Source: Rhodanobacter humi
GTDB taxonomy: Bacteria > Pseudomonadota > Gammaproteobacteria > Xanthomonadales > Rhodanobacteraceae
Reading direction: 5' to 3'
Assembly: GCF_041107455.1 (NCBI RefSeq)
Contig: NZ_JBGBPY010000001.1
Span: 2,356,001-2,420,000, forward strand
DNA length: 64,000 nucleotides
Shown here in pieces: positions 1-64,000 of this stretch. The position numbers and the translations under genes are program-made. The notes beneath the pieces are model-generated. The model was not told the origin of the DNA and did no database searches. It saw only the letters and a list, made by a program, of their open reading frames with translations. How positions within the stretch are numbered: the stretch's first letter is position 1; each line of letters begins with the position of its first letter.

Positions 1-3000
1 TGAAGAAGAACACGTGTTCCTGCTCGCCCAGCCGGAACAGCCGGGCGCGGAACAGCGGCGGCGTGGCCAGGTCGAACGGTTCGGCGATCAACGCGTCCAG
101 CCGGCGCCGCAGCCAGGCATCGCGTTCGTCTGCCGGCATGCCGGAGAGATCCTCGAGCGGCAGCTCCACCTCCAGTTCGGCGTGGATGCGCTGCATCGCG
201 CCCGTCGCGTCCGGCTCGATCGAGGTGCGCAGCACCGGCTGGCGGCGGACCATGGTGCGCAGCGCCTGCTCGAAGGCGGCGAGATCCAGCGATCCGCTCA
301 GGCGATGCGCCGACGGCGTGTGAAACGCCACGCCGCCGGGCCTGAGCTGTTCGAGGTACCACACGCGTTGCTGCATCAGCGACAGCGGCGCGCGTTCGCG
401 GTCAGCCAGGCGCGCGATCTGGCGCGGCTCCTGTTTGCCGGCTGCACCTGCCGCGCGTATCGCTGCCGCCAGCCGCGCCACGGTTGGCGCTTCGAACAGG
501 GTACGCAGCGACAGCGCCAGACCCAGCTCGCGATTGAGGCGCGCGGTGAGTTGCGCGGCGAGCAGAGAGTGCCCGCCGTGCTCGAAGAAGTCGTCGTCCA
601 GGCCCGGCTCCAGTCCACCCAGCACGGCCGCCATCGCCTGCGCGATCTGGCGCTCCAGTTCGTCGCGCGGCGCAGCGCGCGCGACGGCCGGCGCGGCGGC
701 GAGCGGCGCCGGCAGCCGGGCGCGGTCGATCTTGCCATTGGGTAGCAGTGGCAGCGCAGCCAGCACCACGAAGTGCTGCGGCAGCATGTATTCGGGCAGG
801 CGTTCGCGCAGGCGGCTGCGCAAGGCGGCCTCGTCCACCGGCGCTTCGCTCGCCAGATAGGCAACCAGGCGTGCGTCGCCCGGACGATCCTCGCGCACCA
901 TCACCAGGGCTTGCGTCACCGGCGGATGGCCGGCCAGCTGCGTCTCGATCTCGCCGGGTTCGATGCGGAAGCCGCGAAGCTTGATCTGGAAGTCGGCGCG
1001 GCCAAGGTGTTCGAGGGTGCCGTCGGCGCGCCAGCGGCCGCGGTCGCCGGTGCGGTAGAGCCGTGCACCGGGTTCGGCGGAGAACGGATCGGCGACGAAG
1101 CGCTCGGCGGTGAGCTCCGGCCGGTGCAGGTAGCCGAGCGCCACGCCCGCGCCGCCGATCCACAGCTCGCCCGGCACGCCCAGCGGACAGGGCTGGCGCC
1201 GTTCGTCCAGCACCCACACCGTGGTGTTCGCGATCGGCGTGCCGATGGTGATCGGCTGATCCGGCGCCACCTGGGCACAGGTCGACCACACCGTGGTCTC
1301 GGTGGGGCCGTACATGTTCCACAGCGCGCCGCAGCGTGCCCGCAGCGCGGTGGCCAGATCCGGCGCCAGCGCCTCGCCGCCGCACAGCGCGCGGAAGTCC
1401 GGGCCGCCTTGCCAGCCGGCCTGCAGCAGCATGCGCCAGCTGGCCGGCGTGGCCTGCATCAGCGTGATGCGGTGGCCGGCCAGCAGCGTCTTCAGTGCGT
1501 CGCCGTCCATCGCCTGCTCGCGCGTGGCCAGCACCACGCAGCCGCCCACGCCCAGCGGCCCGAGCAGTTCCAGCACCGCGATGTCGAAGGACAGCGTGGT
1601 GACGGCGAGCAGGCGGTCGTCGGCGCGTAGGCCGGGACGCTCGGCCATGCTGGCGAGGAAGTTCGCCACGGCGCGATGCGGGATCGCCACGCCCTTGGGC
1701 CGACCGGTGGAGCCGGAGGTATAGATCACGTAGGCGGTAGCCGCGGGATCGACGGACAGCGCGGGCGGCGTGACGGGCAGCGCGTCCCAGCCGGCGGGCG
1801 GTGCATCCAGCGCGATCGGCGGGCGGTCCGGCCGATCGAAGCGTGCGGCCAGCGACGCCTGGGTGAGCAGCACCGCCAGCTTGGCGTCGGCGACCATGTA
1901 GGCCAGCCGCTCGGCGGGGAAGGCGGGATCGAGCGGGACGTAGCCGGCGCCGGCCTTGAGCGTGCCGAGCAGAGCGGCGAGCATGGCGGGGCCGCGTTCG
2001 AGCGCGATGCCGACGAGGTCGCCGGGGTGGACGCCGTGCGCGATCAGGCCATGGGCGATGCGGTTGGCCTGCTCGTCCAGCGCGCGGTAGCTCAGTGTCT
2101 CGTCGCCGCAGCGCAGTGCGGGGCGCTCCGGTGAAGCAGACGCCTGGCGTTCGAACGCGCCGTGCATGGTCGACGGGCCGCTCCAATGACGCGCGGGCGG
2201 CTGCAGTCCGGCCAGCTCGCGCTGCGCCGCTGCGTCGACCAGCGGCAAGGCGCCGAGCGGATGGTCGGGCTGCGTCACGGCGGCGCGCAGCAAGGCCTCG
2301 TAGGCGCGCAGCCAGCGACGCACGGTGGCGGCATCGAACAGGCCGCTGTTGTACTGGCATTCCAGGCGCAGGCCACCATGTTCCTGCACCGCGTTGATGA
2401 ACAGTTCGAAGTTCTCGTAGCGGCGAGGCACGCTGGCGAAGTCCAGTCGCAGCCCAGGGAAGGCTTCGCCTTCCTGCTCCAGCGCCTGGTCGATGTTGAA
2501 CAGCACGCTGACCAGCGGCAGGCGAGCGGGATCGCGCGCGATGTCCAACTGCTGCAGCAGGCTGCCGAAGGTGCAGCGCTGGTGCTCCAACGCATCGAGC
2601 AGCTCGCCGCCCGCCGCGCCAAGCAGCTGCGTGAACGGCAGCGCCGGATCGGCCGTGCAGCGCAGCGGCAGCAGATTGACGCCGTGGCCGACCAGGTCGC
2701 CCAGACCTTCGTTCGCCTGCGCTGCGGCGGGGATGCCGAGCACGACTTCGTCCTGCCCGGCCAGCCGGCCGAGCAAGCCGGCGAAACTGCCCAGCAAGGT
2801 GGCGAACAGGCTTGCGCCGTGACGCGCGCCCAGGTGGCGCAAGGCGCCGACCAGGTCGGCGCCGAGCACATGATCCTCGCGGCCGGCAGCGAAGCTGCGC
2901 CGTGGCGGTCGCGGGCGGTCGCCCGGCAGGTCCAGCGCCGGTGGACGATGGGCGTGATGCGCTACCCACCAGGCCTCGTCGGCGGCGCGGGCGTGGCGGT

Positions 3001-3622
3001 CCGCCTGTCCGGCGCATTGCAAGGCGTAGTCGGCGAAGGAGGGGGCTGGCGGCAGGTTTGCGTTGCCGGCGCCGCTGCGCAACGCGTACAGCGTGCCCAG
3101 TTCGCGCAGGACCACCCACCACGACCAGCCGTCGCAGACCAGGTGGTGCGCGCTGAGCAGCAGCACGTGCTCGCCCTCGCCCAGGCGCAGCAGTTCGGCG
3201 CGGAACAGCGGTCCGGTTTCCAGGTCGAACGGCAGCAGCACGACTTGCGCGCGGCGCTCCTCCAGCGCGGCAATGCGCGTGGATGCATCGAGCGCGCCCA
3301 GGTCGGTCTGGCGCACGTCGAGCGCGACGCCGCCGGCCACGCAGAAGGTTTCGCCGTCCGGGCCGAAACTGGCGCGCAGCGCATCGTGGCGATCAACCAG
3401 CGCTTGCAGCGCGTCGAGCATGGCCGTGCGGTCCAGCGCGCCGTGCAGGTGCAGCGCGACCGCTTCGTTGTAGGCCAGCGAAGCGTCCTCACCCAGTTTG
3501 GCAGCCAGCCAGATTTCGCGCTGCGCCTCGGTGCTGGGCACCACGCGTTCGAGCGCGGGACTGGCGAACGGATCGTAGTCGACGGCCGAGAGGCCGGCAT
3601 GCGCGTCCATGGGCGTGTTCAT
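1..3622 (-). CDS. Nonribosomal peptide synthetase, C-A-PCP-C..., 3' end outside window
   Basis: Second megasynthase of the biosynthetic locus; the frame runs open from the ATG at 3622 past base 1, so the protein is C-terminally incomplete here. Domain order: condensation domain with the catalytic motif HHLVCDG at residues 159-165; adenylation domain with the A3 motif [11 protein letters not shown] starting at residue 634 and a YGPTETT motif; carrier domain with [11 protein letters not shown] (phosphopantetheine serine at residue 1019); then the first part of another condensation domain. Lining up the A-domain pocket by eye gives D-I-L-Q-L-G-M-V-W, which resembles glycine-type codes as I remember them; this substrate call is tentative. 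The start overlaps the stop of the upstream synthase (ATGA), so the two are probably translationally coupled. No thioesterase lies inside the window. Confidence 0.93.
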
Positions 3623-6600
3623 GACTCGACCTTCATGTACTTGCCCGGTTGCGCGGGGTTGGGCACGAACCAGCACGGCCGCCCGTCGGGTTCGCGGCCG
3701 AGCCGCGCGCCGGGCACGGGCGGCTTGCCCGCATCCATCACAGTCTGCGCCGGGGGAACGTTGCGCGGCAGGAAACCGGCTTCCTGCAACTCGGCCACCG
3801 AATCCTTGTAGGCCTGGGTGATCTTCTGGAAATCCGCCTCGCTGTGCGCGGTGGTGAAGAAGCAGGGGAAGTTGTCGAGGATGTGCACGCCGCGGCTGCG
3901 CATCATCGCGAACAGCAGATCCTGCAGCGGATGCTCCTCCAGGAACTGGGTCTTCCACAGCGACGCGAACTGCTTGACCGCGATCGGCGCGCCCACTTCC
4001 ACGAAGAAGCCGTTGAGCTCGTCGGCCATTGCCGCGGTGCGCGCATTGAGCCGTTCCTGCAGCGCGCCCCCGGCCTCGCGCACGTGCTCGAGCACCGCCT
4101 TCGCCGCGGCCAGCGCCAGCGGGTGGCGCACGAAGGTGCCGGCGAAATAAGTGACGCCCACGGTGGGGATCGAGTCGTCGCCGTACTGCCATTGGCCGCC
4201 GTCCAGCGCATCCATGTATTCGCGTTTGCCTGCGATCACCCCGATCGGATAGCCGCCGCCCACGACCTTGCCGTAGGTGGCGAGGTCGGCGCGGATATCG
4301 AACAGCGCTTGGGTGCCGCCGGGATGGCTGCGGAAGCCGGTGACGATCTCATCGAAGATGCACAAGGTGCCGGTGGCCGCGGTGATCGCACGCACCTCGC
4401 GCAGGAATTCGACCGGGCGGAAATCCGGCCGCCGGCTCTGCACCGGCTCGATCAGCACGGCGGCCAGTTCGTGCGCGCGTTCGCGGATGATTTCCAGCGA
4501 CTCCGGCGTGCCGTAGTCGAGCACCAGCACGTGTTCGGCGGTGTTGCGCAGGATGCCCGGCGCGGCCGGTACCGCGCGCAGCTTCTTGGTGCCGCGCACG
4601 ATCACTTCGTCCACGATGCCGTGGTAGGCACCGGTGAACAGCACCACGGTCTCGCGCCCGGTCACCGTGCGCGCGATGCGCAGCGCGCCCAGCACCGCCT
4701 CCGAGCCGGTGTTGCACAGTGCCGCGCGCTCATGCCCGGTGACTTCGCAGACCAGCTTTGCCACTTCGCCGGCCAGCGGATGCTGCGGGCCGATCTCGTA
4801 GCCGAGATCGAGCTGCCTGCGCACGGCATCCAGCACGAAATCTGGCTGCCAGCCGAACAGGCTCATGCCGAAGCCGTTCAGCGCGTCGACGTATTCGTTG
4901 CCGTCCAGGTCCCACAGGTGGGCGCCCTTGGAGCGCTCGATGACGGTCTGGTAGACGATTTCCTTAAGCAGGGGACGGAAGCCGTTGACCACGCGCGGGT
5001 CGGCCATGTGCGGGCGATGCGCCTGGGTGTACTCCTTCGATTTGCGCGTGCGCGCCACGTAGCGTTCGACGAAGCGGTCCAGCCGGCCTTGCTGGCGCGG
5101 CGTGAGCTCGAACTTGCCGGTGTCGATGCGCGCGATCGCGCCGAAGGCCTTCTTGACGTCGTAGCGGGTATGGGCCAGCGCGGCCTCTTCATCCACGACC
5201 GGAGCCGCGGTTGCGGCGGTTGCGGCGGGTGCTGGCGCGGCGGCCACGGGCGACGGCACGGCAGCCGGCGCCGCGACGCCGAGCAGGGCCAGTTGCTGGG
5301 CCATCAGTTGCATCTGCTGCGCGATCACCTGCTGCACGTAGCTGTGTGGCGCCGCGCCGGCCATGGCCGGCAGCGACGGCATCGCCAACGGCGTCGGTTG
5401 CAGCGGGGCGGGTGCCGCTGCCACGGCGGGCGCCTCAGGCGGAAGCTGCGCGTCGAGCAGCGCGGCCAGTTGCGCGAAGCTGGAGCAATCGCCCATCAGC
5501 TGACGGAAGCTCACCGGCACCGCGAAGGTCTTGGAAACCTGCAGCGCCACCTGGGTCAGCATCAGGCTGTCCAGACCCAGCTCGATGAAGTGGCTGGCGG
5601 GATCGGCGTCGGCCAGGTCGATGCCGGCGACATCCTCGAAGGTGGCCTTGAGCTGGCCGATCAGGCGCGGTTGGCGATCCACGGACGACACGGTTGGCGC
5701 GGACATGATGGGCGTTCCTTCGTGGTACTCGGACGTTGTGGCGGGTGGCAACGATGCGTGGACGCCCGATACCGCGGGCGCGTCGATCCAATGGCGTTGG
5801 CGTTCGAACGGATAGCTGGGCAGGCATACGCGCCGGCGCCGCGCGCGTCGGTCCAGCCGTGCGGCGTCGATGGCCGCACCCTGGCGCCACAGCTCGCCGA
5901 CGGCCTGGCGCAATTGCATCGGTTCCAGCTGAGGCGCGTCGCCGAGCGAGGGCAGGGCGGCGATGCGCTGCTGGCGCAGCAGCGGCTGCTGGCGCGCCAG
6001 CGAACACAGCGTGGCGCGCGGACCCACTTCCAGCAGCACGCGGGCAGGTCTGTCGAGCACGCGTTCGAGCGCGGTGGAGAAGCGCACCGGTTCGCGCAGG
6101 TGGCGCGTCCAGTAGTCGATCGACTGCGCCGCATCGTCGCCCAACCAGTTGCCGGTCGCGGTCGACACCAGCGGGATGCGCGGCGCCTGTCGTGACACGC
6201 GCTCCACTTCGGCACGGAACGGCGCCAGCACCGGTTCCATCATCGCCGAGTGGAAGGCGTGCGAGGTGCGCAGCGGGCGGCAGGCGACACCGTCCTTCTC
6301 CAGTGCCGCCTGCAGCGCGGCGACATCCGCGTGCGGTCCGGCCACCACGCAGGCGGCCGGTGCGTTTTCCACGGCCAGCGACAGCGTCGCCGACAGGCGC
6401 GCGAGCACATCCTCGCGCGGTAGCCGCACCGACAGCATTGCGCCTTCCGGCTGCGCCTGCATCAGCGCGCCGCGGCGGACGACGAGACGCATCGCGTCGC
6501 GCAGCTCGAACACGCCGGCCAGGGTCGCCGCGACGAACTCGCCGACGCTATGGCCGAGCATCGCCGCCGGTTGCACGCCCAGGCTCATCCACCATTGCGC

Positions 6601-9600
6601 CAGCGCGTATTCCATCGTGAAGATCGCCGGCTGCATCACCGCGGTGGGCAGCAGCGCCGCGGGATCGTCGCTCCACATGCGTTCGCGCAGGTCGAAGTCC
6701 ACCACCTCGCCGGCATGCGCCACGCAGGCGTCGAAAGCCTCGCGGAATGCCGACTCGGCGACATGCAGCGCGCGGCCCATGCCAGGGTAGGGCGAGCCCT
6801 GCCCAGGGAACAGGAACACCACGTCGGCCGGCTGGCTGGGGTGGCTGCGCACGCTGGCGGCGGCAACTTCGGCGAGGCGCAAGGCCGCCTCGGCCGCGTC
6901 GCCGGCCACTACTGCGGCGCGATGGGCGAAGGCCTTGCGGCCGACTGCCAGCGTCCAGGCCACGTCGGCGAGGTTCTCGCCGGGTTGCGTGCCCAGGTGT
7001 GCGGCCAGGCGTTCCGCCGTCGCGGCGAGCGCCGTCGGCGTGCGCGCCGACAACAGCAGCAACTGCGGCCCGTCGGCAGCATCGGAGGGTTCTTGTGCGG
7101 GGGCCTGCTCCATCACTACGTGTGCGTTGGTGCCGCCGACGCCGAACGAGCTGACGCCCGCGCGCAACGGCCCGTTGTCAGAGTGCCATTCCAGCAGGCG
7201 CGGGTTGACCATGAACGGCGAGCTGGCGAAATCGATACTCGGGTTGGGCGCGCGGAAATGCAGGGTCGGCGGGATCCGTTGCTCGGCCAGCGCGAACGCC
7301 GTCTTGATCACGCCCGCCACGCCGGCGGCGATCACCATGTGGCCGACATTGCTCTTGAGCGAGCCGACGTGGCAAAAGCCGATGTCGTTCGTATTGCGCC
7401 GGAACGCACTGACCAGCCCCTCGATCTCGATCGGATCGCCGATCGGAGTGGCCGTGCCGTGGGCTTCCACGTAACTGATGCTGCGCGCGTCGACGCCGGC
7501 GTCCGCCTGCGCCATGGCGATCACCGCGGCCTGCCCCGCGCTGCTCGGCGCCATGAAGCTGGCTTTGCCGCCGCCGTCGTTGTTCACCGCGCTGCCGCGG
7601 ATCAGCGCATAGACCGGATCGCCGTCGGCGATCGCATCGGACAGCCGCTTGAGCAGGACCACCGCGGCGCCGTCGCTGAACACCGTGCCCCGCGCGTCCG
7701 CGTCGAAACTGCGCGTGTGCCCGTCCGGCGAAAGCATGGTGCCTTCCTGGGCGAGATAGCCGCTGCGCGGCGGGCAGGTGATCGACGCGCCGCCGGCCAG
7801 CGCCATCGTGCAACGACCGGCGCGCAAGGCGTCGAAGGCCTGGCAGATCGCCACCAGCGACGTCGAGCAAGCGGTGTTCACGCTGACCGCCGGGCCGGTC
7901 AGGTCGAGTTTGTGCGCGACGCGGGTGGCCAGGAAGTCCTTTTCGTTGGCCAGCATCACCTGGAACGCGCCGAGCTTGTCGACCAGGTCCGGCCGCGCAC
8001 TGAGATGACGCTGGAAATAAGTGGCGTGGTACATGCCGCCGAACACGCCGACCGGTCCCGTGTGCGTTCCCGGCGCATGGCCCGCGCGCTCCAGGCATTC
8101 CCAGCACAGTTCGAGGAAGATCCGCTGCTGCGGGTCCATCAGCTCCGCCTCGCGCGGCGGGATGCCGAAGAACGCGGCGTCGAAGTTCTCCACGCCGTCG
8201 ACGATGCCGCGCGCGGCCACATAGGACGGGTCGTCGCGCTCCGCGCGCGCGATGCCCGGGTCGAGTTCGTCGGCGCCGAAGAAGGTGATCGATTCCTGGC
8301 CTTCGCACAGGTTGCGCCAGAACGCCTCGACGTTGTCCGCGCCGGGGAAGCGTCCGGCCATCGCGATGATCGCGATCGGCTCGGCATCGACGCCGTGCCC
8401 GCCGTGCGGCAGGCCGGACGCGGTGGGCGCGGTCCGCGTGTTTCCTGCCATCGCCTGCGCCAGCGCCGCCGGCGTGGGGTTCTGGAAGAACATCGGTATG
8501 GTCAGTTCGCGCGGCGCCAGCTCACCGAGCCGGGTGACCGCGCGCACGGCGGACAGCGAATCGCCGCCCAACTCGAAGAAGTTGTCGTCGCGGCCCACGC
8601 GGTCCAGTCCGAGCAGTTCGCCGAACACGGCGCATGCCTGCTGCTCCAGGGGGCCGACGGGTTCCACGTACGGCACGGCAAGTTCGGGCCGGCGGGAATC
8701 CGGCGCGGGCAGCGCGCGACGGTCGAGCTTGCCGTTGGTGGTCAGCGGCAGCGCATCGAGCTGCACATAGCATGCCGGCACCATGAACTCGGGCAGGCTG
8801 GTGCCGAGGTAGCCGCGCAGCGCCTGCGCAGTGGTCTCGACGCCGTTGCCTACGTAATAGGCGACCAGGCGCTTGCGGCCGGGCTGGTCTTCACGCGCCT
8901 GCACGGCGCAGGCGCCGATCGCGCGATGACGCGCCAGCACTGCCTCGATCTCGCCAGTCTCGATGCGGTAGCCGCGTATCTTGACCTGGCCATCGATGCG
9001 GCCGACGAATTCGATGGCGCCGTCCGGCAGGTAGCGCACCAGATCGCCGGTGCGATACAGGCGTTCGCCCGCGGCGCCGAATGGATCGGGCACGAAACGT
9101 TCGGCGCTCAGTTCGGGACGCCGCAGGTAGCCGCGCGCGACGCCGGCCCCGCCCACGAACAATTCGCCGACGACGCCGGTAGGCAGCAGCTCCATGCGCC
9201 GGTTCAGCACATAGAGCCGCGTGTCAGCGATGGGCCGCCCGATCGGAATCGTGCGCGCGTCGGCTGCTAGGTCGCGCGGTATGCGATGGGTGGTGGTGAA
9301 TGTCGTGCATTCGGTCGGGCCGTACGGATGGACGATGGTCGTGCCGGGCAGCGCATCCAGCGCCCGGCGCACGTGCCGTACGGAGACCTTCTCGCCGCCG
9401 GTGAACAGTTCACGCAGCCCGGTCAGGTGCCGGGGGTCGACATCCACGATGGCATTGAACAGCGCCGTGGTGAGGAAGGCCGTGCTGACGTTGTGCCGCG
9501 TGATACTGCGGGCGAGGCCGCTGCCGGTTGGTACTGCTTCGTCGTGCACGATGACGCAACCGCCATTGAGCAGGGCGCCCCAGATCTCCAGCGTGGAGGC

Positions 9601-10824
9601 ATCGAAGCCCAGCGGCGCTGCGTGCAACAGCCGTGTGTCGAGCCCCAGATCGATGTATTCGACGTCACGTACCAGGCGGATGATGGAACGGTGCCGGATC
9701 TCGACGCCCTTCGGCGTGCCAGTCGATCCCGAGGTGTACATCACGTAGGCCAGTGCTTCGCCGTCGAGCCGGATGGGGTCGGGTGCGATGGCGCCGGGAT
9801 CGCCGGGCTGTTCCCCGGCGGCGACGGAAACGCGCACGATCGCATCGGCGAGCGGCAGCGCCCGCGCGATGCGCGGGGTCACCACGATGCGTACTTCGGC
9901 ATCGTCGAGCATGAAAGCCACACGCTCTGCCGGGTAGGCCATGTCGAGCGGCAGGTAGGCGGCGCCCGCTTTCAGTACGCCGAGGATGGCGACCACCGCG
10001 TCGACGGAGCGATCCAGCATCACGCCCACGATCGTGCCCTGCGCGACGCCGGCATCGCGCAGGCGCAACGCCAGCGCCGTCGCCAGCCGGTCCAGTTGCG
10101 CGTAGGTCAGGTTGCGCTGGTCGTCGATGACCGCGATCCGGTCCGCATGCTCCCTGGCGGTGGCGGCGAACAGGCCGTCTACCGTGTCGGCGGCATGGCG
10201 CGGCACGTCCGTCGCATTCCATTCGACCAGCAGCCGGCGACGCTCGGCCGGATCGAGAATGTCGATCGATTCCAGTGCGCAGTCGGTTGCCGATGCGCAT
10301 GCCGCGAGCGCGCGTGCCACGCAGCCTGCAAGCAGGTCGACCGTTGCCGCATCCGGCGAGCCGCGAAAATCGACTTGCAATTGCGCGTCGCCCGCCAGGC
10401 GCAGTCGCCACGCCAGCTGCACAGATACGTCGCCGCAGGCGGCCGCCGCCTCGCCGTCGTGGGCGAGCCATGCGCTGGCCGCTGGGGCATCCGCCGGTGC
10501 GCGGAACGTGTGCGCGCAGGTTTCGAGCCAGGCGTCGCGCGATCCCGTGCGCGGTACCTCGATGGAACCCTGGGCGACGCCGCTTGCCCCCGACACCGTG
10601 GCAAGCACGGCGTCCGCCCCGGTCAGGCGCGATTCGACCAGCGCCAAGGTCGCGCCCAGCAGTTGCGCGGGAGTGGTCGGCCTCCGGCGCATGGCATCGC
10701 CCAGCGCGGCGGCGAGCGCGGGACCGAGCGGATACTGCCGGTGCCGCCATGCGTCATCCGCGCCATCGGCCTGGCCAGGCAGCACGTCGAGCAAATCCAT
10801 GTTTTGCGTATCGCCCAGCGTCAT
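3619..10824 (-). CDS. Hybrid NRPS/type I PKS with built-in aminotransferase
   Basis: A 2401-residue assembly-line enzyme. Order: a remnant of a condensation domain lacking HHxxxDG (about residues 1-190); adenylation domain ([18 protein letters not shown]); carrier protein (GGDSL, serine 756); ketosynthase with active Cys 986 in NTACSTS plus [12 protein letters not shown] and KSNVGH; acyltransferase with GHSVGE (serine 1426) and HAFHS, the malonyl-type signature; acyl carrier protein (LGLDSL, serine 1753); an Ala/Pro-rich linker; and a class III PLP aminotransferase with the lysine in YGKVVGGG (residue 2186). No ketoreductase or dehydratase lies between AT and ACP, so the beta-ketone should persist for transamination, as in mycosubtilin/iturin AMT modules. 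By-eye A-domain pocket D-A-L-F-F-G-P-T-F suggests a hydrophobic amino acid, low confidence. Start: ATG 10824 begins the recognisable protein; ATG 10918, overlapping the upstream gene, is an alternative. Confidence 0.93.
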
Positions 10825-10888
10825 AACTGCATACTCATTGAACTTGCCCTGTGCGCCTGCCGGCGATCGAGGCGGCCAGCCTGCCGGC

Positions 10889-11803
10889 TCAATCGTCTGA
10901 GGCGTAGGGCGCTCCATCGAAACGGACAGGCCGGCCCAGCCGATGGCGCGCGTACCTGCGCGCGCCATCCGCGGCATGCGCTGCGACATGCAGCCACGCA
11001 TCGAAGCGGGGACGCCGACCGACCGGAGGCAAGTCGATCCCCAGGCCGTGCATCCGGTCGTGCACGACGTGCAGCAACACATTGCGACGCGATGCCTCGG
11101 TGTTGTAACTGAGGCTCAGCGTCGTCGACGGCTCGTCGCTGGTCTCGACCATGTGCGGGCTGGTCAGCGGCATGTACACGCCCATGCCGGGCTGCAGGTG
11201 GAATACATGTGCGCGGGCGCGGAATTCCTCGTGCCACTCGACCAAGGCAAGCTCGCGATGGCCGTGGAACCAGTCGCGCGCGCGGTCGCTCACCACCGTG
11301 GTGTCGTCGGGATCCCATACATAGACGGTCTTGCTGCCGCGCACCTGCAGCAGAATGCCGTGGTTGCGGTCGATGTGGAACGGCGTGACCGTGTGCGGCG
11401 AGGACACGAAAATCCAGCCGGCCCGGTAGCACATGCCGGGGTCCTTTTGTTCGACCTGCGGTTTGATTTCATCGAGCACGGAATCGACAAGCCCGCGGTA
11501 AGCCGGATCGCCCTGCACATGACGAAGCAACATCCATGCCTTGGCATGGGCGATGTCCTGAAGAGTCTCCTGCGCAGACTTGCGGTTCGGATTCGTGTTT
11601 CCCGCTTCGCTGAAATTGGTGCCGGCGGTGACATCGTTGCTGAACGAGTAGAGCTGTGCCGCGCGCTCAAGGCGGCGACCGAATTCCACTAGCCGGGCTG
11701 GCTGTAGCAACGGGTGCTCCATCAATCGGTGTCGCACCGCTTGGACATGCCACGGATCGAACGCGTCCCAATCGATGTCCATGCAATTCGGTCGCTGGCT
11801 CAT
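10889..11803 (-). CDS. Cupin/JmjC-like Fe(II) oxygenase, probable tailoring enzyme
   Basis: A 304-residue protein resembling the cupin-8/JmjC hydroxylase group of Fe(II)/2-oxoglutarate enzymes. The expected metal triad is visible: H143 and D145 in PFHIDRNHG and H217 in TSPHMVE, with the double-stranded beta-helix core between. A basic residue for 2-oxoglutarate was not assigned. It ends 64 bases before the NRPS/PKS start on the same strand, so it is probably the first gene of that operon and a candidate hydroxylase for a carrier-bound amino acid or the finished product. A GGGGA stretch precedes the ATG; a second ATG seven codons in (MDIDWDAF) is possible. Substrate unknown; a regulatory role of JmjC type is unlikely given the context. 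Confidence 0.8.
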
Positions 11804-11958
11804 GCCCGTATCCCCGCCGTGCCGTTGCCGCTGTGGTCGCGCGCGCGCGTGCTGCCTGCGGTCCCTGTCGCGACGGTTTCGTCTTGACGGTTTCGTCTTG
11901 TATGCAAAGCAGGCGTCGCACAGAATCCGCTGGCGCCGCGCTCGGAAATCCGGAGCCC

Positions 11959-13035
11959 ATGGAAATGCACGACGTCGTATTCGACGATCGCTACGAGACG
12001 GTCGAGGGCCACCTCGAACGGGATCGCGACACCGTGATCGGCCTCTGGCGCGGCCAGATCGGCTGGCGGGACCAGCTCGACCGGATGTATGACGTGTTCT
12101 ACCTGGGCTGTCCGTTCAGGCAACCGCGGTTGCAACTGCTGCGTCATCGCGCCAGCGGCGAGATCGTGGGCACCGTCGGCGTGGGTCCGCGACCCATGCT
12201 GTGGCAGGGACGCGAACGGCTGGCCGGCGTCGCCAGCCATTTCGTGGTGCTGCCGGCGCATCGCTCGCTCAAGCCCGCGACCCTGCTGGCGCGGGCCATG
12301 GCCGCCATCTGCCTGGAGCATTTCGCGTTCGGCTACGCCATGACCAACGCCCGCGGCGGCGCGGTCTGCAAGCGTGCGGGTTTCGCGGTGCCCGCGCAGC
12401 TGTCCCGGCACGTGCGCGTGCTGCGCTATCGCGAGTACATGACGCGTGTGCTGCCCGGTCCGCTCGGTCGCGCCGGCGGCGCGCTGCTGGACGCTGCGCT
12501 CGCTGCCAGCCGGCACCTGCCTCTGCCGGGGCGCCGCGCCGCCCTGCACGTGGCCTGGACGGATGCCGTCGATCCCCGCATGCAGGTGTTGTGGGAGCAG
12601 TCCGAGCATGGCGAGGGCCTGTGCACGGTGCGCAGCACGCAGATACTCGAGTGGCGCTTCCTCGGCCTGCCCGCGGTACGCCGCCGCTTCCTGCTGGTCG
12701 CCCCGGCGTCGGGCGCGCCGTTGCTGGCGTGGTTCGCCTGCGAGACCAACGTGCGCGCACCCGGGCTCATGACCGTGACCGACGCCTGGTTCGCCGGCGG
12801 CGTGCGCACGGCCGACCGCCGTGCGATCCGCGAGCTGTGCCGGATGGGCTACGCGGCCGGCTACGACGCGATCGAGCTGCGCCTGACGGCCGCCCGGCCC
12901 GTGCTCGATGCGTGGCACGCCGAGGGTTTCGTCACGCGCGGCCGGCAACCGTTCTTCGTGCACGGCATGGACGCACGCCGCGACGGTGACGTCGGCATCG
13001 GCCTGCACATCACCGACATCGAGCAGGATGGTTGA
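11959..13035 (+). CDS. GNAT-like acyltransferase, exopolysaccharide-associated
   Basis: A 358-residue protein. The N-terminal half has the look of a GNAT fold (residues about 50-110, a GEIVGTVGVGPR strand followed by a helix starting near AHRSLKP), and the C-terminal part looks like a second, degenerate GNAT half ending in FHGMD-like strands. I recognise the type from capsule/exopolysaccharide clusters, but acceptor and donor are unknown. Start chosen at ATG 11959, preceded by CGGAG; the open frame continues upstream but that stretch is low-quality and overlaps the divergent oxygenase gene. It is transcribed divergently from the NRPS locus and convergently to the heparinase-like gene, so it could belong to either cluster. 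Confidence 0.7.
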   Translation: MEMHDVVFDDRYETVEGHLERDRDTVIGLWRGQIGWRDQLDRMYDVFYLGCPFRQPRLQLLRHRASGEIVGTVGVGPRPMLWQGRERLAGVASHFVVLPAHRSLKPATLLARAMAAICLEHFAFGYAMTNARGGAVCKRAGFAVPAQLSRHVRVLRYREYMTRVLPGPLGRAGGALLDAALAASRHLPLPGRRAALHVAWTDAVDPRMQVLWEQSEHGEGLCTVRSTQILEWRFLGLPAVRRRFLLVAPASGAPLLAWFACETNVRAPGLMTVTDAWFAGGVRTADRRAIRELCRMGYAAGYDAIELRLTAARPVLDAWHAEGFVTRGRQPFFVHGMDARRDGDVGIGLHITDIEQDG

Positions 13036-13073
13036 AGGGCGCTTGCACACGGCCGGCATCTCCACCGCTGCAC

Positions 13074-15884
13074 TCATCCCGTATACGGCCTGGGATAGCC
13101 GGATACCGGCCGGTTGGACACCGGTGGCGGCCGCAGTGTCGGCTGCTGCACGCTGCCGCCGCTCACCGTGAAGCTGAGTACGCCGTGCACGCTGCTCATG
13201 GTGGAGCCGCCCGGAGTCACCGTGATGGTCTGCTGGTTGCCGTTGGTCGCGACGTTCACGGTGTAGCCGGTCGACGGCGCCAGGTCGGTGATCACGTGCA
13301 GCGCGGCAAGGTTGTCGACGGTGTAGCCGATCGTGCCGCTCAGCGGCGTGCCGGCCGCACCCGTGCTGCTGACCACCACCGCACTGCCGTCCGATGCCGC
13401 CAGCTGCACGCCGAGGATGCCGCCCTGGGCGACGATCACCGGCTTCGCGCCGGCCACCGTGGATGACGCGGTGGACAGGTCGAACACGGTCAGCCATTGC
13501 TGGCTGGCGCCCGCGACCGGCGAGCGCACCTGCACCTGCCATGCCTTGGTCGGGTTGCTGGACGGGTACATCGCCGTGGTGGACAGCGTGGCGTTCTGCG
13601 GCAGCACGGTGGTCATCGCGCCGGCGTAGCTGCCGCCATAGGTGATGTCGAGGCGGTTACCGCCGGTACTGGTGGTGCTGGAGGCCGGATTCGCCGGGAA
13701 ATGCCAGGCCAGGTACTGGTCGTAGCTCGCGCTGCCCGCCGTGGTGCGGTCGTAGACCACGAAGCGGTTGGGCCGCACGTACACGATCTCGCGCGACCAG
13801 TTGGTCACGGCCGGCCCGGCGGCGAAGCGGCGGTACATGTCCTGCAGACCGGTCGCCAGCACGTAGACGTAGCTGCTGCCGTCCTCGAACGCGGCGACTT
13901 TGGTGCTGGCCTGGTTGCTTTCGGTGGTGCTGGCGAACTGGCCGTACTGCTCGGCCGGCGCGCCGTTGCTCAGGTTGCGCACGTAGAAGATGTTGTAGAT
14001 CTGGCGGTTGCCCGAGTAGACGTTGCCGCTGCTGAAGCTGCCGTAGTTGTCGTTGTAGACCAGGTTCTCGTCGGCGGTGCCGTTGGGGTTGTGCACCAGC
14101 CAGCCGGTGGCGTTGAGCAGCAGCGGCGTGCCGCCGCGCACCAGGGCCAGGCTGCCCTGGTCGAAGTATTCCTCGCCCTGCCCGGGGTTGTTCGCGTAGG
14201 GCGCGGCGCGGAAGGACATCCAGGCGGCACTGTTGCCCCAGTCCGAGCGCGCCGCGACCGCGCCCAGGCCCGGCGCGAAATACGACAGCGGCAAGCCGCT
14301 CACCGGCGCCGTCGTGCCGGCCGGGTCCAGCGAAAGGAAGCGCAGCCACTCGTCCGCGTAACCGTAGCCGCTGGTGGCCGCGTCCACGTCGGCCAGGTAC
14401 TGGCGGAAGATCGCGGTGTGCGGCGAGCCCCAGTAGCCGAGCGCGCCGAGCAGTTGCTGGAACAGGCCCACCTGGGTCGTGCCCGGCGGCTGGCTGTCGG
14501 AGTTCGAATGGTTGGTGTCGCGGTCATCGAAATAGGTACGAGAGGGCCAGGTGAAGTGCATCGCGTACTCGGCGCTGTCCGTCGGATAGCTGTACGGTGC
14601 GCTGGCGTGCACCAGGTCCTGGCCGGTGGCGGTTTTCACCTCGCGCATGGGCAGGGTCATGTTGAGGATGCCCAGCGGCGCGTAGTTGGCGTAACCCTCC
14701 GGCCAGCCGCCGCCCAGCAGGTGCAGCTGGTAGTACGGCTGCACGCGCTTGGCGAACTGGTTGTTCAGCCAGTCGTCCCATTCCGCCGGCCCCGAGGGGT
14801 TCTCGTCGTAGGTGGCCAGCGCGATGGCGGCCTTGGCGTGGAAGTAGCCCGCGTAGTAGTTGCTCTGCGGATGCGCGTACTCGAAATCGGCGCAGCCGTT
14901 CGGCGCCTCCCAGGCGGTGATCCAGGCGTTCGCGGTGGTGTAGACCTGCGTGCGCTGGGTCGGCGTGAGCAGGTCCCAGACCCAGTCGTAGCCCAGGCCC
15001 ATGCCGACGCCGTAGAAGCGCATGCCGTAGCCGCTGTCGGTGCAGGGCGGCTGGCCCTGGCTGCCGGAGGCGGACATCTTCATCAGGATGTCCACGGCCT
15101 TGGCGCCATAGCTGGCGGCCGCCGAGGCGTTGCTGGTCTTGAGCACCTGGTAGCACATGCCCTCGGCCAGCAGCGCGGGCACGTAGTCGCTGCCTTGGTA
15201 GCCCTGGCCGAGGTTGGGCAGGTTCGGGTAAGCGTTGCCCGAGGGATATTCGACCGTGCCGCCGATGTAGGAGTCGCACTTGGCCTTCAGCGCCGTCCAT
15301 TGCGGATTGGAGGAGGTGGCCCGCTGGCGCAGCGCGGCCAGCGTGGTGCCGTCCAGGATCAGGCGCGGATGCGGCGCCAGCGTCACGGCGGCCAGCGCCC
15401 GCACCCCGAAGGCGGCCGGCGTGGGCGTGGAAGCGGGTGCGCCGTGCGCAGGCGGCGTCACCCGGGCATCCACCAAGGCCAGCACGTGCGCGGGCTTGCA
15501 GGGGGCGACGCCGGCTTCGCAAGGCAGGTCCTGGTGCATCCACGCCAGGCTCTCCGAGGACAGCTGCACGGCGGCGGCGACATCCGGCGTGGCTCGCGCC
15601 GCTTGCATCACCGGCGCGGCGGGTGCGGGCTGCTCGGGCGCCTCTGCGACGGGAGTCGGTGCGGGGGAGACGTCTGGTTCCGCTGTCCGGACCGCGGCGG
15701 CTGTCGTCGTCGGGCTGGCCGGCAGCGGCGCCACGCGTTCGTTGCGGATGCGCACGATCGCTTGTGCCATCACCACAGCTGCCAGCAGGGCCGCGACTGC
15801 GGCCAGCATCGCGCGCCAGCGCCAGTGGCGACGGCGGCGCTGGACAGAAGTGTCCGGGTGACCCGGCAAGCTTCGGCTCGGCAT
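13074..15884 (-). CDS. Exported heparinase II/III-like (polysaccharide lyase-type) protein
   Basis: A 936-residue protein with a basic N-terminus followed by one hydrophobic segment (about residues 25-45), consistent with an uncleaved signal anchor or signal peptide. An Ala/Pro-rich linker precedes an alpha/alpha-toroid-like region (about 180-520: HPRLILDG, GYDWVWDLL, YAHPQSNYYAGYFH) and a beta-rich heparinase II/III-like region (about 560-900: GEEYFDQGSLALVRGG, VYDRTT). This layout is that of alginate/heparin-type lyases. It lies 55 bases after the sugar transferase on the same strand, so it probably turns over or trims the polysaccharide made by this cluster. Catalytic residues could not be fixed by eye. 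Start: ATG 15884 (MPSRSL). Confidence 0.75.
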   Translation of the reverse strand: MPSRSLPGHPDTSVQRRRRHWRWRAMLAAVAALLAAVVMAQAIVRIRNERVAPLPASPTTTAAAVRTAEPDVSPAPTPVAEAPEQPAPAAPVMQAARATPDVAAAVQLSSESLAWMHQDLPCEAGVAPCKPAHVLALVDARVTPPAHGAPASTPTPAAFGVRALAAVTLAPHPRLILDGTTLAALRQRATSSNPQWTALKAKCDSYIGGTVEYPSGNAYPNLPNLGQGYQGSDYVPALLAEGMCYQVLKTSNASAAASYGAKAVDILMKMSASGSQGQPPCTDSGYGMRFYGVGMGLGYDWVWDLLTPTQRTQVYTTANAWITAWEAPNGCADFEYAHPQSNYYAGYFHAKAAIALATYDENPSGPAEWDDWLNNQFAKRVQPYYQLHLLGGGWPEGYANYAPLGILNMTLPMREVKTATGQDLVHASAPYSYPTDSAEYAMHFTWPSRTYFDDRDTNHSNSDSQPPGTTQVGLFQQLLGALGYWGSPHTAIFRQYLADVDAATSGYGYADEWLRFLSLDPAGTTAPVSGLPLSYFAPGLGAVAARSDWGNSAAWMSFRAAPYANNPGQGEEYFDQGSLALVRGGTPLLLNATGWLVHNPNGTADENLVYNDNYGSFSSGNVYSGNRQIYNIFYVRNLSNGAPAEQYGQFASTTESNQASTKVAAFEDGSSYVYVLATGLQDMYRRFAAGPAVTNWSREIVYVRPNRFVVYDRTTAGSASYDQYLAWHFPANPASSTTSTGGNRLDITYGGSYAGAMTTVLPQNATLSTTAMYPSSNPTKAWQVQVRSPVAGASQQWLTVFDLSTASSTVAGAKPVIVAQGGILGVQLAASDGSAVVVSSTGAAGTPLSGTIGYTVDNLAALHVITDLAPSTGYTVNVATNGNQQTITVTPGGSTMSSVHGVLSFTVSGGSVQQPTLRPPPVSNRPVSGYPRPYTG

Positions 15885-15939
15885 GGCGAATCCTCGGATC
15901 AGATGGGTCCGCCAGGCCGTTCCCGACGGGGGCTTCCGG

Positions 15940-17325
15940 TCAGCGTGCACCGCGACGGAACAACACCACCTCGACCGTCTGGATCAGTATCAGCAGGTCG
16001 AACAGCAGGTTGTTGTTCTTGACGTAATAGAGGTCGTACTTGAGTTTCTCGGCGGCGTCGTCCTCCGACGCGCCGTAGGGGTAGCGCAGCTGCGCCCAGC
16101 CGGCCAAGCCCGGCTTGAGGCAGTGGCGCAGGTTGTAGTAGCTGATTTTCTGCGCGAGATCGGCGACGAACTGCGGCCGCTCGGGCCGTGGGCCGATGAA
16201 GCTCATCTCGCCCTTCAGCACGTTCCACAGCTGCGGCAGCTCGTCCAGCCGCACCTTGCGGATGAAGCAGCCGACGCGGGTCACGCGGTCGTCGTTCTTG
16301 GCCGCCCAGCGCGCCACGCCGTCGCATTCGGCGTCCGTGCGCATGCTGCGGAACTTGATCAGCCAGAAGGTGCGGCCGCGCACGCCCACGCGTTCCTGGC
16401 GGTACAGGATGGGCTGGCCCGGGCCGGATTCGAGATGAATGGCCAATGCCGTCAGCAGCATCAGCGGCCAGGTCAGCGCCAGCACCAGCAGCGCCGCGGC
16501 GAGGTCGAAACAGCGCTTGCTGAGCCGGCGCATCGGCGAGGCGTAGAAGCCGCCCGAGTAGACCAGCCAGGAGGGATACGTCAACGCCAGCTGCACACGG
16601 CCGGATTCGCGCTCGAAGAAGGTGGTGAGGTCGGTCACCTCGATGCCCAGCTGCCGGCATTCGAGCAACTCGTCCATCATCAGGCTGCCGCGGCGATCGT
16701 CGACGCCGACCACGATCTCGTCGATGCCGTGTCGTTCGGCCCAGACGTCCAGCGGCGCATCGGGCGTGACCAGCAGTTCCACGGGCACGTCGACGGCCTC
16801 GCCCGGGCGGGGCACGAAACCGACCACCACGAAGCCGCGCCGGTCGGAGCGGCGGCGCATGCGGCTGTGGATCTGCGACGCGCGCGTGCCGCCGCCGAGG
16901 ATCAGGATGCGCCGCTTGAACGCCTCCACCTCGACCAGCTGCAGGAACGCCGCGCGGAACGCGGTGACCGCCACGAAGCCGAGCGCCAGCGCGATGCCCA
17001 GCACGCCGCGGCCCACGTAGGCCTTCGGCAGCACGTAATAGGCCACGACCAGACCCAGTCCGCCGAGCGCGAAACCGACCGCCTGGCGCGCCAGCAGGCC
17101 GAACCAGGTCGCGCGCATGTGCGCCTGATACTGGCCCATCGCCGCCAGGCCGAGCACCAGCACTCCGGCGAACATCAGCGAACGCGCGGGCAGGTGGCTC
17201 AGTTCGTCGATGCTGCCGAAGCGCACCCAGATGGCGATGCTCAACGACGCGCAAAGCAGAAGCATTTCGGCCACGGCCAGCAGAATCAGCCAGCGCGTGG
17301 ACTGTCGGTGCATGAAGCGCAACAT
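15940..17325 (-). CDS. Undecaprenyl-phosphate sugar transferase (EpsB/WcaJ type)
   Basis: A 461-residue polyprenyl-phosphate hexose-1-phosphate transferase that starts lipid-linked repeat-unit assembly for an exopolysaccharide. It has several N-terminal membrane helices (about residues 8-130), a CoA-binding-like central domain (RRILILGGGTRASQI), another helix, and the C-terminal bacterial sugar transferase domain with RQERVGVRGRTF, KFRSM, VRLDELPQLWNVLKGEMS and GPRPERP, including the catalytic Asp-Glu pair. The length fits the PEP-CTERM/EpsH-associated EpsB-2 type. Start ATG 17325 follows a strong purine-rich site (GGGGGAGAGGG). The frame is open upstream, but that stretch is the promoter region with a CRP-like site. 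The heparinase-like gene follows in the same operon. Confidence 0.93.
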   Translation of the reverse strand: MLRFMHRQSTRWLILLAVAEMLLLCASLSIAIWVRFGSIDELSHLPARSLMFAGVLVLGLAAMGQYQAHMRATWFGLLARQAVGFALGGLGLVVAYYVLPKAYVGRGVLGIALALGFVAVTAFRAAFLQLVEVEAFKRRILILGGGTRASQIHSRMRRRSDRRGFVVVGFVPRPGEAVDVPVELLVTPDAPLDVWAERHGIDEIVVGVDDRRGSLMMDELLECRQLGIEVTDLTTFFERESGRVQLALTYPSWLVYSGGFYASPMRRLSKRCFDLAAALLVLALTWPLMLLTALAIHLESGPGQPILYRQERVGVRGRTFWLIKFRSMRTDAECDGVARWAAKNDDRVTRVGCFIRKVRLDELPQLWNVLKGEMSFIGPRPERPQFVADLAQKISYYNLRHCLKPGLAGWAQLRYPYGASEDDAAEKLKYDLYYVKNNNLLFDLLILIQTVEVVLFRRGAR

Positions 17326-17385
17326 CCCTCTCCCCCTTCCCCGGCATCCGGTGCCGGTGGGATTGGAAGAGTAGCAATGCGGCGA

Positions 17386-17446
17386 GCCGGTGTCCATAAC
17401 ATTTACGTGACCGTTTCGCAATATGTGTTTTGCGAAACAGATCACA
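17386..17446 (-). promoter_or_regulatory. Promoter with CRP/Clp-like site and 26-bp palindrome for the sugar transferase gene
   Basis: On the minus strand TTGCGA (17421-17416) and TATGGA (17398-17393) are spaced by 17 bases, predicting transcription from about 17386. Upstream, 17431-17446 matches the CRP consensus TGTGA-N6-TCACA at nine of ten positions (plus strand TGCGA-N6-TCACA). The -35 hexamer lies inside a perfect 8-bp inverted repeat, GTTTCGCA/TGCGAAAC (17413-17420 and 17431-17438, spacer 10), which shares half with the CRP-like site. The CRP site is centred about 52 bases before the predicted start, an atypical distance. Clp, the CRP homologue of xanthomonads, is known to control exopolysaccharide genes. 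Confidence 0.5.
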
Positions 17447-17677
17447 AAACATGAAATTACCCTCACCGGATGAGCCATCCCGCCGGAACCCGCTTGCCGC
17501 GAATGGACCCCGGCGCCGGGGTGCTGCATGGGCGGGCACATGGCGGGCGGGCACGACGAAACGCCCGACTTGCCGGCTTCGACGGAGGGGGGCAGGGTTG
17601 GTGCGCGGAGCCTGCCGGCCGCGCCGGTGCCGGGCCCGCCCCGGCGGGATGCCGGGCAGGCGTCGGTTGCCGCCGGC
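17447..17677. other. Intergenic region, no gene seen
   Basis: GC-rich stretch downstream of the epimerase stop and upstream of the sugar transferase promoter. It contains short GC palindromes (for example CCCCGGCGCCGGGG near 17508-17521) but no T-run that would make a convincing intrinsic terminator, and no ORF with a plausible start site. Confidence 0.5.
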
Positions 17678-20007
<2,330 letters not shown>

Positions 20008-20221
20008 GCGAGCGTCCTTGGGATCTGCTGGCTGGCACGCGGCTGCCTCTGGGCGGCCGCGACGGATGGCGGCGGTCGCGCCGCCGCGGTCGCGGACGGA
20101 GCCGCGTGCCGCAGGCGCGGGATCGCATGCGCGATCCGTGACGCAGGCGCTCCCGCTCGACCTATCGTAGCGGCTGCCCAGTCCTGTCGCATAGCACGTG
20201 CGGTCGCCGGCGTGGCTGCGT
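20008..20221. other. Intergenic region between polysaccharide and threonine operons
   Basis: About 210 bases, mostly GC-rich. It must hold the promoter of the wbpO-wbpP pair and the end of the thr operon, but I see neither a clear -35/-10 pair nor a convincing terminator. Confidence 0.4.
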
Positions 20222-21556
20222 TCAGGCCGTAGCCTGCTCGCGCAGCCAGCGCTCCAGCGCCGCATCCGCCGCTGCCAGCGGCTCGGCGCTGGCTGAGCGT
20301 TGCAGCATCGCCGCCAACGCGGACGGCACGTCGACGGGATGGCCGAGCAGCGGCTCGACCACCTGCTCGAACTTCGCCGGATGCGCGGTGGCGACCACGG
20401 CCCACGGCTGCGTGTCGCCGCTGGCGCGGAGGCGATCGAGCAGGTGCACGGCGGTCGCCGTATGCGGGCAGAACACTTCGCCATGCTCGCGCGCGTGTGC
20501 GGCAAGCGTGTGACGGATGCCGGCGTCGTCCACGCTTTCGGCGTGCAGGGCGTGGCGCAGCGCCACGTCGTCGCTCCCGAAAGTCCAGCGCAGGCGCTCG
20601 AAGTTGCTGGGCGCGCCCACGTCCATCGCGTTGGCCAGCGTGGCGATCGCTTCGCGCGGCGCGTAATCGCGGCCGGCGAAGAACTCTGGCAAGGTGGCGT
20701 TGGCGTTGCAGGCCAGCCGTACCTCGCCCACCGGCAGGCCCAGCGCGCGCACCCACAGGCAGGCCAGCGCGTTGCCGAGGTTGCCGGTGGGCACGATGAA
20801 GTTGAGCGCTGCACCGCGTTCGCGCCAGAACGCCAGCGCGGCATGCGCGTAGTAGCTCATCTGCGGCAGAAGCCGGCCAAGGCTGATGCTGTTGGCGGAG
20901 CTGAGCGGCACGTCGCGTTGCAGTTCCGCGTCGTTGAGCGCGGCCTTCACCATGCGTTGGCAGTCGTCGAAGCGGCCGGCCACGCGCAGCGCCTGCACGT
21001 TGTCGCCGAAGCAGCCGAGCTGGTGCGCCTGCCGCGGCGAGACCAGGCCGTCGGGATACAGGATCACCACGCGCACATTTGAATCCGGCACGCCCGGCTG
21101 GCGATGGAACGCCGCGCCCACCGCCGCGCCGGTATCGCCCGAGGTGGCGACCAGGATGGTCAGCGGCCGCGCATCCGCCCGCGGCAGCCGGCGCAGGCAG
21201 GCGGCGAGAAAGCGCGCACCCACGTCCTTGAACGCCGCCGTCGGCCCGTGGAACAACTCCAGCACCTGCGCATCGCGATACGGCAGCGTGCGCAACGGCA
21301 CCGGGAAATCCAGCGCCTCCGCACAGATCGCCGGCAGTTCGGAGGCGAGCGGGTCACCCGCGAAGAACGGCGCCAGCAACGTCGCCGCGGTATTCGCCAG
21401 CGTTCCCTGTGCATCGAAGTCCGTGGGATCGAGCGCGGGTAACCGCTCCGGCACATACAAGCCGCCATCCGGCGCCAGCCCCGCGGCGATCGCTTCGCCC
21501 AATGTGGCGGCCGGTGCGCGGCCGCGTGTGCTTAGGTAGCGCGGCGTGTCACTCAT
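20222..21556 (-). CDS. thrC: Threonine synthase
   Basis: A 444-residue PLP enzyme converting O-phospho-L-homoserine to threonine. Visible features: the N-terminal [27 protein letters not shown], the PLP-lysine motif [11 protein letters not shown] (lysine about residue 110), [25 protein letters not shown], and [10 protein letters not shown]. Start ATG 21556 (MSDTP) overlaps the end of thrB by eight bases (ATGAGTGA), which indicates coupling. Last gene of the thr operon. Confidence 0.96.
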
Positions 21557-22544
21557 GCTCCATCCCGTCATCGACCAGCACCGCCGCCGGCCCATCGATC
21601 GGCGCCACGAAGGCGTCGCTGCCCAACCCGGCTTCGGCGAACGCCGCCCGCATCGCGACGGCAGCCGCCTCCGCCTCGGCGCGATGCTCGAACCAGCCGA
21701 ACACGCTGGGCCCGCCGCCGGAAATACTCGCCCCCAGCGCGCGATGATCCAGCGCGGCCTGCTTCACGCGCGCGAAGTTCGGCACCAGTGGCGCGCGGCG
21801 CGGCTCCACCAGCACGTCCTTCAGGCCCTCGCGCACCAGCGCGGCGTCGCCGCGGAAGCAACCGGCCAGCAGCAGCGACAGGTTCGCGCTCTGCGCCACG
21901 AACTCGCCCAGCGCGTAATGCCCGGCCAGCGCGGCGCGCGACTTGCGCGTCTCCAGCACGTAGTGCGGATGCACCAGCGCGCAGTGCCAGTCGGCGGGCA
22001 CCGGGATGCGCAGCACGCGCTCGTGCGTGGCCAGCGTGAGTCCGCCCAGCAGTTGCGGGCCCACGTTGTCGCCGTGGCGGCCGCCGCTGGCCACCGCCTC
22101 GCCGTCCATCGCGAAGCCGTACAGCGCCTCGCGCGGCAACGGCCGTTCCAGCAGCGCGTTCGCGGCCACCAGCGCGGCCACGCAGGAGGCCGCCGAGCCG
22201 GCCATGCCCGAGCCCAGCGCGATGCCCTTGTGCAGCACGAGTTCGAAACCGTGGTGCAGGCCCAGCGCCTTGCGCAGCGCGAGCAGGGCGGCGCCGGCGG
22301 TGTTGTGCTGCGCTTCCAGGGGCAGCTCGCGGGTCACGCCGTGGATCGCCGCGATGCGTACGGTCGGCTCGGCGATGCGGCGCACTTCGGCGCGGTCGCC
22401 GGCGCCGGCCATGCTGTGGCCGAGGATGTCGAAGCCCACGCCCACGTTGCCCACGCAGGCGGGCGCGAAGGCGGCGGCGTGGTCCAGGCGGGGCGATCGT
22501 GTGCTCATGGGTTCCTGCAGCGGGGCGTCGGCGAGGGCGTTCAT
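21549..22544 (-). CDS. thrB: Homoserine kinase
   Basis: A 331-residue GHMP kinase phosphorylating homoserine. N-terminal [16 protein letters not shown] and the ATP-binding [14 protein letters not shown] (the GHMP P-SSS-type loop, about residues 105-120) are both present, with C-terminal [13 protein letters not shown]. The ATG overlaps the homoserine dehydrogenase stop (ATGA) and its end overlaps thrC, so the three enzymes are translated as a tightly coupled set. Confidence 0.96.
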
Positions 22545-23692
22545 GCCTGCACCCCCAGCGACTCGGCGATGCGCAGCAGGTCGGCGAACACGCCGGCCGC
22601 GGTGACTTCCGGCCCCGCGCCGGGGCCTTGCACCTGCAGCGGATTATCGCAGTAGCGGCGGGTGGTGAACTGCACCACGTTGTCGGTGAGCCGACTGTGC
22701 GCGAAGGCATGCGCGGTCGGCAGCACCGCGAGGCGCACGCTGGCGCGGCCATGGTGGTCGAGGCTGGCGACATGCCGCAGCACGCCGCCTGCGGCGCGCG
22801 CGGCGGCCAGTTTCGCAGCCAGCGGCGCGTCGAGTTCGGCCAGGCGCTGCATGAACTCGTCGAGCGATACCGCCGCCAGTCCGGGCGGTACCAGGCTCTC
22901 CACGTCCACCTGTTCCAGCGACAGCGGCCAGCCGGCCTCGCGGGCGAGGATCACCAGCTTGCGCGCCACGTCGAGGCCGGACAGGTCGGCGCGCGGGTCG
23001 GGTTCGGTATAGCCCAGCGCATGCGCCTCGCGCAGCAGCGCGGAGAACGGCTGGCTGCCGTCGTGGCGGTTGCACAGCCACGCCAGCGTGCCGGAGAACA
23101 TGCCCTCGATGCCTAGCAGTTCGTCGCCGGTGTCGAGCAGATCGCGCAGGGTCTGCACCACCGGCAGGCCGGCGCAGACGGTGGCCTCGTAGCGAAAGCG
23201 CGCACCGCCGGCGCAGGCGGCGCGGATCGCCTGCCAGCGCTCCAGCGGGCCGCTGCCGGCCAGCTTGTTCGGCGTCACCACGTGCAGGCCGGCGGCCAGC
23301 CAGTACGGGTAGTGCGCGGTCACCGCCTCGCTGGCGCTGCAGTCGATCAGCAGCGCGTGGCGGTCGCCGTCGCCGCGTACGTGGGCGGCGAACGCGTCGA
23401 GGTCGTTCGGTCGCCAGGTCTGCGCGCCGCCGTGGCGGCCGTTGAGCTCGGCGTCGTCGCAGTCCAGCCACATGCGCTTGCTGGCCACCACGCCGCAGAG
23501 TTTCAGGTCCAGTGCGTGGTCGCGCGCCAGCCGCGGTTGCGCCGCGCGCAACTGGTCCAGCAACGCACCGCCGACCCGGCCGGGGCCGATCACGCCCACC
23601 GCCAGCGTGCGCCGGCCGGTGGTGCCGATGCGCGGCATCGCCAATGGCGGCAGGGGGTGCAGCAGGACTTGTTCGGGTGCACAGGTAATCAC
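22541..23692 (-). CDS. Homoserine dehydrogenase, stand-alone
   Basis: A 383-residue enzyme reducing aspartate semialdehyde to homoserine. It resembles the C-terminal half of the bifunctional ThrA/MetL proteins: the dinucleotide motif [17 protein letters not shown] (about residues 32-48), [20 protein letters not shown], the [18 protein letters not shown] and [11 protein letters not shown] segments, and [16 protein letters not shown]. There is no aspartokinase domain; only about 30 residues precede the Rossmann fold, and the leader/attenuator region lies immediately upstream. Aspartokinase must therefore be encoded elsewhere, whereas many gammaproteobacterial thr operons start with the fused enzyme. 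Confidence 0.93.
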
Positions 23693-23742
23693 GGCGGCCT
23701 CTCCGTTGGAGGCCCGTCCCGTCTGGCGTGTCGGCGCGTGCC

Positions 23743-23766
23743 GGCCCGCCTCGTCGAGGGCGGGCC
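23743..23766 (-). terminator. Hairpin between thr leader peptide and homoserine dehydrogenase (attenuator candidate)
   Basis: Perfect 8-bp stem GGCCCGCC/GGCGGGCC with an 8-base loop, 15 bases after the leader-peptide stop on the minus strand. Position and partner gene fit transcription attenuation of the thr operon. No U-run follows the stem, so termination would be weak or Rho-assisted. An antiterminator pairing was not worked out. Confidence 0.5.
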
Positions 23767-23781
23767 GTTGCGTGGGAAAAC

Positions 23782-23937
23782 TCAGCTACGCACGATGCTC
23801 CGCCCGGGACGCGTGGTACCGGTGCCGGTGGTAATCGTGGTGGTAATGATGCTGGCGATGTCGCCCGCGCGCGACGGCATGCGGCCGGCGGAAGCCGGGG
23901 CGAAGTGCATGCGGACGAGGGCGGAATACGGCGACAT
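23782..23937 (-). CDS. thrL: thr operon leader peptide
   Basis: A 51-residue open frame on the minus strand, directly upstream of the homoserine dehydrogenase gene. Its centre reads ITTTITTGTGTT, a run dominated by Thr and Ile codons, exactly what a threonine/isoleucine-sensing attenuation leader needs. Three in-frame ATGs exist: 23937 (51 aa), 23910 (42 aa) and 23880 (32 aa); none has a good Shine-Dalgarno. The longest is favoured because the predicted transcription start is about two bases before it, implying a leaderless message. The stop lies 15 bases before a GC hairpin. Not similar in sequence to E. coli thrL beyond the Thr/Ile run. Confidence 0.72.
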   Translation of the reverse strand: MSPYSALVRMHFAPASAGRMPSRAGDIASIITTTITTGTGTTRPGRSIVRS

Positions 23938-23945
23938 GGTGCTGA

Positions 23946-23974
23946 CACTAAGTCCGATGTTGCACTGCAGTCAA
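23946..23974 (-). promoter_or_regulatory. Predicted thr operon promoter
   Basis: Minus-strand TTGACT (23974-23969) and TTAGTG (23951-23946) with a 17-base spacer. Predicted start about 23939, just ahead of the ATG at 23937. The -35 is strong, the -10 weak. Confidence 0.45.
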
Positions 23975-24089
23975 CAGATGCATTTGCAACCGTTTTGCCG
24001 CTGCCGATGATGGCGGCCGGCCGCGGCAGGTTGTCGCGATGGCCCGTTTCGGCCGTCCGGCGCGGACCCGCATCACTACAATGGCGGCG

Positions 24090-24824
24090 ATGAATCCCTC
24101 TTTCCCCTTGCGCTGGCTGTTGCGTGCCGGCGTCGCGCTGCTTGCGTCCGGCGCCGGTGCGGCCGCCGCCGCAACGGATGTCCCGGACCCCATGCAACAG
24201 CGCGTGGCCGCCTGCGCCAGCTGCCACGGCGCCCACGGCGAAGGCCTGCCCGGCGATGCGAAGGTGCCGCGCCTGGCCGGCAAGCCGGCCGCGTACCTGC
24301 AGCAGCAGCTCGCATCCTTCCAGAGCGGTCGGCGCCATCATGCGGCGATGGAATACGTGGTGCGCCAACTGAGCCCGGACTACCTGCGCCAGATCGCCGA
24401 ATACTTCGCGGCCCAGCAGGTGCCGTATCGCAGGCAGACGGCGCCGGCGGTGTCCGCCGCCGCGATGCAGCGCGGCGAGCAGCTGGTGCGCCACGGCGAC
24501 CCCAGCCGCGGCGTGCCGTCCTGCGCGAGCTGCCACGGCGACACGCTGACCGGCGTGGAACCGATGATGCCGGGCCTGGCAGGCCTGTCCTATGCCTACA
24601 TCCATGCACAGCTCGATGCGTGGCGCACGCACCAGCGCGTCGCCGACGGCCCCGGCTGCATGGTCGTGGTGGCCAACCGCATGACTGGCGGCGATGTCGC
24701 CGCGGTGGCCGCGTGGCTGGCCAGCCAGCCGCCGCCGGCCGACATGCATCCCGTGCCGGCCAGTGCGCAGCGCGAGCCGCTGCCGGGCTGGTGCGTGCTG
24801 GGCAACGGCGGGGTGAACCCATGA
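24090..24824 (+). CDS. Diheme cytochrome c (c4-like)
   Basis: A 244-residue exported cytochrome. A signal peptide (basic start, hydrophobic stretch to about residue 27, GAGAAAAAT) precedes two class I cytochrome c domains, each with CASCH (about residues 44-48 and 146-150) and downstream methionine ligands (for example MEYVVRQLS and MMPGLAGL). It probably passes electrons from the membrane-anchored cytochrome encoded next to it to a terminal oxidase. Start ATG 24090 (MNPSFPLRW) gives the shortest complete signal peptide; ATG 24081 is an alternative. Its TGA overlaps the next ATG. Confidence 0.85.
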   Translation: MNPSFPLRWLLRAGVALLASGAGAAAAATDVPDPMQQRVAACASCHGAHGEGLPGDAKVPRLAGKPAAYLQQQLASFQSGRRHHAAMEYVVRQLSPDYLRQIAEYFAAQQVPYRRQTAPAVSAAAMQRGEQLVRHGDPSRGVPSCASCHGDTLTGVEPMMPGLAGLSYAYIHAQLDAWRTHQRVADGPGCMVVVANRMTGGDVAAVAAWLASQPPPADMHPVPASAQREPLPGWCVLGNGGVNP

Positions 24825-26113
24825 AACGCTGGTGGCGACGCGGCATCCTGGTCTTCCTGCTGCTCGGGATCGCGCTGCTCGGCTGGTGGCTGTTCGCGCC
24901 CGGCCGCGTGCAGCAGGTGCCGGCGGCGCAACGCGAGGCCGAGGCCGCGAAACTGCGCGACCCCGCGCTGATCGCACGCGGCGAATACCTCGCCGCCGTG
25001 GGCGACTGCGCCGCCTGCCACACCGAGCGCGGCGGTCAGCGTTATGCCGGCGGCCGCGTGCTGGCCACGCCGTTCGGCGACGTGCCCGCGCCGAACATCA
25101 CGCCCGATCCGGAGACCGGCATCGGCCAGTGGAGCTTCGAGGACTTCTGGCGCGCCTTGCACGAGGGCAAGGGCCGCGGCGGCGAGCTCTTGTATCCGGT
25201 GTTCTCCTACACCTCGTTCACCAAGGTCACCCGCGACGACGCGCTGGCGATCTTCGCCTGGCTGAAATCGCTGCCGCCGGTGCACCAGCCCGATCGCGAG
25301 CCGGGCCTGGCCTTCCCCTACAGCGTGCGCAGCAGCCTGCTGGCGTGGCGTGCGCTGTACTTCAAGCCAGGCGTGTACCGGCCCGACCCGGCCCGGTCGC
25401 CGGAATGGAACCGCGGTGCCTATCTCGTGCAGGGCCTGGGCCATTGCAACGAGTGCCATACCACGCGCAACGCCTGGGGCGGCTTGGAGCCGGATCGTCA
25501 TCTCGCCGGCGGCACCATTCCCGTGCAGGACTGGTATGCGCCCGATCTCGGCACGCAGCCGGGCGGCGGCCTGGCGGGCTGGAGCGGCCAGGACATCGTG
25601 GACCTGCTCAAGACCGGCCAGTCGGCCAGGGGCGTCGCCTTCGGTCCGATGGCCGACGTGGTGCGCAACAGCACCCAGCACATGAGCGACGCCGACCGGC
25701 AGGCGGTCGCGGTCTACCTGCAGGCGCTGCCCGCGCGCGCGGCTGCGCCCGCGCCCGCCGCATTCGCGCAGGTCGCCAGCCACGCGCAGGGCGGCGAGCT
25801 CTACGCGCGGCAGTGTGCCGCCTGCCACGGCAAGCAGGGCGAGGGCGTGCCTGGCGTCTATCCGCCGCTGGACGGCAACAGCTCGGTGACCGGGCCCACG
25901 GCCACCAATGCGGTGCGCAGCGTGCTGCTGGGCGGTTTCGCGCCGGCCACCGCCGGCAATCCGCGGCCGTATTCGATGCCGCCGTTCGCACAGCAGTTGA
26001 GCGACGACGAGGTGGCCGCGGTGGTCAACTACATCCGCCAGTCCTGGTCGAACCGCGCCAGCGCGGTGTGGCCCGCCGAAGTGGGTCGCCTGCGCCACAC
26101 GCCGGTGGATTGA
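24821..26113 (+). CDS. Triheme membrane-anchored cytochrome c (alcohol dehydrogenase subunit-like)
   Basis: A 430-residue protein with an N-terminal membrane segment (about residues 8-24) and three haem-binding sites: CAACH in domain 1, CNECH in domain 2 and CAACH in domain 3. The layout and length match the cytochrome subunit of PQQ-dependent alcohol/aldehyde dehydrogenases and related gluconate dehydrogenase cytochromes. No dehydrogenase catalytic subunit is adjacent, so the electron donor is unknown; its neighbour is the c4-like cytochrome, with ATGA coupling. Confidence 0.87.
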   Translation: MKRWWRRGILVFLLLGIALLGWWLFAPGRVQQVPAAQREAEAAKLRDPALIARGEYLAAVGDCAACHTERGGQRYAGGRVLATPFGDVPAPNITPDPETGIGQWSFEDFWRALHEGKGRGGELLYPVFSYTSFTKVTRDDALAIFAWLKSLPPVHQPDREPGLAFPYSVRSSLLAWRALYFKPGVYRPDPARSPEWNRGAYLVQGLGHCNECHTTRNAWGGLEPDRHLAGGTIPVQDWYAPDLGTQPGGGLAGWSGQDIVDLLKTGQSARGVAFGPMADVVRNSTQHMSDADRQAVAVYLQALPARAAAPAPAAFAQVASHAQGGELYARQCAACHGKQGEGVPGVYPPLDGNSSVTGPTATNAVRSVLLGGFAPATAGNPRPYSMPPFAQQLSDDEVAAVVNYIRQSWSNRASAVWPAEVGRLRHTPVD

Positions 26114-26186
26114 ATCGCAGCGTCGGGTTGCGCGTGGCATCCTGCACCGTCGCCGGCCCGTCGTTTCCGGGCTGCGGGGGTCCGTC

Positions 26187-26624
26187 ATGCGCCTGTGGTC
26201 GCTGCACCCGCGTTACCTGGATGCGAAAGGCCTGGTGGCTCTGTGGCGCGAGGCGCTGCTGGCGCGCGCCGTGCTGCGCGGCGCCACGCGCGGCTATCGC
26301 CGGCATCCCCAGCTTGACCGCTTCCGCGAACATCCCGCGCCGCGGCTGGCGATCAACGCGTATCTCGCCGCAGTGCACGCCGAGTCGCAGGCGCGCGGCT
26401 ACCGCTTCGACCGCAGCCGTTTCGGGCCGGTGCGCGGCGAGGTGGCGGCACTCCCCCTGAACGAAGGCCAGCTCGACCTCGAATGGCGGCACCTGCTGGC
26501 CAAGCTCGAAGTGCGTGACCCGGCGTTGCATGCGCGTTGGTGCGGACAGGCCCGCCCGGACTGCCATCCGCTGTTCCGCCTGCAGCCGGGGCCGGTGGCC
26601 GCGTGGGAGCGTGCCGGCGGTTAG
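26187..26624 (+). CDS. Pyrimidine dimer DNA glycosylase/endonuclease V-like protein
   Basis: A 145-residue protein beginning MRLWSLHPRYLDAKGLVALWREALLA and containing GYRRHPQLDRF, the pattern I associate with the bacterial branch of the T4 endonuclease V-like (Pyr_excise) family, which excises UV-induced pyrimidine dimers. Length is typical. The T4 enzyme uses its N-terminal Thr as nucleophile; here residue 2 is Arg, so the chemistry, if any, may differ. Starts 73 bases after the cytochrome gene and converges on the phosphodiesterase. Confidence 0.7.
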   Translation: MRLWSLHPRYLDAKGLVALWREALLARAVLRGATRGYRRHPQLDRFREHPAPRLAINAYLAAVHAESQARGYRFDRSRFGPVRGEVAALPLNEGQLDLEWRHLLAKLEVRDPALHARWCGQARPDCHPLFRLQPGPVAAWERAGG

Positions 26625-26630
26625 CGCCCG

Positions 26631-28625
26631 TCAGCGCGACAGGTCGATCGCGTAGGTCGCCGTGCCGTCGCCGTGGTCCTTCACTTCGCGGATGGGGGCG
26701 AGCCCGTCGGCGTGCGCGATGGCGGCCTTGCCGCTGGCGCTGGTGAACAGCACCGGGCCGGCCGTCTTGAGCGGGGCGAAACGCCAGGAGCGGGCGGGCA
26801 GCTCGCGTGCGGTGATCTCGCGGTGCTGCTGCAGCCAGCGCGCCACGATCTCGCGCGTGCCGTCGGGTGCGGCCAGCACGATGTTCCTGCCGTCCAGCCC
26901 CGGGAAACGGCCGCCGCCGCTGGCGCGGTAGTTGTTGGTGACCACGATGAAGGGCTGGTCGGGCCGCACCGGCTTGCCGTCGAACGTCAGCGACACGATG
27001 CGCTGGCCCGCGGGCCTGCTCACGTCGATGACGTAGGCGATGCCGCCCTGGAGCTGGTCGAAGTTGAAGCCGGGGAAGCGGGTGTTGACGAGTTCCTGCG
27101 GCGTGCCCTTCGCCGGGTCGATGCGGTTGAAGCGCCTGGCGGATTCCTCCAGCCACGCCTTCACGCCGGCACCATCGGTTTTCACTGCGGCGAGCGTGTT
27201 CGGATAGAAGTAGAGGTCCGCCGCGCTGCGCAGGGTGAGTGGGCCGGGCGCCACGTCGGTGTAGTCGTCCGGACCGCCAAAGCCGGTACGGAACGCGGCG
27301 GCGGCGGAGAGCACCGGCACATTCGCCAGTTCCGGATGCAGGCGCGGCAGCTCGGCGCGCACGTAGTCGCGCTGCGCCGCGTTGACCACGGCGAGCGCGC
27401 TCATGTCGCCCTCGTCGGCGAAATAGCTGCTCATGCGCACGCGACTGGTGCCGATAGTCGTGTTCACGTAGGCCACCGCCGCCGCCTGCACGCCGGCCAC
27501 CAGCGGCGCGATGGCGGGATCGGGCGCCACACAGCTGGCGGCGTCGCCGGGTTTCGTGCAGATCGGCCGTACCTCGCTGTGCGTTTCCTGCTTGTCGATC
27601 GCCCAACGGCCGTCGACGCGATCCAGCGCCAGCGCTATCACGCCCAGGTCCTTGCCGAAGAAACCGCCCATCACCGCGGGCTTGCCGCGCACGAAGCCGC
27701 GCACGTCGTCCACGTCCTTCATCTTCGCGAAGCGCGGGCCGGGGAACTCGGTGTGCGAGTGGCCGAGCAGCAGCACGTCGATGCCGGGCACGCCGGCCAG
27801 GTGCCAGCCGGCATTTTCCATCGCGGGCGTGTACGGCGCGGTGTCGAGCCCGCCGTGCACGATCGCGACCACCAGGTCGGGGTGCTGCGCCTCGATCTGC
27901 GGCAGGTACTTCTTCGCCGCCTCCACCACGCCGTCCGCCGTGACTTTGCCGGCCAGGTTCTGCTTGTCCCATTGCATGATCGGCGGCGGGGTGAAGCCGA
28001 TGATCGCCACGCGCAACGTCACGTCTTCCGCCTTGCCGTCGGGCAGCGTCACGCGGATCGGCTTGGTCACGATGGTCCACGGCTGGAAGATCGGCTGGCC
28101 GTCGCGCGCGCTGTCCACGTTCGCCAGCACCAGCGGAAAGTGCGGGCCGGCGCAACGCTGCCGTTCGCCGCCGTCCACATTCATCGGCGTGCCGGTGACC
28201 TGCGAGAGCCAGCCCAGCCCGTAGTTGAACTCGTGGTTGCCCGCAGTGCCGCCGTCGTAGCTCACCGCGTCCATCGCGCGGTAGATCGCCAGCTCCTGGT
28301 CGCAGGCCAGCTTCTGCACCTGCGCCTGCCAGTCGGCCAGCACCGTGCCCTGGATGGTGTCGCCGCTGTCGAACAGGAAGTGGTTCGGATACTGCTTGCG
28401 CGCCTCGCCGATCAGCGTGGCGGTGCGCTCGAAACCCAGCGTGAGGTCGGCCTTCTGCTTGTAGTAGTCGTAGCCGAGGATGTTGGAGTGGATGTCGGTG
28501 GTTTCCAGGATCGCCACCGTGGCGCGCGTGCCGTCCGGCAGCGCGGGCGCACGCGAGGGCTGATGGGCGCAGCCGGCGAGCAGGGCGGCGGCGAGCAGGG
28601 CAAGCGCGGTACGGCGTGGAAACAT
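26631..28625 (-). CDS. cpdB: 2',3'-cyclic-nucleotide 2'-phosphodiesterase/3'-nucleotidase, lipoprotein
   Basis: A 664-residue calcineurin-like phosphoesterase of the 5'-nucleotidase family. A lipoprotein signal with lipobox LLAGC ends near residue 18. The metallophosphatase motifs follow in order: TTDIHSNILG, DSGDTIQG, GNHEFNYG, VHGGLD and GHSHTEF. The C-terminal substrate domain includes TNNYRASGGGRFPG. It should hydrolyse 2',3'-cyclic nucleotides and 3'-nucleotides in the periplasm for nucleoside salvage. Start ATG 28625 (MFPRRTAL) gives a normal signal; an upstream in-frame ATG at 28646 is possible. The CpdB label rather than UshA rests on the DYYKQKADLTLGFERTATLI region. Confidence 0.85.
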   Translation of the reverse strand: MFPRRTALALLAAALLAGCAHQPSRAPALPDGTRATVAILETTDIHSNILGYDYYKQKADLTLGFERTATLIGEARKQYPNHFLFDSGDTIQGTVLADWQAQVQKLACDQELAIYRAMDAVSYDGGTAGNHEFNYGLGWLSQVTGTPMNVDGGERQRCAGPHFPLVLANVDSARDGQPIFQPWTIVTKPIRVTLPDGKAEDVTLRVAIIGFTPPPIMQWDKQNLAGKVTADGVVEAAKKYLPQIEAQHPDLVVAIVHGGLDTAPYTPAMENAGWHLAGVPGIDVLLLGHSHTEFPGPRFAKMKDVDDVRGFVRGKPAVMGGFFGKDLGVIALALDRVDGRWAIDKQETHSEVRPICTKPGDAASCVAPDPAIAPLVAGVQAAAVAYVNTTIGTSRVRMSSYFADEGDMSALAVVNAAQRDYVRAELPRLHPELANVPVLSAAAAFRTGFGGPDDYTDVAPGPLTLRSAADLYFYPNTLAAVKTDGAGVKAWLEESARRFNRIDPAKGTPQELVNTRFPGFNFDQLQGGIAYVIDVSRPAGQRIVSLTFDGKPVRPDQPFIVVTNNYRASGGGRFPGLDGRNIVLAAPDGTREIVARWLQQHREITARELPARSWRFAPLKTAGPVLFTSASGKAAIAHADGLAPIREVKDHGDGTATYAIDLSR

Positions 28626-28662
28626 GACGAGATCGCATAAGTGCATGGAATCGGCAAGCTAG

Positions 28663-31056
<2,394 letters not shown>

Positions 31057-31084
31057 GGCTGGTTGCCGTTCCAGTGACGTGACG

Positions 31085-31114
31085 CGAAACGGGGCGCCTT
31101 GGCGCCCCGTTTCG
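31085..31114 (+). terminator. Intrinsic terminator after icd
   Basis: Perfect 14-bp stem (CGAAACGGGGCGCC and its complement) with a two-base loop, 28 bases after the icd stop, followed by TTCTG. The U-run is short, but the stem is very stable. Confidence 0.85.
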
Positions 31115-31261
31115 TTCTGCGGGATAAATGTGGCGCTGGGTCTGATCGCTGGAACCAGGGGCCTGTGATCAACTGGTCGTTAGGTTGTCCATCGGCCTCA
31201 GATATGAAGGTGCTTCGTCTGCTGGCAATGTTTGTGTTGGATCGCGGCGAACCCTCAAACA
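31115..31261. other. Intergenic region after icd
   Basis: Lower GC than its surroundings; it separates the icd terminator from the 3' end of the small exported protein on the minus strand. No ORF or RNA element recognised. Confidence 0.5.
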
Positions 31262-31789
31262 CTATCGATCCGCTCCAAGCCGACATGGATTCTCGCTGGC
31301 CTTGCCGAAGCGCTTCGAACCCATGGGAACCATTCCACCGAACTTCCTTCCGACGGGCGCACCCTTTTCGCCCAGTGGCTGGTAAACCCAGAAGACAACG
31401 AAGTCCCGTATGTCCTTCATTGCTCCAAGCTTGGGGAAGTAGTGATCAAGTGCAATCTGCCCAGCGATGCTTCTATGAGGCGGTATGTCGTAGCGCCGCT
31501 CCGGAAAGTCTTCGATGGGATACGCCTGCTGAAGTGTCTTGCCTGCGTAAGCTTGGTAAATCACAAGCCCTCTTCCGAGCGATGCGCCCCAGGGAAGGTT
31601 CGCCAGATCCATGGTCAGCGGCTTGTCCGAGCAATTCCATACACGCATGTCCAAATAGACGTGATGGTCAGACCTTTCGATTCCGCCTGCCTCGACCGCG
31701 ATAGGGTAGCTTGCACCAGTCGGCCATCCCTTGGCCGCGTGTGGCAGTGCAAGGGCTAGAGCTGCGCAGGCAATCAGTCCAGCTTTCAT
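31262..31789 (-). CDS. Small exported protein of unknown function
   Basis: A 175-residue protein with a clear signal peptide (MKAGLIACAALALALPHAAKG, cleavage near residue 20) and a compact beta-rich remainder with one cysteine in the mature part near VWNCSDKPLTMDLANLPWG; reminiscent of a single immunoglobulin-like exported domain. Start ATG 31789 has an excellent AAGGAG seven bases upstream. Base composition is visibly lower in GC than neighbouring genes, with A/T-ending codons far more frequent, suggesting recent acquisition. No function assigned. Confidence 0.75.
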   Translation of the reverse strand: MKAGLIACAALALALPHAAKGWPTGASYPIAVEAGGIERSDHHVYLDMRVWNCSDKPLTMDLANLPWGASLGRGLVIYQAYAGKTLQQAYPIEDFPERRYDIPPHRSIAGQIALDHYFPKLGAMKDIRDFVVFWVYQPLGEKGAPVGRKFGGMVPMGSKRFGKASENPCRLGADR

Positions 31790-31984
31790 ATGCACTCCTT
31801 GTTGGTACATCGAGCATCGAAACTGCTCGCTCAGGGTCAAAGGCGAGCCTGATCATCGCTCATTGATCTCGCCGCGACTTCGCGTCGGCAAGGGAGCATG
31901 CGTTGACCGGGTACGCTTGTTCAAGCGCCGTTGCCCCATACCAGCGAACATCGCGTATCTGGCGCGGTCATAGCGCCGATGCCA

Positions 31985-32005
31985 GGAACAGCGACGTGCT
32001 GTTCC
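31985..32005. promoter_or_regulatory. Inverted repeat upstream of traB/gumN-like gene
   Basis: Perfect 8-bp inverted repeat GGAACAGC-gacgt-GCTGTTCC ending 17 bases before the ATG of the downstream gene. It could be an operator or an RNA hairpin in the leader; no regulator is recognised. Confidence 0.35.
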
Positions 32006-32022
32006 GGTACCGAGAACGACCG

Positions 32023-33138
32023 ATGAGGAAGAGCCTGATGCGCCCCTGGACCGTGCTGCTGTGTTTCGCGCTGGCCGCACCGACCGCGCTTGCTGCGCCG
32101 CTGCAGACGCCGCCGGTGGCAAGCACGACGGCAGCGCCGCCGGTACCCGCCGACGTGCCGCTGCTGGCGCCCGTGGTGGTGAGCGGCGTGGTGCCGGGGC
32201 CGGGGCTGTGGAAGGTGAGCAAGGGCGATCACGTGCTGTGGGTGCTGGGCACGCTGTCGCCGCTGCCGGGGCATATCCAGTGGGAGTCGCGCGAGGTGGC
32301 GCAGGTGCTCGCGCAGTCCAAGCAGGTGCTGCTGGAGCCGAAGATCAAGCTCAAGGCGGACATCGGTTTCTTCGGAAAGCTCTTCCTGCTGCCCACGGCC
32401 TATGGCGCGCGCAAGAACCCGGATGGCAAGACGCTGGACCAGGTGATGGATGCGCCGACCTACGCGCGTTGGCAGGCGCTGAAGCGGAAGTATCTCGGCG
32501 ACGACAGTGGCATCGAACGCTGGCGCCCGCTGTTCGCGGCGCAGGAGTTGTACCGGAAGGCGCTCAAGGCGAATGGGCTAAGCAACGACGGCGGCGTGTC
32601 GGGTGCCGTGGCGGCGATGGCGAAGCAGGACGGCGTGCCGGAGACGCCGGTGGAATACCGCGTGGAGATCAAGCAGCCGCGCGAGGCGCTGAAGGCGTTC
32701 AAGGCCGCGGCGCCCAGCGACCTGGAATGCTTCAACCGCACGCTGGACAGCATCGAGCACGACCTGCCGGCGATGACCGCGCGCGCGAACGCCTGGGCCA
32801 CCGGCGACCTGGAAGAGTTGCGCCGCTTGCCCGACAGCCATCGCCGCGATGCCTGCGTCACCGCGATCACCAGCGCCGGTTTCGCCCACCAGCTCGGTCT
32901 CGACGACGTGCCTGCGCAACTGGAAGCCGCGTGGTTGGCCGCGGCGCGCGATGCGCTCGCGAAGGACGACACCGGCTTTGCCCTGCTGCCGATGGGCGAG
33001 CTGTTGTCGCCCACCGGCTACGTGAGCAAGTTGAAGGCCGCCGGCTACACGGTGGAGGCGCCGCTGGGGCTGGACGAGGCGCCGACCGCCGCAGGCAGCG
33101 CCACGGCACCTGCCACGGCGACCAGCGTCACGCGCTGA
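32023..33138 (+). CDS. TraB/GumN family exported protein
   Basis: A 371-residue protein with signal peptide (to about residue 25, PTALAAP) and the TraB/GumN fold: GLWKVSKGDHVLWVLGTLSPLP near residues 65-85, the central EPKIKLKAD and helical region, and the C-terminal LLPMGELLSPTGYVSKLKAAGYTVE. The family (PF01963) is Tiki-like and may act on peptides at the cell surface; its exact role is unknown. A second ATG at 32038 has a better-placed AGGA and would give a signal peptide shortened by five residues. Converges directly on the aldo/keto reductase gene, with stop codons touching. Confidence 0.85.
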   Translation: MRKSLMRPWTVLLCFALAAPTALAAPLQTPPVASTTAAPPVPADVPLLAPVVVSGVVPGPGLWKVSKGDHVLWVLGTLSPLPGHIQWESREVAQVLAQSKQVLLEPKIKLKADIGFFGKLFLLPTAYGARKNPDGKTLDQVMDAPTYARWQALKRKYLGDDSGIERWRPLFAAQELYRKALKANGLSNDGGVSGAVAAMAKQDGVPETPVEYRVEIKQPREALKAFKAAAPSDLECFNRTLDSIEHDLPAMTARANAWATGDLEELRRLPDSHRRDACVTAITSAGFAHQLGLDDVPAQLEAAWLAAARDALAKDDTGFALLPMGELLSPTGYVSKLKAAGYTVEAPLGLDEAPTAAGSATAPATATSVTR

Positions 33139-34086
33139 TCAGCTCGCGCTGGCGCGATCCAACGCGGCGATCTCTTCGCCGCCCAGGTTGAGCTGCATCG
33201 CGCCCAGCAATTCCTGCAGCTGCGCCACGCTGGTGGCGCTGGCGATCGGTGCGGTGACGGATGGACGCGCGATCAGCCAGGCCAGCGCGACTTGCGCGGG
33301 CGTGGCCTTGTGCGCGGCGGCGATGTCGTCCAGCGCGACGAGCACCGCCAGGCCGTGCGGGTTGAGGAAGCGCTTCGCCGCGCCGCCGCGCGCGCTGCTC
33401 TTGGCCAAGTCCGCCGCGCTGCGGTACTTGCCGCTGAGGAAACCGCTGGCCAGCGCGTAGTAGCAGGTCACGCCCAGCTCTTGTTCGCGCACCAGCGGTT
33501 CGAGTTCCGTCTCGTAGCCGGCGCGCGCGACGAGGTTGTATTCCGGCTGCAGGCATTCGTAGCGGGGCAGGCCGTATGCCTTCGACACCGCCAGCGCCTC
33601 GACGGTGCGGTCGGCGCTGAAGTTGGAGGCGCCGATCGCGCGCAGCTTGCCTTCCCCGATCAATCGCGCGAACTCGCCCAGCGTCTCGTGCATGGGCACG
33701 CTGGCGTCGTCCTGGTGGGCGAAGTAGAGGTCGATGCGGTCGGTCTTGAGGCGCTGGAGCGAACCCTCCACCGCCGCGCGGATGTTGATCGGCGACAGGC
33801 CGGGGTGCTGGTCCCACTTCGCCACCTTGGTGGCGATCAGCACGCGGTCGCGCTTGCCGCTCTTTTGCAGCCACTTGCCGATGATGGCTTCCGACTCGCC
33901 GCCGCGGTTGCCCGGCACCCAGGCCGGGTAGACGTCGGCGGTGTCGACGAGGTTGCCGCCACCGTCGACGAAGGCGTCGAGCAGCTCGAACGCGCGCGCC
34001 TCGTCCACGCTCCAGCCGAACACGTTGCCGCCGAACACCAGCGGGGCGATGGAGAGCGGCGAGCGGCCGAGCGGACGGTATTGCAT
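33139..34086 (-). CDS. Aldo/keto reductase
   Basis: A 315-residue NADPH-dependent (beta/alpha)8 oxidoreductase. The catalytic tetrad region is visible: DTADVYPAW (Asp, Tyr), ATKVAKWD (Lys) and DLYFAHQDD (His), followed by GASNF and the cofactor segment IASATSVAQLQE. Similar to YajO/YghZ-type reductases acting on aldehydes. GGAGATTTCC precedes the ATG. The two downstream-reading neighbours (monooxygenase-like and cupin genes) lie on the same strand upstream and may be co-transcribed. Confidence 0.9.
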   Translation of the reverse strand: MQYRPLGRSPLSIAPLVFGGNVFGWSVDEARAFELLDAFVDGGGNLVDTADVYPAWVPGNRGGESEAIIGKWLQKSGKRDRVLIATKVAKWDQHPGLSPINIRAAVEGSLQRLKTDRIDLYFAHQDDASVPMHETLGEFARLIGEGKLRAIGASNFSADRTVEALAVSKAYGLPRYECLQPEYNLVARAGYETELEPLVREQELGVTCYYALASGFLSGKYRSAADLAKSSARGGAAKRFLNPHGLAVLVALDDIAAAHKATPAQVALAWLIARPSVTAPIASATSVAQLQELLGAMQLNLGGEEIAALDRASAS

Positions 34087-34134
34087 GGAAATCTCCTGGT
34101 GCCGATGCGGCCGGACGGCACCACGAGCGCCGAC

Positions 34135-34449
34135 TCAGCCGGAACTTTCGAAAGCACTCACGACGTAGTGCCGGACCTGCGGTTCGAATTCCAGCAGATA
34201 GTCCCGGTCCTCGGGGTAGTACTTGGCCGTGAGCAACGCGTCTCCGGCGAAGGCACGTATGCTCTCCTCCGAATCCCAGTGCGTCACGGTCATGAAGTGC
34301 GTGACCTCGGCCTCGTCGCGCCGAAGCACGGCGACCGAGCGGTTGCCGGAAACGGAACGGTAGTCCGGAATGGCGCGCTGCTCAAGGAAGCGCGCGTAGG
34401 CATCGGCCTTGGCGCGTGGCGTGATGCCGTGCCAGATGCGGCAGATCAT
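34135..34449 (-). CDS. Antibiotic biosynthesis monooxygenase-like (dimeric alpha/beta barrel) protein
   Basis: A 104-residue small protein, MICRIWHGITP... with HFMTVTHWDSEESIRAFAG, typical of ABM/YgiN-type ferredoxin-like barrels. GGGAGAACCCG precedes the ATG at 34449. Members range from quinol monooxygenases to stress proteins, so no substrate is assigned. Confidence 0.75.
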   Translation of the reverse strand: MICRIWHGITPRAKADAYARFLEQRAIPDYRSVSGNRSVAVLRRDEAEVTHFMTVTHWDSEESIRAFAGDALLTAKYYPEDRDYLLEFEPQVRHYVVSAFESSG

Positions 34450-34483
34450 CGGGTTCTCCCGTGCCGGGTCAATCAGGGTACGC

Positions 34484-34849
34484 CTAGACCCAGACGTCGT
34501 TGCGGGCCGTCCGCTCGCTGGCCGCGTCCCCGGTGTTGACGACACCGCGCGGCTCGACCAGCAACACCTTGGCCTCGCCGTCGGCAAACGGCTTGTGCTC
34601 GACGCCCTTCGGCACCACGAACATCTCGCCCGCGGCGAGCTCCACGGCGCCGTCGCGGAAGTCGATGCGCAACCGGCCTTCGAGGACGATGAAGACTTCG
34701 TCGGTGTCCGCGTGGGCATGCCAGACGAAGTCGCCCGCCAGCCGCACGAGCTTGAACTGGTAGTCGTTCATTTCGGCGACCACTCTGGGTTGCCATGGCT
34801 CGGCGAAGAGGGCGAGCTTCTGCTGGAAGTTGATGGCCTGGCGGTTCAC
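34484..34849 (-). CDS. Cupin domain protein
   Basis: A 121-residue single-domain cupin. Motif 1 [18 protein letters not shown] (two His and a Glu as metal ligands) and motif 2 [15 protein letters not shown] are intact. A GTG start at 34849 with CGGAG upstream gives the canonical N-terminus [15 protein letters not shown]; the frame is open further upstream without a good start. Co-directional with the monooxygenase-like gene 34 bases downstream. Confidence 0.82.
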
Positions 34850-34915
34850 GGGCGCACTCCGTTCATGGGCGACCCCGACCGGGCATGCCGATGCGGGCAT
34901 GCCCGGTCGGCCAGC

Positions 34916-35125
34916 TCAGGGCGAGTTGATGGGAAACAGCCGGCGGGCACCGCCGGCCGTGGCGCGCCACGAGTTGCGGCGTTCGGCGGCGTCCGGCGCA
35001 GTCAGTTGACGGAACGCGCCACGCAGGGTCAGCGGGCGCCGGTCCGCGCGGTCCAGCTCGCGGACGAGTTCGGGGGAATGCACATGGCCGTGCTGCAGCA
35101 GCAGGCCGACGAAGGGCGAGCGCAT
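34916..35125 (-). CDS. Small hypothetical protein divergent from LysR regulator
   Basis: A 69-residue ORF with AAGGAA six bases before its ATG at 35125. It starts MRSPFVGLLLQHGHVHSPEL and ends RRLFPINSP; no transmembrane segment or cysteine pair. It lies back to back with the LysR gene across about 100 bases, the usual place for a LysR target. Not recognised; may be a real small gene or the remnant of a longer one. Confidence 0.5.
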   Translation of the reverse strand: MRSPFVGLLLQHGHVHSPELVRELDRADRRPLTLRGAFRQLTAPDAAERRNSWRATAGGARRLFPINSP

Positions 35126-35228
35126 GGTGAATTCCTTGCAAGTGGGGGTGGGGACGAGTGCAAGGTAAGGCGTGGCGCCGCGCCGAAAAAGCGATATCTT
35201 CGCAAGCCTGCCTTGAGGGAAATTCAAG

Positions 35229-36149
35229 ATGACGCGGCTCTCGCTGGACCTGCTGCAGCAGTTCGTGCTGGTCGCCCGCCACGGCAAGCTGTCGCGCGCC
35301 GCCGAGCAGGCCAATCTCACCGTGAGCGCGCTCAGCCACCAGATGCGCCAGCTGGAGGAGCGGCTGGGCCGGCGCCTGTTCGAGCGCGGCCCGCGCGGGG
35401 TCAGCCTCACCGTGGAAGGCTGCCGGCTGTTCGAGGCGGTGGGCGAGCATTTCGACGGCATCGAGCATGCGCTGCTGCGCTACCGCGACCACCGCCATGA
35501 CGCGCTCACCCTGAGCGCCAGCCCCGGCATCATGTCGAGCTGGCTGATGCCGCGCCTGCCGCGGATGGTGGCGGCGCATCCGGATCTGGAGCTCAACCTG
35601 CAGTCCACCTCGACACTGGTGGATTTCGAGCGCGAGCCGGTGGACTGCGCGCTGCGCTACGGTCGCGGCGACTGGCCGGGCCTGCATTGCGAGCGGCTGT
35701 TCGGCGAGTGGTTGGCTCCGGTGGCGGCGCCGGCGCTGGTGGCGCGGATGGGGGGCGCCAGCCCCGACGACCTCAGCGACTGGCCGCTGCTGGGCGACCC
35801 GAATCCGGCCGACCGCTGGCGCGACTGGTTCCAGCGCTTCGGCGGGACCTTGCCCGCGCGCCGGGTGGCGAACTTCGACAGCACCGACGCGGCGCGGCAT
35901 GCGGCGCTGGAAGGCCTCGGCGTGGGGCTGGGTCGCATGGTGACCTCGAAATCGCTGATCGACGCCGGCCTGCTGGTGGTGCTTGGCAGCCACTACCTGC
36001 CGGTGCCGGAGTCGTATTGGCTGGTCTACCCGCCGCGCTCGCAGGAGCATCGCGGCCTGCAGATCTTCCGCGAGTGGCTGCTGACCGAGGCGGACGACTA
36101 CTGCCGGCGGCTGCCCACGAAGCCGCATGAGGCCGTGCTGGAAGGTTGA
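35229..36149 (+). CDS. LysR-family transcriptional regulator
   Basis: A 306-residue regulator. The N-terminal winged helix-turn-helix is clear (LLQQFVLVARHGKLSRAAEQANLTVSALSHQMRQLE, residues about 6-41), followed by a GcvA-like effector domain (LSASPGIMSSWLMPRLPRM, DCALRYGRGDWPGL). GcvA-like proteins often regulate a divergently transcribed neighbour, here the 69-residue ORF. Effector unknown. Confidence 0.92.
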   Translation: MTRLSLDLLQQFVLVARHGKLSRAAEQANLTVSALSHQMRQLEERLGRRLFERGPRGVSLTVEGCRLFEAVGEHFDGIEHALLRYRDHRHDALTLSASPGIMSSWLMPRLPRMVAAHPDLELNLQSTSTLVDFEREPVDCALRYGRGDWPGLHCERLFGEWLAPVAAPALVARMGGASPDDLSDWPLLGDPNPADRWRDWFQRFGGTLPARRVANFDSTDAARHAALEGLGVGLGRMVTSKSLIDAGLLVVLGSHYLPVPESYWLVYPPRSQEHRGLQIFREWLLTEADDYCRRLPTKPHEAVLEG

Positions 36150-36233
36150 CGCGCCGCGCATCGCCTAGAATCGTCGCGGCCGGCCAGTATGGGTCGCAAG
36201 CATCCGACTTTGCCATACCCATGAGGATTCCCT

Positions 36234-36896
36234 ATGCAACGCACCGCCATCCTCGTCGACGGCGCCTTCTTCCTCGCCCGCTACCGCAAGGTGTGGGGCG
36301 AGCGCGACGCGAACGACGCACGCACCGTGGCCAAGACCGTGTTCGGCATGGCGCTGGAACACCTGAAGGCGCTGGATCGCCCGCGCGAATCGCTGTACCG
36401 CATCTTCTTCTACGACTGCCCGCCGCTGGACAAGACCTTCGCGCGCCCGGTGAGCGGCGACAGCGTGGACTTCGGTCGCAGCGGCGCCGCTGCGTTCCGC
36501 CGCGAACTGCATGAGCAGCTGCGCCGCCAGCGCAAGATGGCGCTGCGGCTGGGCCGGCTCGCCGAGCGCGGCGAGTGGAAGCTCAAGTACCAGGCCATGC
36601 AGCAACTGCGCGACGGCAGCCTGAAATGGGACGACCTGCGCGACGAGCACTACGAGCCGGACATGCGCCAGACCCAGGTGGACATGAAGATCGGCATCGA
36701 CATCGCCGCGCTGGCCTACAAGCACCTGGTGGACCAGATCGTGCTGGTGGCCGGCGACGCGGATTTCATTCCCGCCGCGAAGCTGGCGCGCCGCGAAGGC
36801 ATCGACTTCATCCTCGACCCGATGTGGCAGGGCATCGCCTCGGACCTGCATGAACACATCGACGGCCTGCAATCGGTGTGTCCGCGACCGTTCTGA
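36234..36896 (+). CDS. NYN domain (PIN-like) putative ribonuclease
   Basis: A 220-residue protein of the LabA/DUF88 type. The acidic residues of a PIN-like active site are visible: ILVDGAFF near the N-terminus, KIGIDIAALAYK in the middle and LVAGDADFIPAA in the last third, with DFILDPM near the end. NYN proteins are metal-dependent ribonucleases; no toxin or antitoxin partner lies alongside. Start ATG 36234 (MQRTAILVDGAFF). Confidence 0.85.
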   Translation: MQRTAILVDGAFFLARYRKVWGERDANDARTVAKTVFGMALEHLKALDRPRESLYRIFFYDCPPLDKTFARPVSGDSVDFGRSGAAAFRRELHEQLRRQRKMALRLGRLAERGEWKLKYQAMQQLRDGSLKWDDLRDEHYEPDMRQTQVDMKIGIDIAALAYKHLVDQIVLVAGDADFIPAAKLARREGIDFILDPMWQGIASDLHEHIDGLQSVCPRPF

Positions 36897-36956
36897 CGCG
36901 CGCCTGATGCGCCTGTACCCTTCTCCATTCTTGGCATGCATGCACGAGGAGTCACC

Positions 36957-37832
36957 ATGAAACGTTCGCAGCTCCGTGGAATAGGCATCGCACTGATGGT
37001 TTTCGGCGCAGCGGCAGGCGCGCAGCAGGCGATGAAGCATCCACCCGCCGGCGCGGCGGTGGTATCGAGCAGCGCCAGCAGCATCGATGCCGCGCTGGCG
37101 GGCGGCTGGCGCTCGCCGGCGAACCGTGCGCGCGACGTCTACCGTCACCCCAAGGCCACGCTGCAATTCTTCGGCGTCCAGCCGAACCAGACGGTGGTCG
37201 AAATCAACCCGTCCGCCGGCTGGTACAGCGAGGTGCTTGCGCCGCTGCTGCGTGACCACGGCCACTACATCGCCGCCGAGCCCGTGCCGGCGAGCGGTGA
37301 CGAAGCCAAACGCGACGACAGCAAGCTGCGCAAGAAATTCGCGGCCGATCCGGTCGACTACGGCAAGGCCCGCATCGTCGAGTTCGATCCCAAGGCGCCG
37401 GTGTTCGGTCCGCCCGGCTCGGCCGACCGCGTGCTGACTTTCCGCAATGTGCACAACTGGACCGAGGCCGGCACCGCGCCGGCGATGTTCAAGGCGTTCT
37501 TCGCCGTGCTCCGCCCCGGCGGCGTGCTCGGCGTGACCGACCACCGCGCCGCGCCGGGGGCCAGCCTGGCCGCCGTGGAATCCGGCGGCTACCTGCCCAC
37601 GGACTACGTGATCAAGCTCGCCACCGACGCCGGCTTCAGGCTCGCCGGCCAGAGCGAGATCAACGCCAACCCCAAGGACACCAGGGACCATCCGAAGGGC
37701 GTGTGGACCTTGCCGCCCACGCTGACCCTGGGCGACAAGGACCGGGCGAAGTACCTGGCGATCGGCGAATCGGACCGCATGACACTGCGCTTCGTGAAGC
37801 CGGTGGAAGCCGCTGCCGCGCCAGCACACTGA
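36957..37832 (+). CDS. Exported class I SAM-methyltransferase-like protein
   Basis: A 291-residue protein with a signal peptide (about residues 1-23, VFGAAAGAQQ) followed by a Rossmann-like methyltransferase domain: VVEINPSAGWYSEVLAPLL as the SAM motif I equivalent, GPPGSADRVLTFRNVHNW, and LRPGGVLGVTDHR. The family is widespread in proteobacteria; being exported makes real SAM chemistry doubtful, and its function is unknown. GAGGAG lies seven bases before ATG 36957. Confidence 0.8.
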   Translation: MKRSQLRGIGIALMVFGAAAGAQQAMKHPPAGAAVVSSSASSIDAALAGGWRSPANRARDVYRHPKATLQFFGVQPNQTVVEINPSAGWYSEVLAPLLRDHGHYIAAEPVPASGDEAKRDDSKLRKKFAADPVDYGKARIVEFDPKAPVFGPPGSADRVLTFRNVHNWTEAGTAPAMFKAFFAVLRPGGVLGVTDHRAAPGASLAAVESGGYLPTDYVIKLATDAGFRLAGQSEINANPKDTRDHPKGVWTLPPTLTLGDKDRAKYLAIGESDRMTLRFVKPVEAAAAPAH

Positions 37833-37850
37833 ACACCGCGTGCGCCGGCC

Positions 37851-38384
37851 ATGCTCATCGCGCTGAACAAGCCCTACGGCGTGCTCTGCCAGTTCACCGA
37901 CGGGCGCGGCCGGCCCACGCTGGCCGACTATGTGAAACAGAAGGGCGTCTACGCGGCGGGCCGGCTGGACCACGACAGCGAAGGCCTGCTGCTGCTCACC
38001 GACGACGGCCGGCTGCAGCAGCGGCTGGCCGACCCGCGCCACAAGCAGCCCAAGACCTACCTGGTGCAGGTGGACGGCGCGATCGACGATGCGGCGCTCG
38101 CCGCGCTGCGCCGTGGCGTGGTGCTGAACGACGGCCCCACCTTGCCGGCGCCCGTCGAGCATGCCGTGGAGCCGGACTGGTTGTGGCCGCGCGACCCGCC
38201 GGTGCGCTTCCGCAAGGCGATCCCCACCAGCTGGCTCACGCTCACCTTGCGCGAGGGACGCAACCGCCAGGTGCGGCGGATGACGGCAGCGGTGGGCTTC
38301 CCCACGCTGCGGCTGATCCGCGTGCGCATCGGCGAGCACGCGCTGGATGGCTTGGTGCCGGGCGAAACGCGCGTGATCGTTTGA
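37851..38384 (+). CDS. rluE: 23S rRNA pseudouridine synthase RluE-like
   Basis: A 177-residue RsuA/RluB/E/F-family pseudouridine synthase without an S4 domain. [14 protein letters not shown] opens the fold, the catalytic aspartate lies in [16 protein letters not shown], and [11 protein letters not shown] is the conserved basic motif. The short form without S4 corresponds to RluE, which modifies 23S rRNA helix 89. It starts 18 bases after the methyltransferase gene. Confidence 0.87.
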
Positions 38385-38494
38385 AGAGTGCGGCCGTGGA
38401 TGGCCGCCCGTTTGATCCTTGCGATCAGGGATGATCGCAAAAGTCATGCGTTGAGACGCGATAATCGCGGCACCCGTCCCCACGGAGTCCGCGC

Positions 38495-39241
38495 ATGGAA
38501 TTCAAGGATCACTTCTCCGGCCACGCCGCGCTGTACCGCGACGCGCGCCCGTTGCCGCCCGCCGACTGGTTCGACTGGCTGGCGCAGCAGGCACCCGACC
38601 GCGCGCTGGCCTGGGATGCCGGCTGCGGCAACGGCCAGGCCAGCCTCGGCCTCGCCGCGCATTTCGGGCGCGTGGTCGCCACCGATCCCAGCGCCACTCA
38701 GATCGCGCAGGCCGCGGCGCATCCGCGCATCGACTACCGCGTGGAGCCGGCCGAACGCAGCACGCTTGCCGCGGGCAGCGCGAACCTGGTCGGCGTGTCC
38801 CAGGCGCTGCACTGGTTCGACCTCGACGCCTTCCATGCCGAGGTGCGCCGCGTGGCGAAACCCGGCGCGCTGCTGGCGATCTCCGCCTACGGCAACTGCA
38901 GCGTGAGCCGCGGGGTCGATGCGGTCGAACGGCGCCTCTACGCCGACACGCTGGGCCCGGACTGGCCGCCCGAACGCGCGCTGGTGGATGCCGGCTACCG
39001 CGACCTGCCGTTCCCGTTCGCGCCGGTGGAAGCGCCCAGTTTCATGATGCGCGCGGACTGGAACCTCGCGCAGTTCCTCGCTTACCTGCGCTCGTGGTCG
39101 GCCACCCAGCGATACGCGAAACGCACCGGCAGCGATGCAGTGCATGCGGCAATGCCGGAACTGGCTGCAGCATGGGGTGACCCTGAGCAGATGCGCGCCG
39201 TGCGCTGGCCGTTCTTCACCCGCGTGGGACGCGTGGACTAA
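38495..39241 (+). CDS. Class I SAM-dependent methyltransferase
   Basis: A 248-residue methyltransferase of the type 11 group: DHFSGHAALYRDARP at the N-terminus, motif I WDAGCGNGQASLGLA (about residues 43-56), VVATDPSATQI, and VGVSQALHWFDLDAF. Small-molecule acceptor unknown; related proteins resemble the yeast Tmt1/YMR209-like group. A short spacer after rluE may hold its own promoter. Its stop codon overlaps that of tatD on the other strand. Confidence 0.87.
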   Translation: MEFKDHFSGHAALYRDARPLPPADWFDWLAQQAPDRALAWDAGCGNGQASLGLAAHFGRVVATDPSATQIAQAAAHPRIDYRVEPAERSTLAAGSANLVGVSQALHWFDLDAFHAEVRRVAKPGALLAISAYGNCSVSRGVDAVERRLYADTLGPDWPPERALVDAGYRDLPFPFAPVEAPSFMMRADWNLAQFLAYLRSWSATQRYAKRTGSDAVHAAMPELAAAWGDPEQMRAVRWPFFTRVGRVD

Positions 39242-40035
39242 CCCTGCTTCGGCAGGCCGAAGAACGCAGCGGCCGTGGCCGTGCTGTTCGCCGCGGTGAC
39301 CTCCGCCGGCTCGCCGCGGTCGCGCGCGATCTCCGCGCAGATGTGCCTGAGATACATCGGTTCGTTGCGCCGGTGCGAGGGTAGCGGGCGCACGGTGCGC
39401 GGCAACAGATAGGGCGCATCGGTCTCGATCATCAGGCGGTCGGCGGGAATCTCGCGCACCAGCTCGCGCAGGTGGCTGCCGCGGCGCTCGTCGCAGATCC
39501 AGCCGGTGATGCCGATATGGCAGTCCAGCGCGAGGTAGTCGGCGAGCGCTTCGCGGCTGTCGGTGAAGCAGTGCACCACCGCGGCCGGCACCTTGTCGCG
39601 CCAGCGCCGGAGCAGGGCGACGAAATCCGCGTGCGCGTCGCGCTGATGCAGGAACAGCGGCTTGCCCAGCTCGGCCGCGATGGCCAGCTGCCGCTCGAAC
39701 ACCGCCAGTTGCACGTCGCGCGGCGAGTAGTTGCGGTTGTAGTCCAGCCCGGTCTCGCCCACCGCGCGTACCGCAGGATCCTGCGCAAACACGCGCAGCC
39801 GCGCGTCGGTGGCGTCGTCGTAGTCCACCGCGTGGTGCGGATGCACGCCGGCCGTGGCCCACAGCACGCCGGGATGCGCATGCGCCAGCGCCAGCGCGTG
39901 TTCGCTGCCCTCGCGCGAGGCGCCGGTGACGACCATCCGATCCACGCCATGTTCCCGCGCACGCTGCAGCACGGCGTCGAAGTCGTGGCGGAAGGATTCG
40001 TGGCCGAGGTTGGCGCCGATGTCGATCAGAGACAT
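39238..40035 (-). CDS. tatD: TatD-family metal-dependent DNase
   Basis: A 265-residue TIM-barrel hydrolase. Metal ligands appear in order: an N-terminal IDIGANLGHESF (Asn where many TatD proteins have His), GVHPHHA, GETGLDYNR, FLHQRDAH, VVHCFTDS and ETDAPYLLPR. The GANL variant at the first site is typical of E. coli TatD rather than YcfH/YjjV. Acts as a 3'-5' exonuclease in DNA quality control. Start ATG 40035. Confidence 0.9.
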   Translation of the reverse strand: MSLIDIGANLGHESFRHDFDAVLQRAREHGVDRMVVTGASREGSEHALALAHAHPGVLWATAGVHPHHAVDYDDATDARLRVFAQDPAVRAVGETGLDYNRNYSPRDVQLAVFERQLAIAAELGKPLFLHQRDAHADFVALLRRWRDKVPAAVVHCFTDSREALADYLALDCHIGITGWICDERRGSHLRELVREIPADRLMIETDAPYLLPRTVRPLPSHRRNEPMYLRHICAEIARDRGEPAEVTAANSTATAAAFFGLPKQG

Positions 40036-40491
40036 GGGATTTCCCGAAAAAACCATCGGGCATTCTGGCAGAACTGCCGACTGCGCCGTCGGCTCGCCGG
40101 CATCCGCGGAGCGACCGGACACGTCGTCGCGCTGCAGGGCAGCAACCGTCGTCGGGCGGCGTGTCGACGGACGATCGGCGCCGATTTCGACTACCCGTCT
40201 CGCTTCATACGGCGCGTGGCAACCGGCTGCCGGCGCCGGGTTTGCCTGCGGCCAGCGTCTTTGCCCGCGGCGCAGCAAACACCGGGAAAGATTTGCGTTG
40301 ACCCGTCGTAAAACCTTGCGATAGGTTCGCCAGCAGGCGTCAAGTTTTTGACGTCGTTGTCGATCGGGACGGGGGGAATGCGCGCGGGCGATCGACGTCG
40401 TGCCGAAACGCCATGACGACGCACACCACAAGCACGCGCGACTAATTGCGTACCTCGAACGAGGCGCGGGCATCATCAACGGGAGAGTTGC
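40036..40491. other. Long intergenic region upstream of secreted metalloprotease pair
   Basis: About 455 bases without a supported gene. The half next to tatD is GC-rich; the half from about 40290 is more AT-rich and holds a possible plus-strand promoter (TTGACC near 40300 followed by a weak -10) and a small hairpin CGTCAA-gttt-TTGACG at 40338-40353. The remaining stretch to the RBS (GGGAGAG before ATG 40492) would be a long untranslated leader. Confidence 0.4.
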
Positions 40492-40941
40492 ATGGACACG
40501 AAACGGGCAATGCGCAATTCAGGCCTGGCGATAGCCGGGCTTTTCATGGCCGCGGCAGTCAGCGCGGCCGAGCCGCAAACGGCCACGCAAGACACGTCGG
40601 TGACTGTGCAGGGGGTGCAGGTGGCCATCGATCCGGCCACCGGGCAATTGGTGGCGCCCACCGCTGAGCAGCGCGCGGCCTTGTCTCGCGCCATGCTCGA
40701 ACAATCCGCCTCCGCACCGGCGGCGCGTGGCGCGCGACGCGCGGATGCAACTCCGCGTAATGAAGCGGAGGCGCAGCAAACCTTGCGCACGATTCGTCTG
40801 CAGAGCGGTGGCCAGGCGCTGGGCATGGAGGTTCCCGAGTCGCTGATGAGCAGCCTGGTGGCCGAGCGTCGTGCCGATGGCAGCTTGAACATCCATCACC
40901 AGGGTGAAAGCCCGCAGGCCACGGCGGAGGTGACCCAATGA
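40492..40941 (+). CDS. Small exported protein coupled to the metalloprotease
   Basis: A 149-residue protein with a signal peptide (cleavage near AVSAAEP, residue 26). The mature part is polar and low in aromatic residues, with TVQGVQVAIDPATGQLVAPTAEQRAAL and a C-terminal VAERRADGSLNIHHQGE; similar proline/alanine-flanked modules occur beside secreted peptidases in xanthomonads. Its TGA overlaps the ATG of the metalloprotease gene, so the two are made together. A role as in-trans propeptide, chaperone or inhibitor is inference only. Confidence 0.75.
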   Translation: MDTKRAMRNSGLAIAGLFMAAAVSAAEPQTATQDTSVTVQGVQVAIDPATGQLVAPTAEQRAALSRAMLEQSASAPAARGARRADATPRNEAEAQQTLRTIRLQSGGQALGMEVPESLMSSLVAERRADGSLNIHHQGESPQATAEVTQ

Positions 40942-42623
40942 TCCGCCACAACATGTTGTTCCGCGCCTTGTTGGGCGTCGGCTTGCTGGGCATGGCAGGC
41001 TATGTTTCCGCTGCCGAGATCAAGGTCGCCAACCAAGACGTGGGCACCGGCCAAGGCCTGGATGACCCGACGCCGGCCAGCCCGGTTGGCGGCAACCCAG
41101 GCACCACCCGCGGCGAACAGGCACGCATCGTGTTCCAGTTCGCCGCCGACCTGTGGGGTGCGGTGCTGCAGAGCGAGGTGCCGGTCACCGTCAGTGCCAG
41201 CTTCGCCAAGCTCAGTTGTACGGCAACCGCTGGCACGCTCGGCTCGGCCGGTGCCACTTACATCTTCGGTTTCGAAGACCCGGCGCCGGCCGGTGCGCTG
41301 TCCAACACCTGGTATCACTCGGCGTTGTTCGACGCTCTGGCTGGTGAGGATGCGGCGCCCGGCGCGGCGGACATCCGGGCGCGTTTCAACGGTGCGCTGG
41401 GCTCCACGGGTTGCCTTGAAGGCGCGTCGTGGTACTTCGGCCTCGACGGCAAGCAGCCGGTCGGCTCGATCGACTTCCTCAACGTGGTGCTGCACGAGAT
41501 GGCGCACGGCCTGGGTTTCTCCGGCTTCGGCAGCCTCACCACCGGTCAGCCACTGTCCGGCTTGCCGGATATTTACAGCACCTTCGTTTTCGACAACAGC
41601 CGGCAGAAGGGCTGGTATGCGATGACACCTGCCGAGCGCGTTGCCTCGGCGGTGAATGACGGGCATCTGGTCTTCACCGGCGCCAACGTGAAAGCGGAGG
41701 CGCCGCTGTGGCTGACGCCGCCCTTGATGTTGCGCATCAGCGCGCCGGCGCCGGCCGCGGGCGACTATGCGATCAACCAGGCCGCATTTGGTCCGACAGC
41801 AACCTCCGGCAACTTCCGCGGCGGCATTGTCGCGGCGGTGACCGGCGCCAATGCGGAAGGCTGCACGCCATTCGACAACGCCGCGGCCGTGGCCGGCCAT
41901 CTGGCGCTGGTCGTGCGTGGCACCTGTGCCTTTACCGACAAGGTGGAAAACGCGCAGAACGCCGGCGCCACCGGCGTGATCATCGCCAACAACCAGCCCG
42001 GCACGATCGTGCCCGGCGGCACTCCGGTCAATCCGGTCAATATCCCGGTGGTTTCGGTGAGCCAGGTCGACGGCAACACGCTGCGCGCCAATCCCGGCGG
42101 GCTTGCCGGTGGCTTGGCGCTGGGCTCGTCACTGGCCGGCGCCGACGCTGCGGGCAACGTGCAGTTGTATGCACCGAGCGAGTTGGCCCAGGGCTCGTCG
42201 TTCTCGCACTACGACACCCGGCTGACGCCGAACGCCTTGATGGAGTACGCGATCAGCTCGGATCTGATCAGCCAGCTCACCCTCGACCTTACCCCCGCGC
42301 TGTTCAAGGATGAGGGGTGGAAGCTCAACGAGGGCAATCAACAACTGTTGCGCTGCGACACCGGCATTCCCACCTTCATGCCTGGTGGGCCGATCATCGG
42401 TGCCAACGTCGTGGCCAATGCCAAGCTGCTGGCGGGAGCTGCCGCTTCGCTGGGTGAATACCGCACGGCCGTCCACAATTACGCCAATGAACTGGCCGTA
42501 AACGGGCTGCTCACCAAGCACCAGGCGACACGCCTGGACGCCTGCCTGAATCCGGCCAAGACACGCGATCAGTTCAACGCCTGGGGCCTCGGTGCGGGAC
42601 ATTCCGCCAGCGGCAAGAACTAA
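40938..42623 (+). CDS. Secreted zinc metalloprotease with PA domain
   Basis: A 561-residue exported protein. A signal peptide (to about residue 26, AGYVSAAE) is followed by a peptidase region with the zinc motif HEMAHGLGF (HExxHxxG type, about residues 186-194) and a protease-associated (PA) domain around residues 285-390 (VVRGTCAFTDKVENAQNAGATGVIIAN). The C-terminal region holds another helical segment but no obvious secretion tag. Likely leaves the cell by the type II system encoded just downstream. No classical N-terminal propeptide is present. An intrinsic terminator follows. Confidence 0.87.
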   Translation: MIRHNMLFRALLGVGLLGMAGYVSAAEIKVANQDVGTGQGLDDPTPASPVGGNPGTTRGEQARIVFQFAADLWGAVLQSEVPVTVSASFAKLSCTATAGTLGSAGATYIFGFEDPAPAGALSNTWYHSALFDALAGEDAAPGAADIRARFNGALGSTGCLEGASWYFGLDGKQPVGSIDFLNVVLHEMAHGLGFSGFGSLTTGQPLSGLPDIYSTFVFDNSRQKGWYAMTPAERVASAVNDGHLVFTGANVKAEAPLWLTPPLMLRISAPAPAAGDYAINQAAFGPTATSGNFRGGIVAAVTGANAEGCTPFDNAAAVAGHLALVVRGTCAFTDKVENAQNAGATGVIIANNQPGTIVPGGTPVNPVNIPVVSVSQVDGNTLRANPGGLAGGLALGSSLAGADAAGNVQLYAPSELAQGSSFSHYDTRLTPNALMEYAISSDLISQLTLDLTPALFKDEGWKLNEGNQQLLRCDTGIPTFMPGGPIIGANVVANAKLLAGAAASLGEYRTAVHNYANELAVNGLLTKHQATRLDACLNPAKTRDQFNAWGLGAGHSASGKN

Positions 42624-42657
42624 CATCCACCAGGCGCAGCATTGAAGTAGACCCCAG

Positions 42658-42690
42658 GGATCCCGCCAGTTTGGCGGGATCCTTTTCTTC
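42658..42690 (+). terminator. Intrinsic terminator after metalloprotease gene
   Basis: Perfect 11-bp stem GGATCCCGCCA/TGGCGGGATCC with a three-base loop, directly followed by TTTTCTTC. It separates the protease operon from the xps operon. Confidence 0.9.
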
Positions 42691-42850
42691 GCTGGTCGGA
42701 ATTGCCATGAACCTGCGGTCATGGCGCCGTCGCCAGTGCCGGCGCCGACGGGCGCCGGTTTTGTGTGGGTCGGCGGATGTGTTACGAATGGCGCCTGGTC
42801 GATGGGTGTTGGAGGGCGTCGGCAGTGGCTTGATCGAAGCGGGGTGGACG

Positions 42851-44578
42851 ATGTCTGCGGTGGTGGGGTCGGCGGCGCAGTCGGCGCAGGTAGAGGATCG
42901 CGAGGCTCAGGTGTGCGCGCTGCTGGTCGCGCGTGGGCAGCTGAAAGACAGCGATCTCGGCCGCGCGCGGCACTTGCACGAGGAAGCGGGCGACAGCACG
43001 CTGTCGACCTTGCTCGGTCGTCTGGGTCTGGTGTCCGAGCGTAGCCTGGCCGAGGCTTGGGCCACCTTGCTTGGCGTGCCGTTGCTGGCCGCGCGTGATG
43101 CACCGGAGTCGCCACCGGCGGACGTGGAGTTGTCGCTGCGCTTTCTCAAACAGCAACACGTGGTGCCGGTGAGCGACGGCGAACACGGGCTGGCGCTGCT
43201 GATGGCCGATCCGGCCGACCCGTATCCGCTGCAGGCGGTGACGCTGGCGGCGGGGCGTCCGGTGGCGCTGCGCATCGGCCTGCGCTCGGAGATCGACGAC
43301 CTGATCGAGCGCTATTACGGCTCGGGTCGTTCCGCGATGGGCACCATCGTGGAGAACATCGACGGCGGCGCCAGCGAAGTGGACGACGTGGAGCACCTGC
43401 GCGACCTCGCCAGCGAGGCGCCGGTGATCCGGCTGGTGAACCTGATCCTGCAGCGCGCAGTGGAACAGCGCGCATCGGACGTGCACATCGAGCCGTTCGA
43501 GAACCGGCTCAAGGTGCGCTACCGCATCGACGGCGTGCTGCACGAGGTGGAGGCGCCGCCGGCATCGAGCACCGCGGCGGTGATCTCGCGCGTGAAGATC
43601 ATGGCCAAGCTCAACATCGCCGAACGCCGCCTGCCGCAGGACGGCCGCATCCAGCTGCGCGTGCAAGGCAAGGAGCTGGACCTGCGCGTCTCCACCGTAC
43701 CCACCAGCTTCGGCGAGTCGGTGGTGATGCGCATCCTCGACCGCGAGTCGGTGGTGTTCGACTTCGCCTCGCTGGGTTTCACCGACAATTTCCAGTCGCG
43801 CTTCGTCGAAGTGCTGGAGCGCCCGCACGGCATCCTGCTGGTCACCGGCCCCACCGGCTCGGGCAAGACCACCACGCTGTACACCGCGCTGTCGAAGATC
43901 AACACGCCGGACGTGAAGATCATCACGGTCGAAGATCCGGTCGAATACCAGATCGAGGGCATCAACCAGATCCAGGTGAAACCGCAGATCGGGCTGGATT
44001 TCGCCGGCGCGCTGCGCTCCATCGTGCGCCAGGATCCGGACGTCATCATGATCGGCGAGATGCGCGACCTGGAGACCTGCCGCATCGCGATCCAGTCCGC
44101 GCTCACCGGCCATCTCGTGCTCTCGACCCTGCATACCAACAGCGCGGCCGGCGGGATCACCCGCCTGCTCGACATGGGCGTGGAGGACTACCTGCTCGGC
44201 TCCACCGTCAACGGCATCCTCGCCCAGCGCCTGGTGCGCCGGCTCGATCCGGCGACCGCGGTGCCCTACGAACCCTCGCCCGAGGTGATTGCGCAGTTCG
44301 AATTGGAGAAATACACGGGCGGCAAACCGATCCGCCTGTGGAAGCCGGGCAGCAGCGCGGCGAATCCCAGCGGTTACCGCGGCCGCCAGGCGATCATGGA
44401 GTTCCTGGTGATGAGCGATCCGCTGCGTCGCCTGGTGATGCAGAAGGCCGACGCCGGCGAGATCGAGAAGCAGGCGCGCGCCGAAGGCATGCGCACCATG
44501 TACGAGGACGGCATCGCCAAGTCGCTCGCCGGCGTCACCACGCTGGAGGAGGTGCTGCGTGTCACGCAGGAGGGCTGA
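42851..44578 (+). CDS. gspE: Type II secretion ATPase GspE/XpsE
   Basis: A 575-residue hexameric ATPase that powers pseudopilus assembly. The N-terminal GspE domains (residues about 15-170) precede the ATPase core: GPTGSGKTTTLY Walker A (about 331-342), ITVEDPVEYQIEGINQIQV (Asp box), GEMRDLETCRIAIQSALTGHLVLSTLHTN (Walker B and His box). Oddly, the four-cysteine zinc-binding module normally found after RLVRRL is absent; the segment reads RRLDPATAVPYEPSPEV and SSAANPSGYRGR with no cysteine. Start ATG 42851 (MSAVVGSAAQ) was preferred over upstream in-frame codons, which lack an RBS. First gene of the xps operon. Confidence 0.94.
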   Translation: MSAVVGSAAQSAQVEDREAQVCALLVARGQLKDSDLGRARHLHEEAGDSTLSTLLGRLGLVSERSLAEAWATLLGVPLLAARDAPESPPADVELSLRFLKQQHVVPVSDGEHGLALLMADPADPYPLQAVTLAAGRPVALRIGLRSEIDDLIERYYGSGRSAMGTIVENIDGGASEVDDVEHLRDLASEAPVIRLVNLILQRAVEQRASDVHIEPFENRLKVRYRIDGVLHEVEAPPASSTAAVISRVKIMAKLNIAERRLPQDGRIQLRVQGKELDLRVSTVPTSFGESVVMRILDRESVVFDFASLGFTDNFQSRFVEVLERPHGILLVTGPTGSGKTTTLYTALSKINTPDVKIITVEDPVEYQIEGINQIQVKPQIGLDFAGALRSIVRQDPDVIMIGEMRDLETCRIAIQSALTGHLVLSTLHTNSAAGGITRLLDMGVEDYLLGSTVNGILAQRLVRRLDPATAVPYEPSPEVIAQFELEKYTGGKPIRLWKPGSSAANPSGYRGRQAIMEFLVMSDPLRRLVMQKADAGEIEKQARAEGMRTMYEDGIAKSLAGVTTLEEVLRVTQEG

Positions 44579-44588
44579 TGCGCTCTTT

Positions 44589-44742
44589 CCCTTCTCCCTC
44601 CGGGAGAAGGGGCCCGCAGGGCGGATGAGGGTACGGGCGAAGCGTGGCGTTGCGTCATGTCCGAACCCTCACCCCAATCCTCTTCCTCGCTCCTCGAAGC
44701 AAGGCCATCCGTGGCCCTTCTCCGCGTCCAGCGGGAGAAGGG
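44589..44742. repeat. Palindromic repeat element between gspE and gspF
   Basis: A 154-bp mosaic bounded by two hairpins: CCCTTCTCCC-tcc-GGGAGAAGGG (44589-44611) and a similar imperfect one near 44715-44742. The middle shares the GAGGGTACGGGCG and CCGAACCCTCACCC blocks with the copy inside hrpB. It fills most of the 186-base gap between the gspE stop and the gspF start in an otherwise overlapping operon, so it is an insertion that may form RNA structure between the two genes. Confidence 0.8.
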
Positions 44743-44764
44743 TTCAAGCGTGCAGTTCGACGCC

Positions 44765-45982
44765 ATGAGCCAGTTCCAATACAAGGCTGTCAGCGAAGCC
44801 GGCGAAGTCCTGCAAGGCCAGATGGAAGCCGCCAGCGTCGAAGAAGTGGTGGCGCGGTTGCAGGACCAGGGCCACACGCCGTTGGAGGCGCAGCCGGCCG
44901 ATGCGATGGGCGGCGGTTCGGGGCTGGCGGCGCTGCTCAAACGCGGGCCGTTCACCGGCGACCAGCTGGCGCAGTTCACCCACCAGCTCGCCACCCTGCT
45001 CGGCGCGGGCCAGCCGCTGGATCGCGCGCTGGGCATCCTGCTCGACCTGCCCGAGGGCGAGCGCGCGAAGAAGCTGATCGAGCGCGTGCGCGACCGCGTG
45101 CGTGGCGGCATGCCGCTGTCGCAGGCGCTGGACGAGGAACACGGCGTGTTCCCCAAGCTCTACATCGCGCTGGTGCGCGCGGGCGAGGCGGGCGGCTCGC
45201 TGGAGGAGACGCTGCGCCGGCTCGCCGATTACCTCGAGCGCTCGCAGCAGCTGCGCGGCAGCATCATCAATTCGCTGATCTACCCGGCCTTCCTGCTGGT
45301 GGGCGTGCTGGGCTCGCTGGTGCTGCTGTTGGCCTACGTGGTGCCGCAGTTCGTGCCGATCTTCGAGGACATGCAGGTGCCGCTGCCGTGGATCACGGAG
45401 GCGGTGCTGGCGCTGGGCCAGACGCTGCAGTCGTGGTGGTGGCTGATCCTGCTGCTGCTGATCGGCGGCGCGTTCTTCTTCCGCATGCGCCTGCGCGAGC
45501 CGGCCACGCGGCTGGCCTGGGATGCGCGCGTGCTGCGACTGCGCGTGGTGGGGCCGTTGCTGCTCAAGGTGCAGACCGCACGCATCGCCCGCACGCTCGG
45601 CACGCTGCTGAAGAATGGCGTGCCGCTGCTCGGCGCACTCGCCATCGCGCGCCAGGTCACCGCGAACCGCGCGCTGGACGAGGCGCTGGCGCAGGCGCAC
45701 GAGCAGGTGAAGGAAGGCTCCGGACTCGGCTTCGCGCTGGGCCAGTCGAAGCTGTTCCCGCGCCTCGCGCTGCAGATGGTGCAGGTGGGCGAGGAGGCCG
45801 GCGAACTGGACGGCATGCTGCTCAAGGTGGCCGACACCTTCGAGCTGGAAAGCCGTCGCAGCATCGACCGCCTGCTCGCCGCGCTGGTGCCCGCGCTCAC
45901 CGTGGTGATGACCGTGCTGGTGGGTTTCATCATGGCGGCGATCCTGCTGCCGCTTTTGAGTCTGACAAGCAATATTCAGTAA
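44765..45982 (+). CDS. gspF: Type II secretion inner-membrane platform protein GspF/XpsF
   Basis: A 405-residue platform protein with two GspF repeats. It starts MSQFQYKAVSEAGEVLQGQ, has FTHQLATLLGAGQPLDRAL and the matching second copy IARTLGTLLKNGVPLLGAL, and three to four membrane segments (about 172-195, 222-245 and 375-398). Start chosen at ATG 44765; the in-frame stretch upstream is the repeat element, not native coding sequence. Second gene of the xps operon. Confidence 0.94.
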   Translation: MSQFQYKAVSEAGEVLQGQMEAASVEEVVARLQDQGHTPLEAQPADAMGGGSGLAALLKRGPFTGDQLAQFTHQLATLLGAGQPLDRALGILLDLPEGERAKKLIERVRDRVRGGMPLSQALDEEHGVFPKLYIALVRAGEAGGSLEETLRRLADYLERSQQLRGSIINSLIYPAFLLVGVLGSLVLLLAYVVPQFVPIFEDMQVPLPWITEAVLALGQTLQSWWWLILLLLIGGAFFFRMRLREPATRLAWDARVLRLRVVGPLLLKVQTARIARTLGTLLKNGVPLLGALAIARQVTANRALDEALAQAHEQVKEGSGLGFALGQSKLFPRLALQMVQVGEEAGELDGMLLKVADTFELESRRSIDRLLAALVPALTVVMTVLVGFIMAAILLPLLSLTSNIQ

Positions 45983-45997
45983 TCAGGGAGTGTCGTA

Positions 45998-46519
45998 ATG
46001 CCTGTAGCGATGAGTATCGGAAACCGGTCGCCGGAAACAGTCGGCGCGAATGGCTTGCAAAAACCTGCCGACTCCAAGAGCCCATTCCCGATTTCCTGTC
46101 GCGGCTATCGCCGCGACAGGAGGGGCGCGAGCGGCTTCACCCTGCTCGAAATGCTCGCGGTGATCGTGCTGATCGGCGTCATCGGCGCGGTGGTGGTGAC
46201 CCAGGTCGGCAAGAACATGGACAAGGGCAAGTACGGCGCGGGCAAGGCCCAACTGGTGACCCTGAGCCAGAAGATCGAGAACTACGCGCTGGACAACGGC
46301 AGCCCGCCGCCGCAGCTGGAGGATCTGGTCAGCAAGCCCGCGAACGCGCCGAACTGGCAAGGCCCGTATGCGAAGGAATCCGAACTGAAGGATCCCTGGG
46401 GCCATGCCTTCGGCTACAAGGCGCCCGGCGACCACGGCAGCTTCGACCTGATCTTCTTCGGCCGCGACGGCAAGCCCGGTGGCGACGGCTACGACAAGGA
46501 CGTGGGCAACTGGCAATAA
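45998..46519 (+). CDS. gspG: Type II secretion major pseudopilin GspG/XpsG with extended leader
   Basis: A 173-residue precursor. The prepilin peptidase site G|FTLLEM lies after residue 46, followed by the hydrophobic helix and a GspG C-domain (DPWGHAFGYKAPGDHGSFDLIFFGRDGKPGGDG, the calcium-binding loop region). The leader is very long; most GspG leaders are 6-12 residues. ATG 45998 has a good AGGGAG site, and the extra 35-40 codons contain a REP-like hairpin, so a repeat has probably entered the leader without breaking the frame. Cleavage by XpsO/PilD should still yield normal GspG. Confidence 0.9.
   Translation: MPVAMSIGNRSPETVGANGLQKPADSKSPFPISCRGYRRDRRGASGFTLLEMLAVIVLIGVIGAVVVTQVGKNMDKGKYGAGKAQLVTLSQKIENYALDNGSPPPQLEDLVSKPANAPNWQGPYAKESELKDPWGHAFGYKAPGDHGSFDLIFFGRDGKPGGDGYDKDVGNWQ
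46095..46120. repeat. REP-like hairpin inside gspG leader
   Basis: Perfect 11-bp stem CCTGTCGCGGC-tatc-GCCGCGACAGG. It is translated as part of the GspG leader (residues about 33-42) and ends 9 bases before the mature gspG codons' FTLLE segment region. Sequence and shape fit a REP palindrome. Confidence 0.75.
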
Positions 46520-46523
46520 ATCC

Positions 46524-47033
46524 ATGCGCCTTGCCTCGCCATGCGTGCCCCGATTCCTTGCCACACAGGCGAGGGGGGCGTGGCGACGCGGGCGCGGCTT
46601 CACCCTGCTCGAAATGCTGGTGGTAATCCTGCTGATCGGCATCGCGGCGGCGGCGGTCGCGGTGTCGGTGACCCAGGGGCTGGCCAGCGCGCGCATCAAT
46701 GCGGCCAGCGGCGAGATCGCCGCGGCGCTGCGCGCCACCCGCGCGCAGGCGATCGTGCAAGGCAAGGAACAGCATTTCGACGTGAATGTCCGCAGCGACA
46801 CGTACAGCGATGCGAAGCGGAAGGACGTGCGCCTGCCCAAGGGCCTGAAACTCTCCGTCACCAGTGCGCTGGAAGATCGCCCGGACCAGCACACCGGGCG
46901 CATCCGTTTCTTCCCCGACGGCAGTTCCACCGGCGGCCACATCACCTTGGCCAGCGGCCGCCGCCAGTGGCGCATCAACGTGTCGTGGCTCACCGGACAG
47001 GTCGCGGTGGTGGACCAGGTGGTGGCGCGATGA
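46524..47033 (+). CDS. gspH: Type II secretion minor pseudopilin GspH/XpsH
   Basis: A 169-residue precursor with a 25-residue basic leader, cleavage site G|FTLLEMLVVILLIGIAAAA and a beta-rich C-domain ending SWLTGQVAVVDQVV. Four bases separate it from gspG's stop; its TGA overlaps the gspI ATG. ATG 46524 has no strong Shine-Dalgarno, so it probably depends on translation of gspG. Confidence 0.9.
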   Translation: MRLASPCVPRFLATQARGAWRRGRGFTLLEMLVVILLIGIAAAAVAVSVTQGLASARINAASGEIAAALRATRAQAIVQGKEQHFDVNVRSDTYSDAKRKDVRLPKGLKLSVTSALEDRPDQHTGRIRFFPDGSSTGGHITLASGRRQWRINVSWLTGQVAVVDQVVAR

Positions 47034-47440
47034 AGCACCAGCACGGCTTCTCACTGCTCGAAGTGATCGCCGCGATGCTGCTGCTGGCGATCGCGTTCGC
47101 CGCGCTGATGAAGGTGGCCGGCGGCGCGATCGCGCTGTCGCGCAACGCGGCGGCGCACGACGAGGCGGCGCTGTGGGCGCGCAGCCTGCTCGACAGCGCT
47201 TTTGTCACGGAGCCGGTGGCGCCGGGCAGCCGCAGTGGCCGCTTCAATGATCGCTATCGCTGGACGCTCGACGTCACGCCGTGGCAAGTGCCCGGCACGC
47301 CGCCCGGCGGCGGCGGCGCGCTGCAGCTGTACCGGCTGGATCTGGCGGTGCAGTGGGGCAGCGCCGCGCATCCGCAAACGGCGCACTTCGACACGCTGCG
47401 GCTGGGCCAGCCGCAGGCGCCGGCGGGTGGTGCGCCATGA
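47030..47440 (+). CDS. gspI: Type II secretion minor pseudopilin GspI/XpsI
   Basis: A 136-residue precursor with the shortest leader of the set, MKHQHG|FSLLEVIAAML. Length and the C-domain (RYRWTLDVTPWQ, LYRLDLAVQW) fit GspI, part of the I-J-K tip complex. ATGA overlaps at both ends (with gspH and with the gspJ start at 47437). Confidence 0.92.
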   Translation: MKHQHGFSLLEVIAAMLLLAIAFAALMKVAGGAIALSRNAAAHDEAALWARSLLDSAFVTEPVAPGSRSGRFNDRYRWTLDVTPWQVPGTPPGGGGALQLYRLDLAVQWGSAAHPQTAHFDTLRLGQPQAPAGGAP

Positions 47441-49038
47441 ACACGCATCGCGGTTGCCCGATTTGCGCGAGGTTCGAGGCGGTATCGGACACCTGTCGGT
47501 ATCCGACTCCCTTCACCTACTTGCGGGATGCGACTCCTCCCTCTCCCCCAACAGCTTCATCGTTGGGAGAGAGGGTTGGGGTGAGGGGGGCTTTTGCTTC
47601 TGCCTGTTGGCAAGTTTCAAAGCAGTTTCGTGCGCCTACCGGCGCCCGAGTTACTTCTCCTTTGCTTGTCCAAAGGAGAAGTAACCAAGAGGAAACGACA
47701 CCCCGATGGCGCGCCCTGCGCCCATCCATGGGCTCCGGGTACGCGGGCGGGTTCCGGGGTTTTCCGACGGCACCTCCGTGTGCCGGCGGAAAACTGGCTC
47801 GCATCCCTGCGAGCCATCCTGCGGACTTTCCTTCACCCGCCCGCCGCGCCATAGGGGCCCCGGGTAGAGCAGCGCGCTCCTGCGTGCAGAAGCAACGGCA
47901 CCCCACCCCAGCCCTCCCCTGCATGCAGGGGAGGGAGCTACAGCCAGCAAGCTCGCGACGCTTCGCTTTTGCCTTTGCTCGTGCTCTTGCTTCTGGCGCG
48001 CACGATGCGCGCCTGCTCTTCCGGGCCCCCTCGGCGGCGGTGAGCCGTGGACGAGAAGGCCGTGCAGCGGGCGTTGCCATGGAGGGCAACGCCTTTTCGC
48101 GCGGGCAGGAGCCCGCTCGAAAAGCCCGGCCACGGCTCACGGACTTTCCGTGCATGGATGCACGGAAAGCGCCGCCGCGGGGTGTCGTTTCCTCTTGGTT
48201 ACTTCTCCTTTGGACAAGCAAAGGAGAAGTAACTCGGGTGCCGACAGGCGTCCGAAACCGCTTTGAAACTTGCGAGAGCGTAGAAGCCCCCCTCACCCCA
48301 ACCCTCTCCCCCAACGGACAAACTGTTGGGGGAGAGGGAGCGCATGCAGTCCGATACCGCGGGCGCGCAAACCGCGCCGCCGGCTTCACTCTGCTCGAAG
48401 TGCTGGGCGCACTGGCCCTGCTGGCGCTGCTGCTGGTGGGCGTGTACGGCGGCGTGCGCAGCGCGATCCACGGCGTGCGTTCCGGCAGCGCGGCGATCGC
48501 GCGAGTGGATCAGATCGGTTCGGCCCAGCGCTTCCTGCGCGGCGAGCTGGCGCAGGCACTGGCGCAGCCGATCGCGCGCACCGACAACGGCCGGCCGATC
48601 TACTTCGCGGGCAGCGCGCACGAGATGCGCTACGTGGCGCCGCTGCCGGGCTACCTCGGCAAGCTGGGCCCGCAACTGCAGGTGCTGAAGCTGGTCGACG
48701 ACGGCAAGGGCGGCCAGCGGCTGGAACTGCAGCTGGCGCTGCTGCCGCCGGACGGCCAGCCGCCGAAGCCGCTGGGCGAACCGCAGGTGCTGCTCGACCA
48801 CATCAAGGAGGGCGGCTTCAGCTATCGCGGCCGCGATGCGCAGAACCGCGAGCTGCCATGGAGCGCGGACTGGGCCGACGGCAGCGGCCTGCCCCAGCTG
48901 GTGCGCATCCGGCTGCAGCCGCACGGCGGCTACGGCTGGCCCGAGCTGGACGTGCCACTGCGGGTCGATCCCGCGGCCACGGTCGGCCGCATCGGCCTGC
49001 TGCCCGGCAGCGTGCTGCCGCCGGGAGGTGCGCGATGA
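47437..49038 (+). CDS. gspJ: Type II secretion minor pseudopilin GspJ/XpsJ, interrupted in its leader by a repeat element
   Basis: The native start survives as ATG 47437, overlapping the gspI stop in the same ATGA arrangement used throughout the operon. The true GspJ body begins at codon 48382 (RAAG|FTLLEVLGALALLALLL) and is full length (about 219 residues: RTDNGRPIYFAGSAHEMRYVAPLPG, PLRVDPAATVGRIGLLPG). Between them lie about 315 codons contributed by an inserted repeat element, and the frame stays open throughout, giving a nominal 533-residue protein where about 220 is usual. The product could be made as an oversized precursor, or from a GTG at 48239 that has AAGGAG supplied by the repeat, giving a 48-residue leader. 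Function may be impaired. Confidence 0.8.
   Translation: MNTHRGCPICARFEAVSDTCRYPTPFTYLRDATPPSPPTASSLGERVGVRGAFASACWQVSKQFRAPTGARVTSPLLVQRRSNQEETTPRWRALRPSMGSGYAGGFRGFPTAPPCAGGKLARIPASHPADFPSPARRAIGAPGRAARSCVQKQRHPTPALPCMQGRELQPASSRRFAFAFARALASGAHDARLLFRAPSAAVSRGREGRAAGVAMEGNAFSRGQEPARKARPRLTDFPCMDARKAPPRGVVSSWLLLLWTSKGEVTRVPTGVRNRFETCESVEAPLTPTLSPNGQTVGGEGAHAVRYRGRANRAAGFTLLEVLGALALLALLLVGVYGGVRSAIHGVRSGSAAIARVDQIGSAQRFLRGELAQALAQPIARTDNGRPIYFAGSAHEMRYVAPLPGYLGKLGPQLQVLKLVDDGKGGQRLELQLALLPPDGQPPKPLGEPQVLLDHIKEGGFSYRGRDAQNRELPWSADWADGSGLPQLVRIRLQPHGGYGWPELDVPLRVDPAATVGRIGLLPGSVLPPGGAR
47539..48338. repeat. Composite inverted-repeat element inserted in gspJ
   Basis: The ends are related inverted arms of about 165 bp. 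Within them 47645-47704 and 48179-48238 are a perfect 60-bp inverted repeat. The outer part of each arm is itself a hairpin: left CCCTCTCCCCCAAC/GTTGGGAGAGAGGG (47539-47575), right the perfect 14-bp CCCTCTCCCCCAAC/GTTGGGGGAGAGGG (48302-48338). The centre holds further palindromes, including a perfect 24-bp one at 47912-47935. Both strands are open for long stretches, but no transposase or recognisable protein is present. Best described as a non-autonomous, MITE-like or REP-composite element of xanthomonad type; no target duplication was identified. Confidence 0.88.
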
Positions 49039-49892
49039 AGCGCTCGCGGCAACATGGCGTGGCCCTGCTGCTGGTGCTGTGGGCCTGCACCCTGCTGGCG
49101 ATCCTGCTCGGCGGCTATGCCGTGCTGGCGCGCACCGCGGCGCTGCAGACGCGCTACCAGTTCGCGCAGACACGCGCCCATTACGCCGCCGAAGCGGGGC
49201 TGATGCGCGCGATCTACAGCCTGCAGGACCCGGACGCGAAGCGGCGCTGGGCCGGCGACGGCCGCGTCTATCCGTTCCAGTTCGACGGCGTCGGGGTGCA
49301 GGTGACGATGACCGACGAGGGTGGCAAGGTCGATCTCAACGCTGCCTCGCCCGAGGTGTTGCAGGCGCTGTTCCGTGCCGCGGGACTGGACGCGGCGGCG
49401 GCCGGCAAGCTCGCCGCCAACGTGGTGGATTGGCGCAGCTTCGTCACCGTGCCGGGGCAGGCCGATCGCGCCCGCGCCGCCTACACCGCGGCAGGGCGGG
49501 ACTACGGTCCGCGCCACGGTCCGTTCGCCAGCCTGGAGGAATTGCAGCAGGTGCTGGGCATGACGCCAGCGCTGTACCGGATGCTGGAACCGGCGATCAC
49601 GATCTGGTCCGGGCGCGCCATGCCGGACCCGAACACCGCGCCGCCGCTGGCGCTGGCGGCGATCCCGGGGCTCGATCCGCAGCAGCTGCAGGCAGTGCAA
49701 GCCGCACGGCAGCGTAACGCCGGTGCCGGCATGCCACCCATCGGCAATGGAATCACGCATAGTATCCGTTCGCAGGCCGAGCTGGCCGACGGGACGCGCG
49801 CGGTGATCCGCGCCACGGTCCGCCTCCAGCCCGGCGGGATGGGCACGCAGCCGTACACGGTGCTGCGCTGGCAGGAGGGTGACGGGGAATGA
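49035..49892 (+). CDS. gspK: Type II secretion minor pseudopilin GspK/XpsK
   Basis: A 285-residue precursor of the pseudopilus tip. Leader MKRSRQHG|VALLLVLWACTLLAILL has the GspK-style V at +1. Helix-hairpin-helix-like repeats are visible (VDLNAASPEVLQALFRAAGL; PNTAPPLALAAIPGLDPQQLQAVQAAR), as in the SAM-like domain of GspK. ATGA overlaps with gspJ and gspL. Confidence 0.92.
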   Translation: MKRSRQHGVALLLVLWACTLLAILLGGYAVLARTAALQTRYQFAQTRAHYAAEAGLMRAIYSLQDPDAKRRWAGDGRVYPFQFDGVGVQVTMTDEGGKVDLNAASPEVLQALFRAAGLDAAAAGKLAANVVDWRSFVTVPGQADRARAAYTAAGRDYGPRHGPFASLEELQQVLGMTPALYRMLEPAITIWSGRAMPDPNTAPPLALAAIPGLDPQQLQAVQAARQRNAGAGMPPIGNGITHSIRSQAELADGTRAVIRATVRLQPGGMGTQPYTVLRWQEGDGE

Positions 49893-51052
49893 GTGCTGCA
49901 ACGCCATCGTCGCGGGCGCTGCTGGATCGCCTGCGCCAAGGCTGGCGCAGCTCGCCGCTGCCGGGCTTCTTCGCCTGGTGGGGCGGCGAGTTGGGCACGC
50001 TGTTGCCGCCGCGCTGGCGCGCCGCGCTGGCCGACGGTGCCGGTTGGCACCTGCTGCAACAGGTCGACGGCGACTGGCGGCTGCGCCGCGTCGGCCAGGC
50101 CGAGCCGCTGGCGCGCTGGAGCGACGAGCTCGACCCGGTCGCGCAACAGGCTGCCCTCGCCGTCGCCTGGCAGGGCACGGACCCCGAGGATCGCCGGCTG
50201 GCCCTGCTGCTGCCCGCGCACGCGGTGCTGCGTCGCGTGCTGCAGCTGCCCGTGGCCGCGCGCGGCAAGCTGCACCAGGTGGCGGGCTACGAGATGGATC
50301 GGCAGACCCCGTTCGGCGCCGCCCAGGTGTATTACGCCGTGCGCGAGCTGGCGCGGCCGGTCGTGGCCGGCCGCTGCGCGGTGGAGCTGCTGGTGGTGCG
50401 ACGTGACATGCTGGATCCGCTGCTGGCCCGGTTGCGCACGCTCGGCATCACGGTCGACGCGGTGGACCTGGCGCACGATGCCGGCCGGCTCGGCGTCGAC
50501 CTGCTGCCGCCGGACCAGGCCTCGCATCGCACGCGGCCGCGGCGGCGCCTGAACCTGATGCTTGCGGCCGCCTGCGTGCTGCTGCTGCTGCTGGCGATGG
50601 GCGGCTGGCTGCACAACCGCGAGAGCGCGCTGGCGCAGATGCAGGCGCAGGTGGAGGCGATGCGCGGCGAGGCGCAGCAGGTGGCCGGCCTGCGCAAGCA
50701 GCTGCAGGACGATGCCGGCGCGGCCGGTTTCCTCGCGCAGCGCAAGGCACGGCGCGCTACCGTGCTCGGCGTGCTGCTCGACCTCACCAAGCGGCTGCCG
50801 TCCAGCGCGTGGCTGGAGCGCTTCAGCCTCGACGACAACGGCCAGATCGGCTTCCAGGGCCAGAGCCCGCAGGCGGCGAAGCTGCTCGACCTGCTCAAGG
50901 GCTCGCCGCTGATCGACAACGCGAACTTCCAGGGCAGCATCCAGTCCGATCCGTCCACCGGCAAGGAACGCTTCTACATGGTGGCGCAGCTGCACAAGCC
51001 GGCGCCGGAGCGCGCCGCTCCCCAGCCGGCCGCCGCCGGGAGCACGCCATGA
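49889..51052 (+). CDS. gspL: Type II secretion inner-membrane protein GspL/XpsL (PilN-like C-terminus)
   Basis: A 387-residue bitopic protein. The cytoplasmic actin-like part (residues 1-215; GKLHQVAGYEMDRQTPFGAAQVYYAV) would bind GspE, one membrane helix lies at about 222-242, and a PilN-like coiled coil and periplasmic ferredoxin-like domain follow (LPSSAWLERFSLDDNGQIGFQGQSPQAAKLLDLL). It couples the ATPase to the periplasmic platform. ATGA overlaps on both sides. Confidence 0.9.
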   Translation: MSAATPSSRALLDRLRQGWRSSPLPGFFAWWGGELGTLLPPRWRAALADGAGWHLLQQVDGDWRLRRVGQAEPLARWSDELDPVAQQAALAVAWQGTDPEDRRLALLLPAHAVLRRVLQLPVAARGKLHQVAGYEMDRQTPFGAAQVYYAVRELARPVVAGRCAVELLVVRRDMLDPLLARLRTLGITVDAVDLAHDAGRLGVDLLPPDQASHRTRPRRRLNLMLAAACVLLLLLAMGGWLHNRESALAQMQAQVEAMRGEAQQVAGLRKQLQDDAGAAGFLAQRKARRATVLGVLLDLTKRLPSSAWLERFSLDDNGQIGFQGQSPQAAKLLDLLKGSPLIDNANFQGSIQSDPSTGKERFYMVAQLHKPAPERAAPQPAAAGSTP

Positions 51053-51717
51053 ACAGGCTCTCAAAGCTCTCGCCGCGCGACAGCCGCATCGCGGCGCTCG
51101 GCCTGCTGCTGCTGGCGCTGCTGCTCGGCTACTTCCTGCTGCTGCACTGGTGGTTCGTGGCGCCGTTGCGCGACATCGCCGCACAGATGGACGACTTGCG
51201 CGACACCCAGAGCCGTTACGCCGCGGCGATCGCCGAGCAGCCGCAGCTGCGCCAGCGCATCGCCGCGCTGGGCGCCGGCCAGGCCGCCAGCAGCGCGTTC
51301 CTGCCCGAGGACGATCCGAACACCGCCGCCGCCGACCTGATGCAGCGCGTGGTGGACGCGGTGGGCGCGCACACCGAGGGCGGCAGCTGCACGGTGACGC
51401 AGAAGATGCCGGTGCCCAACCCGCAAGTGACCTCCGGCGAGCCGTACCGCAAGGCGGCGGTGAGCATCAACCTCAGTTGCGACATCGAGCCGCTGGTGGG
51501 CGTGCTGCAGGCGCTGGAGCAGGGCACGCCGTACCTGTTCGTGGACAACCTCAACGTCTACCGCAACCCGGTGGTGGCGCGGCAGGGCAGCGGACCGTCG
51601 CTGGAAGTGCAGTTCACCTTGTCCGGCTATGTGCGCCCCGGTGGCGCCGCGCCCGCGGCGGCGGCCTCGGCGCCCGTGCCCGATGACGCCGCGGATGAAG
51701 CGGGAGCGACGCCATGA
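51049..51717 (+). CDS. gspM: Type II secretion protein GspM/XpsM
   Basis: A 222-residue bitopic inner-membrane protein: cytoplasmic tail MNRLSKLSPRDSR, membrane helix at about 16-37, coiled coil, and a periplasmic GspM domain (ADLMQRVVDAVGAHTEGGSC, LFVDNLNVYRN). Two cysteines near residues 113 and 144 could form a disulfide. It partners GspL in the platform. Confidence 0.9.
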   Translation: MNRLSKLSPRDSRIAALGLLLLALLLGYFLLLHWWFVAPLRDIAAQMDDLRDTQSRYAAAIAEQPQLRQRIAALGAGQAASSAFLPEDDPNTAAADLMQRVVDAVGAHTEGGSCTVTQKMPVPNPQVTSGEPYRKAAVSINLSCDIEPLVGVLQALEQGTPYLFVDNLNVYRNPVVARQGSGPSLEVQFTLSGYVRPGGAAPAAAASAPVPDDAADEAGATP

Positions 51718-52430
51718 ACGCCGCCAGCCAACGCCGGCTGACCCCGGTCCTGGTGATCCTCGCGCTGCTGCTGGGCGCGCTGTGGCTGGCGTTGCTGGCC
51801 GGCTTGGGCCGCGGCGTGCATTGGGACGCGCCGCGCGCCGCCGCGCCGCCGCCCGCGTCCGGCAAGCATGCCGGCCTGCCGACGCCGCAGCCGCTGGCGG
51901 AGTTCGCGCCGGTGTGGCAGCAGTCGCTGTTCAGCCCCGACCGCAAGCCCGAAGCGCACGCCGCCAGCGGCGGCAGCAGCCTGGGCGACCTGGCGCTGAC
52001 CGGCATCATCCTCACCCCGCAGCTGCACATGGCGCTGCTGCACGACAAGAACGGCAACAAGGAGCTGCGCCTGCGCGAAGGGCAGTCGCTGCCCGACGGC
52101 AGCCTGAGCCTGGTCGAGGTGAAGCCGCGCTCGGTGATCCTCGATTCCGCGCAGGGCCGCACCGAACTGAAGCTGCCCGCCGGCGCGCCGATCGACGCTG
52201 CGAAGGCGGTGCCCGCGATGGCCGCGGAGCCTGCGGCCGCGCCGCAGGGCGATGCCGAGGCCTCCGGTGCCGCCACTGCGCAGCCGGTCGTACCGCTGGG
52301 TCAAGGCGCTTCGCGCCAGGCCCCCCCGCAATACAGCCAGCAGCAACTCGACCGCCTGCGCAAACTCAAGGCCGCGATCCTGCAGCGCCGCGCCGCCAGC
52401 CAGGCCGCGAACCACGAAGGAGCACACTGA
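51714..52430 (+). CDS. gspN: Type II secretion protein GspN/XpsN (HR-domain, GspC-like)
   Basis: A 238-residue bitopic protein in the position of Xanthomonas xpsN. A membrane helix at about 11-30 precedes an Ala/Pro linker, a homology-region domain resembling GspC (SLGDLALTGIILTPQLHMALLHDK, LREGQSLPDGSLSLVEVKPRSVILD; residues 83-145) and a polar C-terminus with a short coiled coil. No separate gspC is present, so this protein may bridge the inner-membrane platform and the secretin. Confidence 0.85.
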   Translation: MNAASQRRLTPVLVILALLLGALWLALLAGLGRGVHWDAPRAAAPPPASGKHAGLPTPQPLAEFAPVWQQSLFSPDRKPEAHAASGGSSLGDLALTGIILTPQLHMALLHDKNGNKELRLREGQSLPDGSLSLVEVKPRSVILDSAQGRTELKLPAGAPIDAAKAVPAMAAEPAAAPQGDAEASGAATAQPVVPLGQGASRQAPPQYSQQQLDRLRKLKAAILQRRAASQAANHEGAH

Positions 52431-52433
52431 TCC

Positions 52434-54857
52434 ATGTCCCGCCAGCACACCCTCGCGCGTTCGCGGCCGCTTGCCCGCCTTCGATCCGGCCTGCCGTGCG
52501 TCGTCGCGCTGGCGGCGCTGGCCCTGCTGGCCGGTTGCGCCAACCTGCCGCCACAGCCCGACGACGCCTCGCTGCAGCGCGAGGCGATGGCCGGCACCCG
52601 TGCGCCGGTGCCGGCGCCGCTGCCGCTGAACAACGGCCAGACCACCACCACGAACGCCGCGGTGCTGCCGCAGATCAGCCGCGGCAGCGGCCAGTTCGTA
52701 CGGCCCACCGCGCTGGCCACGCCGCGCCCGGCGGTGTCCGGGGCGAACGGCGTCACCTTCAACTTCGAGAACCAGCCGGTGCAGGCGGTGGTGAAGGCGA
52801 TCCTCGGCGACCTGCTGAAGAAGAACTACACCATCGTGCCCGGCGTGCAGGGCAACATCTCGTTCTCCACCGCCGAGCCGGTGGACGCCAGCCAGGCGCT
52901 GCCGATCCTGGAGACCCTGTTGTCGTGGACCAACAACGCGCTGGTCGAGCGCAACGGCAGCTACGTGGTGCTGCCGGCGAAGGAGGCGGTGGGTGGCAAC
53001 CTGGTGCCCAGCCTGCGCGCGACGGCGCCCGCCGGCGGCCTGCAGGCGCGGCTGTTCCCGCTGCACTACATCGCCGCCAGCGAGATGCAGAAGCTGATCA
53101 AGCCGTTCGCGCGGCCCGACGCCGTGCTGCTGGTCGATCCCGCGCGCAACGTGATCGTGATGTCCGGCACCCCGGAGGAGCTGGCGAACTACCAGCGCAC
53201 CGTGCAGACCTTCGACGTGGACTGGCTGCGCGGCATGTCGGTGGGCGTGTTCAACCTGCAGCACGCCGACGTGGAACAGCTGATGCCCAAGCTGGACGAG
53301 ATGTTCGGCTCCAAGGGCGACACCCCGCTGGCCGGCATGCTGCGCTTCATCCCGATCAAGCGCACGAACGCGCTGGTGGTGATCAGCACCCAGCCGAACT
53401 ACGTGGACGAGGTGGGCAGCTGGATCGCCCGCATCGACCAGGGCGGCGGCAACCAGCCGCAGCTCTACGTGTACGACGTGCGCAACATCAAGGCCTCCGA
53501 CCTCGCCAAATACCTGGCGCAGATCTACGCCAGCGGCGGCAGCGGTGGCGGATCCGGTGGCGAAGTCGGTCCCGGCCTCAGTTCCGGCACGCTGGGCAGC
53601 GCCGAGAACGCGCGCGGTTCGGCCAGCGGCATGGGCAGCACCGCCGGCAGCTTCGGCAGCAGCAACACCACGGGCGGCGGCCTGGGCGGCCTCGGTGGTG
53701 GCAACGGCATCGGCGGCATCGGTAACGGCGGCAGCAACGGCTACGGCAACAACGGCGGCAACGGCACGGGCGGCCTGCAGGGCGGCGCGGCGTCATCCAC
53801 CAGCTTCGGTAATGCCAACGCGGCCAGCCAGGACCAGCAATACGTCTCGCAGGACGGCAGTATCCGCATCGGCTCGGTGGACGCGAACAACCAGTTGCTG
53901 GTGCGCGCGCGGCCCTCGCAGTGGGCCGAGATCGAGGCGGCGATCAAGCGACTGGACACCATCCCGCTGCAGGTGCAGATCGAGACGCGCATCCTCGAGG
54001 TGAACCTCACCGGCCAGTTCCAGTTCGGCGTGCAGTGGTACCTGCAAGGCCTCTCCGGCAGCACCGGCAGCACGGCCGATGGCAGCTTCAAGCCCGGTCA
54101 GCCCGGCAACCCCCGCCAGATCGCGCTGGGTGGTGGCGGCAACGCCTACGGCGGCGAACCGCTTTTCTACTCCTTCCTCAACAGCAAGATGCAGGTGGCG
54201 GTGCGCGCGATGGAGGACAGCGGCAACACCAAGACGCTGTCCGCGCCCTCGCTGGTGGTGATGAACAACCAGCCGGCGATGATCCAGGTGGGCAACAACG
54301 TGCCGGTGAACCAGAGCTACATCACGCCTGGCCTGGGTACCGGCGGCACCACCATCGGCACGCTGGGCCAGGTGCAGTACCTCACCACCGGCGTGATCCT
54401 CAAGGTGGTGCCGCGGGTGAACCCCGGCGGCCTGGTCTACCTCGACGTCAGCCAGGAAGTGAGCAGCCCCACCACCCAGGACAAGAACGGCAACTACACC
54501 ATCGCCGACCGCAGCATGCAGACCCAGGTGGCGGTGCAGAGCGGCCAGACCGTGCTGCTCGGCGGCCTGATCCAGCAGAACGAGAGCACCGACGACAACG
54601 GCGTGCCCGGCCTCAACCGCATCCCGTTCCTCGGTCGCCTGTTCGGCACCACCAACCGCAAGCGCGACCGCACCGAGCTGATCGTGCTGATCACCCCGCG
54701 GGTGATCCGCAGCAGCGAGGAAGCGCGCCAGATCACCGACGACTACCAGCACGGCTTCGAATCGCTGAAGCCGTTGCAGGCCGCGCCGGCAGCGAACATG
54801 GCAACGCCGGCAGTGGCACCGGCGGGTGGAGCGCAGACGGCGCCGCTGCAGCATTGA
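52434..54857 (+). CDS. gspD: Type II secretion secretin GspD/XpsD, lipoprotein
   Basis: An 807-residue outer-membrane channel subunit. The lipobox LLAGC follows the signal peptide, the N0-N3 domains run to about residue 510 (VTFNFENQPVQAVVKAILGDLL; QLYVYDVRNIKASDLAKYLAQIYA), and the secretin core begins around 512 (QVQIETRILEVNLTGQFQFGVQW) with VPVNQSYITPG, VPRVNPGG and QTVLLGGLIQQ. A glycine/asparagine/serine-rich insert of about 90 residues (about 365-455) splits N3, longer than in many GspD proteins. Last gene of the operon, four bases after gspN. Confidence 0.95.
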   Translation: MSRQHTLARSRPLARLRSGLPCVVALAALALLAGCANLPPQPDDASLQREAMAGTRAPVPAPLPLNNGQTTTTNAAVLPQISRGSGQFVRPTALATPRPAVSGANGVTFNFENQPVQAVVKAILGDLLKKNYTIVPGVQGNISFSTAEPVDASQALPILETLLSWTNNALVERNGSYVVLPAKEAVGGNLVPSLRATAPAGGLQARLFPLHYIAASEMQKLIKPFARPDAVLLVDPARNVIVMSGTPEELANYQRTVQTFDVDWLRGMSVGVFNLQHADVEQLMPKLDEMFGSKGDTPLAGMLRFIPIKRTNALVVISTQPNYVDEVGSWIARIDQGGGNQPQLYVYDVRNIKASDLAKYLAQIYASGGSGGGSGGEVGPGLSSGTLGSAENARGSASGMGSTAGSFGSSNTTGGGLGGLGGGNGIGGIGNGGSNGYGNNGGNGTGGLQGGAASSTSFGNANAASQDQQYVSQDGSIRIGSVDANNQLLVRARPSQWAEIEAAIKRLDTIPLQVQIETRILEVNLTGQFQFGVQWYLQGLSGSTGSTADGSFKPGQPGNPRQIALGGGGNAYGGEPLFYSFLNSKMQVAVRAMEDSGNTKTLSAPSLVVMNNQPAMIQVGNNVPVNQSYITPGLGTGGTTIGTLGQVQYLTTGVILKVVPRVNPGGLVYLDVSQEVSSPTTQDKNGNYTIADRSMQTQVAVQSGQTVLLGGLIQQNESTDDNGVPGLNRIPFLGRLFGTTNRKRDRTELIVLITPRVIRSSEEARQITDDYQHGFESLKPLQAAPAANMATPAVAPAGGAQTAPLQH

Positions 54858-54893
54858 GGGGCGGCCTCATGGCAGCCGGTATCATGGCTGCGC

Positions 54894-57491
54894 ATGAGTC
54901 CCGCCGTTCCCAGCTTCCCGATCACCCCGCTGCTGCCCGAGATCCGCGCGTCGCTCGAAGCGACGCCGCGGCTGGTGCTGGAGGCGCCGCCTGGTGCGGG
55001 CAAGACCACCCAGGTGCCGCTGGCCTTGCTCGATGCGCCGTGGCTGGATGGCCGGAAGATCGTGATGCTGGAACCGCGCCGCATCGCCGCGCGCGCTGCC
55101 GCGCAGTTCATGGCACGGCAGTTGGGCGAGGAGGTGGGGCAGACGGTGGGCTATCGCATCCGCTTCGAGTCGCGGGTGGGCGCGACCACCCGCGTCGAAG
55201 TGGTCACCGAAGGCATCCTCACACGGCTGATCCAGGACGATCCCGAGCTGACCGGCATAGGCGCGATCCTGTTCGACGAATTCCACGAGCGGCATCTCGC
55301 CGGCGATCTCGGTGCCGCGTTGGCGCTGGACGTGCAGGCCACGCTGCGGCCCGAGCTGCGCCTGGTGGTGATGTCCGCCACGCTGGACGGCGAGCGCATC
55401 GCGCGCTGGCTGGATGCACCGCGCATCACCAGTCCCGGCCGCAGTTTTCCGGTGCGCATCGAGCACCCGTCCGCTCGCGCGCAGGAGAGCATCGAGCACC
55501 AGCTCGCGCGTGTGGCGAAGCAGGCGCTGGCGGAGAGCGACGGCGACGTGCTGGTCTTCCTGCCGGGGCGGCGCGAGATCGCGCGGGCGCAGGCGGTGCT
55601 GGAAGAAACCCTCTCCCTTCGGGAGAGGGTGGCCGAAGGCCGGGAGAGGGTACGGGCGGAGCGTGTTGTCCAAACTTCGCCGAACCCTCACCCTCGATCC
55701 CTCTCCCAGAGGGAGAGGGAAGAAAAAATCGAGATCGTGCCGCTGCACGGCGAACTCTCGCTCGCCGAACAACAGCATGCGTTGGCGCCGGCCGAGCCGG
55801 GCACGCGTCGCATCGTGTTGGCGACCAACGTGGCCGAATCCAGCGTCACCCTGCCGGGCATCCGCGCGGTGATCGATGCCGGCCTCGCGCGCGAGCCGCG
55901 CTTCGATCCGAACTCCGGCTTCACCCGGCTGGAAACTGTCGCCATCTCGCAGGCTTCGGCCGATCAGCGCGCGGGCCGCGCAGGGCGCGTGGCGGAGGGC
56001 ACGGCGTATCGGCTGTGGCCACAGAGCAAGCGGCTGGAAGCCGCGCGTACGGCGGAGATCGCGCAGGTGGAACTCTCCGGTCTTGCGCTGGAACTCGCAG
56101 CCTGGGGCAGCAACGCGCTGCCGTGGCTGGACGCGCCGCCACCCGGCGCGCTGGCACAGGGGCGCGAACTGTTGATGAATCTCGGCGCGCTGGATGCGGA
56201 CGGCCGCATCACCGCGCTGGGCCGGCGCATGCTGGCGCTGGGCGCCACGCCACGTCTCGGCGCCGCCGCGTTGCGCGCGTCGGAGCCATTGCGCCCACTG
56301 ATCGCCGATCTGCTCGCGCTGATGGAGGCGCGCTCGCCGCTGCGCGGCGAGCAGGGCCGCAGCGACGACTTCCGCATGCGCGTGGCCGCGCTGCATGCCT
56401 GGCGCGACCGCCGCGGCCACGGCGCCGATGGCGGTGCGCTGGCGGCGATCGAGCAGGCCAGCAAGGGCTGGCGTCGGCGCCTGGACGTGCGCAGCGCCGC
56501 CAGCGGCACGCCCGACAGCCACGCGGTGGGCGACCTTCTGCTGCACGCCTTCCCCGACCGCATCGCGCGCCGCGACGAAGCAAACCCGTTGCGCTACACG
56601 CTGGCGAATGGCCGAGGCGCACGCCTGCACGACAACACCGCGCTTTTGGGCGAGCCGTGGCTGGTGGCGCTGGATCTGCGTTTCGAGGCGCGCGACAGCC
56701 TGATCCTCGCCGCCGCACCGTTCGATCCGCGCGTGCTGGAACGCGACTACCCGCAGCGTTTCGTGCGCGAGCGCGTGCTGCGCTGGAACGAAGCGCGCGA
56801 CGCGGTGGAAGCGTTCGAGGAACGCCGCTATGCCGCGATCGTGCTGGAACGCCGCAGCGTGCCGGTGCAGCCGGAAGACGCGCTGCCCGCGCTCCTCGCC
56901 GCGATCCGCAGCAAGGGGTTGGACGCGCTGCCGTGGAGCGAACACGCGCGTCGCCTGCGCCTGCGCATCCGGGCCTTGCGCGGCTGGATGCCCGAGCTTG
57001 GGCTGCCCGATGTTTCCGACGCGCAACTCCTCGCCACGCTGGACGACTGGCTGGCGCCGTATCTCGCCGGCAAGCGCCGACTCGATGCGCTGGATGCGGA
57101 GGAGCTTTCGCAGGCGCTGTCGGCATTGCTCGACCACGCGCAGCGGCAAGCCCTGGACGCGCAGGCGCCGGATGCGCTGACCGTGCCCAGCGGCCAGACG
57201 CGCCGGCTGGAATACGCGCCCGATGCGCCGCCGGTGCTGGCGGTGAAGTTGCAGGAACTGTTCGGCCTCGCGGACACTCCCCGCGTGGGCGCCGGCCGCG
57301 TACCGGTGACCTTGCACCTGCTTTCGCCCGCGGGCCGGCCGATCCAGGTGACACAGGATCTGAAAGGCTTCTGGGAGCGCACCTATCCCGAAGTGAAGAA
57401 GGAATTGAAGGGGCGTTACCCGCGCCACCCCTGGCCCGACGATCCGTGGAGCGCCACGCCCACGCATCGCGCGAAGCCGCGGGGAAGCTGA
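54894..57491 (+). CDS. hrpB: ATP-dependent helicase HrpB with repeat-derived insertion
   Basis: An 865-residue DEAH/RHA-type helicase. Motif I APPGAGKTTQVP (about residues 31-42), Ia EPRRIAARA, motif II DEFH (DEFHERH), III SATLDG, motif V TNVAESSVTLPGI, VI QRAGRAGRV, and the HrpB-type C-terminal domain (ELFGLADTPRVG, LLSPAGRPIQVT) are all intact. Between AQAVLEET and IEIVPLHGELS lie about 40 residues (239-280) rich in Arg and Glu, beginning LSLRERVAEGRERV, that are encoded by a palindromic repeat and are not expected in the family. Cellular role in bacteria is unclear. Starts 37 bases after gspD. Confidence 0.93.
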   Translation: MSPAVPSFPITPLLPEIRASLEATPRLVLEAPPGAGKTTQVPLALLDAPWLDGRKIVMLEPRRIAARAAAQFMARQLGEEVGQTVGYRIRFESRVGATTRVEVVTEGILTRLIQDDPELTGIGAILFDEFHERHLAGDLGAALALDVQATLRPELRLVVMSATLDGERIARWLDAPRITSPGRSFPVRIEHPSARAQESIEHQLARVAKQALAESDGDVLVFLPGRREIARAQAVLEETLSLRERVAEGRERVRAERVVQTSPNPHPRSLSQREREEKIEIVPLHGELSLAEQQHALAPAEPGTRRIVLATNVAESSVTLPGIRAVIDAGLAREPRFDPNSGFTRLETVAISQASADQRAGRAGRVAEGTAYRLWPQSKRLEAARTAEIAQVELSGLALELAAWGSNALPWLDAPPPGALAQGRELLMNLGALDADGRITALGRRMLALGATPRLGAAALRASEPLRPLIADLLALMEARSPLRGEQGRSDDFRMRVAALHAWRDRRGHGADGGALAAIEQASKGWRRRLDVRSAASGTPDSHAVGDLLLHAFPDRIARRDEANPLRYTLANGRGARLHDNTALLGEPWLVALDLRFEARDSLILAAAPFDPRVLERDYPQRFVRERVLRWNEARDAVEAFEERRYAAIVLERRSVPVQPEDALPALLAAIRSKGLDALPWSEHARRLRLRIRALRGWMPELGLPDVSDAQLLATLDDWLAPYLAGKRRLDALDAEELSQALSALLDHAQRQALDAQAPDALTVPSGQTRRLEYAPDAPPVLAVKLQELFGLADTPRVGAGRVPVTLHLLSPAGRPIQVTQDLKGFWERTYPEVKKELKGRYPRHPWPDDPWSATPTHRAKPRGS
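55609..55719. repeat. Palindromic repeat element inside hrpB coding sequence
   Basis: Hairpin CCCTCTCCC-ttc-GGGAGAGGG at 55609-55629, a middle with GAGGGTACGGGCG and CCGAACCCTCACCC, and hairpin CCCTCTCCC-aga-GGGAGAGGG at 55699-55719. The hairpin-to-hairpin span is 111 bp, exactly 37 codons, so hrpB remains in frame. Related to the element between gspE and gspF. Confidence 0.88.
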
Positions 57492-57505
57492 GTACAGTAA
57501 AAGCG

Positions 57506-57649
57506 CCGTTCGCGCTGAGCGTAGCTTGCGTTAGCAAGCGCAGTCGAAGCGCCGCCGTGACAGCCCTTCGAGTTCCTCGCTCCTCAGAACGTGGCCATCC
57601 GTGGCCACTCCCCGCGTCGGCCCTTGGGGCCTGCGCTCAGGGCGAACGG
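57506..57649. repeat. Inverted-repeat element after hrpB
   Basis: Ends CCGTTCGCGCTGAGC (57506-57520) and GCTCAGGGCGAACGG (57635-57649) pair at 14 of 15 positions. Between them is GC-rich sequence with the block CTCGCTCCTC...GGCCATCCGTGGCC, also present in the gspE-gspF repeat. No start site or ORF is supported; the element may end transcription from both hrpB and the opposite-strand SIMPL gene. Confidence 0.72.
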
Positions 57650-57701
57650 TGGTGGGCTTCCGGGAATCGTGTGGATCAGGCTGCTTGCAGGGAAGGGGGA
57701 C

Positions 57702-58418
57702 TCACTCCAGCCGATACTCCAGCGTCGCCACCACGCGCACGGTCTTGTTGATCTGCTTGTCCGCCTGCAGCATCGGCGCCTTGTCGCGCGGCAGAATCTC
57801 GAACACGCCCTGGCTGGCGCGCTGGATGCCGCCCAGCCGGCTGCCCGCGTCGCGCGCGAACTGCTCTGCCGCGTCGCGCGCGTTCTTCGTGGCCGCGGCG
57901 ATCATCGCGGGCTTCAGCGCGTTGATGCCGTCGAACAGGTAGGTGGGGCCGCCGTTGTTGCCGGGGTTCTCGCCGCCCAGCACCACGCCCGCGTCGACCA
58001 GCGCGCCGCTGGCCTGGTAGGCGGCGGCCACCTTGTCCACGTCGGCGCTGCGCAGCATCACCGTGCGCACGATGATGTAGCGGCTGGGATACTTGCCGTC
58101 GCCCCAGGTCTGCGCGGCGCGGTCGGTGACTTCGAGGTTGCGGAACGCGATGGCTTCCGGCCCCAGTCCCTGCCTGGTGAGAAACGCGGTGACCGCGGTG
58201 TCGTCCTGCTGGATCGCCGCCTGCACGGTGGCGAGCTGGTCGCCCGCGCGCACGAAGCGCAGCTGCCACAGCGCAAGGTCGGCCTTGACGTCGCGCTCGG
58301 CCAGCCCCTTCACGGTGACGATGCGCGCGTTGCGCCCGGCCTCGAAACCGTGGCCGGTAAACCAGCCACCCAGCGCGAGGCCGATGGCGAGCAACAGGCT
58401 GCTGACGATCCACTTCAT
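57702..58418 (-). CDS. SIMPL domain (DUF541) exported protein
   Basis: A 238-residue protein with an N-terminal membrane segment or signal (IVSSLLLAIGLALGGWFTG) and a SIMPL/DUF541 domain: IVTVKGLAERDVKADLALW, QTWGDGKYPSRYIIVRTVMLRS, and AAATKNARDAAEQFARDAGSRLGGIQRAS. The family is periplasmic and linked to envelope stress in some bacteria. GGAGACGCGCC precedes ATG 58418. Confidence 0.87.
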   Translation of the reverse strand: MKWIVSSLLLAIGLALGGWFTGHGFEAGRNARIVTVKGLAERDVKADLALWQLRFVRAGDQLATVQAAIQQDDTAVTAFLTRQGLGPEAIAFRNLEVTDRAAQTWGDGKYPSRYIIVRTVMLRSADVDKVAAAYQASGALVDAGVVLGGENPGNNGGPTYLFDGINALKPAMIAAATKNARDAAEQFARDAGSRLGGIQRASQGVFEILPRDKAPMLQADKQINKTVRVVATLEYRLE

Positions 58419-58470
58419 GGCGCGTCTCCGGCGTGGGCAATGCGCCGAGTCTGCCACGCCGCTGTGCGCG

Positions 58471-59103
58471 CTACACCTCGGCCTTGAACGTGCGGCCCAG
58501 CGCGGGCCCCACGCCGTAGTAATGGCGGAACACGTAGAACAGCGGCCGGTAGCGGCGCGGATCGATGTGCGAGCTGCCGGGCACCACGATGTCGGCGTGC
58601 GCATGCACCTGACACACCTCCAGCTCCAGCGTGACGTAGCCGCCAGCATCGCCGCGCCAGGCTTCCAACGGGCGCTCGACCGCCTCGAGCACGCGCGCCT
58701 CCAGTTGCAGCGGCGCCTCGGCGATGCGCGGCGCGCTCACCCGCAGGGAAGGCAGCGCATGCCAGCCGGCCAGCGCGAACTTGTCCGGCTCGTGGCGATA
58801 GCCGTGCTTCCACGCCGGCACCGGATCGCGGCCGCTGGTGGGCGCCAGCCGTTCCACCGCCTCGCGCATCGATTCGCTGGCGAGGTTGAGCACGCATTCG
58901 CGTTCGCGCAACAGATTCGCGAGGCCCTGACCGCCGCCGGCGAGGCCGATCGTCACGCGGTCGGCGAGCGCCCACGCTGAAGACATGGGGGTGATGTTGG
59001 CCGAGCCGTCCGGGTTGCGCGTGGCGATCAGCACGACGGGCGTGCCGAAGTAGAGGATGGAGGGACGGATCTGCAAGGTGTCGGGGGCGTAGTACATATC
59101 CAT
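58471..59103 (-). CDS. Flavin reductase-like (FMN-binding split barrel) protein
   Basis: A 210-residue protein with the flavin reductase-like fold: SILYFGTPVVLIATRNPDGSANITPMSSAWALAD near the N-terminus (FMN phosphate site), GLANLLRERECVLNLAS and VCQVHAHADIV. Substrate unknown. It is transcribed divergently from an ArsR-type regulator 83 bases away, so it is the likely regulatory target. Confidence 0.85.
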   Translation of the reverse strand: MDMYYAPDTLQIRPSILYFGTPVVLIATRNPDGSANITPMSSAWALADRVTIGLAGGGQGLANLLRERECVLNLASESMREAVERLAPTSGRDPVPAWKHGYRHEPDKFALAGWHALPSLRVSAPRIAEAPLQLEARVLEAVERPLEAWRGDAGGYVTLELEVCQVHAHADIVVPGSSHIDPRRYRPLFYVFRHYYGVGPALGRTFKAEV

Positions 59104-59185
59104 GCCGACAATGTCGTGGCTTCGCCTCGCCGATGTTTCGCTGCGCGTCGAAACGAGCGCACAGGGCGCGCACTACACTGCGCGC

Positions 59186-59878
59186 ATGAGCCGCAGCGGA
59201 CTACCCAACCGTTATCAGCTGGCCGAGTTCGGCGCCCTGCTGGCGGAGCCGGCGCGCGCGGCGATGCTGCTGGTGCTGCTGGACGGCAGCGCACGCCCCG
59301 CCGGTGAATTGGCACGCATCGCTGGCGTGGGTGCGGCCACCGCCAGCGCGCACCTGAAGCGCCTGCTCGATGGCGGCCTGCTCGCCGTGCAGGAGCAGGG
59401 CCGGCATCGCTACTACCGCCTCGCCGACGACGAGGTGGCGGCGTGGCTGGAAGCGATGGCGCTGCCGCGCGCGCCCAAGGCGCCGCGTCCGCCGGGCAGC
59501 GATCCCGCGCTGTGTCGCGCGCGCACCTGCTATCGCCATCTGGCCGGCGAGCTGGGCGTGGCGATGTGTGCGGCGTGGCTGGAACGCGGCTGGCTGCAGT
59601 CGACCGGCGACGGTTTGCGGCTGCAGGCACCCGCGATCGAGGCGCTGGTGGGCGCGGGCTGGCAAGCGGAACCGGCCGGGCAGCTGTTGCGCCTGCGCGG
59701 TCGCGGCTGCATCGACTGGACCGAACGCCGCCTGCACTTGGGCGGCCCGTTGGGCGTGGCGCTCACCGACGCGATGCTGGATGCCGGCTGGTTGCGCCGC
59801 ACCAGCCGCAGTCGCGCCTTGCTGCCCAGCGCCGACGGCTTGCGCCGCTTCGCGCAACTGGGCGTGCGGCTGGATTGA
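59186..59878 (+). CDS. ArsR-family winged-helix regulator with extended C-terminus
   Basis: A 230-residue protein. The ArsR-type winged helix spans about residues 10-85 (LLAEPARAAMLLVLLDGSARPAGELARIAGVGAATASAHLKRLLDGGLL). The C-terminal half is a separate domain with CRARTCYRHLAGELG and a second winged-helix-like stretch, a layout seen in small-molecule-sensing ArsR relatives. No CVC metal site is seen. ATG 59186 lacks a clear Shine-Dalgarno. Confidence 0.87.
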   Translation: MSRSGLPNRYQLAEFGALLAEPARAAMLLVLLDGSARPAGELARIAGVGAATASAHLKRLLDGGLLAVQEQGRHRYYRLADDEVAAWLEAMALPRAPKAPRPPGSDPALCRARTCYRHLAGELGVAMCAAWLERGWLQSTGDGLRLQAPAIEALVGAGWQAEPAGQLLRLRGRGCIDWTERRLHLGGPLGVALTDAMLDAGWLRRTSRSRALLPSADGLRRFAQLGVRLD

Positions 59879-59948
59879 GCGACGTTGTCGACACGGATTT
59901 CATTGGCTGCGCGGTTTGATGGGTCTTCCCGTACTTGGAGACCTGCCC

Positions 59949-60296
59949 ATGAAATCGCATGGTGTATTCGTCGCGTTGGCGCTGCTCGCGGCGCCGATGC
60001 TGGTCCATGCCTCGTGTGATGCGGTGAAGGCGAGCATCGACGCGAAGCTCAAGGCCAAGGGACTGGAAGGCTACACGCTGGCCGTGGTGGCGCACGACGA
60101 ACCGGCCGGGGACGGCAAGGTGGTCGGCCAGTGCGAGGGCGACAAGCAGATTGTCTATACCCGCGGTGCGTCCGGCAGCGCGTCGGCGCAACCCGCGGAG
60201 ACCGCGCAGCCGGCCGCAGCGAAACCTGCAGCATCCGGTGCGCACGACAAGAGTGACGAGCCGCAGCCGGCTTCGGCGGCGACCAGCGGCGGCTGA
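59949..60296 (+). CDS. DUF1161-like small exported protein
   Basis: A 115-residue protein: signal peptide to about residue 22 (MLVHASC), then CDAVKASIDAKLKAKGLEGYTLAVVAHDEPAGDGKVVGQCEGDKQIVY, which matches the compact two-cysteine DUF1161 domain as I know it, and a low-complexity Ala/Pro/Gln tail. Periplasmic, function unknown. Preceded by a GGAG site; a T-rich stretch at about 59898-59920 may carry its promoter. Confidence 0.8.
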   Translation: MKSHGVFVALALLAAPMLVHASCDAVKASIDAKLKAKGLEGYTLAVVAHDEPAGDGKVVGQCEGDKQIVYTRGASGSASAQPAETAQPAAAKPAASGAHDKSDEPQPASAATSGG

Positions 60297-60348
60297 GCGC
60301 CAGCGGAGTTCCCGCGGAGCCGCGACGGCACGCCGTGCCGTCGCGGTT

Positions 60349-61740
60349 TCATCGTTTGTCGTCGGCGCCTGTCGGCGGCGAACGTTCGAAACTGCCGGCG
60401 TCGCCGGGGAACACCACCGGGCTTTCGTAGCCGTCCGCGGAAACCGACGACACGCCGAAGAACCCGTCGTCGATCACCACGTCCTTGAGCACGGCGTGGT
60501 CGATGTCGCCCACCGCTCGCGCGTGCTGCCATTGCGGCGCGGTGGTGTCGCGCCAGTGCACGCGGTAGCCGGCGGCGCCCGGTACCTTGCGCCAGTCCAG
60601 CGTGGTGTCGGTGGCCAGCGCGCCGTGGATGCCCACGCCGCCGGGCGGCGCCGGTGCGCGGCTCAGCGCGGCCATGGTGATCGCGTTGAGCGCGGTGACG
60701 CGGGCGAGGTAGCGGAAGTCGATGCCGGCAATGGTGTCGCCGTAGCGCACGCCGTCCTGCGTGCGCAGGTCCTGGTGCTGGTGCGTGTAGTCCTCGTGCG
60801 CCTCGGTGACGCGCACCGCGGGATAGCCGGCTTCGATGAAGGGCACCTGGTCGCCGCCGCGGCCGTAGCGGTCGGTGCGGTAGACCATGCGCACGCGGAA
60901 GTCGGGCAGGTAGCGGTCGGCCAGCTGCGCCATGGTGCGCGCGAGGTTGCGCGAGGGCGAGTCCACCTCGCCGCCGTGGTAGCGCCGGTACGCCGCCTGC
61001 GCGGGCGTCTCGTTGCTCTTGGTCCCTTCGGAGAATACCCGTACCACAGTGTTGTCGATGGCGCCGTTCTCGCCGCGGCTGTTGCCCACGATGTCGTTGT
61101 TGAGCGCGGCCTCCACCTGCCAGCCGTGCGCGACCGCGTAGTCGGCCAGCAGCTTGCCGCCGTACAGGCCCTGCTCCTCGCCGGACAGCGCGGCAAACAC
61201 CAGGGTGGCGCGGTTGTCCTGCTTCGACAACAGCCGCGCCGCCTCGATCAGCGCGGCCACGCCGGAGGCGTCGTCGTTGGCGCCGGGCGCGTCGCTGCGG
61301 GCGTTCATCACGTCGCTGACGCGCGAATCCAGGTGCCCGGTGATCACGATCACGCGCTGCGGATCGGTGCTGCCGCGCTTGATCGCGACCACGTCCACCA
61401 CCTCGGTGGGTTGCGGGATGCGTTTGCCGGTGAACGTCTGCGCGGGCGTGACCACTTCGAGGCAACCGCCGCAGTCGTGCGAGATCGCCGCGAAGCGCGC
61501 CTGCACCCAGCGCCGCGCGGCGCCGATGCCGCGCGTGGCGGATTTCGTGTCCGAGAGCGTGTGGCGCGTGCCGAAGCCCACCAGGGCGGTGATGGTGGCG
61601 CGCAGCTCGGCCTCGCTGGGCGCCGTGCCCAGGGCCAGCAATCCGGGATGCTCCCGCGGCGCGGCGGGCAACTCGGCGGCATGGGCGGACAAGCTGGCGC
61701 ACAGGGCGACCCAGCACCACGCGGACAGGATTCGGCGCAT
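60349..61740 (-). CDS. Secreted M28-family zinc aminopeptidase
   Basis: A 463-residue exported peptidase. Signal peptide to about residue 22 (ASLSAHAAE); metal ligands of the M28 fold are visible in VIVITGHLDS (His), GANDDASGVAALIEAARLL (Asp), AALSGEEQGLYGG (catalytic Glu and metal Glu), LNNDIVGNS (Asp) and EAHEDYTHQHQD (His). The C-terminal part (about 370-460) is a fibronectin-like appendage (YRVHWRDTTAPQW). Probably a type II system client. Start ATG 61740 at the beginning of the signal peptide. Confidence 0.9.
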   Translation of the reverse strand: MRRILSAWCWVALCASLSAHAAELPAAPREHPGLLALGTAPSEAELRATITALVGFGTRHTLSDTKSATRGIGAARRWVQARFAAISHDCGGCLEVVTPAQTFTGKRIPQPTEVVDVVAIKRGSTDPQRVIVITGHLDSRVSDVMNARSDAPGANDDASGVAALIEAARLLSKQDNRATLVFAALSGEEQGLYGGKLLADYAVAHGWQVEAALNNDIVGNSRGENGAIDNTVVRVFSEGTKSNETPAQAAYRRYHGGEVDSPSRNLARTMAQLADRYLPDFRVRMVYRTDRYGRGGDQVPFIEAGYPAVRVTEAHEDYTHQHQDLRTQDGVRYGDTIAGIDFRYLARVTALNAITMAALSRAPAPPGGVGIHGALATDTTLDWRKVPGAAGYRVHWRDTTAPQWQHARAVGDIDHAVLKDVVIDDGFFGVSSVSADGYESPVVFPGDAGSFERSPPTGADDKR

Positions 61741-62484
61741 CGCGATAGCTCCCCGGCAACGATTCGGTTCGAAGGATCCGCGGCCGGTGTGTTGCAGCAA
61801 GCCCGCCCCGGAATACGCGGTACGGCCGGTTGATCGATTCGATCGCGGCCACGGTATCGCAATTTCATGCCCGACGCCGACCCTTGCAACTTGGGCAATG
61901 GATGCGAGGCCGTGCCGATTGGAACGAGATAATCGAAAATAATTGCTGCAACGCCATTTGATGCGAATCGAGGCGATCCGTCTGGAGAATTCGTTTCTTG
62001 TTGCGATGTCGATTCATGCGCCTCGGTGCGGGGATGGCCGGGAAGCCGCGTAATTGCGTGCTTTGCGGGCGTGCATGCGATCGCCGGGATTCGTCGAAAA
62101 TCGAACGTAATTGCGTTTCAAATGCGTTGTTTCATGCGCCGCTGCTCAACATGAAGCGCGTGTAAATGATTAGTGTGTCGCCGGTTTGGATTTGCGCTTT
62201 CTGATATTGACGAGTGCAAATTCGATTGCTTAGTTTCGGACGATTCGCCATGGGGAGCATCGGCGAATGGTTCCGGATGGCACCTGCGGGGGCGGGTCCT
62301 GTCAAGCGAAGCCCAAGGCCGACCGAGAGAGGGAATTTCTCAGGGGGACGGCTGCTGCAGCGGGCGCTCGGGAATCGTCTGGCAAGCAGAAAACGGCGTC
62401 GCACGCGGGTGCGACATGTCATTGCCACGGGGTCACGCGACCGCGTCAGGTCCGTTCGCCCCGAAAAAAACTGGGGAGTTATCC
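61741..62484. other. Long AT-richer intergenic region upstream of S53 peptidase
   Basis: About 744 bases with no supported gene. 61870-62260 is much lower in GC than the rest of the window and contains two copies of CGTAATTGCGT (near 62049 and 62107). It separates the divergent M28 and S53 peptidase genes, so it must hold both promoters; the part after about 62240 would be a leader of roughly 240 bases for the S53 gene. Confidence 0.5.
62207..62235 (+). promoter_or_regulatory. Predicted promoter for S53 peptidase gene
   Basis: TTGACG (62207-62212) and TTAGTT (62230-62235) with a 17-base spacer in AT-rich DNA. The -10 is weak and resembles the one predicted for the thr operon. Confidence 0.35.
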
Positions 62485-64000
62485 ATGCATCACGTTCGTT
62501 TGAAAGCACTGGCCGCCGCCATCGCCATGGCCGCGGCCTCTTCGGTGTGCGCCGGTACGGCCCACACCACCAGCACTGCACAGTTCGCCACGGTGCGGCA
62601 CGCCACCAAGTTGCACACCGGCGACCGCGTCGTCGGCGCGCTGGAAGTCGCGCAATCGATGCACGTCGCGGTATCGCTGAATCTGCGCAACAAGGCGCAG
62701 CTGGATGCGTTCATCGCCAACCCGCACCATCCCAACCTCACGTCCGCGCAGTTCAACGCGCTGTACGCGCCGACCCAGGCGCAGGCGCAGCAGGTGGCCG
62801 ACTTCCTGAGGAAGTCCGGCTTCGGCAACGTCACCATCGAGCCGAACCGCCAGCTGGTGACCGCCAGCGGCCGCGCCGACACGGCGGCCTCCGCGTTCCG
62901 CACCTCGCTGGTGCGCGTGCACACGCATGACGGGCGCAATGCCTATGCCACCGCCAGCGACGTGAAGATCCCGGTTGCGTTGCAAGGCATCGTGAACGAG
63001 GTGCTGGGCCTGCAGACCGTGCACACCTTCCATGTGCTGAACCCGGTCCACGTCAATGCGGCCGGCGGCACCGCCGGCGCGCACAACCCGGCCGACTTCG
63101 CCGCGATCTACAACGCGGGCAGCACGGCGACCGGCGCGACGATCCCGGTGGGCATCATCGCCGAAGGCAGCATGACGAACGTGCAGAGCGACTTCAGCTC
63201 GTTCCTCAGCCAGAACCCGGGCCTCGGCAGCATCCCGATGAACGTGGTGACGGTGGACGGCGGCAGCAGCGACACCAGCGGCGACGGCGAGTGGGACCTG
63301 GACAGCCAGGACATCGCCGGCATCTCCGGCGGCGTGAAGTCGCTCACCCTGTACACCACCTCCAGCCTGAACACGCAGCCGCTGGTGGATGATTTCAACA
63401 AGGCGGTCACCGACAACACGGTGCGCATCATCAACGTCTCGATCGGCGGTTGCGAAACCGGCTCGGAGACGAACGGCGCGGCCACCGGCGACAACATCTT
63501 CGAGCAGGCCGATGCGCAGGGCCAGACCTTCTCGATCTCCTCCGGCGACAGCGGCGCGGACGAGTGCGGCACCGGCGGCATCGTGCCGAGCTGGCCGGCC
63601 GATTCGCAGTACGTGGTGGCGGTGGGCGGCACCGAGCTGTACACCTCGGGCACCACCTGGACCAACGAGACGGTGTGGAACAACCTGAGCTCCAACGAAG
63701 GCGCGACCGGCGGCAGCCCCAGCACCTTCGAGGCGCAGCCGAGCTGGCAGAAGGGCGTGGGCCAGAACGCCGGCAGTTCCTATCGAGGCCTGCCCGACGT
63801 GGCCTTCGACGCCAGCCCGGTCAGCGGCGCCAACGTGATCGTGGACGGCGCCAGCCAGCAGATCGGCGGCACCAGCCTGGCCTCGCCGCTGTTCGTGGGC
63901 GTGTGGGCGCGCGTGCTGGCGGCCAAGCCCTCGCTGGGCTTCGCCGCGCCGCTGATCTACGCGGACGCCGCGTCGCATTACTCGACTGACTTCCACGACG
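62485..64000 (+). CDS. Sedolisin (S53) pro-peptidase, 3' end outside window
   Basis: At least 505 residues, open to the window end. Signal peptide to about residue 24 (AAASSVCAG), a pro-kumamolisin activation domain (about 30-180: LRNKAQLDAFIANPHHPNLTSAQF, YAPTQAQAQQVADFL) and the serine-carboxyl peptidase domain. The sedolisin triad is visible as Glu and Asp in DGEWDLDSQDIAG and Ser in GGTSLASP, with the SGDSGADECG oxyanion region. Such enzymes are secreted and act at acidic pH; a type II system client is likely. GGGGAG lies eight bases before ATG 62485. Confidence 0.92.
   Translation, partial: MHHVRLKALAAAIAMAAASSVCAGTAHTTSTAQFATVRHATKLHTGDRVVGALEVAQSMHVAVSLNLRNKAQLDAFIANPHHPNLTSAQFNALYAPTQAQAQQVADFLRKSGFGNVTIEPNRQLVTASGRADTAASAFRTSLVRVHTHDGRNAYATASDVKIPVALQGIVNEVLGLQTVHTFHVLNPVHVNAAGGTAGAHNPADFAAIYNAGSTATGATIPVGIIAEGSMTNVQSDFSSFLSQNPGLGSIPMNVVTVDGGSSDTSGDGEWDLDSQDIAGISGGVKSLTLYTTSSLNTQPLVDDFNKAVTDNTVRIINVSIGGCETGSETNGAATGDNIFEQADAQGQTFSISSGDSGADECGTGGIVPSWPADSQYVVAVGGTELYTSGTTWTNETVWNNLSSNEGATGGSPSTFEAQPSWQKGVGQNAGSSYRGLPDVAFDASPVSGANVIVDGASQQIGGTSLASPLFVGVWARVLAAKPSLGFAAPLIYADAASHYSTDFHD

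Follow-up and report, generated by a model that had tools for sequence, protein, structure and literature searches.

What does a hybrid synthetase make when its gene stands among those for an exopolysaccharide (EPS), and is the product meant for the polymer? The question is raised by PKS1 of Rhodanobacter humi, a single 2,401-residue protein with intact motifs encoded on the minus strand of our window, a 64,000-nucleotide stretch of contig NZ_JBGBPY010000001.1 in which Rfam and tRNA scans were empty. PKS1 is the first of a three-gene line, followed by modules whose adenylation codes we take to specify glycine, and its gene sits inside a Wzx/Wzy-type EPS locus. Taken together, our results suggest that the surface polysaccharide is the intended destination of a small non-ribosomal peptide made by the bacterium. 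The features on which this rests are located in Table 1.

Table 1. Positions of the synthetase line, its domains and neighbouring genes in the window
Feature	Position	Strand	Evidence and remarks
PKS1, hybrid synthetase A-PCP-KS-AT-ACP-aminotransferase, 2401 aa	3619..10824	-	Pfam, codon-usage caller, alignment
A domain	8728..10170	-	Pfam 305-785 of ORF protein; code DALFFGPTFK by alignment
PCP, LGGDSLS	8440..8652 (limits approximate)	-	Pfam, alignment
Ketosynthase, NTACSTS / [12 protein letters not shown] / KSNVGH	7255..8382	-	Pfam, alignment
Acyltransferase, GHSVGEF and SHAFHS	5992..6819	-	Pfam, alignment
ACP, LGLDSL	5455..5655	-	Pfam, alignment
Class III PLP aminotransferase, MycA type; Lys within [12 protein letters not shown]	3760..5109	-	Pfam, structure-database match, alignment
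NRPS2, C-A-PCP-C-A-PCP, no TE	1..3622 (N-terminal part; about 2.8 kb more left of window)	-	both A codes DILQLGMVWK
Cupin_8/JmjC-type Fe(II)/2OG oxygenase, upstream of PKS1	10889..11803 (called start 11689; ORF to 11803)	-	
358-aa protein	11959..13035	+	weak GNAT match (E 0.014)
911-aa protein	13074..15809	-	weak heparinase II/III-like match (E 0.013); shared by several sister EPS loci
EpsB, initiating sugar transferase of XrtA/PEP-CTERM-type EPS loci	15940..17325	-	TIGR03013, 548.7 bits vs cut-off 393.35
NAD-dependent sugar epimerase/dehydratase	17678..18733	-	
UDP-glucose/GDP-mannose dehydrogenase	18730..20007	-	

An earlier sequence-only reading had proposed the domain order A-PCP-KS-AT-ACP-aminotransferase for PKS1, and Pfam confirmed it. 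The start assumed there, 10824, lies within an enclosing ORF (3619-11082, minus strand) and was also the pick of the codon-usage caller. On the 2,487-residue product of this ORF, Pfam listed AMP-binding (E = 9.1e-87), AMP-binding_C, two PP-binding domains, the N- and C-terminal ketoacyl-synthase families, KS-AT linkers, Acyl_transf_1 (4e-50) and Aminotran_3 (2.3e-43), with no KR, DH, ER, TE or condensation family. The same order recurs in gamma- and betaproteobacteria and is, therefore, not a product of chance. PKS1 and its relatives also have in common approximately 190 residues N-terminal of the A domain. Half a condensation domain was considered for this region and rejected, since blastp against the C domains of the locus itself found no significant similarity (best E = 3.1).

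The starter unit is read from the A domain, which matched TIGR01733 with 433.5 bits (cut-off 317.4). Its aligned code, DALFFGPTFK, is presumably a Val-like or hydrophobic one. All 72 A1 codes read begin with Asp and end with Lys, which we take to be the anchors of an amino acid, in agreement with the proposed adenylation-domain starter and against the loading of a non-amino acid, a doubt raised by the same reading. By the usual meanings of such codes, 52 of these domains are Val-type, 10 Pro-type and three Thr-type, while three are of the DALFFGPTFK type and four of others. The extender was predicted to be malonate; HAFH, presumably the malonyl-type motif (SHAFHS in PKS1), is present in every printed AT pattern, these patterns covering 58 of 71 rows. 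In all 73 relatives whose four domains lie in a single ORF, AT and ACP are separated by 75-135 residues, which leaves no room for a ketoreductase, in line with the absence of this domain claimed earlier. Finally, the aminotransferase, likened beforehand to those of mycosubtilin and iturin synthesis, has MycA as its best solved relative (6kfm, E = 5.2e-127, 450 residues aligned).

From these features, the A domain would load a hydrophobic amino acid (Val-like here; Val, Pro or Thr by the codes of relatives), KS and AT would extend it by a single C2 unit from malonate, and the beta-ketone would be converted to an amine by the MycA-type aminotransferase. A beta,gamma-diamino acyl-ACP is thus our best reading of what PKS1 produces, as had been predicted, and the codes, the malonyl AT, the lack of a KR in cis and the intact aminotransferase all support it. 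It is very unlikely that the aminotransferase misses the ketone, or that a ketoreductase acts in trans, with a statine-like gamma-amino-beta-hydroxy acid or a tetramic acid as the outcome. A reductase from fatty-acid synthesis or elsewhere in the genome would be compatible with the sequence, and beta-ketoacyl thioesters with a free gamma-amine are able to cyclise, which counts for the tetramic acid. However, the KS Cys, AT Ser, ACP Ser and the aminotransferase Asp and Lys are kept in all 71 proteins (PKS1 and 70 relatives), leaving no sign of the inactive site feared at the outset, and no KR was seen within the locus. Moreover, the aminotransferase is retained behind KS-AT-ACP in two distant relatives checked by Pfam, G037 (55%) and G067 (56% identical in its aminotransferase). 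Both encode KS-AT-ACP-AMT-C-A-PCP within one protein, an order presumably close to that of McyE; in G037 it follows a free-standing A-PCP with a proline-type code (read by eye), and its own A domain is of the Gly type.

Upstream of PKS1, the H-x-D...H triad of the oxygenase is invariant in 33 aligned sequences. Its model (pLDDT 92.5) has FIH/NO66-type folds among its best matches, and a search of PDB sequences gave 0 matches, as did one with a 400-aa protein. Whereas none of the 9 Pro loci has the oxygenase gene, 39 of the 54 Val-like loci do (Fisher 5.5e-5, not corrected for relatedness).

By its sequence, PKS1 fits the hybrids of the MycA/McyE kind: a single protein carries KS-AT-ACP and, behind it, a class III aminotransferase that is homologous to MycA and has an intact PLP lysine (71/71). 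Mycosubtilin and iturin synthetases end in a thioesterase that cyclises. The line described here differs in that 67 of 73 NRPS2 proteins have no TE in cis, its starter domain is an amino-acid A domain and not a FAAL, no terminal TE was found in its own three proteins, and it lies within an EPS locus. As described in the available text of PMC4219810, MycA, ItuA and BamA (mycosubtilin, iturins) share with PKS1 a PKS module and a class III aminotransferase that aminates the beta carbon, followed by NRPS modules, but their starter is a fatty acyl group delivered by a FAAL instead of an amino acid from an A domain. According to the same text, PuwE (puwainaphycins) also combines a non-reducing PKS module with an aminotransferase and an NRPS module; unlike PKS1, it uses a fatty acid starter, carries a fused monooxygenase and belongs to a line that releases a cyclic lipopeptide at its end. 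McyE and NdaF (microcystin, nodularin) are likewise PKS-aminotransferase-NRPS hybrids whose aminotransferase makes a beta-amino acid (Adda), although on a long, methylated and reduced phenyl polyketide and not on one unreduced amino-acid extension, as far as the available text of PMC2885083 goes. In the open-access literature, which lacks most subscription journals, we recognised no comparable system.

NRPS2 shares 4 bases with PKS1 at the stop of the latter and extends out of the window. Its code is presumably Gly-type, as are the DILQ-type codes that prevail in the A2 and intact A3 domains of relatives. Glycine would, thus, be added by NRPS2 and possibly by NRPS3. Two observations count against this part of the proposal. 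The condensation motif of NRPS3 is broken (HELVLDR), and the A domain of the second glycine module (A3) is intact in only 28 of 73 relatives, degenerate in 19 and absent in 26 (L057, L058, L063 and L105 being counted as absent, and most other rows coming from our own domain scan and not from Pfam), so that the length of the peptide is uncertain.

The surroundings of the line may indicate its destination. The locus encodes Wzx, Wzy, four glycosyltransferases, a deacetylase, Wza, Wzz, a kinase and EpsB; flippase, polymerase, Wzz, Wza and initiating transferase thus lie together, as in Wzx/Wzy-dependent systems. The chemical logic of the sequence-only reading fits all the available sequence tests, but its picture of a stand-alone pathway is incomplete, the gene being part of this locus. 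Across the family, the aminotransferase was found in 104 of 233 genomes, 99 of which also have EpsB, although these genomes are related and the counts are not independent events. Among the 74 loci of relatives that span 12 kb or more, 62 share an EPS gene with this locus, and 71 carry either an EPS or a hydrolase gene.

As an unlikely but serious alternative, the line could merely share its locus with EPS genes and make a small, freely diffusing diaminoacyl-glycine peptide (a signal, metal chelator or antibiotic) that is released by hydrolysis. The starter and second residues differ among relatives, as in secreted metabolites, and G165 has the same EPS operon without the synthetase, so the polymer itself does not require the line, a point against our preferred explanation. 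So is the TE found in cis in six of the 73 NRPS2 proteins by domain rescan (Pfam had found it in L105 and L057, and the idea that it is absent from all relatives was rejected), since an ordinary TE would fit the release of a free peptide. On the other hand, when the aminotransferase and EpsB are on one contig, they are within 30 kb in 81 of 82 pairs (median 11.6 kb). Glycosyltransferase, polymerase and flippase genes come next on the same strand, and in G067, with the same EPS gene set, the line overlaps the start of the following glycosyltransferase by 4 bases. Among the annotated genes of the locus, we saw no exporter, receptor or resistance gene for a peptide.

We, thus, give about an even chance to a diaminoacyl-oligoglycine peptide that is built for, and probably attached to, the EPS, with PKS1 as the starter protein of an EPS-dedicated line. 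The finished peptide would be held on the last carrier, as most members have no thioesterase; Pfam and the domain rescan found none in PKS1, NRPS2 or NRPS3. Offloading may fall to two alpha/beta-hydrolase-fold proteins. With each protein assigned to the family of its better match, hydrolase 1 has a Cys nucleophile and a His in 30 of 30 sequences, and hydrolase 2 has Arg in place of the nucleophile in 25 of 27. Hydrolase 1 would be the catalyst, and hydrolase 2, with Arg or another residue replacing the nucleophile, its carrier-docking partner. Four of the 73 NRPS2 proteins carry a hydrolase-2-like domain as a fusion after their last carrier, with hydrolase 1 encoded next; 63 have neither a TE nor such a fusion. 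The most likely acceptor would be a free amino group of the EPS repeat, exposed by the polysaccharide deacetylase of the locus, and transfer would precede Wzx/Wzy export and polymerisation.

Other observations fit this less well. In R. humi, the two hydrolase genes lie at the distal end of the locus and run in the opposite direction. No acyltransferase acting on the sugar was identified, the 358-aa candidate included. The predicted structure of this candidate was unusable (pLDDT 37), and a relative is encoded two genes away from an AMP-ligase in another EpsB locus.

The hydrolases may connect the locus to XrtA/PEP-CTERM EPS loci. Both score below their NCBIfam cut-offs (hydr1_PEP, E = 3.4e-22, 79 bits against 168; hydr2_PEP, E = 7.2e-21, 75 against 203), as does the kinase, whereas EpsB scores above. 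According to the accessible text of PMC1569441, these loci share EpsB (TIGR03013), a tyrosine kinase, Wza/Wzz, a deacetylase and relatives of hydrolases 1 and 2 with ours, which has a nonribosomal line in a genome without exosortase. Searches for the latter (PF09721) gave 0 matches in this genome (E 0.001) and in the 104 genomes with the aminotransferase (E 1e-10). Of the 137 EpsB genomes, 20 have exosortase, 99 the line and none both; all 20 exosortase genomes are EpsB-positive and lack the line.

Exosortase being a surface-anchoring enzyme, this mutual exclusion could mean that the product serves as a terminal anchor or cap, at the lipid carrier or the reducing end, and not a decoration of each repeat, a logic comparable to that of the PKS-like RkpA system of the rhizobial K antigen. 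The basic C-termini of NRPS2, with a net charge of at least +3 over the last 20 residues in 58 of the 67 proteins that lack a TE, a set that includes the four with a fusion, could bind the membrane. However, no lipid-forming domain was found in the three proteins, and the exclusion may only reflect two types of whole EPS locus, as each EpsB-positive genome has one EpsB match. Because there may be two such types, we rejected reading the exclusion as a replacement event. We consider the anchor or cap quite unlikely.

Returning to the attached peptide, we tentatively propose, with some doubt, that a widespread EPS bears a nonribosomal beta,gamma-diaminoacyl-glycine peptide, moved from the last carrier to a lipid-linked sugar by the Cys-type hydrolase 1 under the guidance of the nucleophile-less hydrolase 2, both relatives of exosortase-A-associated hydrolases. 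EpsB-type EPS loci would then be of two kinds, one serving exosortase-sorted proteins and the other its own peptide. If true, this would link assembly-line peptides to surface polysaccharides, subjects that are seldom treated together, provide a testable substrate for the hydrolase 1 and 2 families of exosortase loci, and suggest how a conserved line works with neither TE nor fused hydrolase in most NRPS2 proteins. It would also define a family of Val-, Pro- and Thr-derived beta,gamma-diamino acids, whose positive charge would alter the binding of the biofilm polymer to surfaces and metals.

The sequence-only reading of a PKS1 gene ordered A-PCP-KS-AT-ACP-aminotransferase was upheld by ORF and domain searches in the 4.15 Mb genome (G000; the window is its contig C1, 2356001-2420000). 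The aminotransferase (AMT) matches MycA across 450 residues, and the active-site motifs of PKS1 are whole and kept among relatives; the inactive site raised as an objection to that reading was not found. From a scan of named genomes, we took the best 80 of 579 stretches encoding a relative. The closest named relative of PKS1 among these best 80 loci is Rhodanobacter sp. C06 (L035; aminotransferase 99% identical). The predicted lack of a ketoreductase also held: AT and ACP lie just 75-135 residues apart in 73 relatives, leaving no space for a hidden one between them.

Most of the synthetase line beyond PKS1, namely the condensation-module proteins NRPS2 and NRPS3, lies outside the window. Since exopolysaccharide (EPS) genes stand on both sides, the line is embedded in an EPS locus.

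Features of the synthetase line and the surrounding EPS locus
Feature	Window position (strand)	Description
PKS1	3619-10824 (-)	2401 aa
NRPS2	starts inside PKS1 stop; about 2.8 kb extends left of window	C-A-PCP-C-A-PCP, 2131 aa
A-domain repeat, copy 1	941-2172	in NRPS2
A-domain repeat, copy 2	-2209 to -978 (contig C1 2353791-2355022)	in NRPS2
NRPS3	after NRPS2	C-A-PCP, 1057 aa; HHxxxDG motif broken
Family 2 glycosyltransferase, Wzy, Wzx, PaaK-like adenylating enzyme	after NRPS3, same strand	
Three family 4 glycosyltransferases, NodB-like deacetylase among them, 400-aa protein	further along, same strand	
Wza, Wzz, TIGR03018-related tyrosine kinase, beta-barrel protein	opposite side, converging (+)	
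Hydrolases 2 and 1	same converging group (+)	alpha/beta hydrolases related to hydr2_PEP and hydr1_PEP
Fe/2OG-type oxygenase, 358-aa protein	right of PKS1	
911-aa protein	13074-15809, right of PKS1	
EpsB	15940-17325 (-), right of PKS1	initiating sugar transferase, TIGR03013
Epimerase, UDP-sugar dehydrogenase	right of PKS1	

By eye, the 911-aa protein starts with a hydrophobic segment, and its only match, to heparinase II/III, is weak. It adjoins EpsB in several genomes, and is possibly a lyase of this locus's polysaccharide.

The best 80 loci include Rhodanobacter, Frateuria, Dyella, Luteibacter, Lysobacter, Luteimonas, Pseudoxanthomonas, Variovorax, Ideonella, Xenophilus, Thiomonas and others. 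The PKS1 domain order is retained in copies lying whole within a contig; in L070, the synthetase frame is broken into three ORFs. Of the loci spanning at least 12 kb (74 in all), 62 include one or more EPS genes of the R. humi locus; when hydrolase genes are counted as well, the number rises to 71, the exceptions being L088, L096 and L104. Across 233 family genomes, AMT was detected in 104 (E <= 1e-60) and EpsB in 137 (E <= 1e-80), with both in 99 and AMT without EpsB in five. They share a contig in 82 cases, 81 of them within 30 kb (exception G015), and occupy separate contigs in 17 genomes.

Exosortase (E <= 1e-10) was found in 20 of the 233 genomes, all with EpsB and none with AMT, an exclusion among EpsB genomes with a Fisher value of 6.5e-14 when kinship is ignored. 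The one exosortase typed, in G194, is XrtA (NCBIfam). Neither exosortase nor AMT occurs in 18 EpsB genomes, three of which were read at the locus. G165 (L127-L128) carries a close twin of the R. humi EPS operon, with no PKS/NRPS gene in the stretch read, making it a natural comparison strain. In G019 (L123:10204-13753), a row of three genes near EpsB encodes an AMP-ligase (TIGR03098-like, score under cut-off), a protein resembling NAD synthase, and a relative of the 358-aa protein, perhaps the same principle on a smaller scale. In the stretch read of G016, EpsB is present with none of the R. humi locus's other genes.

Of 72 starter A domains (71 relatives plus R. humi), 52 have a Val-type code, 10 a Pro-type and three a Thr-type; DALFFGPTFK (that of R. 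humi) and DILIIGGIMK occur in three each and DAFFLGVTFK in one. In relatives with at least 2.5 kb ahead of the PKS1 ORF, the oxygenase was found in 39/54 Val-like, 2/3 Thr, 0/9 Pro and 0/3 DILIIGGIMK loci. The distribution suggests that the oxygenase acts as a hydroxylase on the moiety derived from the starter, though kinship alone could also give such a pattern.

All three post-starter A codes in R. humi are of the DILQ... type, which we take to specify glycine. An identical stretch of 1232 bases recurs in the two glycine A domains of NRPS2, and the close sister loci L035 and L037 likewise show 83-85% protein identity within the gene; this resembles gene conversion, or else an artefact of assembly. 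Of 73 NRPS2 proteins (from loci L035-L114 and R. humi), 19 have a degenerate A domain in the second module and 26 lack it, C and PCP being retained. The HHxxxDG motif of this C domain is conserved in 71 of the 73. The last NRPS2 carrier may be charged in trans.

Domain searches found no thioesterase in the R. humi PKS1, NRPS2 or NRPS3. NRPS2 proteins (72 relatives plus R. humi) carry a thioesterase in cis in 6/73 (among them PCP-TE-PCP in L057, L058 and L063 and PCP-TE-PCP-TE in L105), a hydrolase-2-like fusion behind the last PCP in 4/73 (L052, L053, L056 and L059, each with a hydrolase 1 gene after it) and neither in 63/73. In all 30 aligned rows of hydrolase 1, the nucleophile elbow holds Cys and the catalytic His is present; at the nucleophile position, hydrolase 2 has Arg in 25/27, Gln in R. 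humi and Gly in one. Judged by these residues, hydrolase 2 is a conserved, predicted non-catalytic alpha/beta-hydrolase relative paired with a Cys-type partner. We read the two as a putative offloading enzyme and its docking partner. Proteins of this fold that use Cys as nucleophile often prefer acyl transfer, so attachment to a sugar would fit better than plain release.

Two more distant synthetase lines, in G037 (aminotransferase 55% identical) and G067 (56%), have a free A-PCP plus KS-AT-ACP-AMT-C-A-PCP. Read by eye, the last A code is Gly-type in both and the G037 starter code Pro-type. In G067, the next gene overlaps the line by 4 bases and encodes a relative of the glycosyltransferase that comes after the line in R. 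humi. A 3532-aa member carrying additional C-A-PCP modules is encoded by L130 (G224), where Wza, Wzz, EpsB and hydrolase 2 lie nearby; it suggests that other lineages make longer peptides.

The component parts are of known kinds; in searches of the open-access literature, we found no description of the amino-acid-primed arrangement inside EPS loci. In the proposed mechanism, an amino acid starter would be extended with malonyl on PKS1 and transaminated by its aminotransferase, and glycine would be added to the aminated unit. The peptide would then be moved onto the lipid-linked repeat unit, at an amino sugar that has been deacetylated, for export by Wzx and polymerization by Wzy. From the anatomy of the locus, we infer that the overall route probably leads from an amino acid to a peptide carried on the EPS repeat unit.

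Follow-up and report, generated by a model that had tools for sequence, protein, structure and literature searches.

The hrpB gene of Rhodanobacter humi was found to carry a small palindromic repeat, very probably as a passenger in a permissive loop of the second RecA-like domain (RecA2), where it would be translated as part of the protein. The element is real and ordinary in kind. What is unusual is the repeated use of one protein loop by several different elements.

The element and its position in HrpB

The window, the whole stretch of 64,000 nucleotides analysed here, comes from a genome of 4.15 Mb in the Rhodanobacter/Fulvimonas group (G000; the other G codes denote genomes of relatives and L codes denote fetched loci). 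The features considered are the following.

44590 to 44674, plus strand: second copy of the same repeat family, 76% identity over 85 nt (sequence comparison)
54894 to 57491, plus strand: hrpB, encoding the ATP-dependent DEAH/RHA-type helicase HrpB, 865 residues, intact frame (ORF, TIGR01970, Pfam, PDB alignment)
55609 to 55719, plus strand: palindromic repeat element, a double hairpin of 111 bp, in frame, at about residues 239 to 276 of HrpB (sequence, fold, BLAST)
55609 to 55629, plus strand: 5' hairpin, CCCTCTCCC-TTC-GGGAGAGGG (sequence)
55630 to 55698, plus strand: interior of the element, the two halves of which also pair in the predicted fold (sequence, fold)
55699 to 55719, plus strand: 3' hairpin, CCCTCTCCC-AGA-GGGAGAGGG, beginning exactly 90 bp (30 codons) past the start of the 5' hairpin

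The reading frame at 54894-57491 scored 1032.4 bits against TIGR01970, above the curated cut-off of 546.15, and is thereby assigned to HrpB; the Pfam domains HrpB_C, Helicase_C, DEAD and HA2_N were found in it. Upstream, a secretin-like ORF (52434-54857) ends 36 bp before hrpB, and four prepilin-like GF(T/S)LLE starts are present at 46125-48443; we take these adjoining features to be, probably, a type II secretion gene cluster. After the second palindrome copy comes a 46-bp sequence (44683-44728), found again with 83% identity at 57573-57618, just downstream of hrpB, and the intergenic repeats at 44590-44728 and 57573-57618 look as if they were composites.

Each 21-bp hairpin of the element has a perfect 9-bp stem. 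The 136 nt from 55600 to 55735 fold with −75.7 kcal/mol, compared to −50.3 (sd 4.2) for dinucleotide shuffles, corresponding to a z score of −6.0 with none of 200 shuffles as good. BLAST of the element against its own genome returned at least 66 matches at E ≤ 10 (40 of 49 candidates scored) and at least 33 at E ≤ 1e-5 (40 of 48 candidates scored), so that the element is a repeat and not a chance resemblance. Together with the intact frame over 865 codons, this bears out the original prediction of a palindromic repeat in frame within HrpB. Among the remaining full-length copies in the own genome the best has 83% identity, and shorter pieces reach 91% over 55 nt. Twelve of 15 genus genomes match the element at E ≤ 1e-5, with 2 to at least 45 matches each, the numbers for the richest genomes being floors with 40 candidates scored. 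Presence as a palindrome in many genomic copies is a feature of the RPEs discussed below. MITEs are recognized by terminal inverted repeats together with a target-site duplication; the element is inverted-symmetric, and a clear duplication was not seen against short-linker relatives.

Two other identifications were discarded. For the region 55400-55900 all eight Rfam matches stayed below the gathering score (E 0.012 to 0.82) and are attributed to chance. The idea that the element is kept free of stops in all frames was likewise dropped: in 18 full copies 4.9 of six frames were open, compared to 3.8 in dinucleotide shuffles, a modest excess, and two of the 18 fell below their own shuffles. A plasmid search with the element gave only six Azospirillum records at 74 to 76% identity.

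E. coli HrpB is the best PDB sequence match (6eud, 6heg), with 6eud also the top fold match. It is the same helicase without the segment: the 6eud alignment runs to residue 237 and resumes at 279, and the stretch left unaligned spans 6 residues in E. coli HrpB and 41 here. An AlphaFold model built from 44 sequences had a mean pLDDT of 88.3 and a pTM of 0.73, with block means mostly above 80. In this model a helix that starts at 226, after a strand at 218-222, continues into the insert. Block means then drop to 56 and 51 across residues 241-260, values for residues 259-275 stay below 50, and the next strand is found at 278-284. The model thus shows the segment as an appendage of low confidence attached to a core of high confidence. 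Following the usual layout of DEAH helicases, we take the strand and the helix with FLPGRREI to be motif IV, the start of RecA2. Since the insert comes after this motif, it is inside RecA2, where it separates the motif IV helix from the conserved strand that follows (IEIVPLHG). Its earlier placement ahead of the second RecA domain is corrected accordingly by the 6eud alignment and the model.

The 111-bp span does equal 37 codons in frame, as had been proposed, but the net gain in length is smaller: 30 codons relative to G009 and G012, 32 relative to G010 and about 35 residues relative to E. coli HrpB. A gain of 37 codons is obtained only if the entire palindrome is counted, because some relatives retain a half-hairpin-like linker.

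Occupation of the linker in relatives

The linker DNA between FLPG and PLHG was compared in 12 genus genomes, the own one included; the other two genus genomes with an HrpB match had a short linker (G001) and a partial gene (G011). Three of the 12 (G006, G010 and G014) have a linker of 99 to 102 nt. In G009 and G012 it measures 108 nt and includes a single half-hairpin, and in the remaining seven it measures 192 to 240 nt. An insert of RERV type is common to G000 and G003, and within both hairpins the differences between these two are confined to the loops. A similar element in a different phase (PSP..GRG or near) occupies the linkers of G004, G008 and G013, and a REP dimer of GTCGGG type those of G002 and G005. 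G000 and G002, near sisters in HrpB (94% identity, support 83), thus have different elements. Related elements are translated as LS..RER, PSP..GRG and PLP..GEG, so there is no fixed reading phase. The difference between linkers of 198 and 108 nt is 90 nt, which is the spacing of the two CCCTCTCCC arms; a deletion between these arms would therefore preserve the frame.

Conservation of the segment in HrpB proteins that lack the repeat, named in the original prediction as evidence against it, was not seen: among the linkers compared, a matching peptide occurred only on repeat DNA (G000, G003, G132 and, decayed, L088), and the short-linker relatives were without it. Neither a clear target-site duplication nor an exact insertion boundary was found against these relatives.

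A survey of 147 family genomes with a RecA2 query without insert gave 117 unbroken matches, 20 matches split at the linker and 10 that were unclassifiable. Of the 137 family genomes whose HrpB match could be classified, 20 hence have a linker insert. Read as DNA, each of the 20 split linkers proved to contain an open insert, and seven genus codes are represented among them. At order level (299 genomes), at least 11 genomes of family code f2 showed, among the matches listed, a three-piece match like the split ones.

For the history of the site an HrpB tree with 123 tips was calculated by a quick method and with the linker left out. Its sequences came from 80 named, 8 congener, 30 family and 18 fetched loci, a set enriched for inserts, from which one known duplicate, three unparsed and nine identical entries were dropped. 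Thirty of the 123 HrpBs have an insert, and the tree requires a minimum of 18 switches between filled and short linkers, not separable into gains and losses, with starred branches forcing 15 of them. When the labels are shuffled the mean is 27, which indicates that inheritance is also at work. Filled and short linkers were found side by side in the sister pairs L173/L073 (in the Dyella part of the tree), L088/L083 and L138/L100 (two Luteimonas), and in the Rhodanobacter pair of L063 (filled) and L062 (short, with a half-hairpin).

The palindromic nature of the inserts is reflected by a perfect stem of at least 8 bp (loop of at most 10) in 26 of the 30 long inserts, where 2.6 were expected from dinucleotide shuffles, and in 4 of the 93 short linkers. 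The four long inserts without such a stem are L088, which is a decayed RERV type, L107, L179 and L182, so that a palindromic nature is not demonstrated for every insert at the linker. Fifteen or more extra residues were present at the linker in 30 of 123 rows and in one or two rows in each of five other HrpB alignment blocks, a contrast of which only the direction is safe in a set enriched for linker inserts. A second site in HrpB, near residue 778, holds palindrome-type peptides of about 50 residues in L178 and L184 (genus code g24).

Divergence of the insert and alternative accounts

For pairs among G000, G003 and G132 the insert gave pN of 0.07 to 0.09, pS of 0.06 to 0.09 and ratios of 0.87 to 1.09, on a small base of 40 codons with 8 to 11 differences per pair, two to three of them synonymous. 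The rest of hrpB in the same pairs gave pN of 0.085 to 0.098, pS of 0.37 to 0.45 and ratios of 0.19 to 0.24; the synonymous divergence of the insert is 4 to 6 times lower. With a pN/pS of about 1 at few sites, no constraint on the insert peptide is seen in these pairs. Of the view that repeats create new peptide segments, the insertion in an open frame is retained, and a sign of selection on the peptide is missing. The low pS does not fit an old insertion followed by neutral drift and calls for exchange between lineages or for selection at the nucleotide level.

G132 has a different genus code, and its hrpB is 93 to 94% like that of the same-genus L150 in windows 200 to 700. In the first window over the insert G132 is nearer to G000 (0.91 compared to 0.87), and in no other window does G000 come out ahead of both relatives compared. 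The values are almost level in the second window over the insert (0.88 compared to 0.87 and 0.89). The bases beside the G132 insert match G000 and G012 and not the relatives of G132 itself. These small numbers suggest short-tract exchange as the simplest account of the low insert divergence. Whether the RERV-type insert of G000, G003 and G132 is one cassette that moved between species by homologous recombination in hrpB appears to us evenly balanced. Such a transfer would explain why the three inserts are 91 to 93% identical in DNA and the remaining gene 82 to 83%, and it agrees with the behaviour of G132 in the first window, with its flanking bases and with the lower identity (83%) of the best other full-length copy in the own genome, where shorter pieces reach 91% over 55 nt. 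The small number of codons and differences, the near tie in the second window and the unresolved branching of G003 in the HrpB tree speak against it, and constraint at the nucleotide level would give a similar pattern. Exchange is compatible with the insert being a passenger, since it concerns how three genomes come to share it.

A more far-reaching account appears rather doubtful to us. Here the RecA2 linker would be a natural cassette site, at which palindromes from several unrelated families are acquired, replaced by one another, trimmed in frame and transferred between species as interchangeable peptide cassettes, the loop being hypervariable and the helicase conserved, and this would perhaps in part be favoured at the DNA or mRNA level.

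The strong fold, the restriction of G000/G003 hairpin differences to the loops and the low synonymous divergence would also be expected if the hairpin were regulatory in the hrpB mRNA, for example through ribosome pausing or as a substrate of HrpB, and were retained for that reason. This is improbable, however, as 93 of the 123 sampled HrpBs are without a long insert, the same repeat family occurs in unrelated genes and four of the 30 inserts have no strong stem. It is more improbable by far that the segment is an ancient, native component of HrpB with a chance resemblance to the repeat: the half-hairpin-like linkers of the congeners G009 and G012 could be read in this way, but a plain short linker is found in E. 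coli and in most sampled Dyella, Luteibacter, Xanthomonas and Stenotrophomonas HrpBs, and the four sister pairs combine filled and short linkers. Hairpins are hard to sequence, yet an assembly or sequencing artefact is hardly credible with a frame intact over 865 codons, nearly the same insert in G003 and G132 and open inserts in 20 family genomes.

We favour a passenger in a permissive loop. A small palindromic repeat has very probably landed in the hrpB loop that joins the motif IV helix to the next RecA2 strand and would be translated as a segment of HrpB, which presumably folds and works with this segment as a flexible appendage. Selection on the host genes would eliminate frame-breaking insertions and those in the core, leaving in-frame passengers in permissive loops as the copies seen. 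Points that weigh against this account are the low synonymous divergence of the insert, the failure to find a clear target-site duplication or an exact boundary, the absence of a Y1_Tnp/RAYT gene from G000 and the four inserts that have no perfect 8-bp stem. The loop may later be reshaped by an in-frame 90-bp deletion between the CCCTCTCCC arms, by other palindromes or by short-tract exchange between species.

Related insertions, candidate movers and known systems

From 106 copy intervals in G000, G003, G008 and G013 (two Lhr copies being counted twice), 13 distinct in-frame insertions in 9 protein families were obtained; the calls were made by a codon-position G+C filter, by which true insertions may be missed, and loci were fetched for 16 of 26 matches in G003, 24 of 44 in G008 and 20 of 41 in G013. 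By NCBIfam name the proteins are HrpB, IleS (two genomes), ValS (two), UvrD, an Lhr-type helicase (two insertions), dihydrolipoyl dehydrogenase, a CopA-type multicopper oxidase (two), MetH and ArgE, the Lhr-type and MetH names resting on scores below the curated cut-offs because these genes were cut by the loci. PDB alignments are broken at the insert in IleS (321|390 compared to 259|286), in UvrD (475|517 compared to 470|475) and also in the Lhr-type helicase, and in dihydrolipoyl dehydrogenase the insert separates the lipoyl domain from the dehydrogenase. RPEs, too, are inserted in frame in conserved genes that are unrelated to each other, and the proposed likeness to Rickettsia palindromic elements, as a genomic palindromic repeat in frame in unrelated proteins, is upheld.

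Searches of 69 genomes, the own one included, with queries containing the insert gave unbroken matches in 7 of 58 matched genomes for IleS and in 31 of 68 for UvrD, both being upper estimates of sharing. The IleS and UvrD inserts thus look shared in the family too, which weakens the notion of HrpB as the sole special gene, and from these matches HrpB does not appear to be the only linker hit several times. The Lhr-type helicase of G000 (L024, 1-3114) apparently contains three repeat-derived peptides, two matched by BLAST and a third (LPLPAVGGEGWGEG...) spotted by eye. In ValS of the congeners G008 (L219) and G013 (L250) a repeat peptide is seen at the same place.

No protein-coding mover for the CCCTCTCCC element was found in G000. 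A RAYT was considered for this role and rejected, as no Y1_Tnp/RAYT gene was found in G000; RAYT is present in 8 of 15 genus genomes. In the stretches compared at 8 of 13 genus RAYT matches, from seven congeners, the CCCTCTCCC palindrome was absent, two of the eight loci showing a lone 8-mer. RAYT was found in six of seven genus genomes with at least 12 repeat matches and in two of eight with fewer, an association that is suggestive only, with kinship not corrected for, counts of the richest genomes that are floors and three of the 15 genomes less than 90% complete. At the window hairpins no GTAG or CGTC tag was found, the flanks being GAAA and TGGC, and CGAT and AAGA. The hrpB linker of G002 presents a different picture, with hairpins GTCGGGATTCATCCCGAC and GTCGGGCTGAAGCCCGAC followed by CTAC, and the RAYT gene of the same genome (L268, 909-1602) has GTCGGG hairpins with a CTAC/GTAG tag on both sides. 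The G002 linker element, which bears a GTAG-type tag and whose REP type also flanks a RAYT gene, has the properties of a GTAG-REP, and a resident mover for this GTCGGG-type element is plausible from the sequences.

Protein-coding palindromes are best known from Rickettsia. In the part of a review drawn on here (PMC10969869), the RPEs of Ogata and colleagues (2000, 2002) are palindromic repeats in frame in unrelated genes. By this description the window element resembles them as a many-copy palindrome in frame in unrelated conserved genes. It differs in lineage and also in phase: RPEs have one conserved peptide per family, with a fixed phase, and several phases occur here. The ERIC/RU sequences of enterobacteria, in the sections used of Delihas 2007 (PMC2759123), are small mobile sequences with open frames inside genes, and by description the element is like them in these respects. 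In the portions of PMC3733652 considered, GTAG- and CGTC-tagged intragenic REPs are short and frequently dimeric palindromes located within genes in several species, including UvrD/Rep helicase, RNA helicases (O. terrae) and tRNA synthetases (X. oryzae and two others); no transposase is associated with CGTC REPs there, insertions are argued to be possibly neutral in flexible linkers or loops, and the authors doubt that hits on repair genes are due to chance. Relative to these portions, in-gene palindromes in helicases and tRNA synthetases are a shared feature, as is the GTAG-type REP dimer at the HrpB loop of the congener G002. The window element differs as an untagged 111-bp double hairpin, being set apart by the tag and not by a family alignment, and one HrpB loop here takes different elements in different phases. 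A literature search, with most subscription journals outside its coverage, returned no publication on the HrpB insertion site.

In summary, an environmental group comprising Rhodanobacter, Fulvimonas, Dyella and their kin has coding palindromes in tRNA ligases and helicases. One enzyme loop in this group has taken up different elements many times over, which provides natural insertion replicates at a single site. This makes it directly testable how a protein tolerates, retains or discards random peptides, and whether short repeats seed new protein segments.
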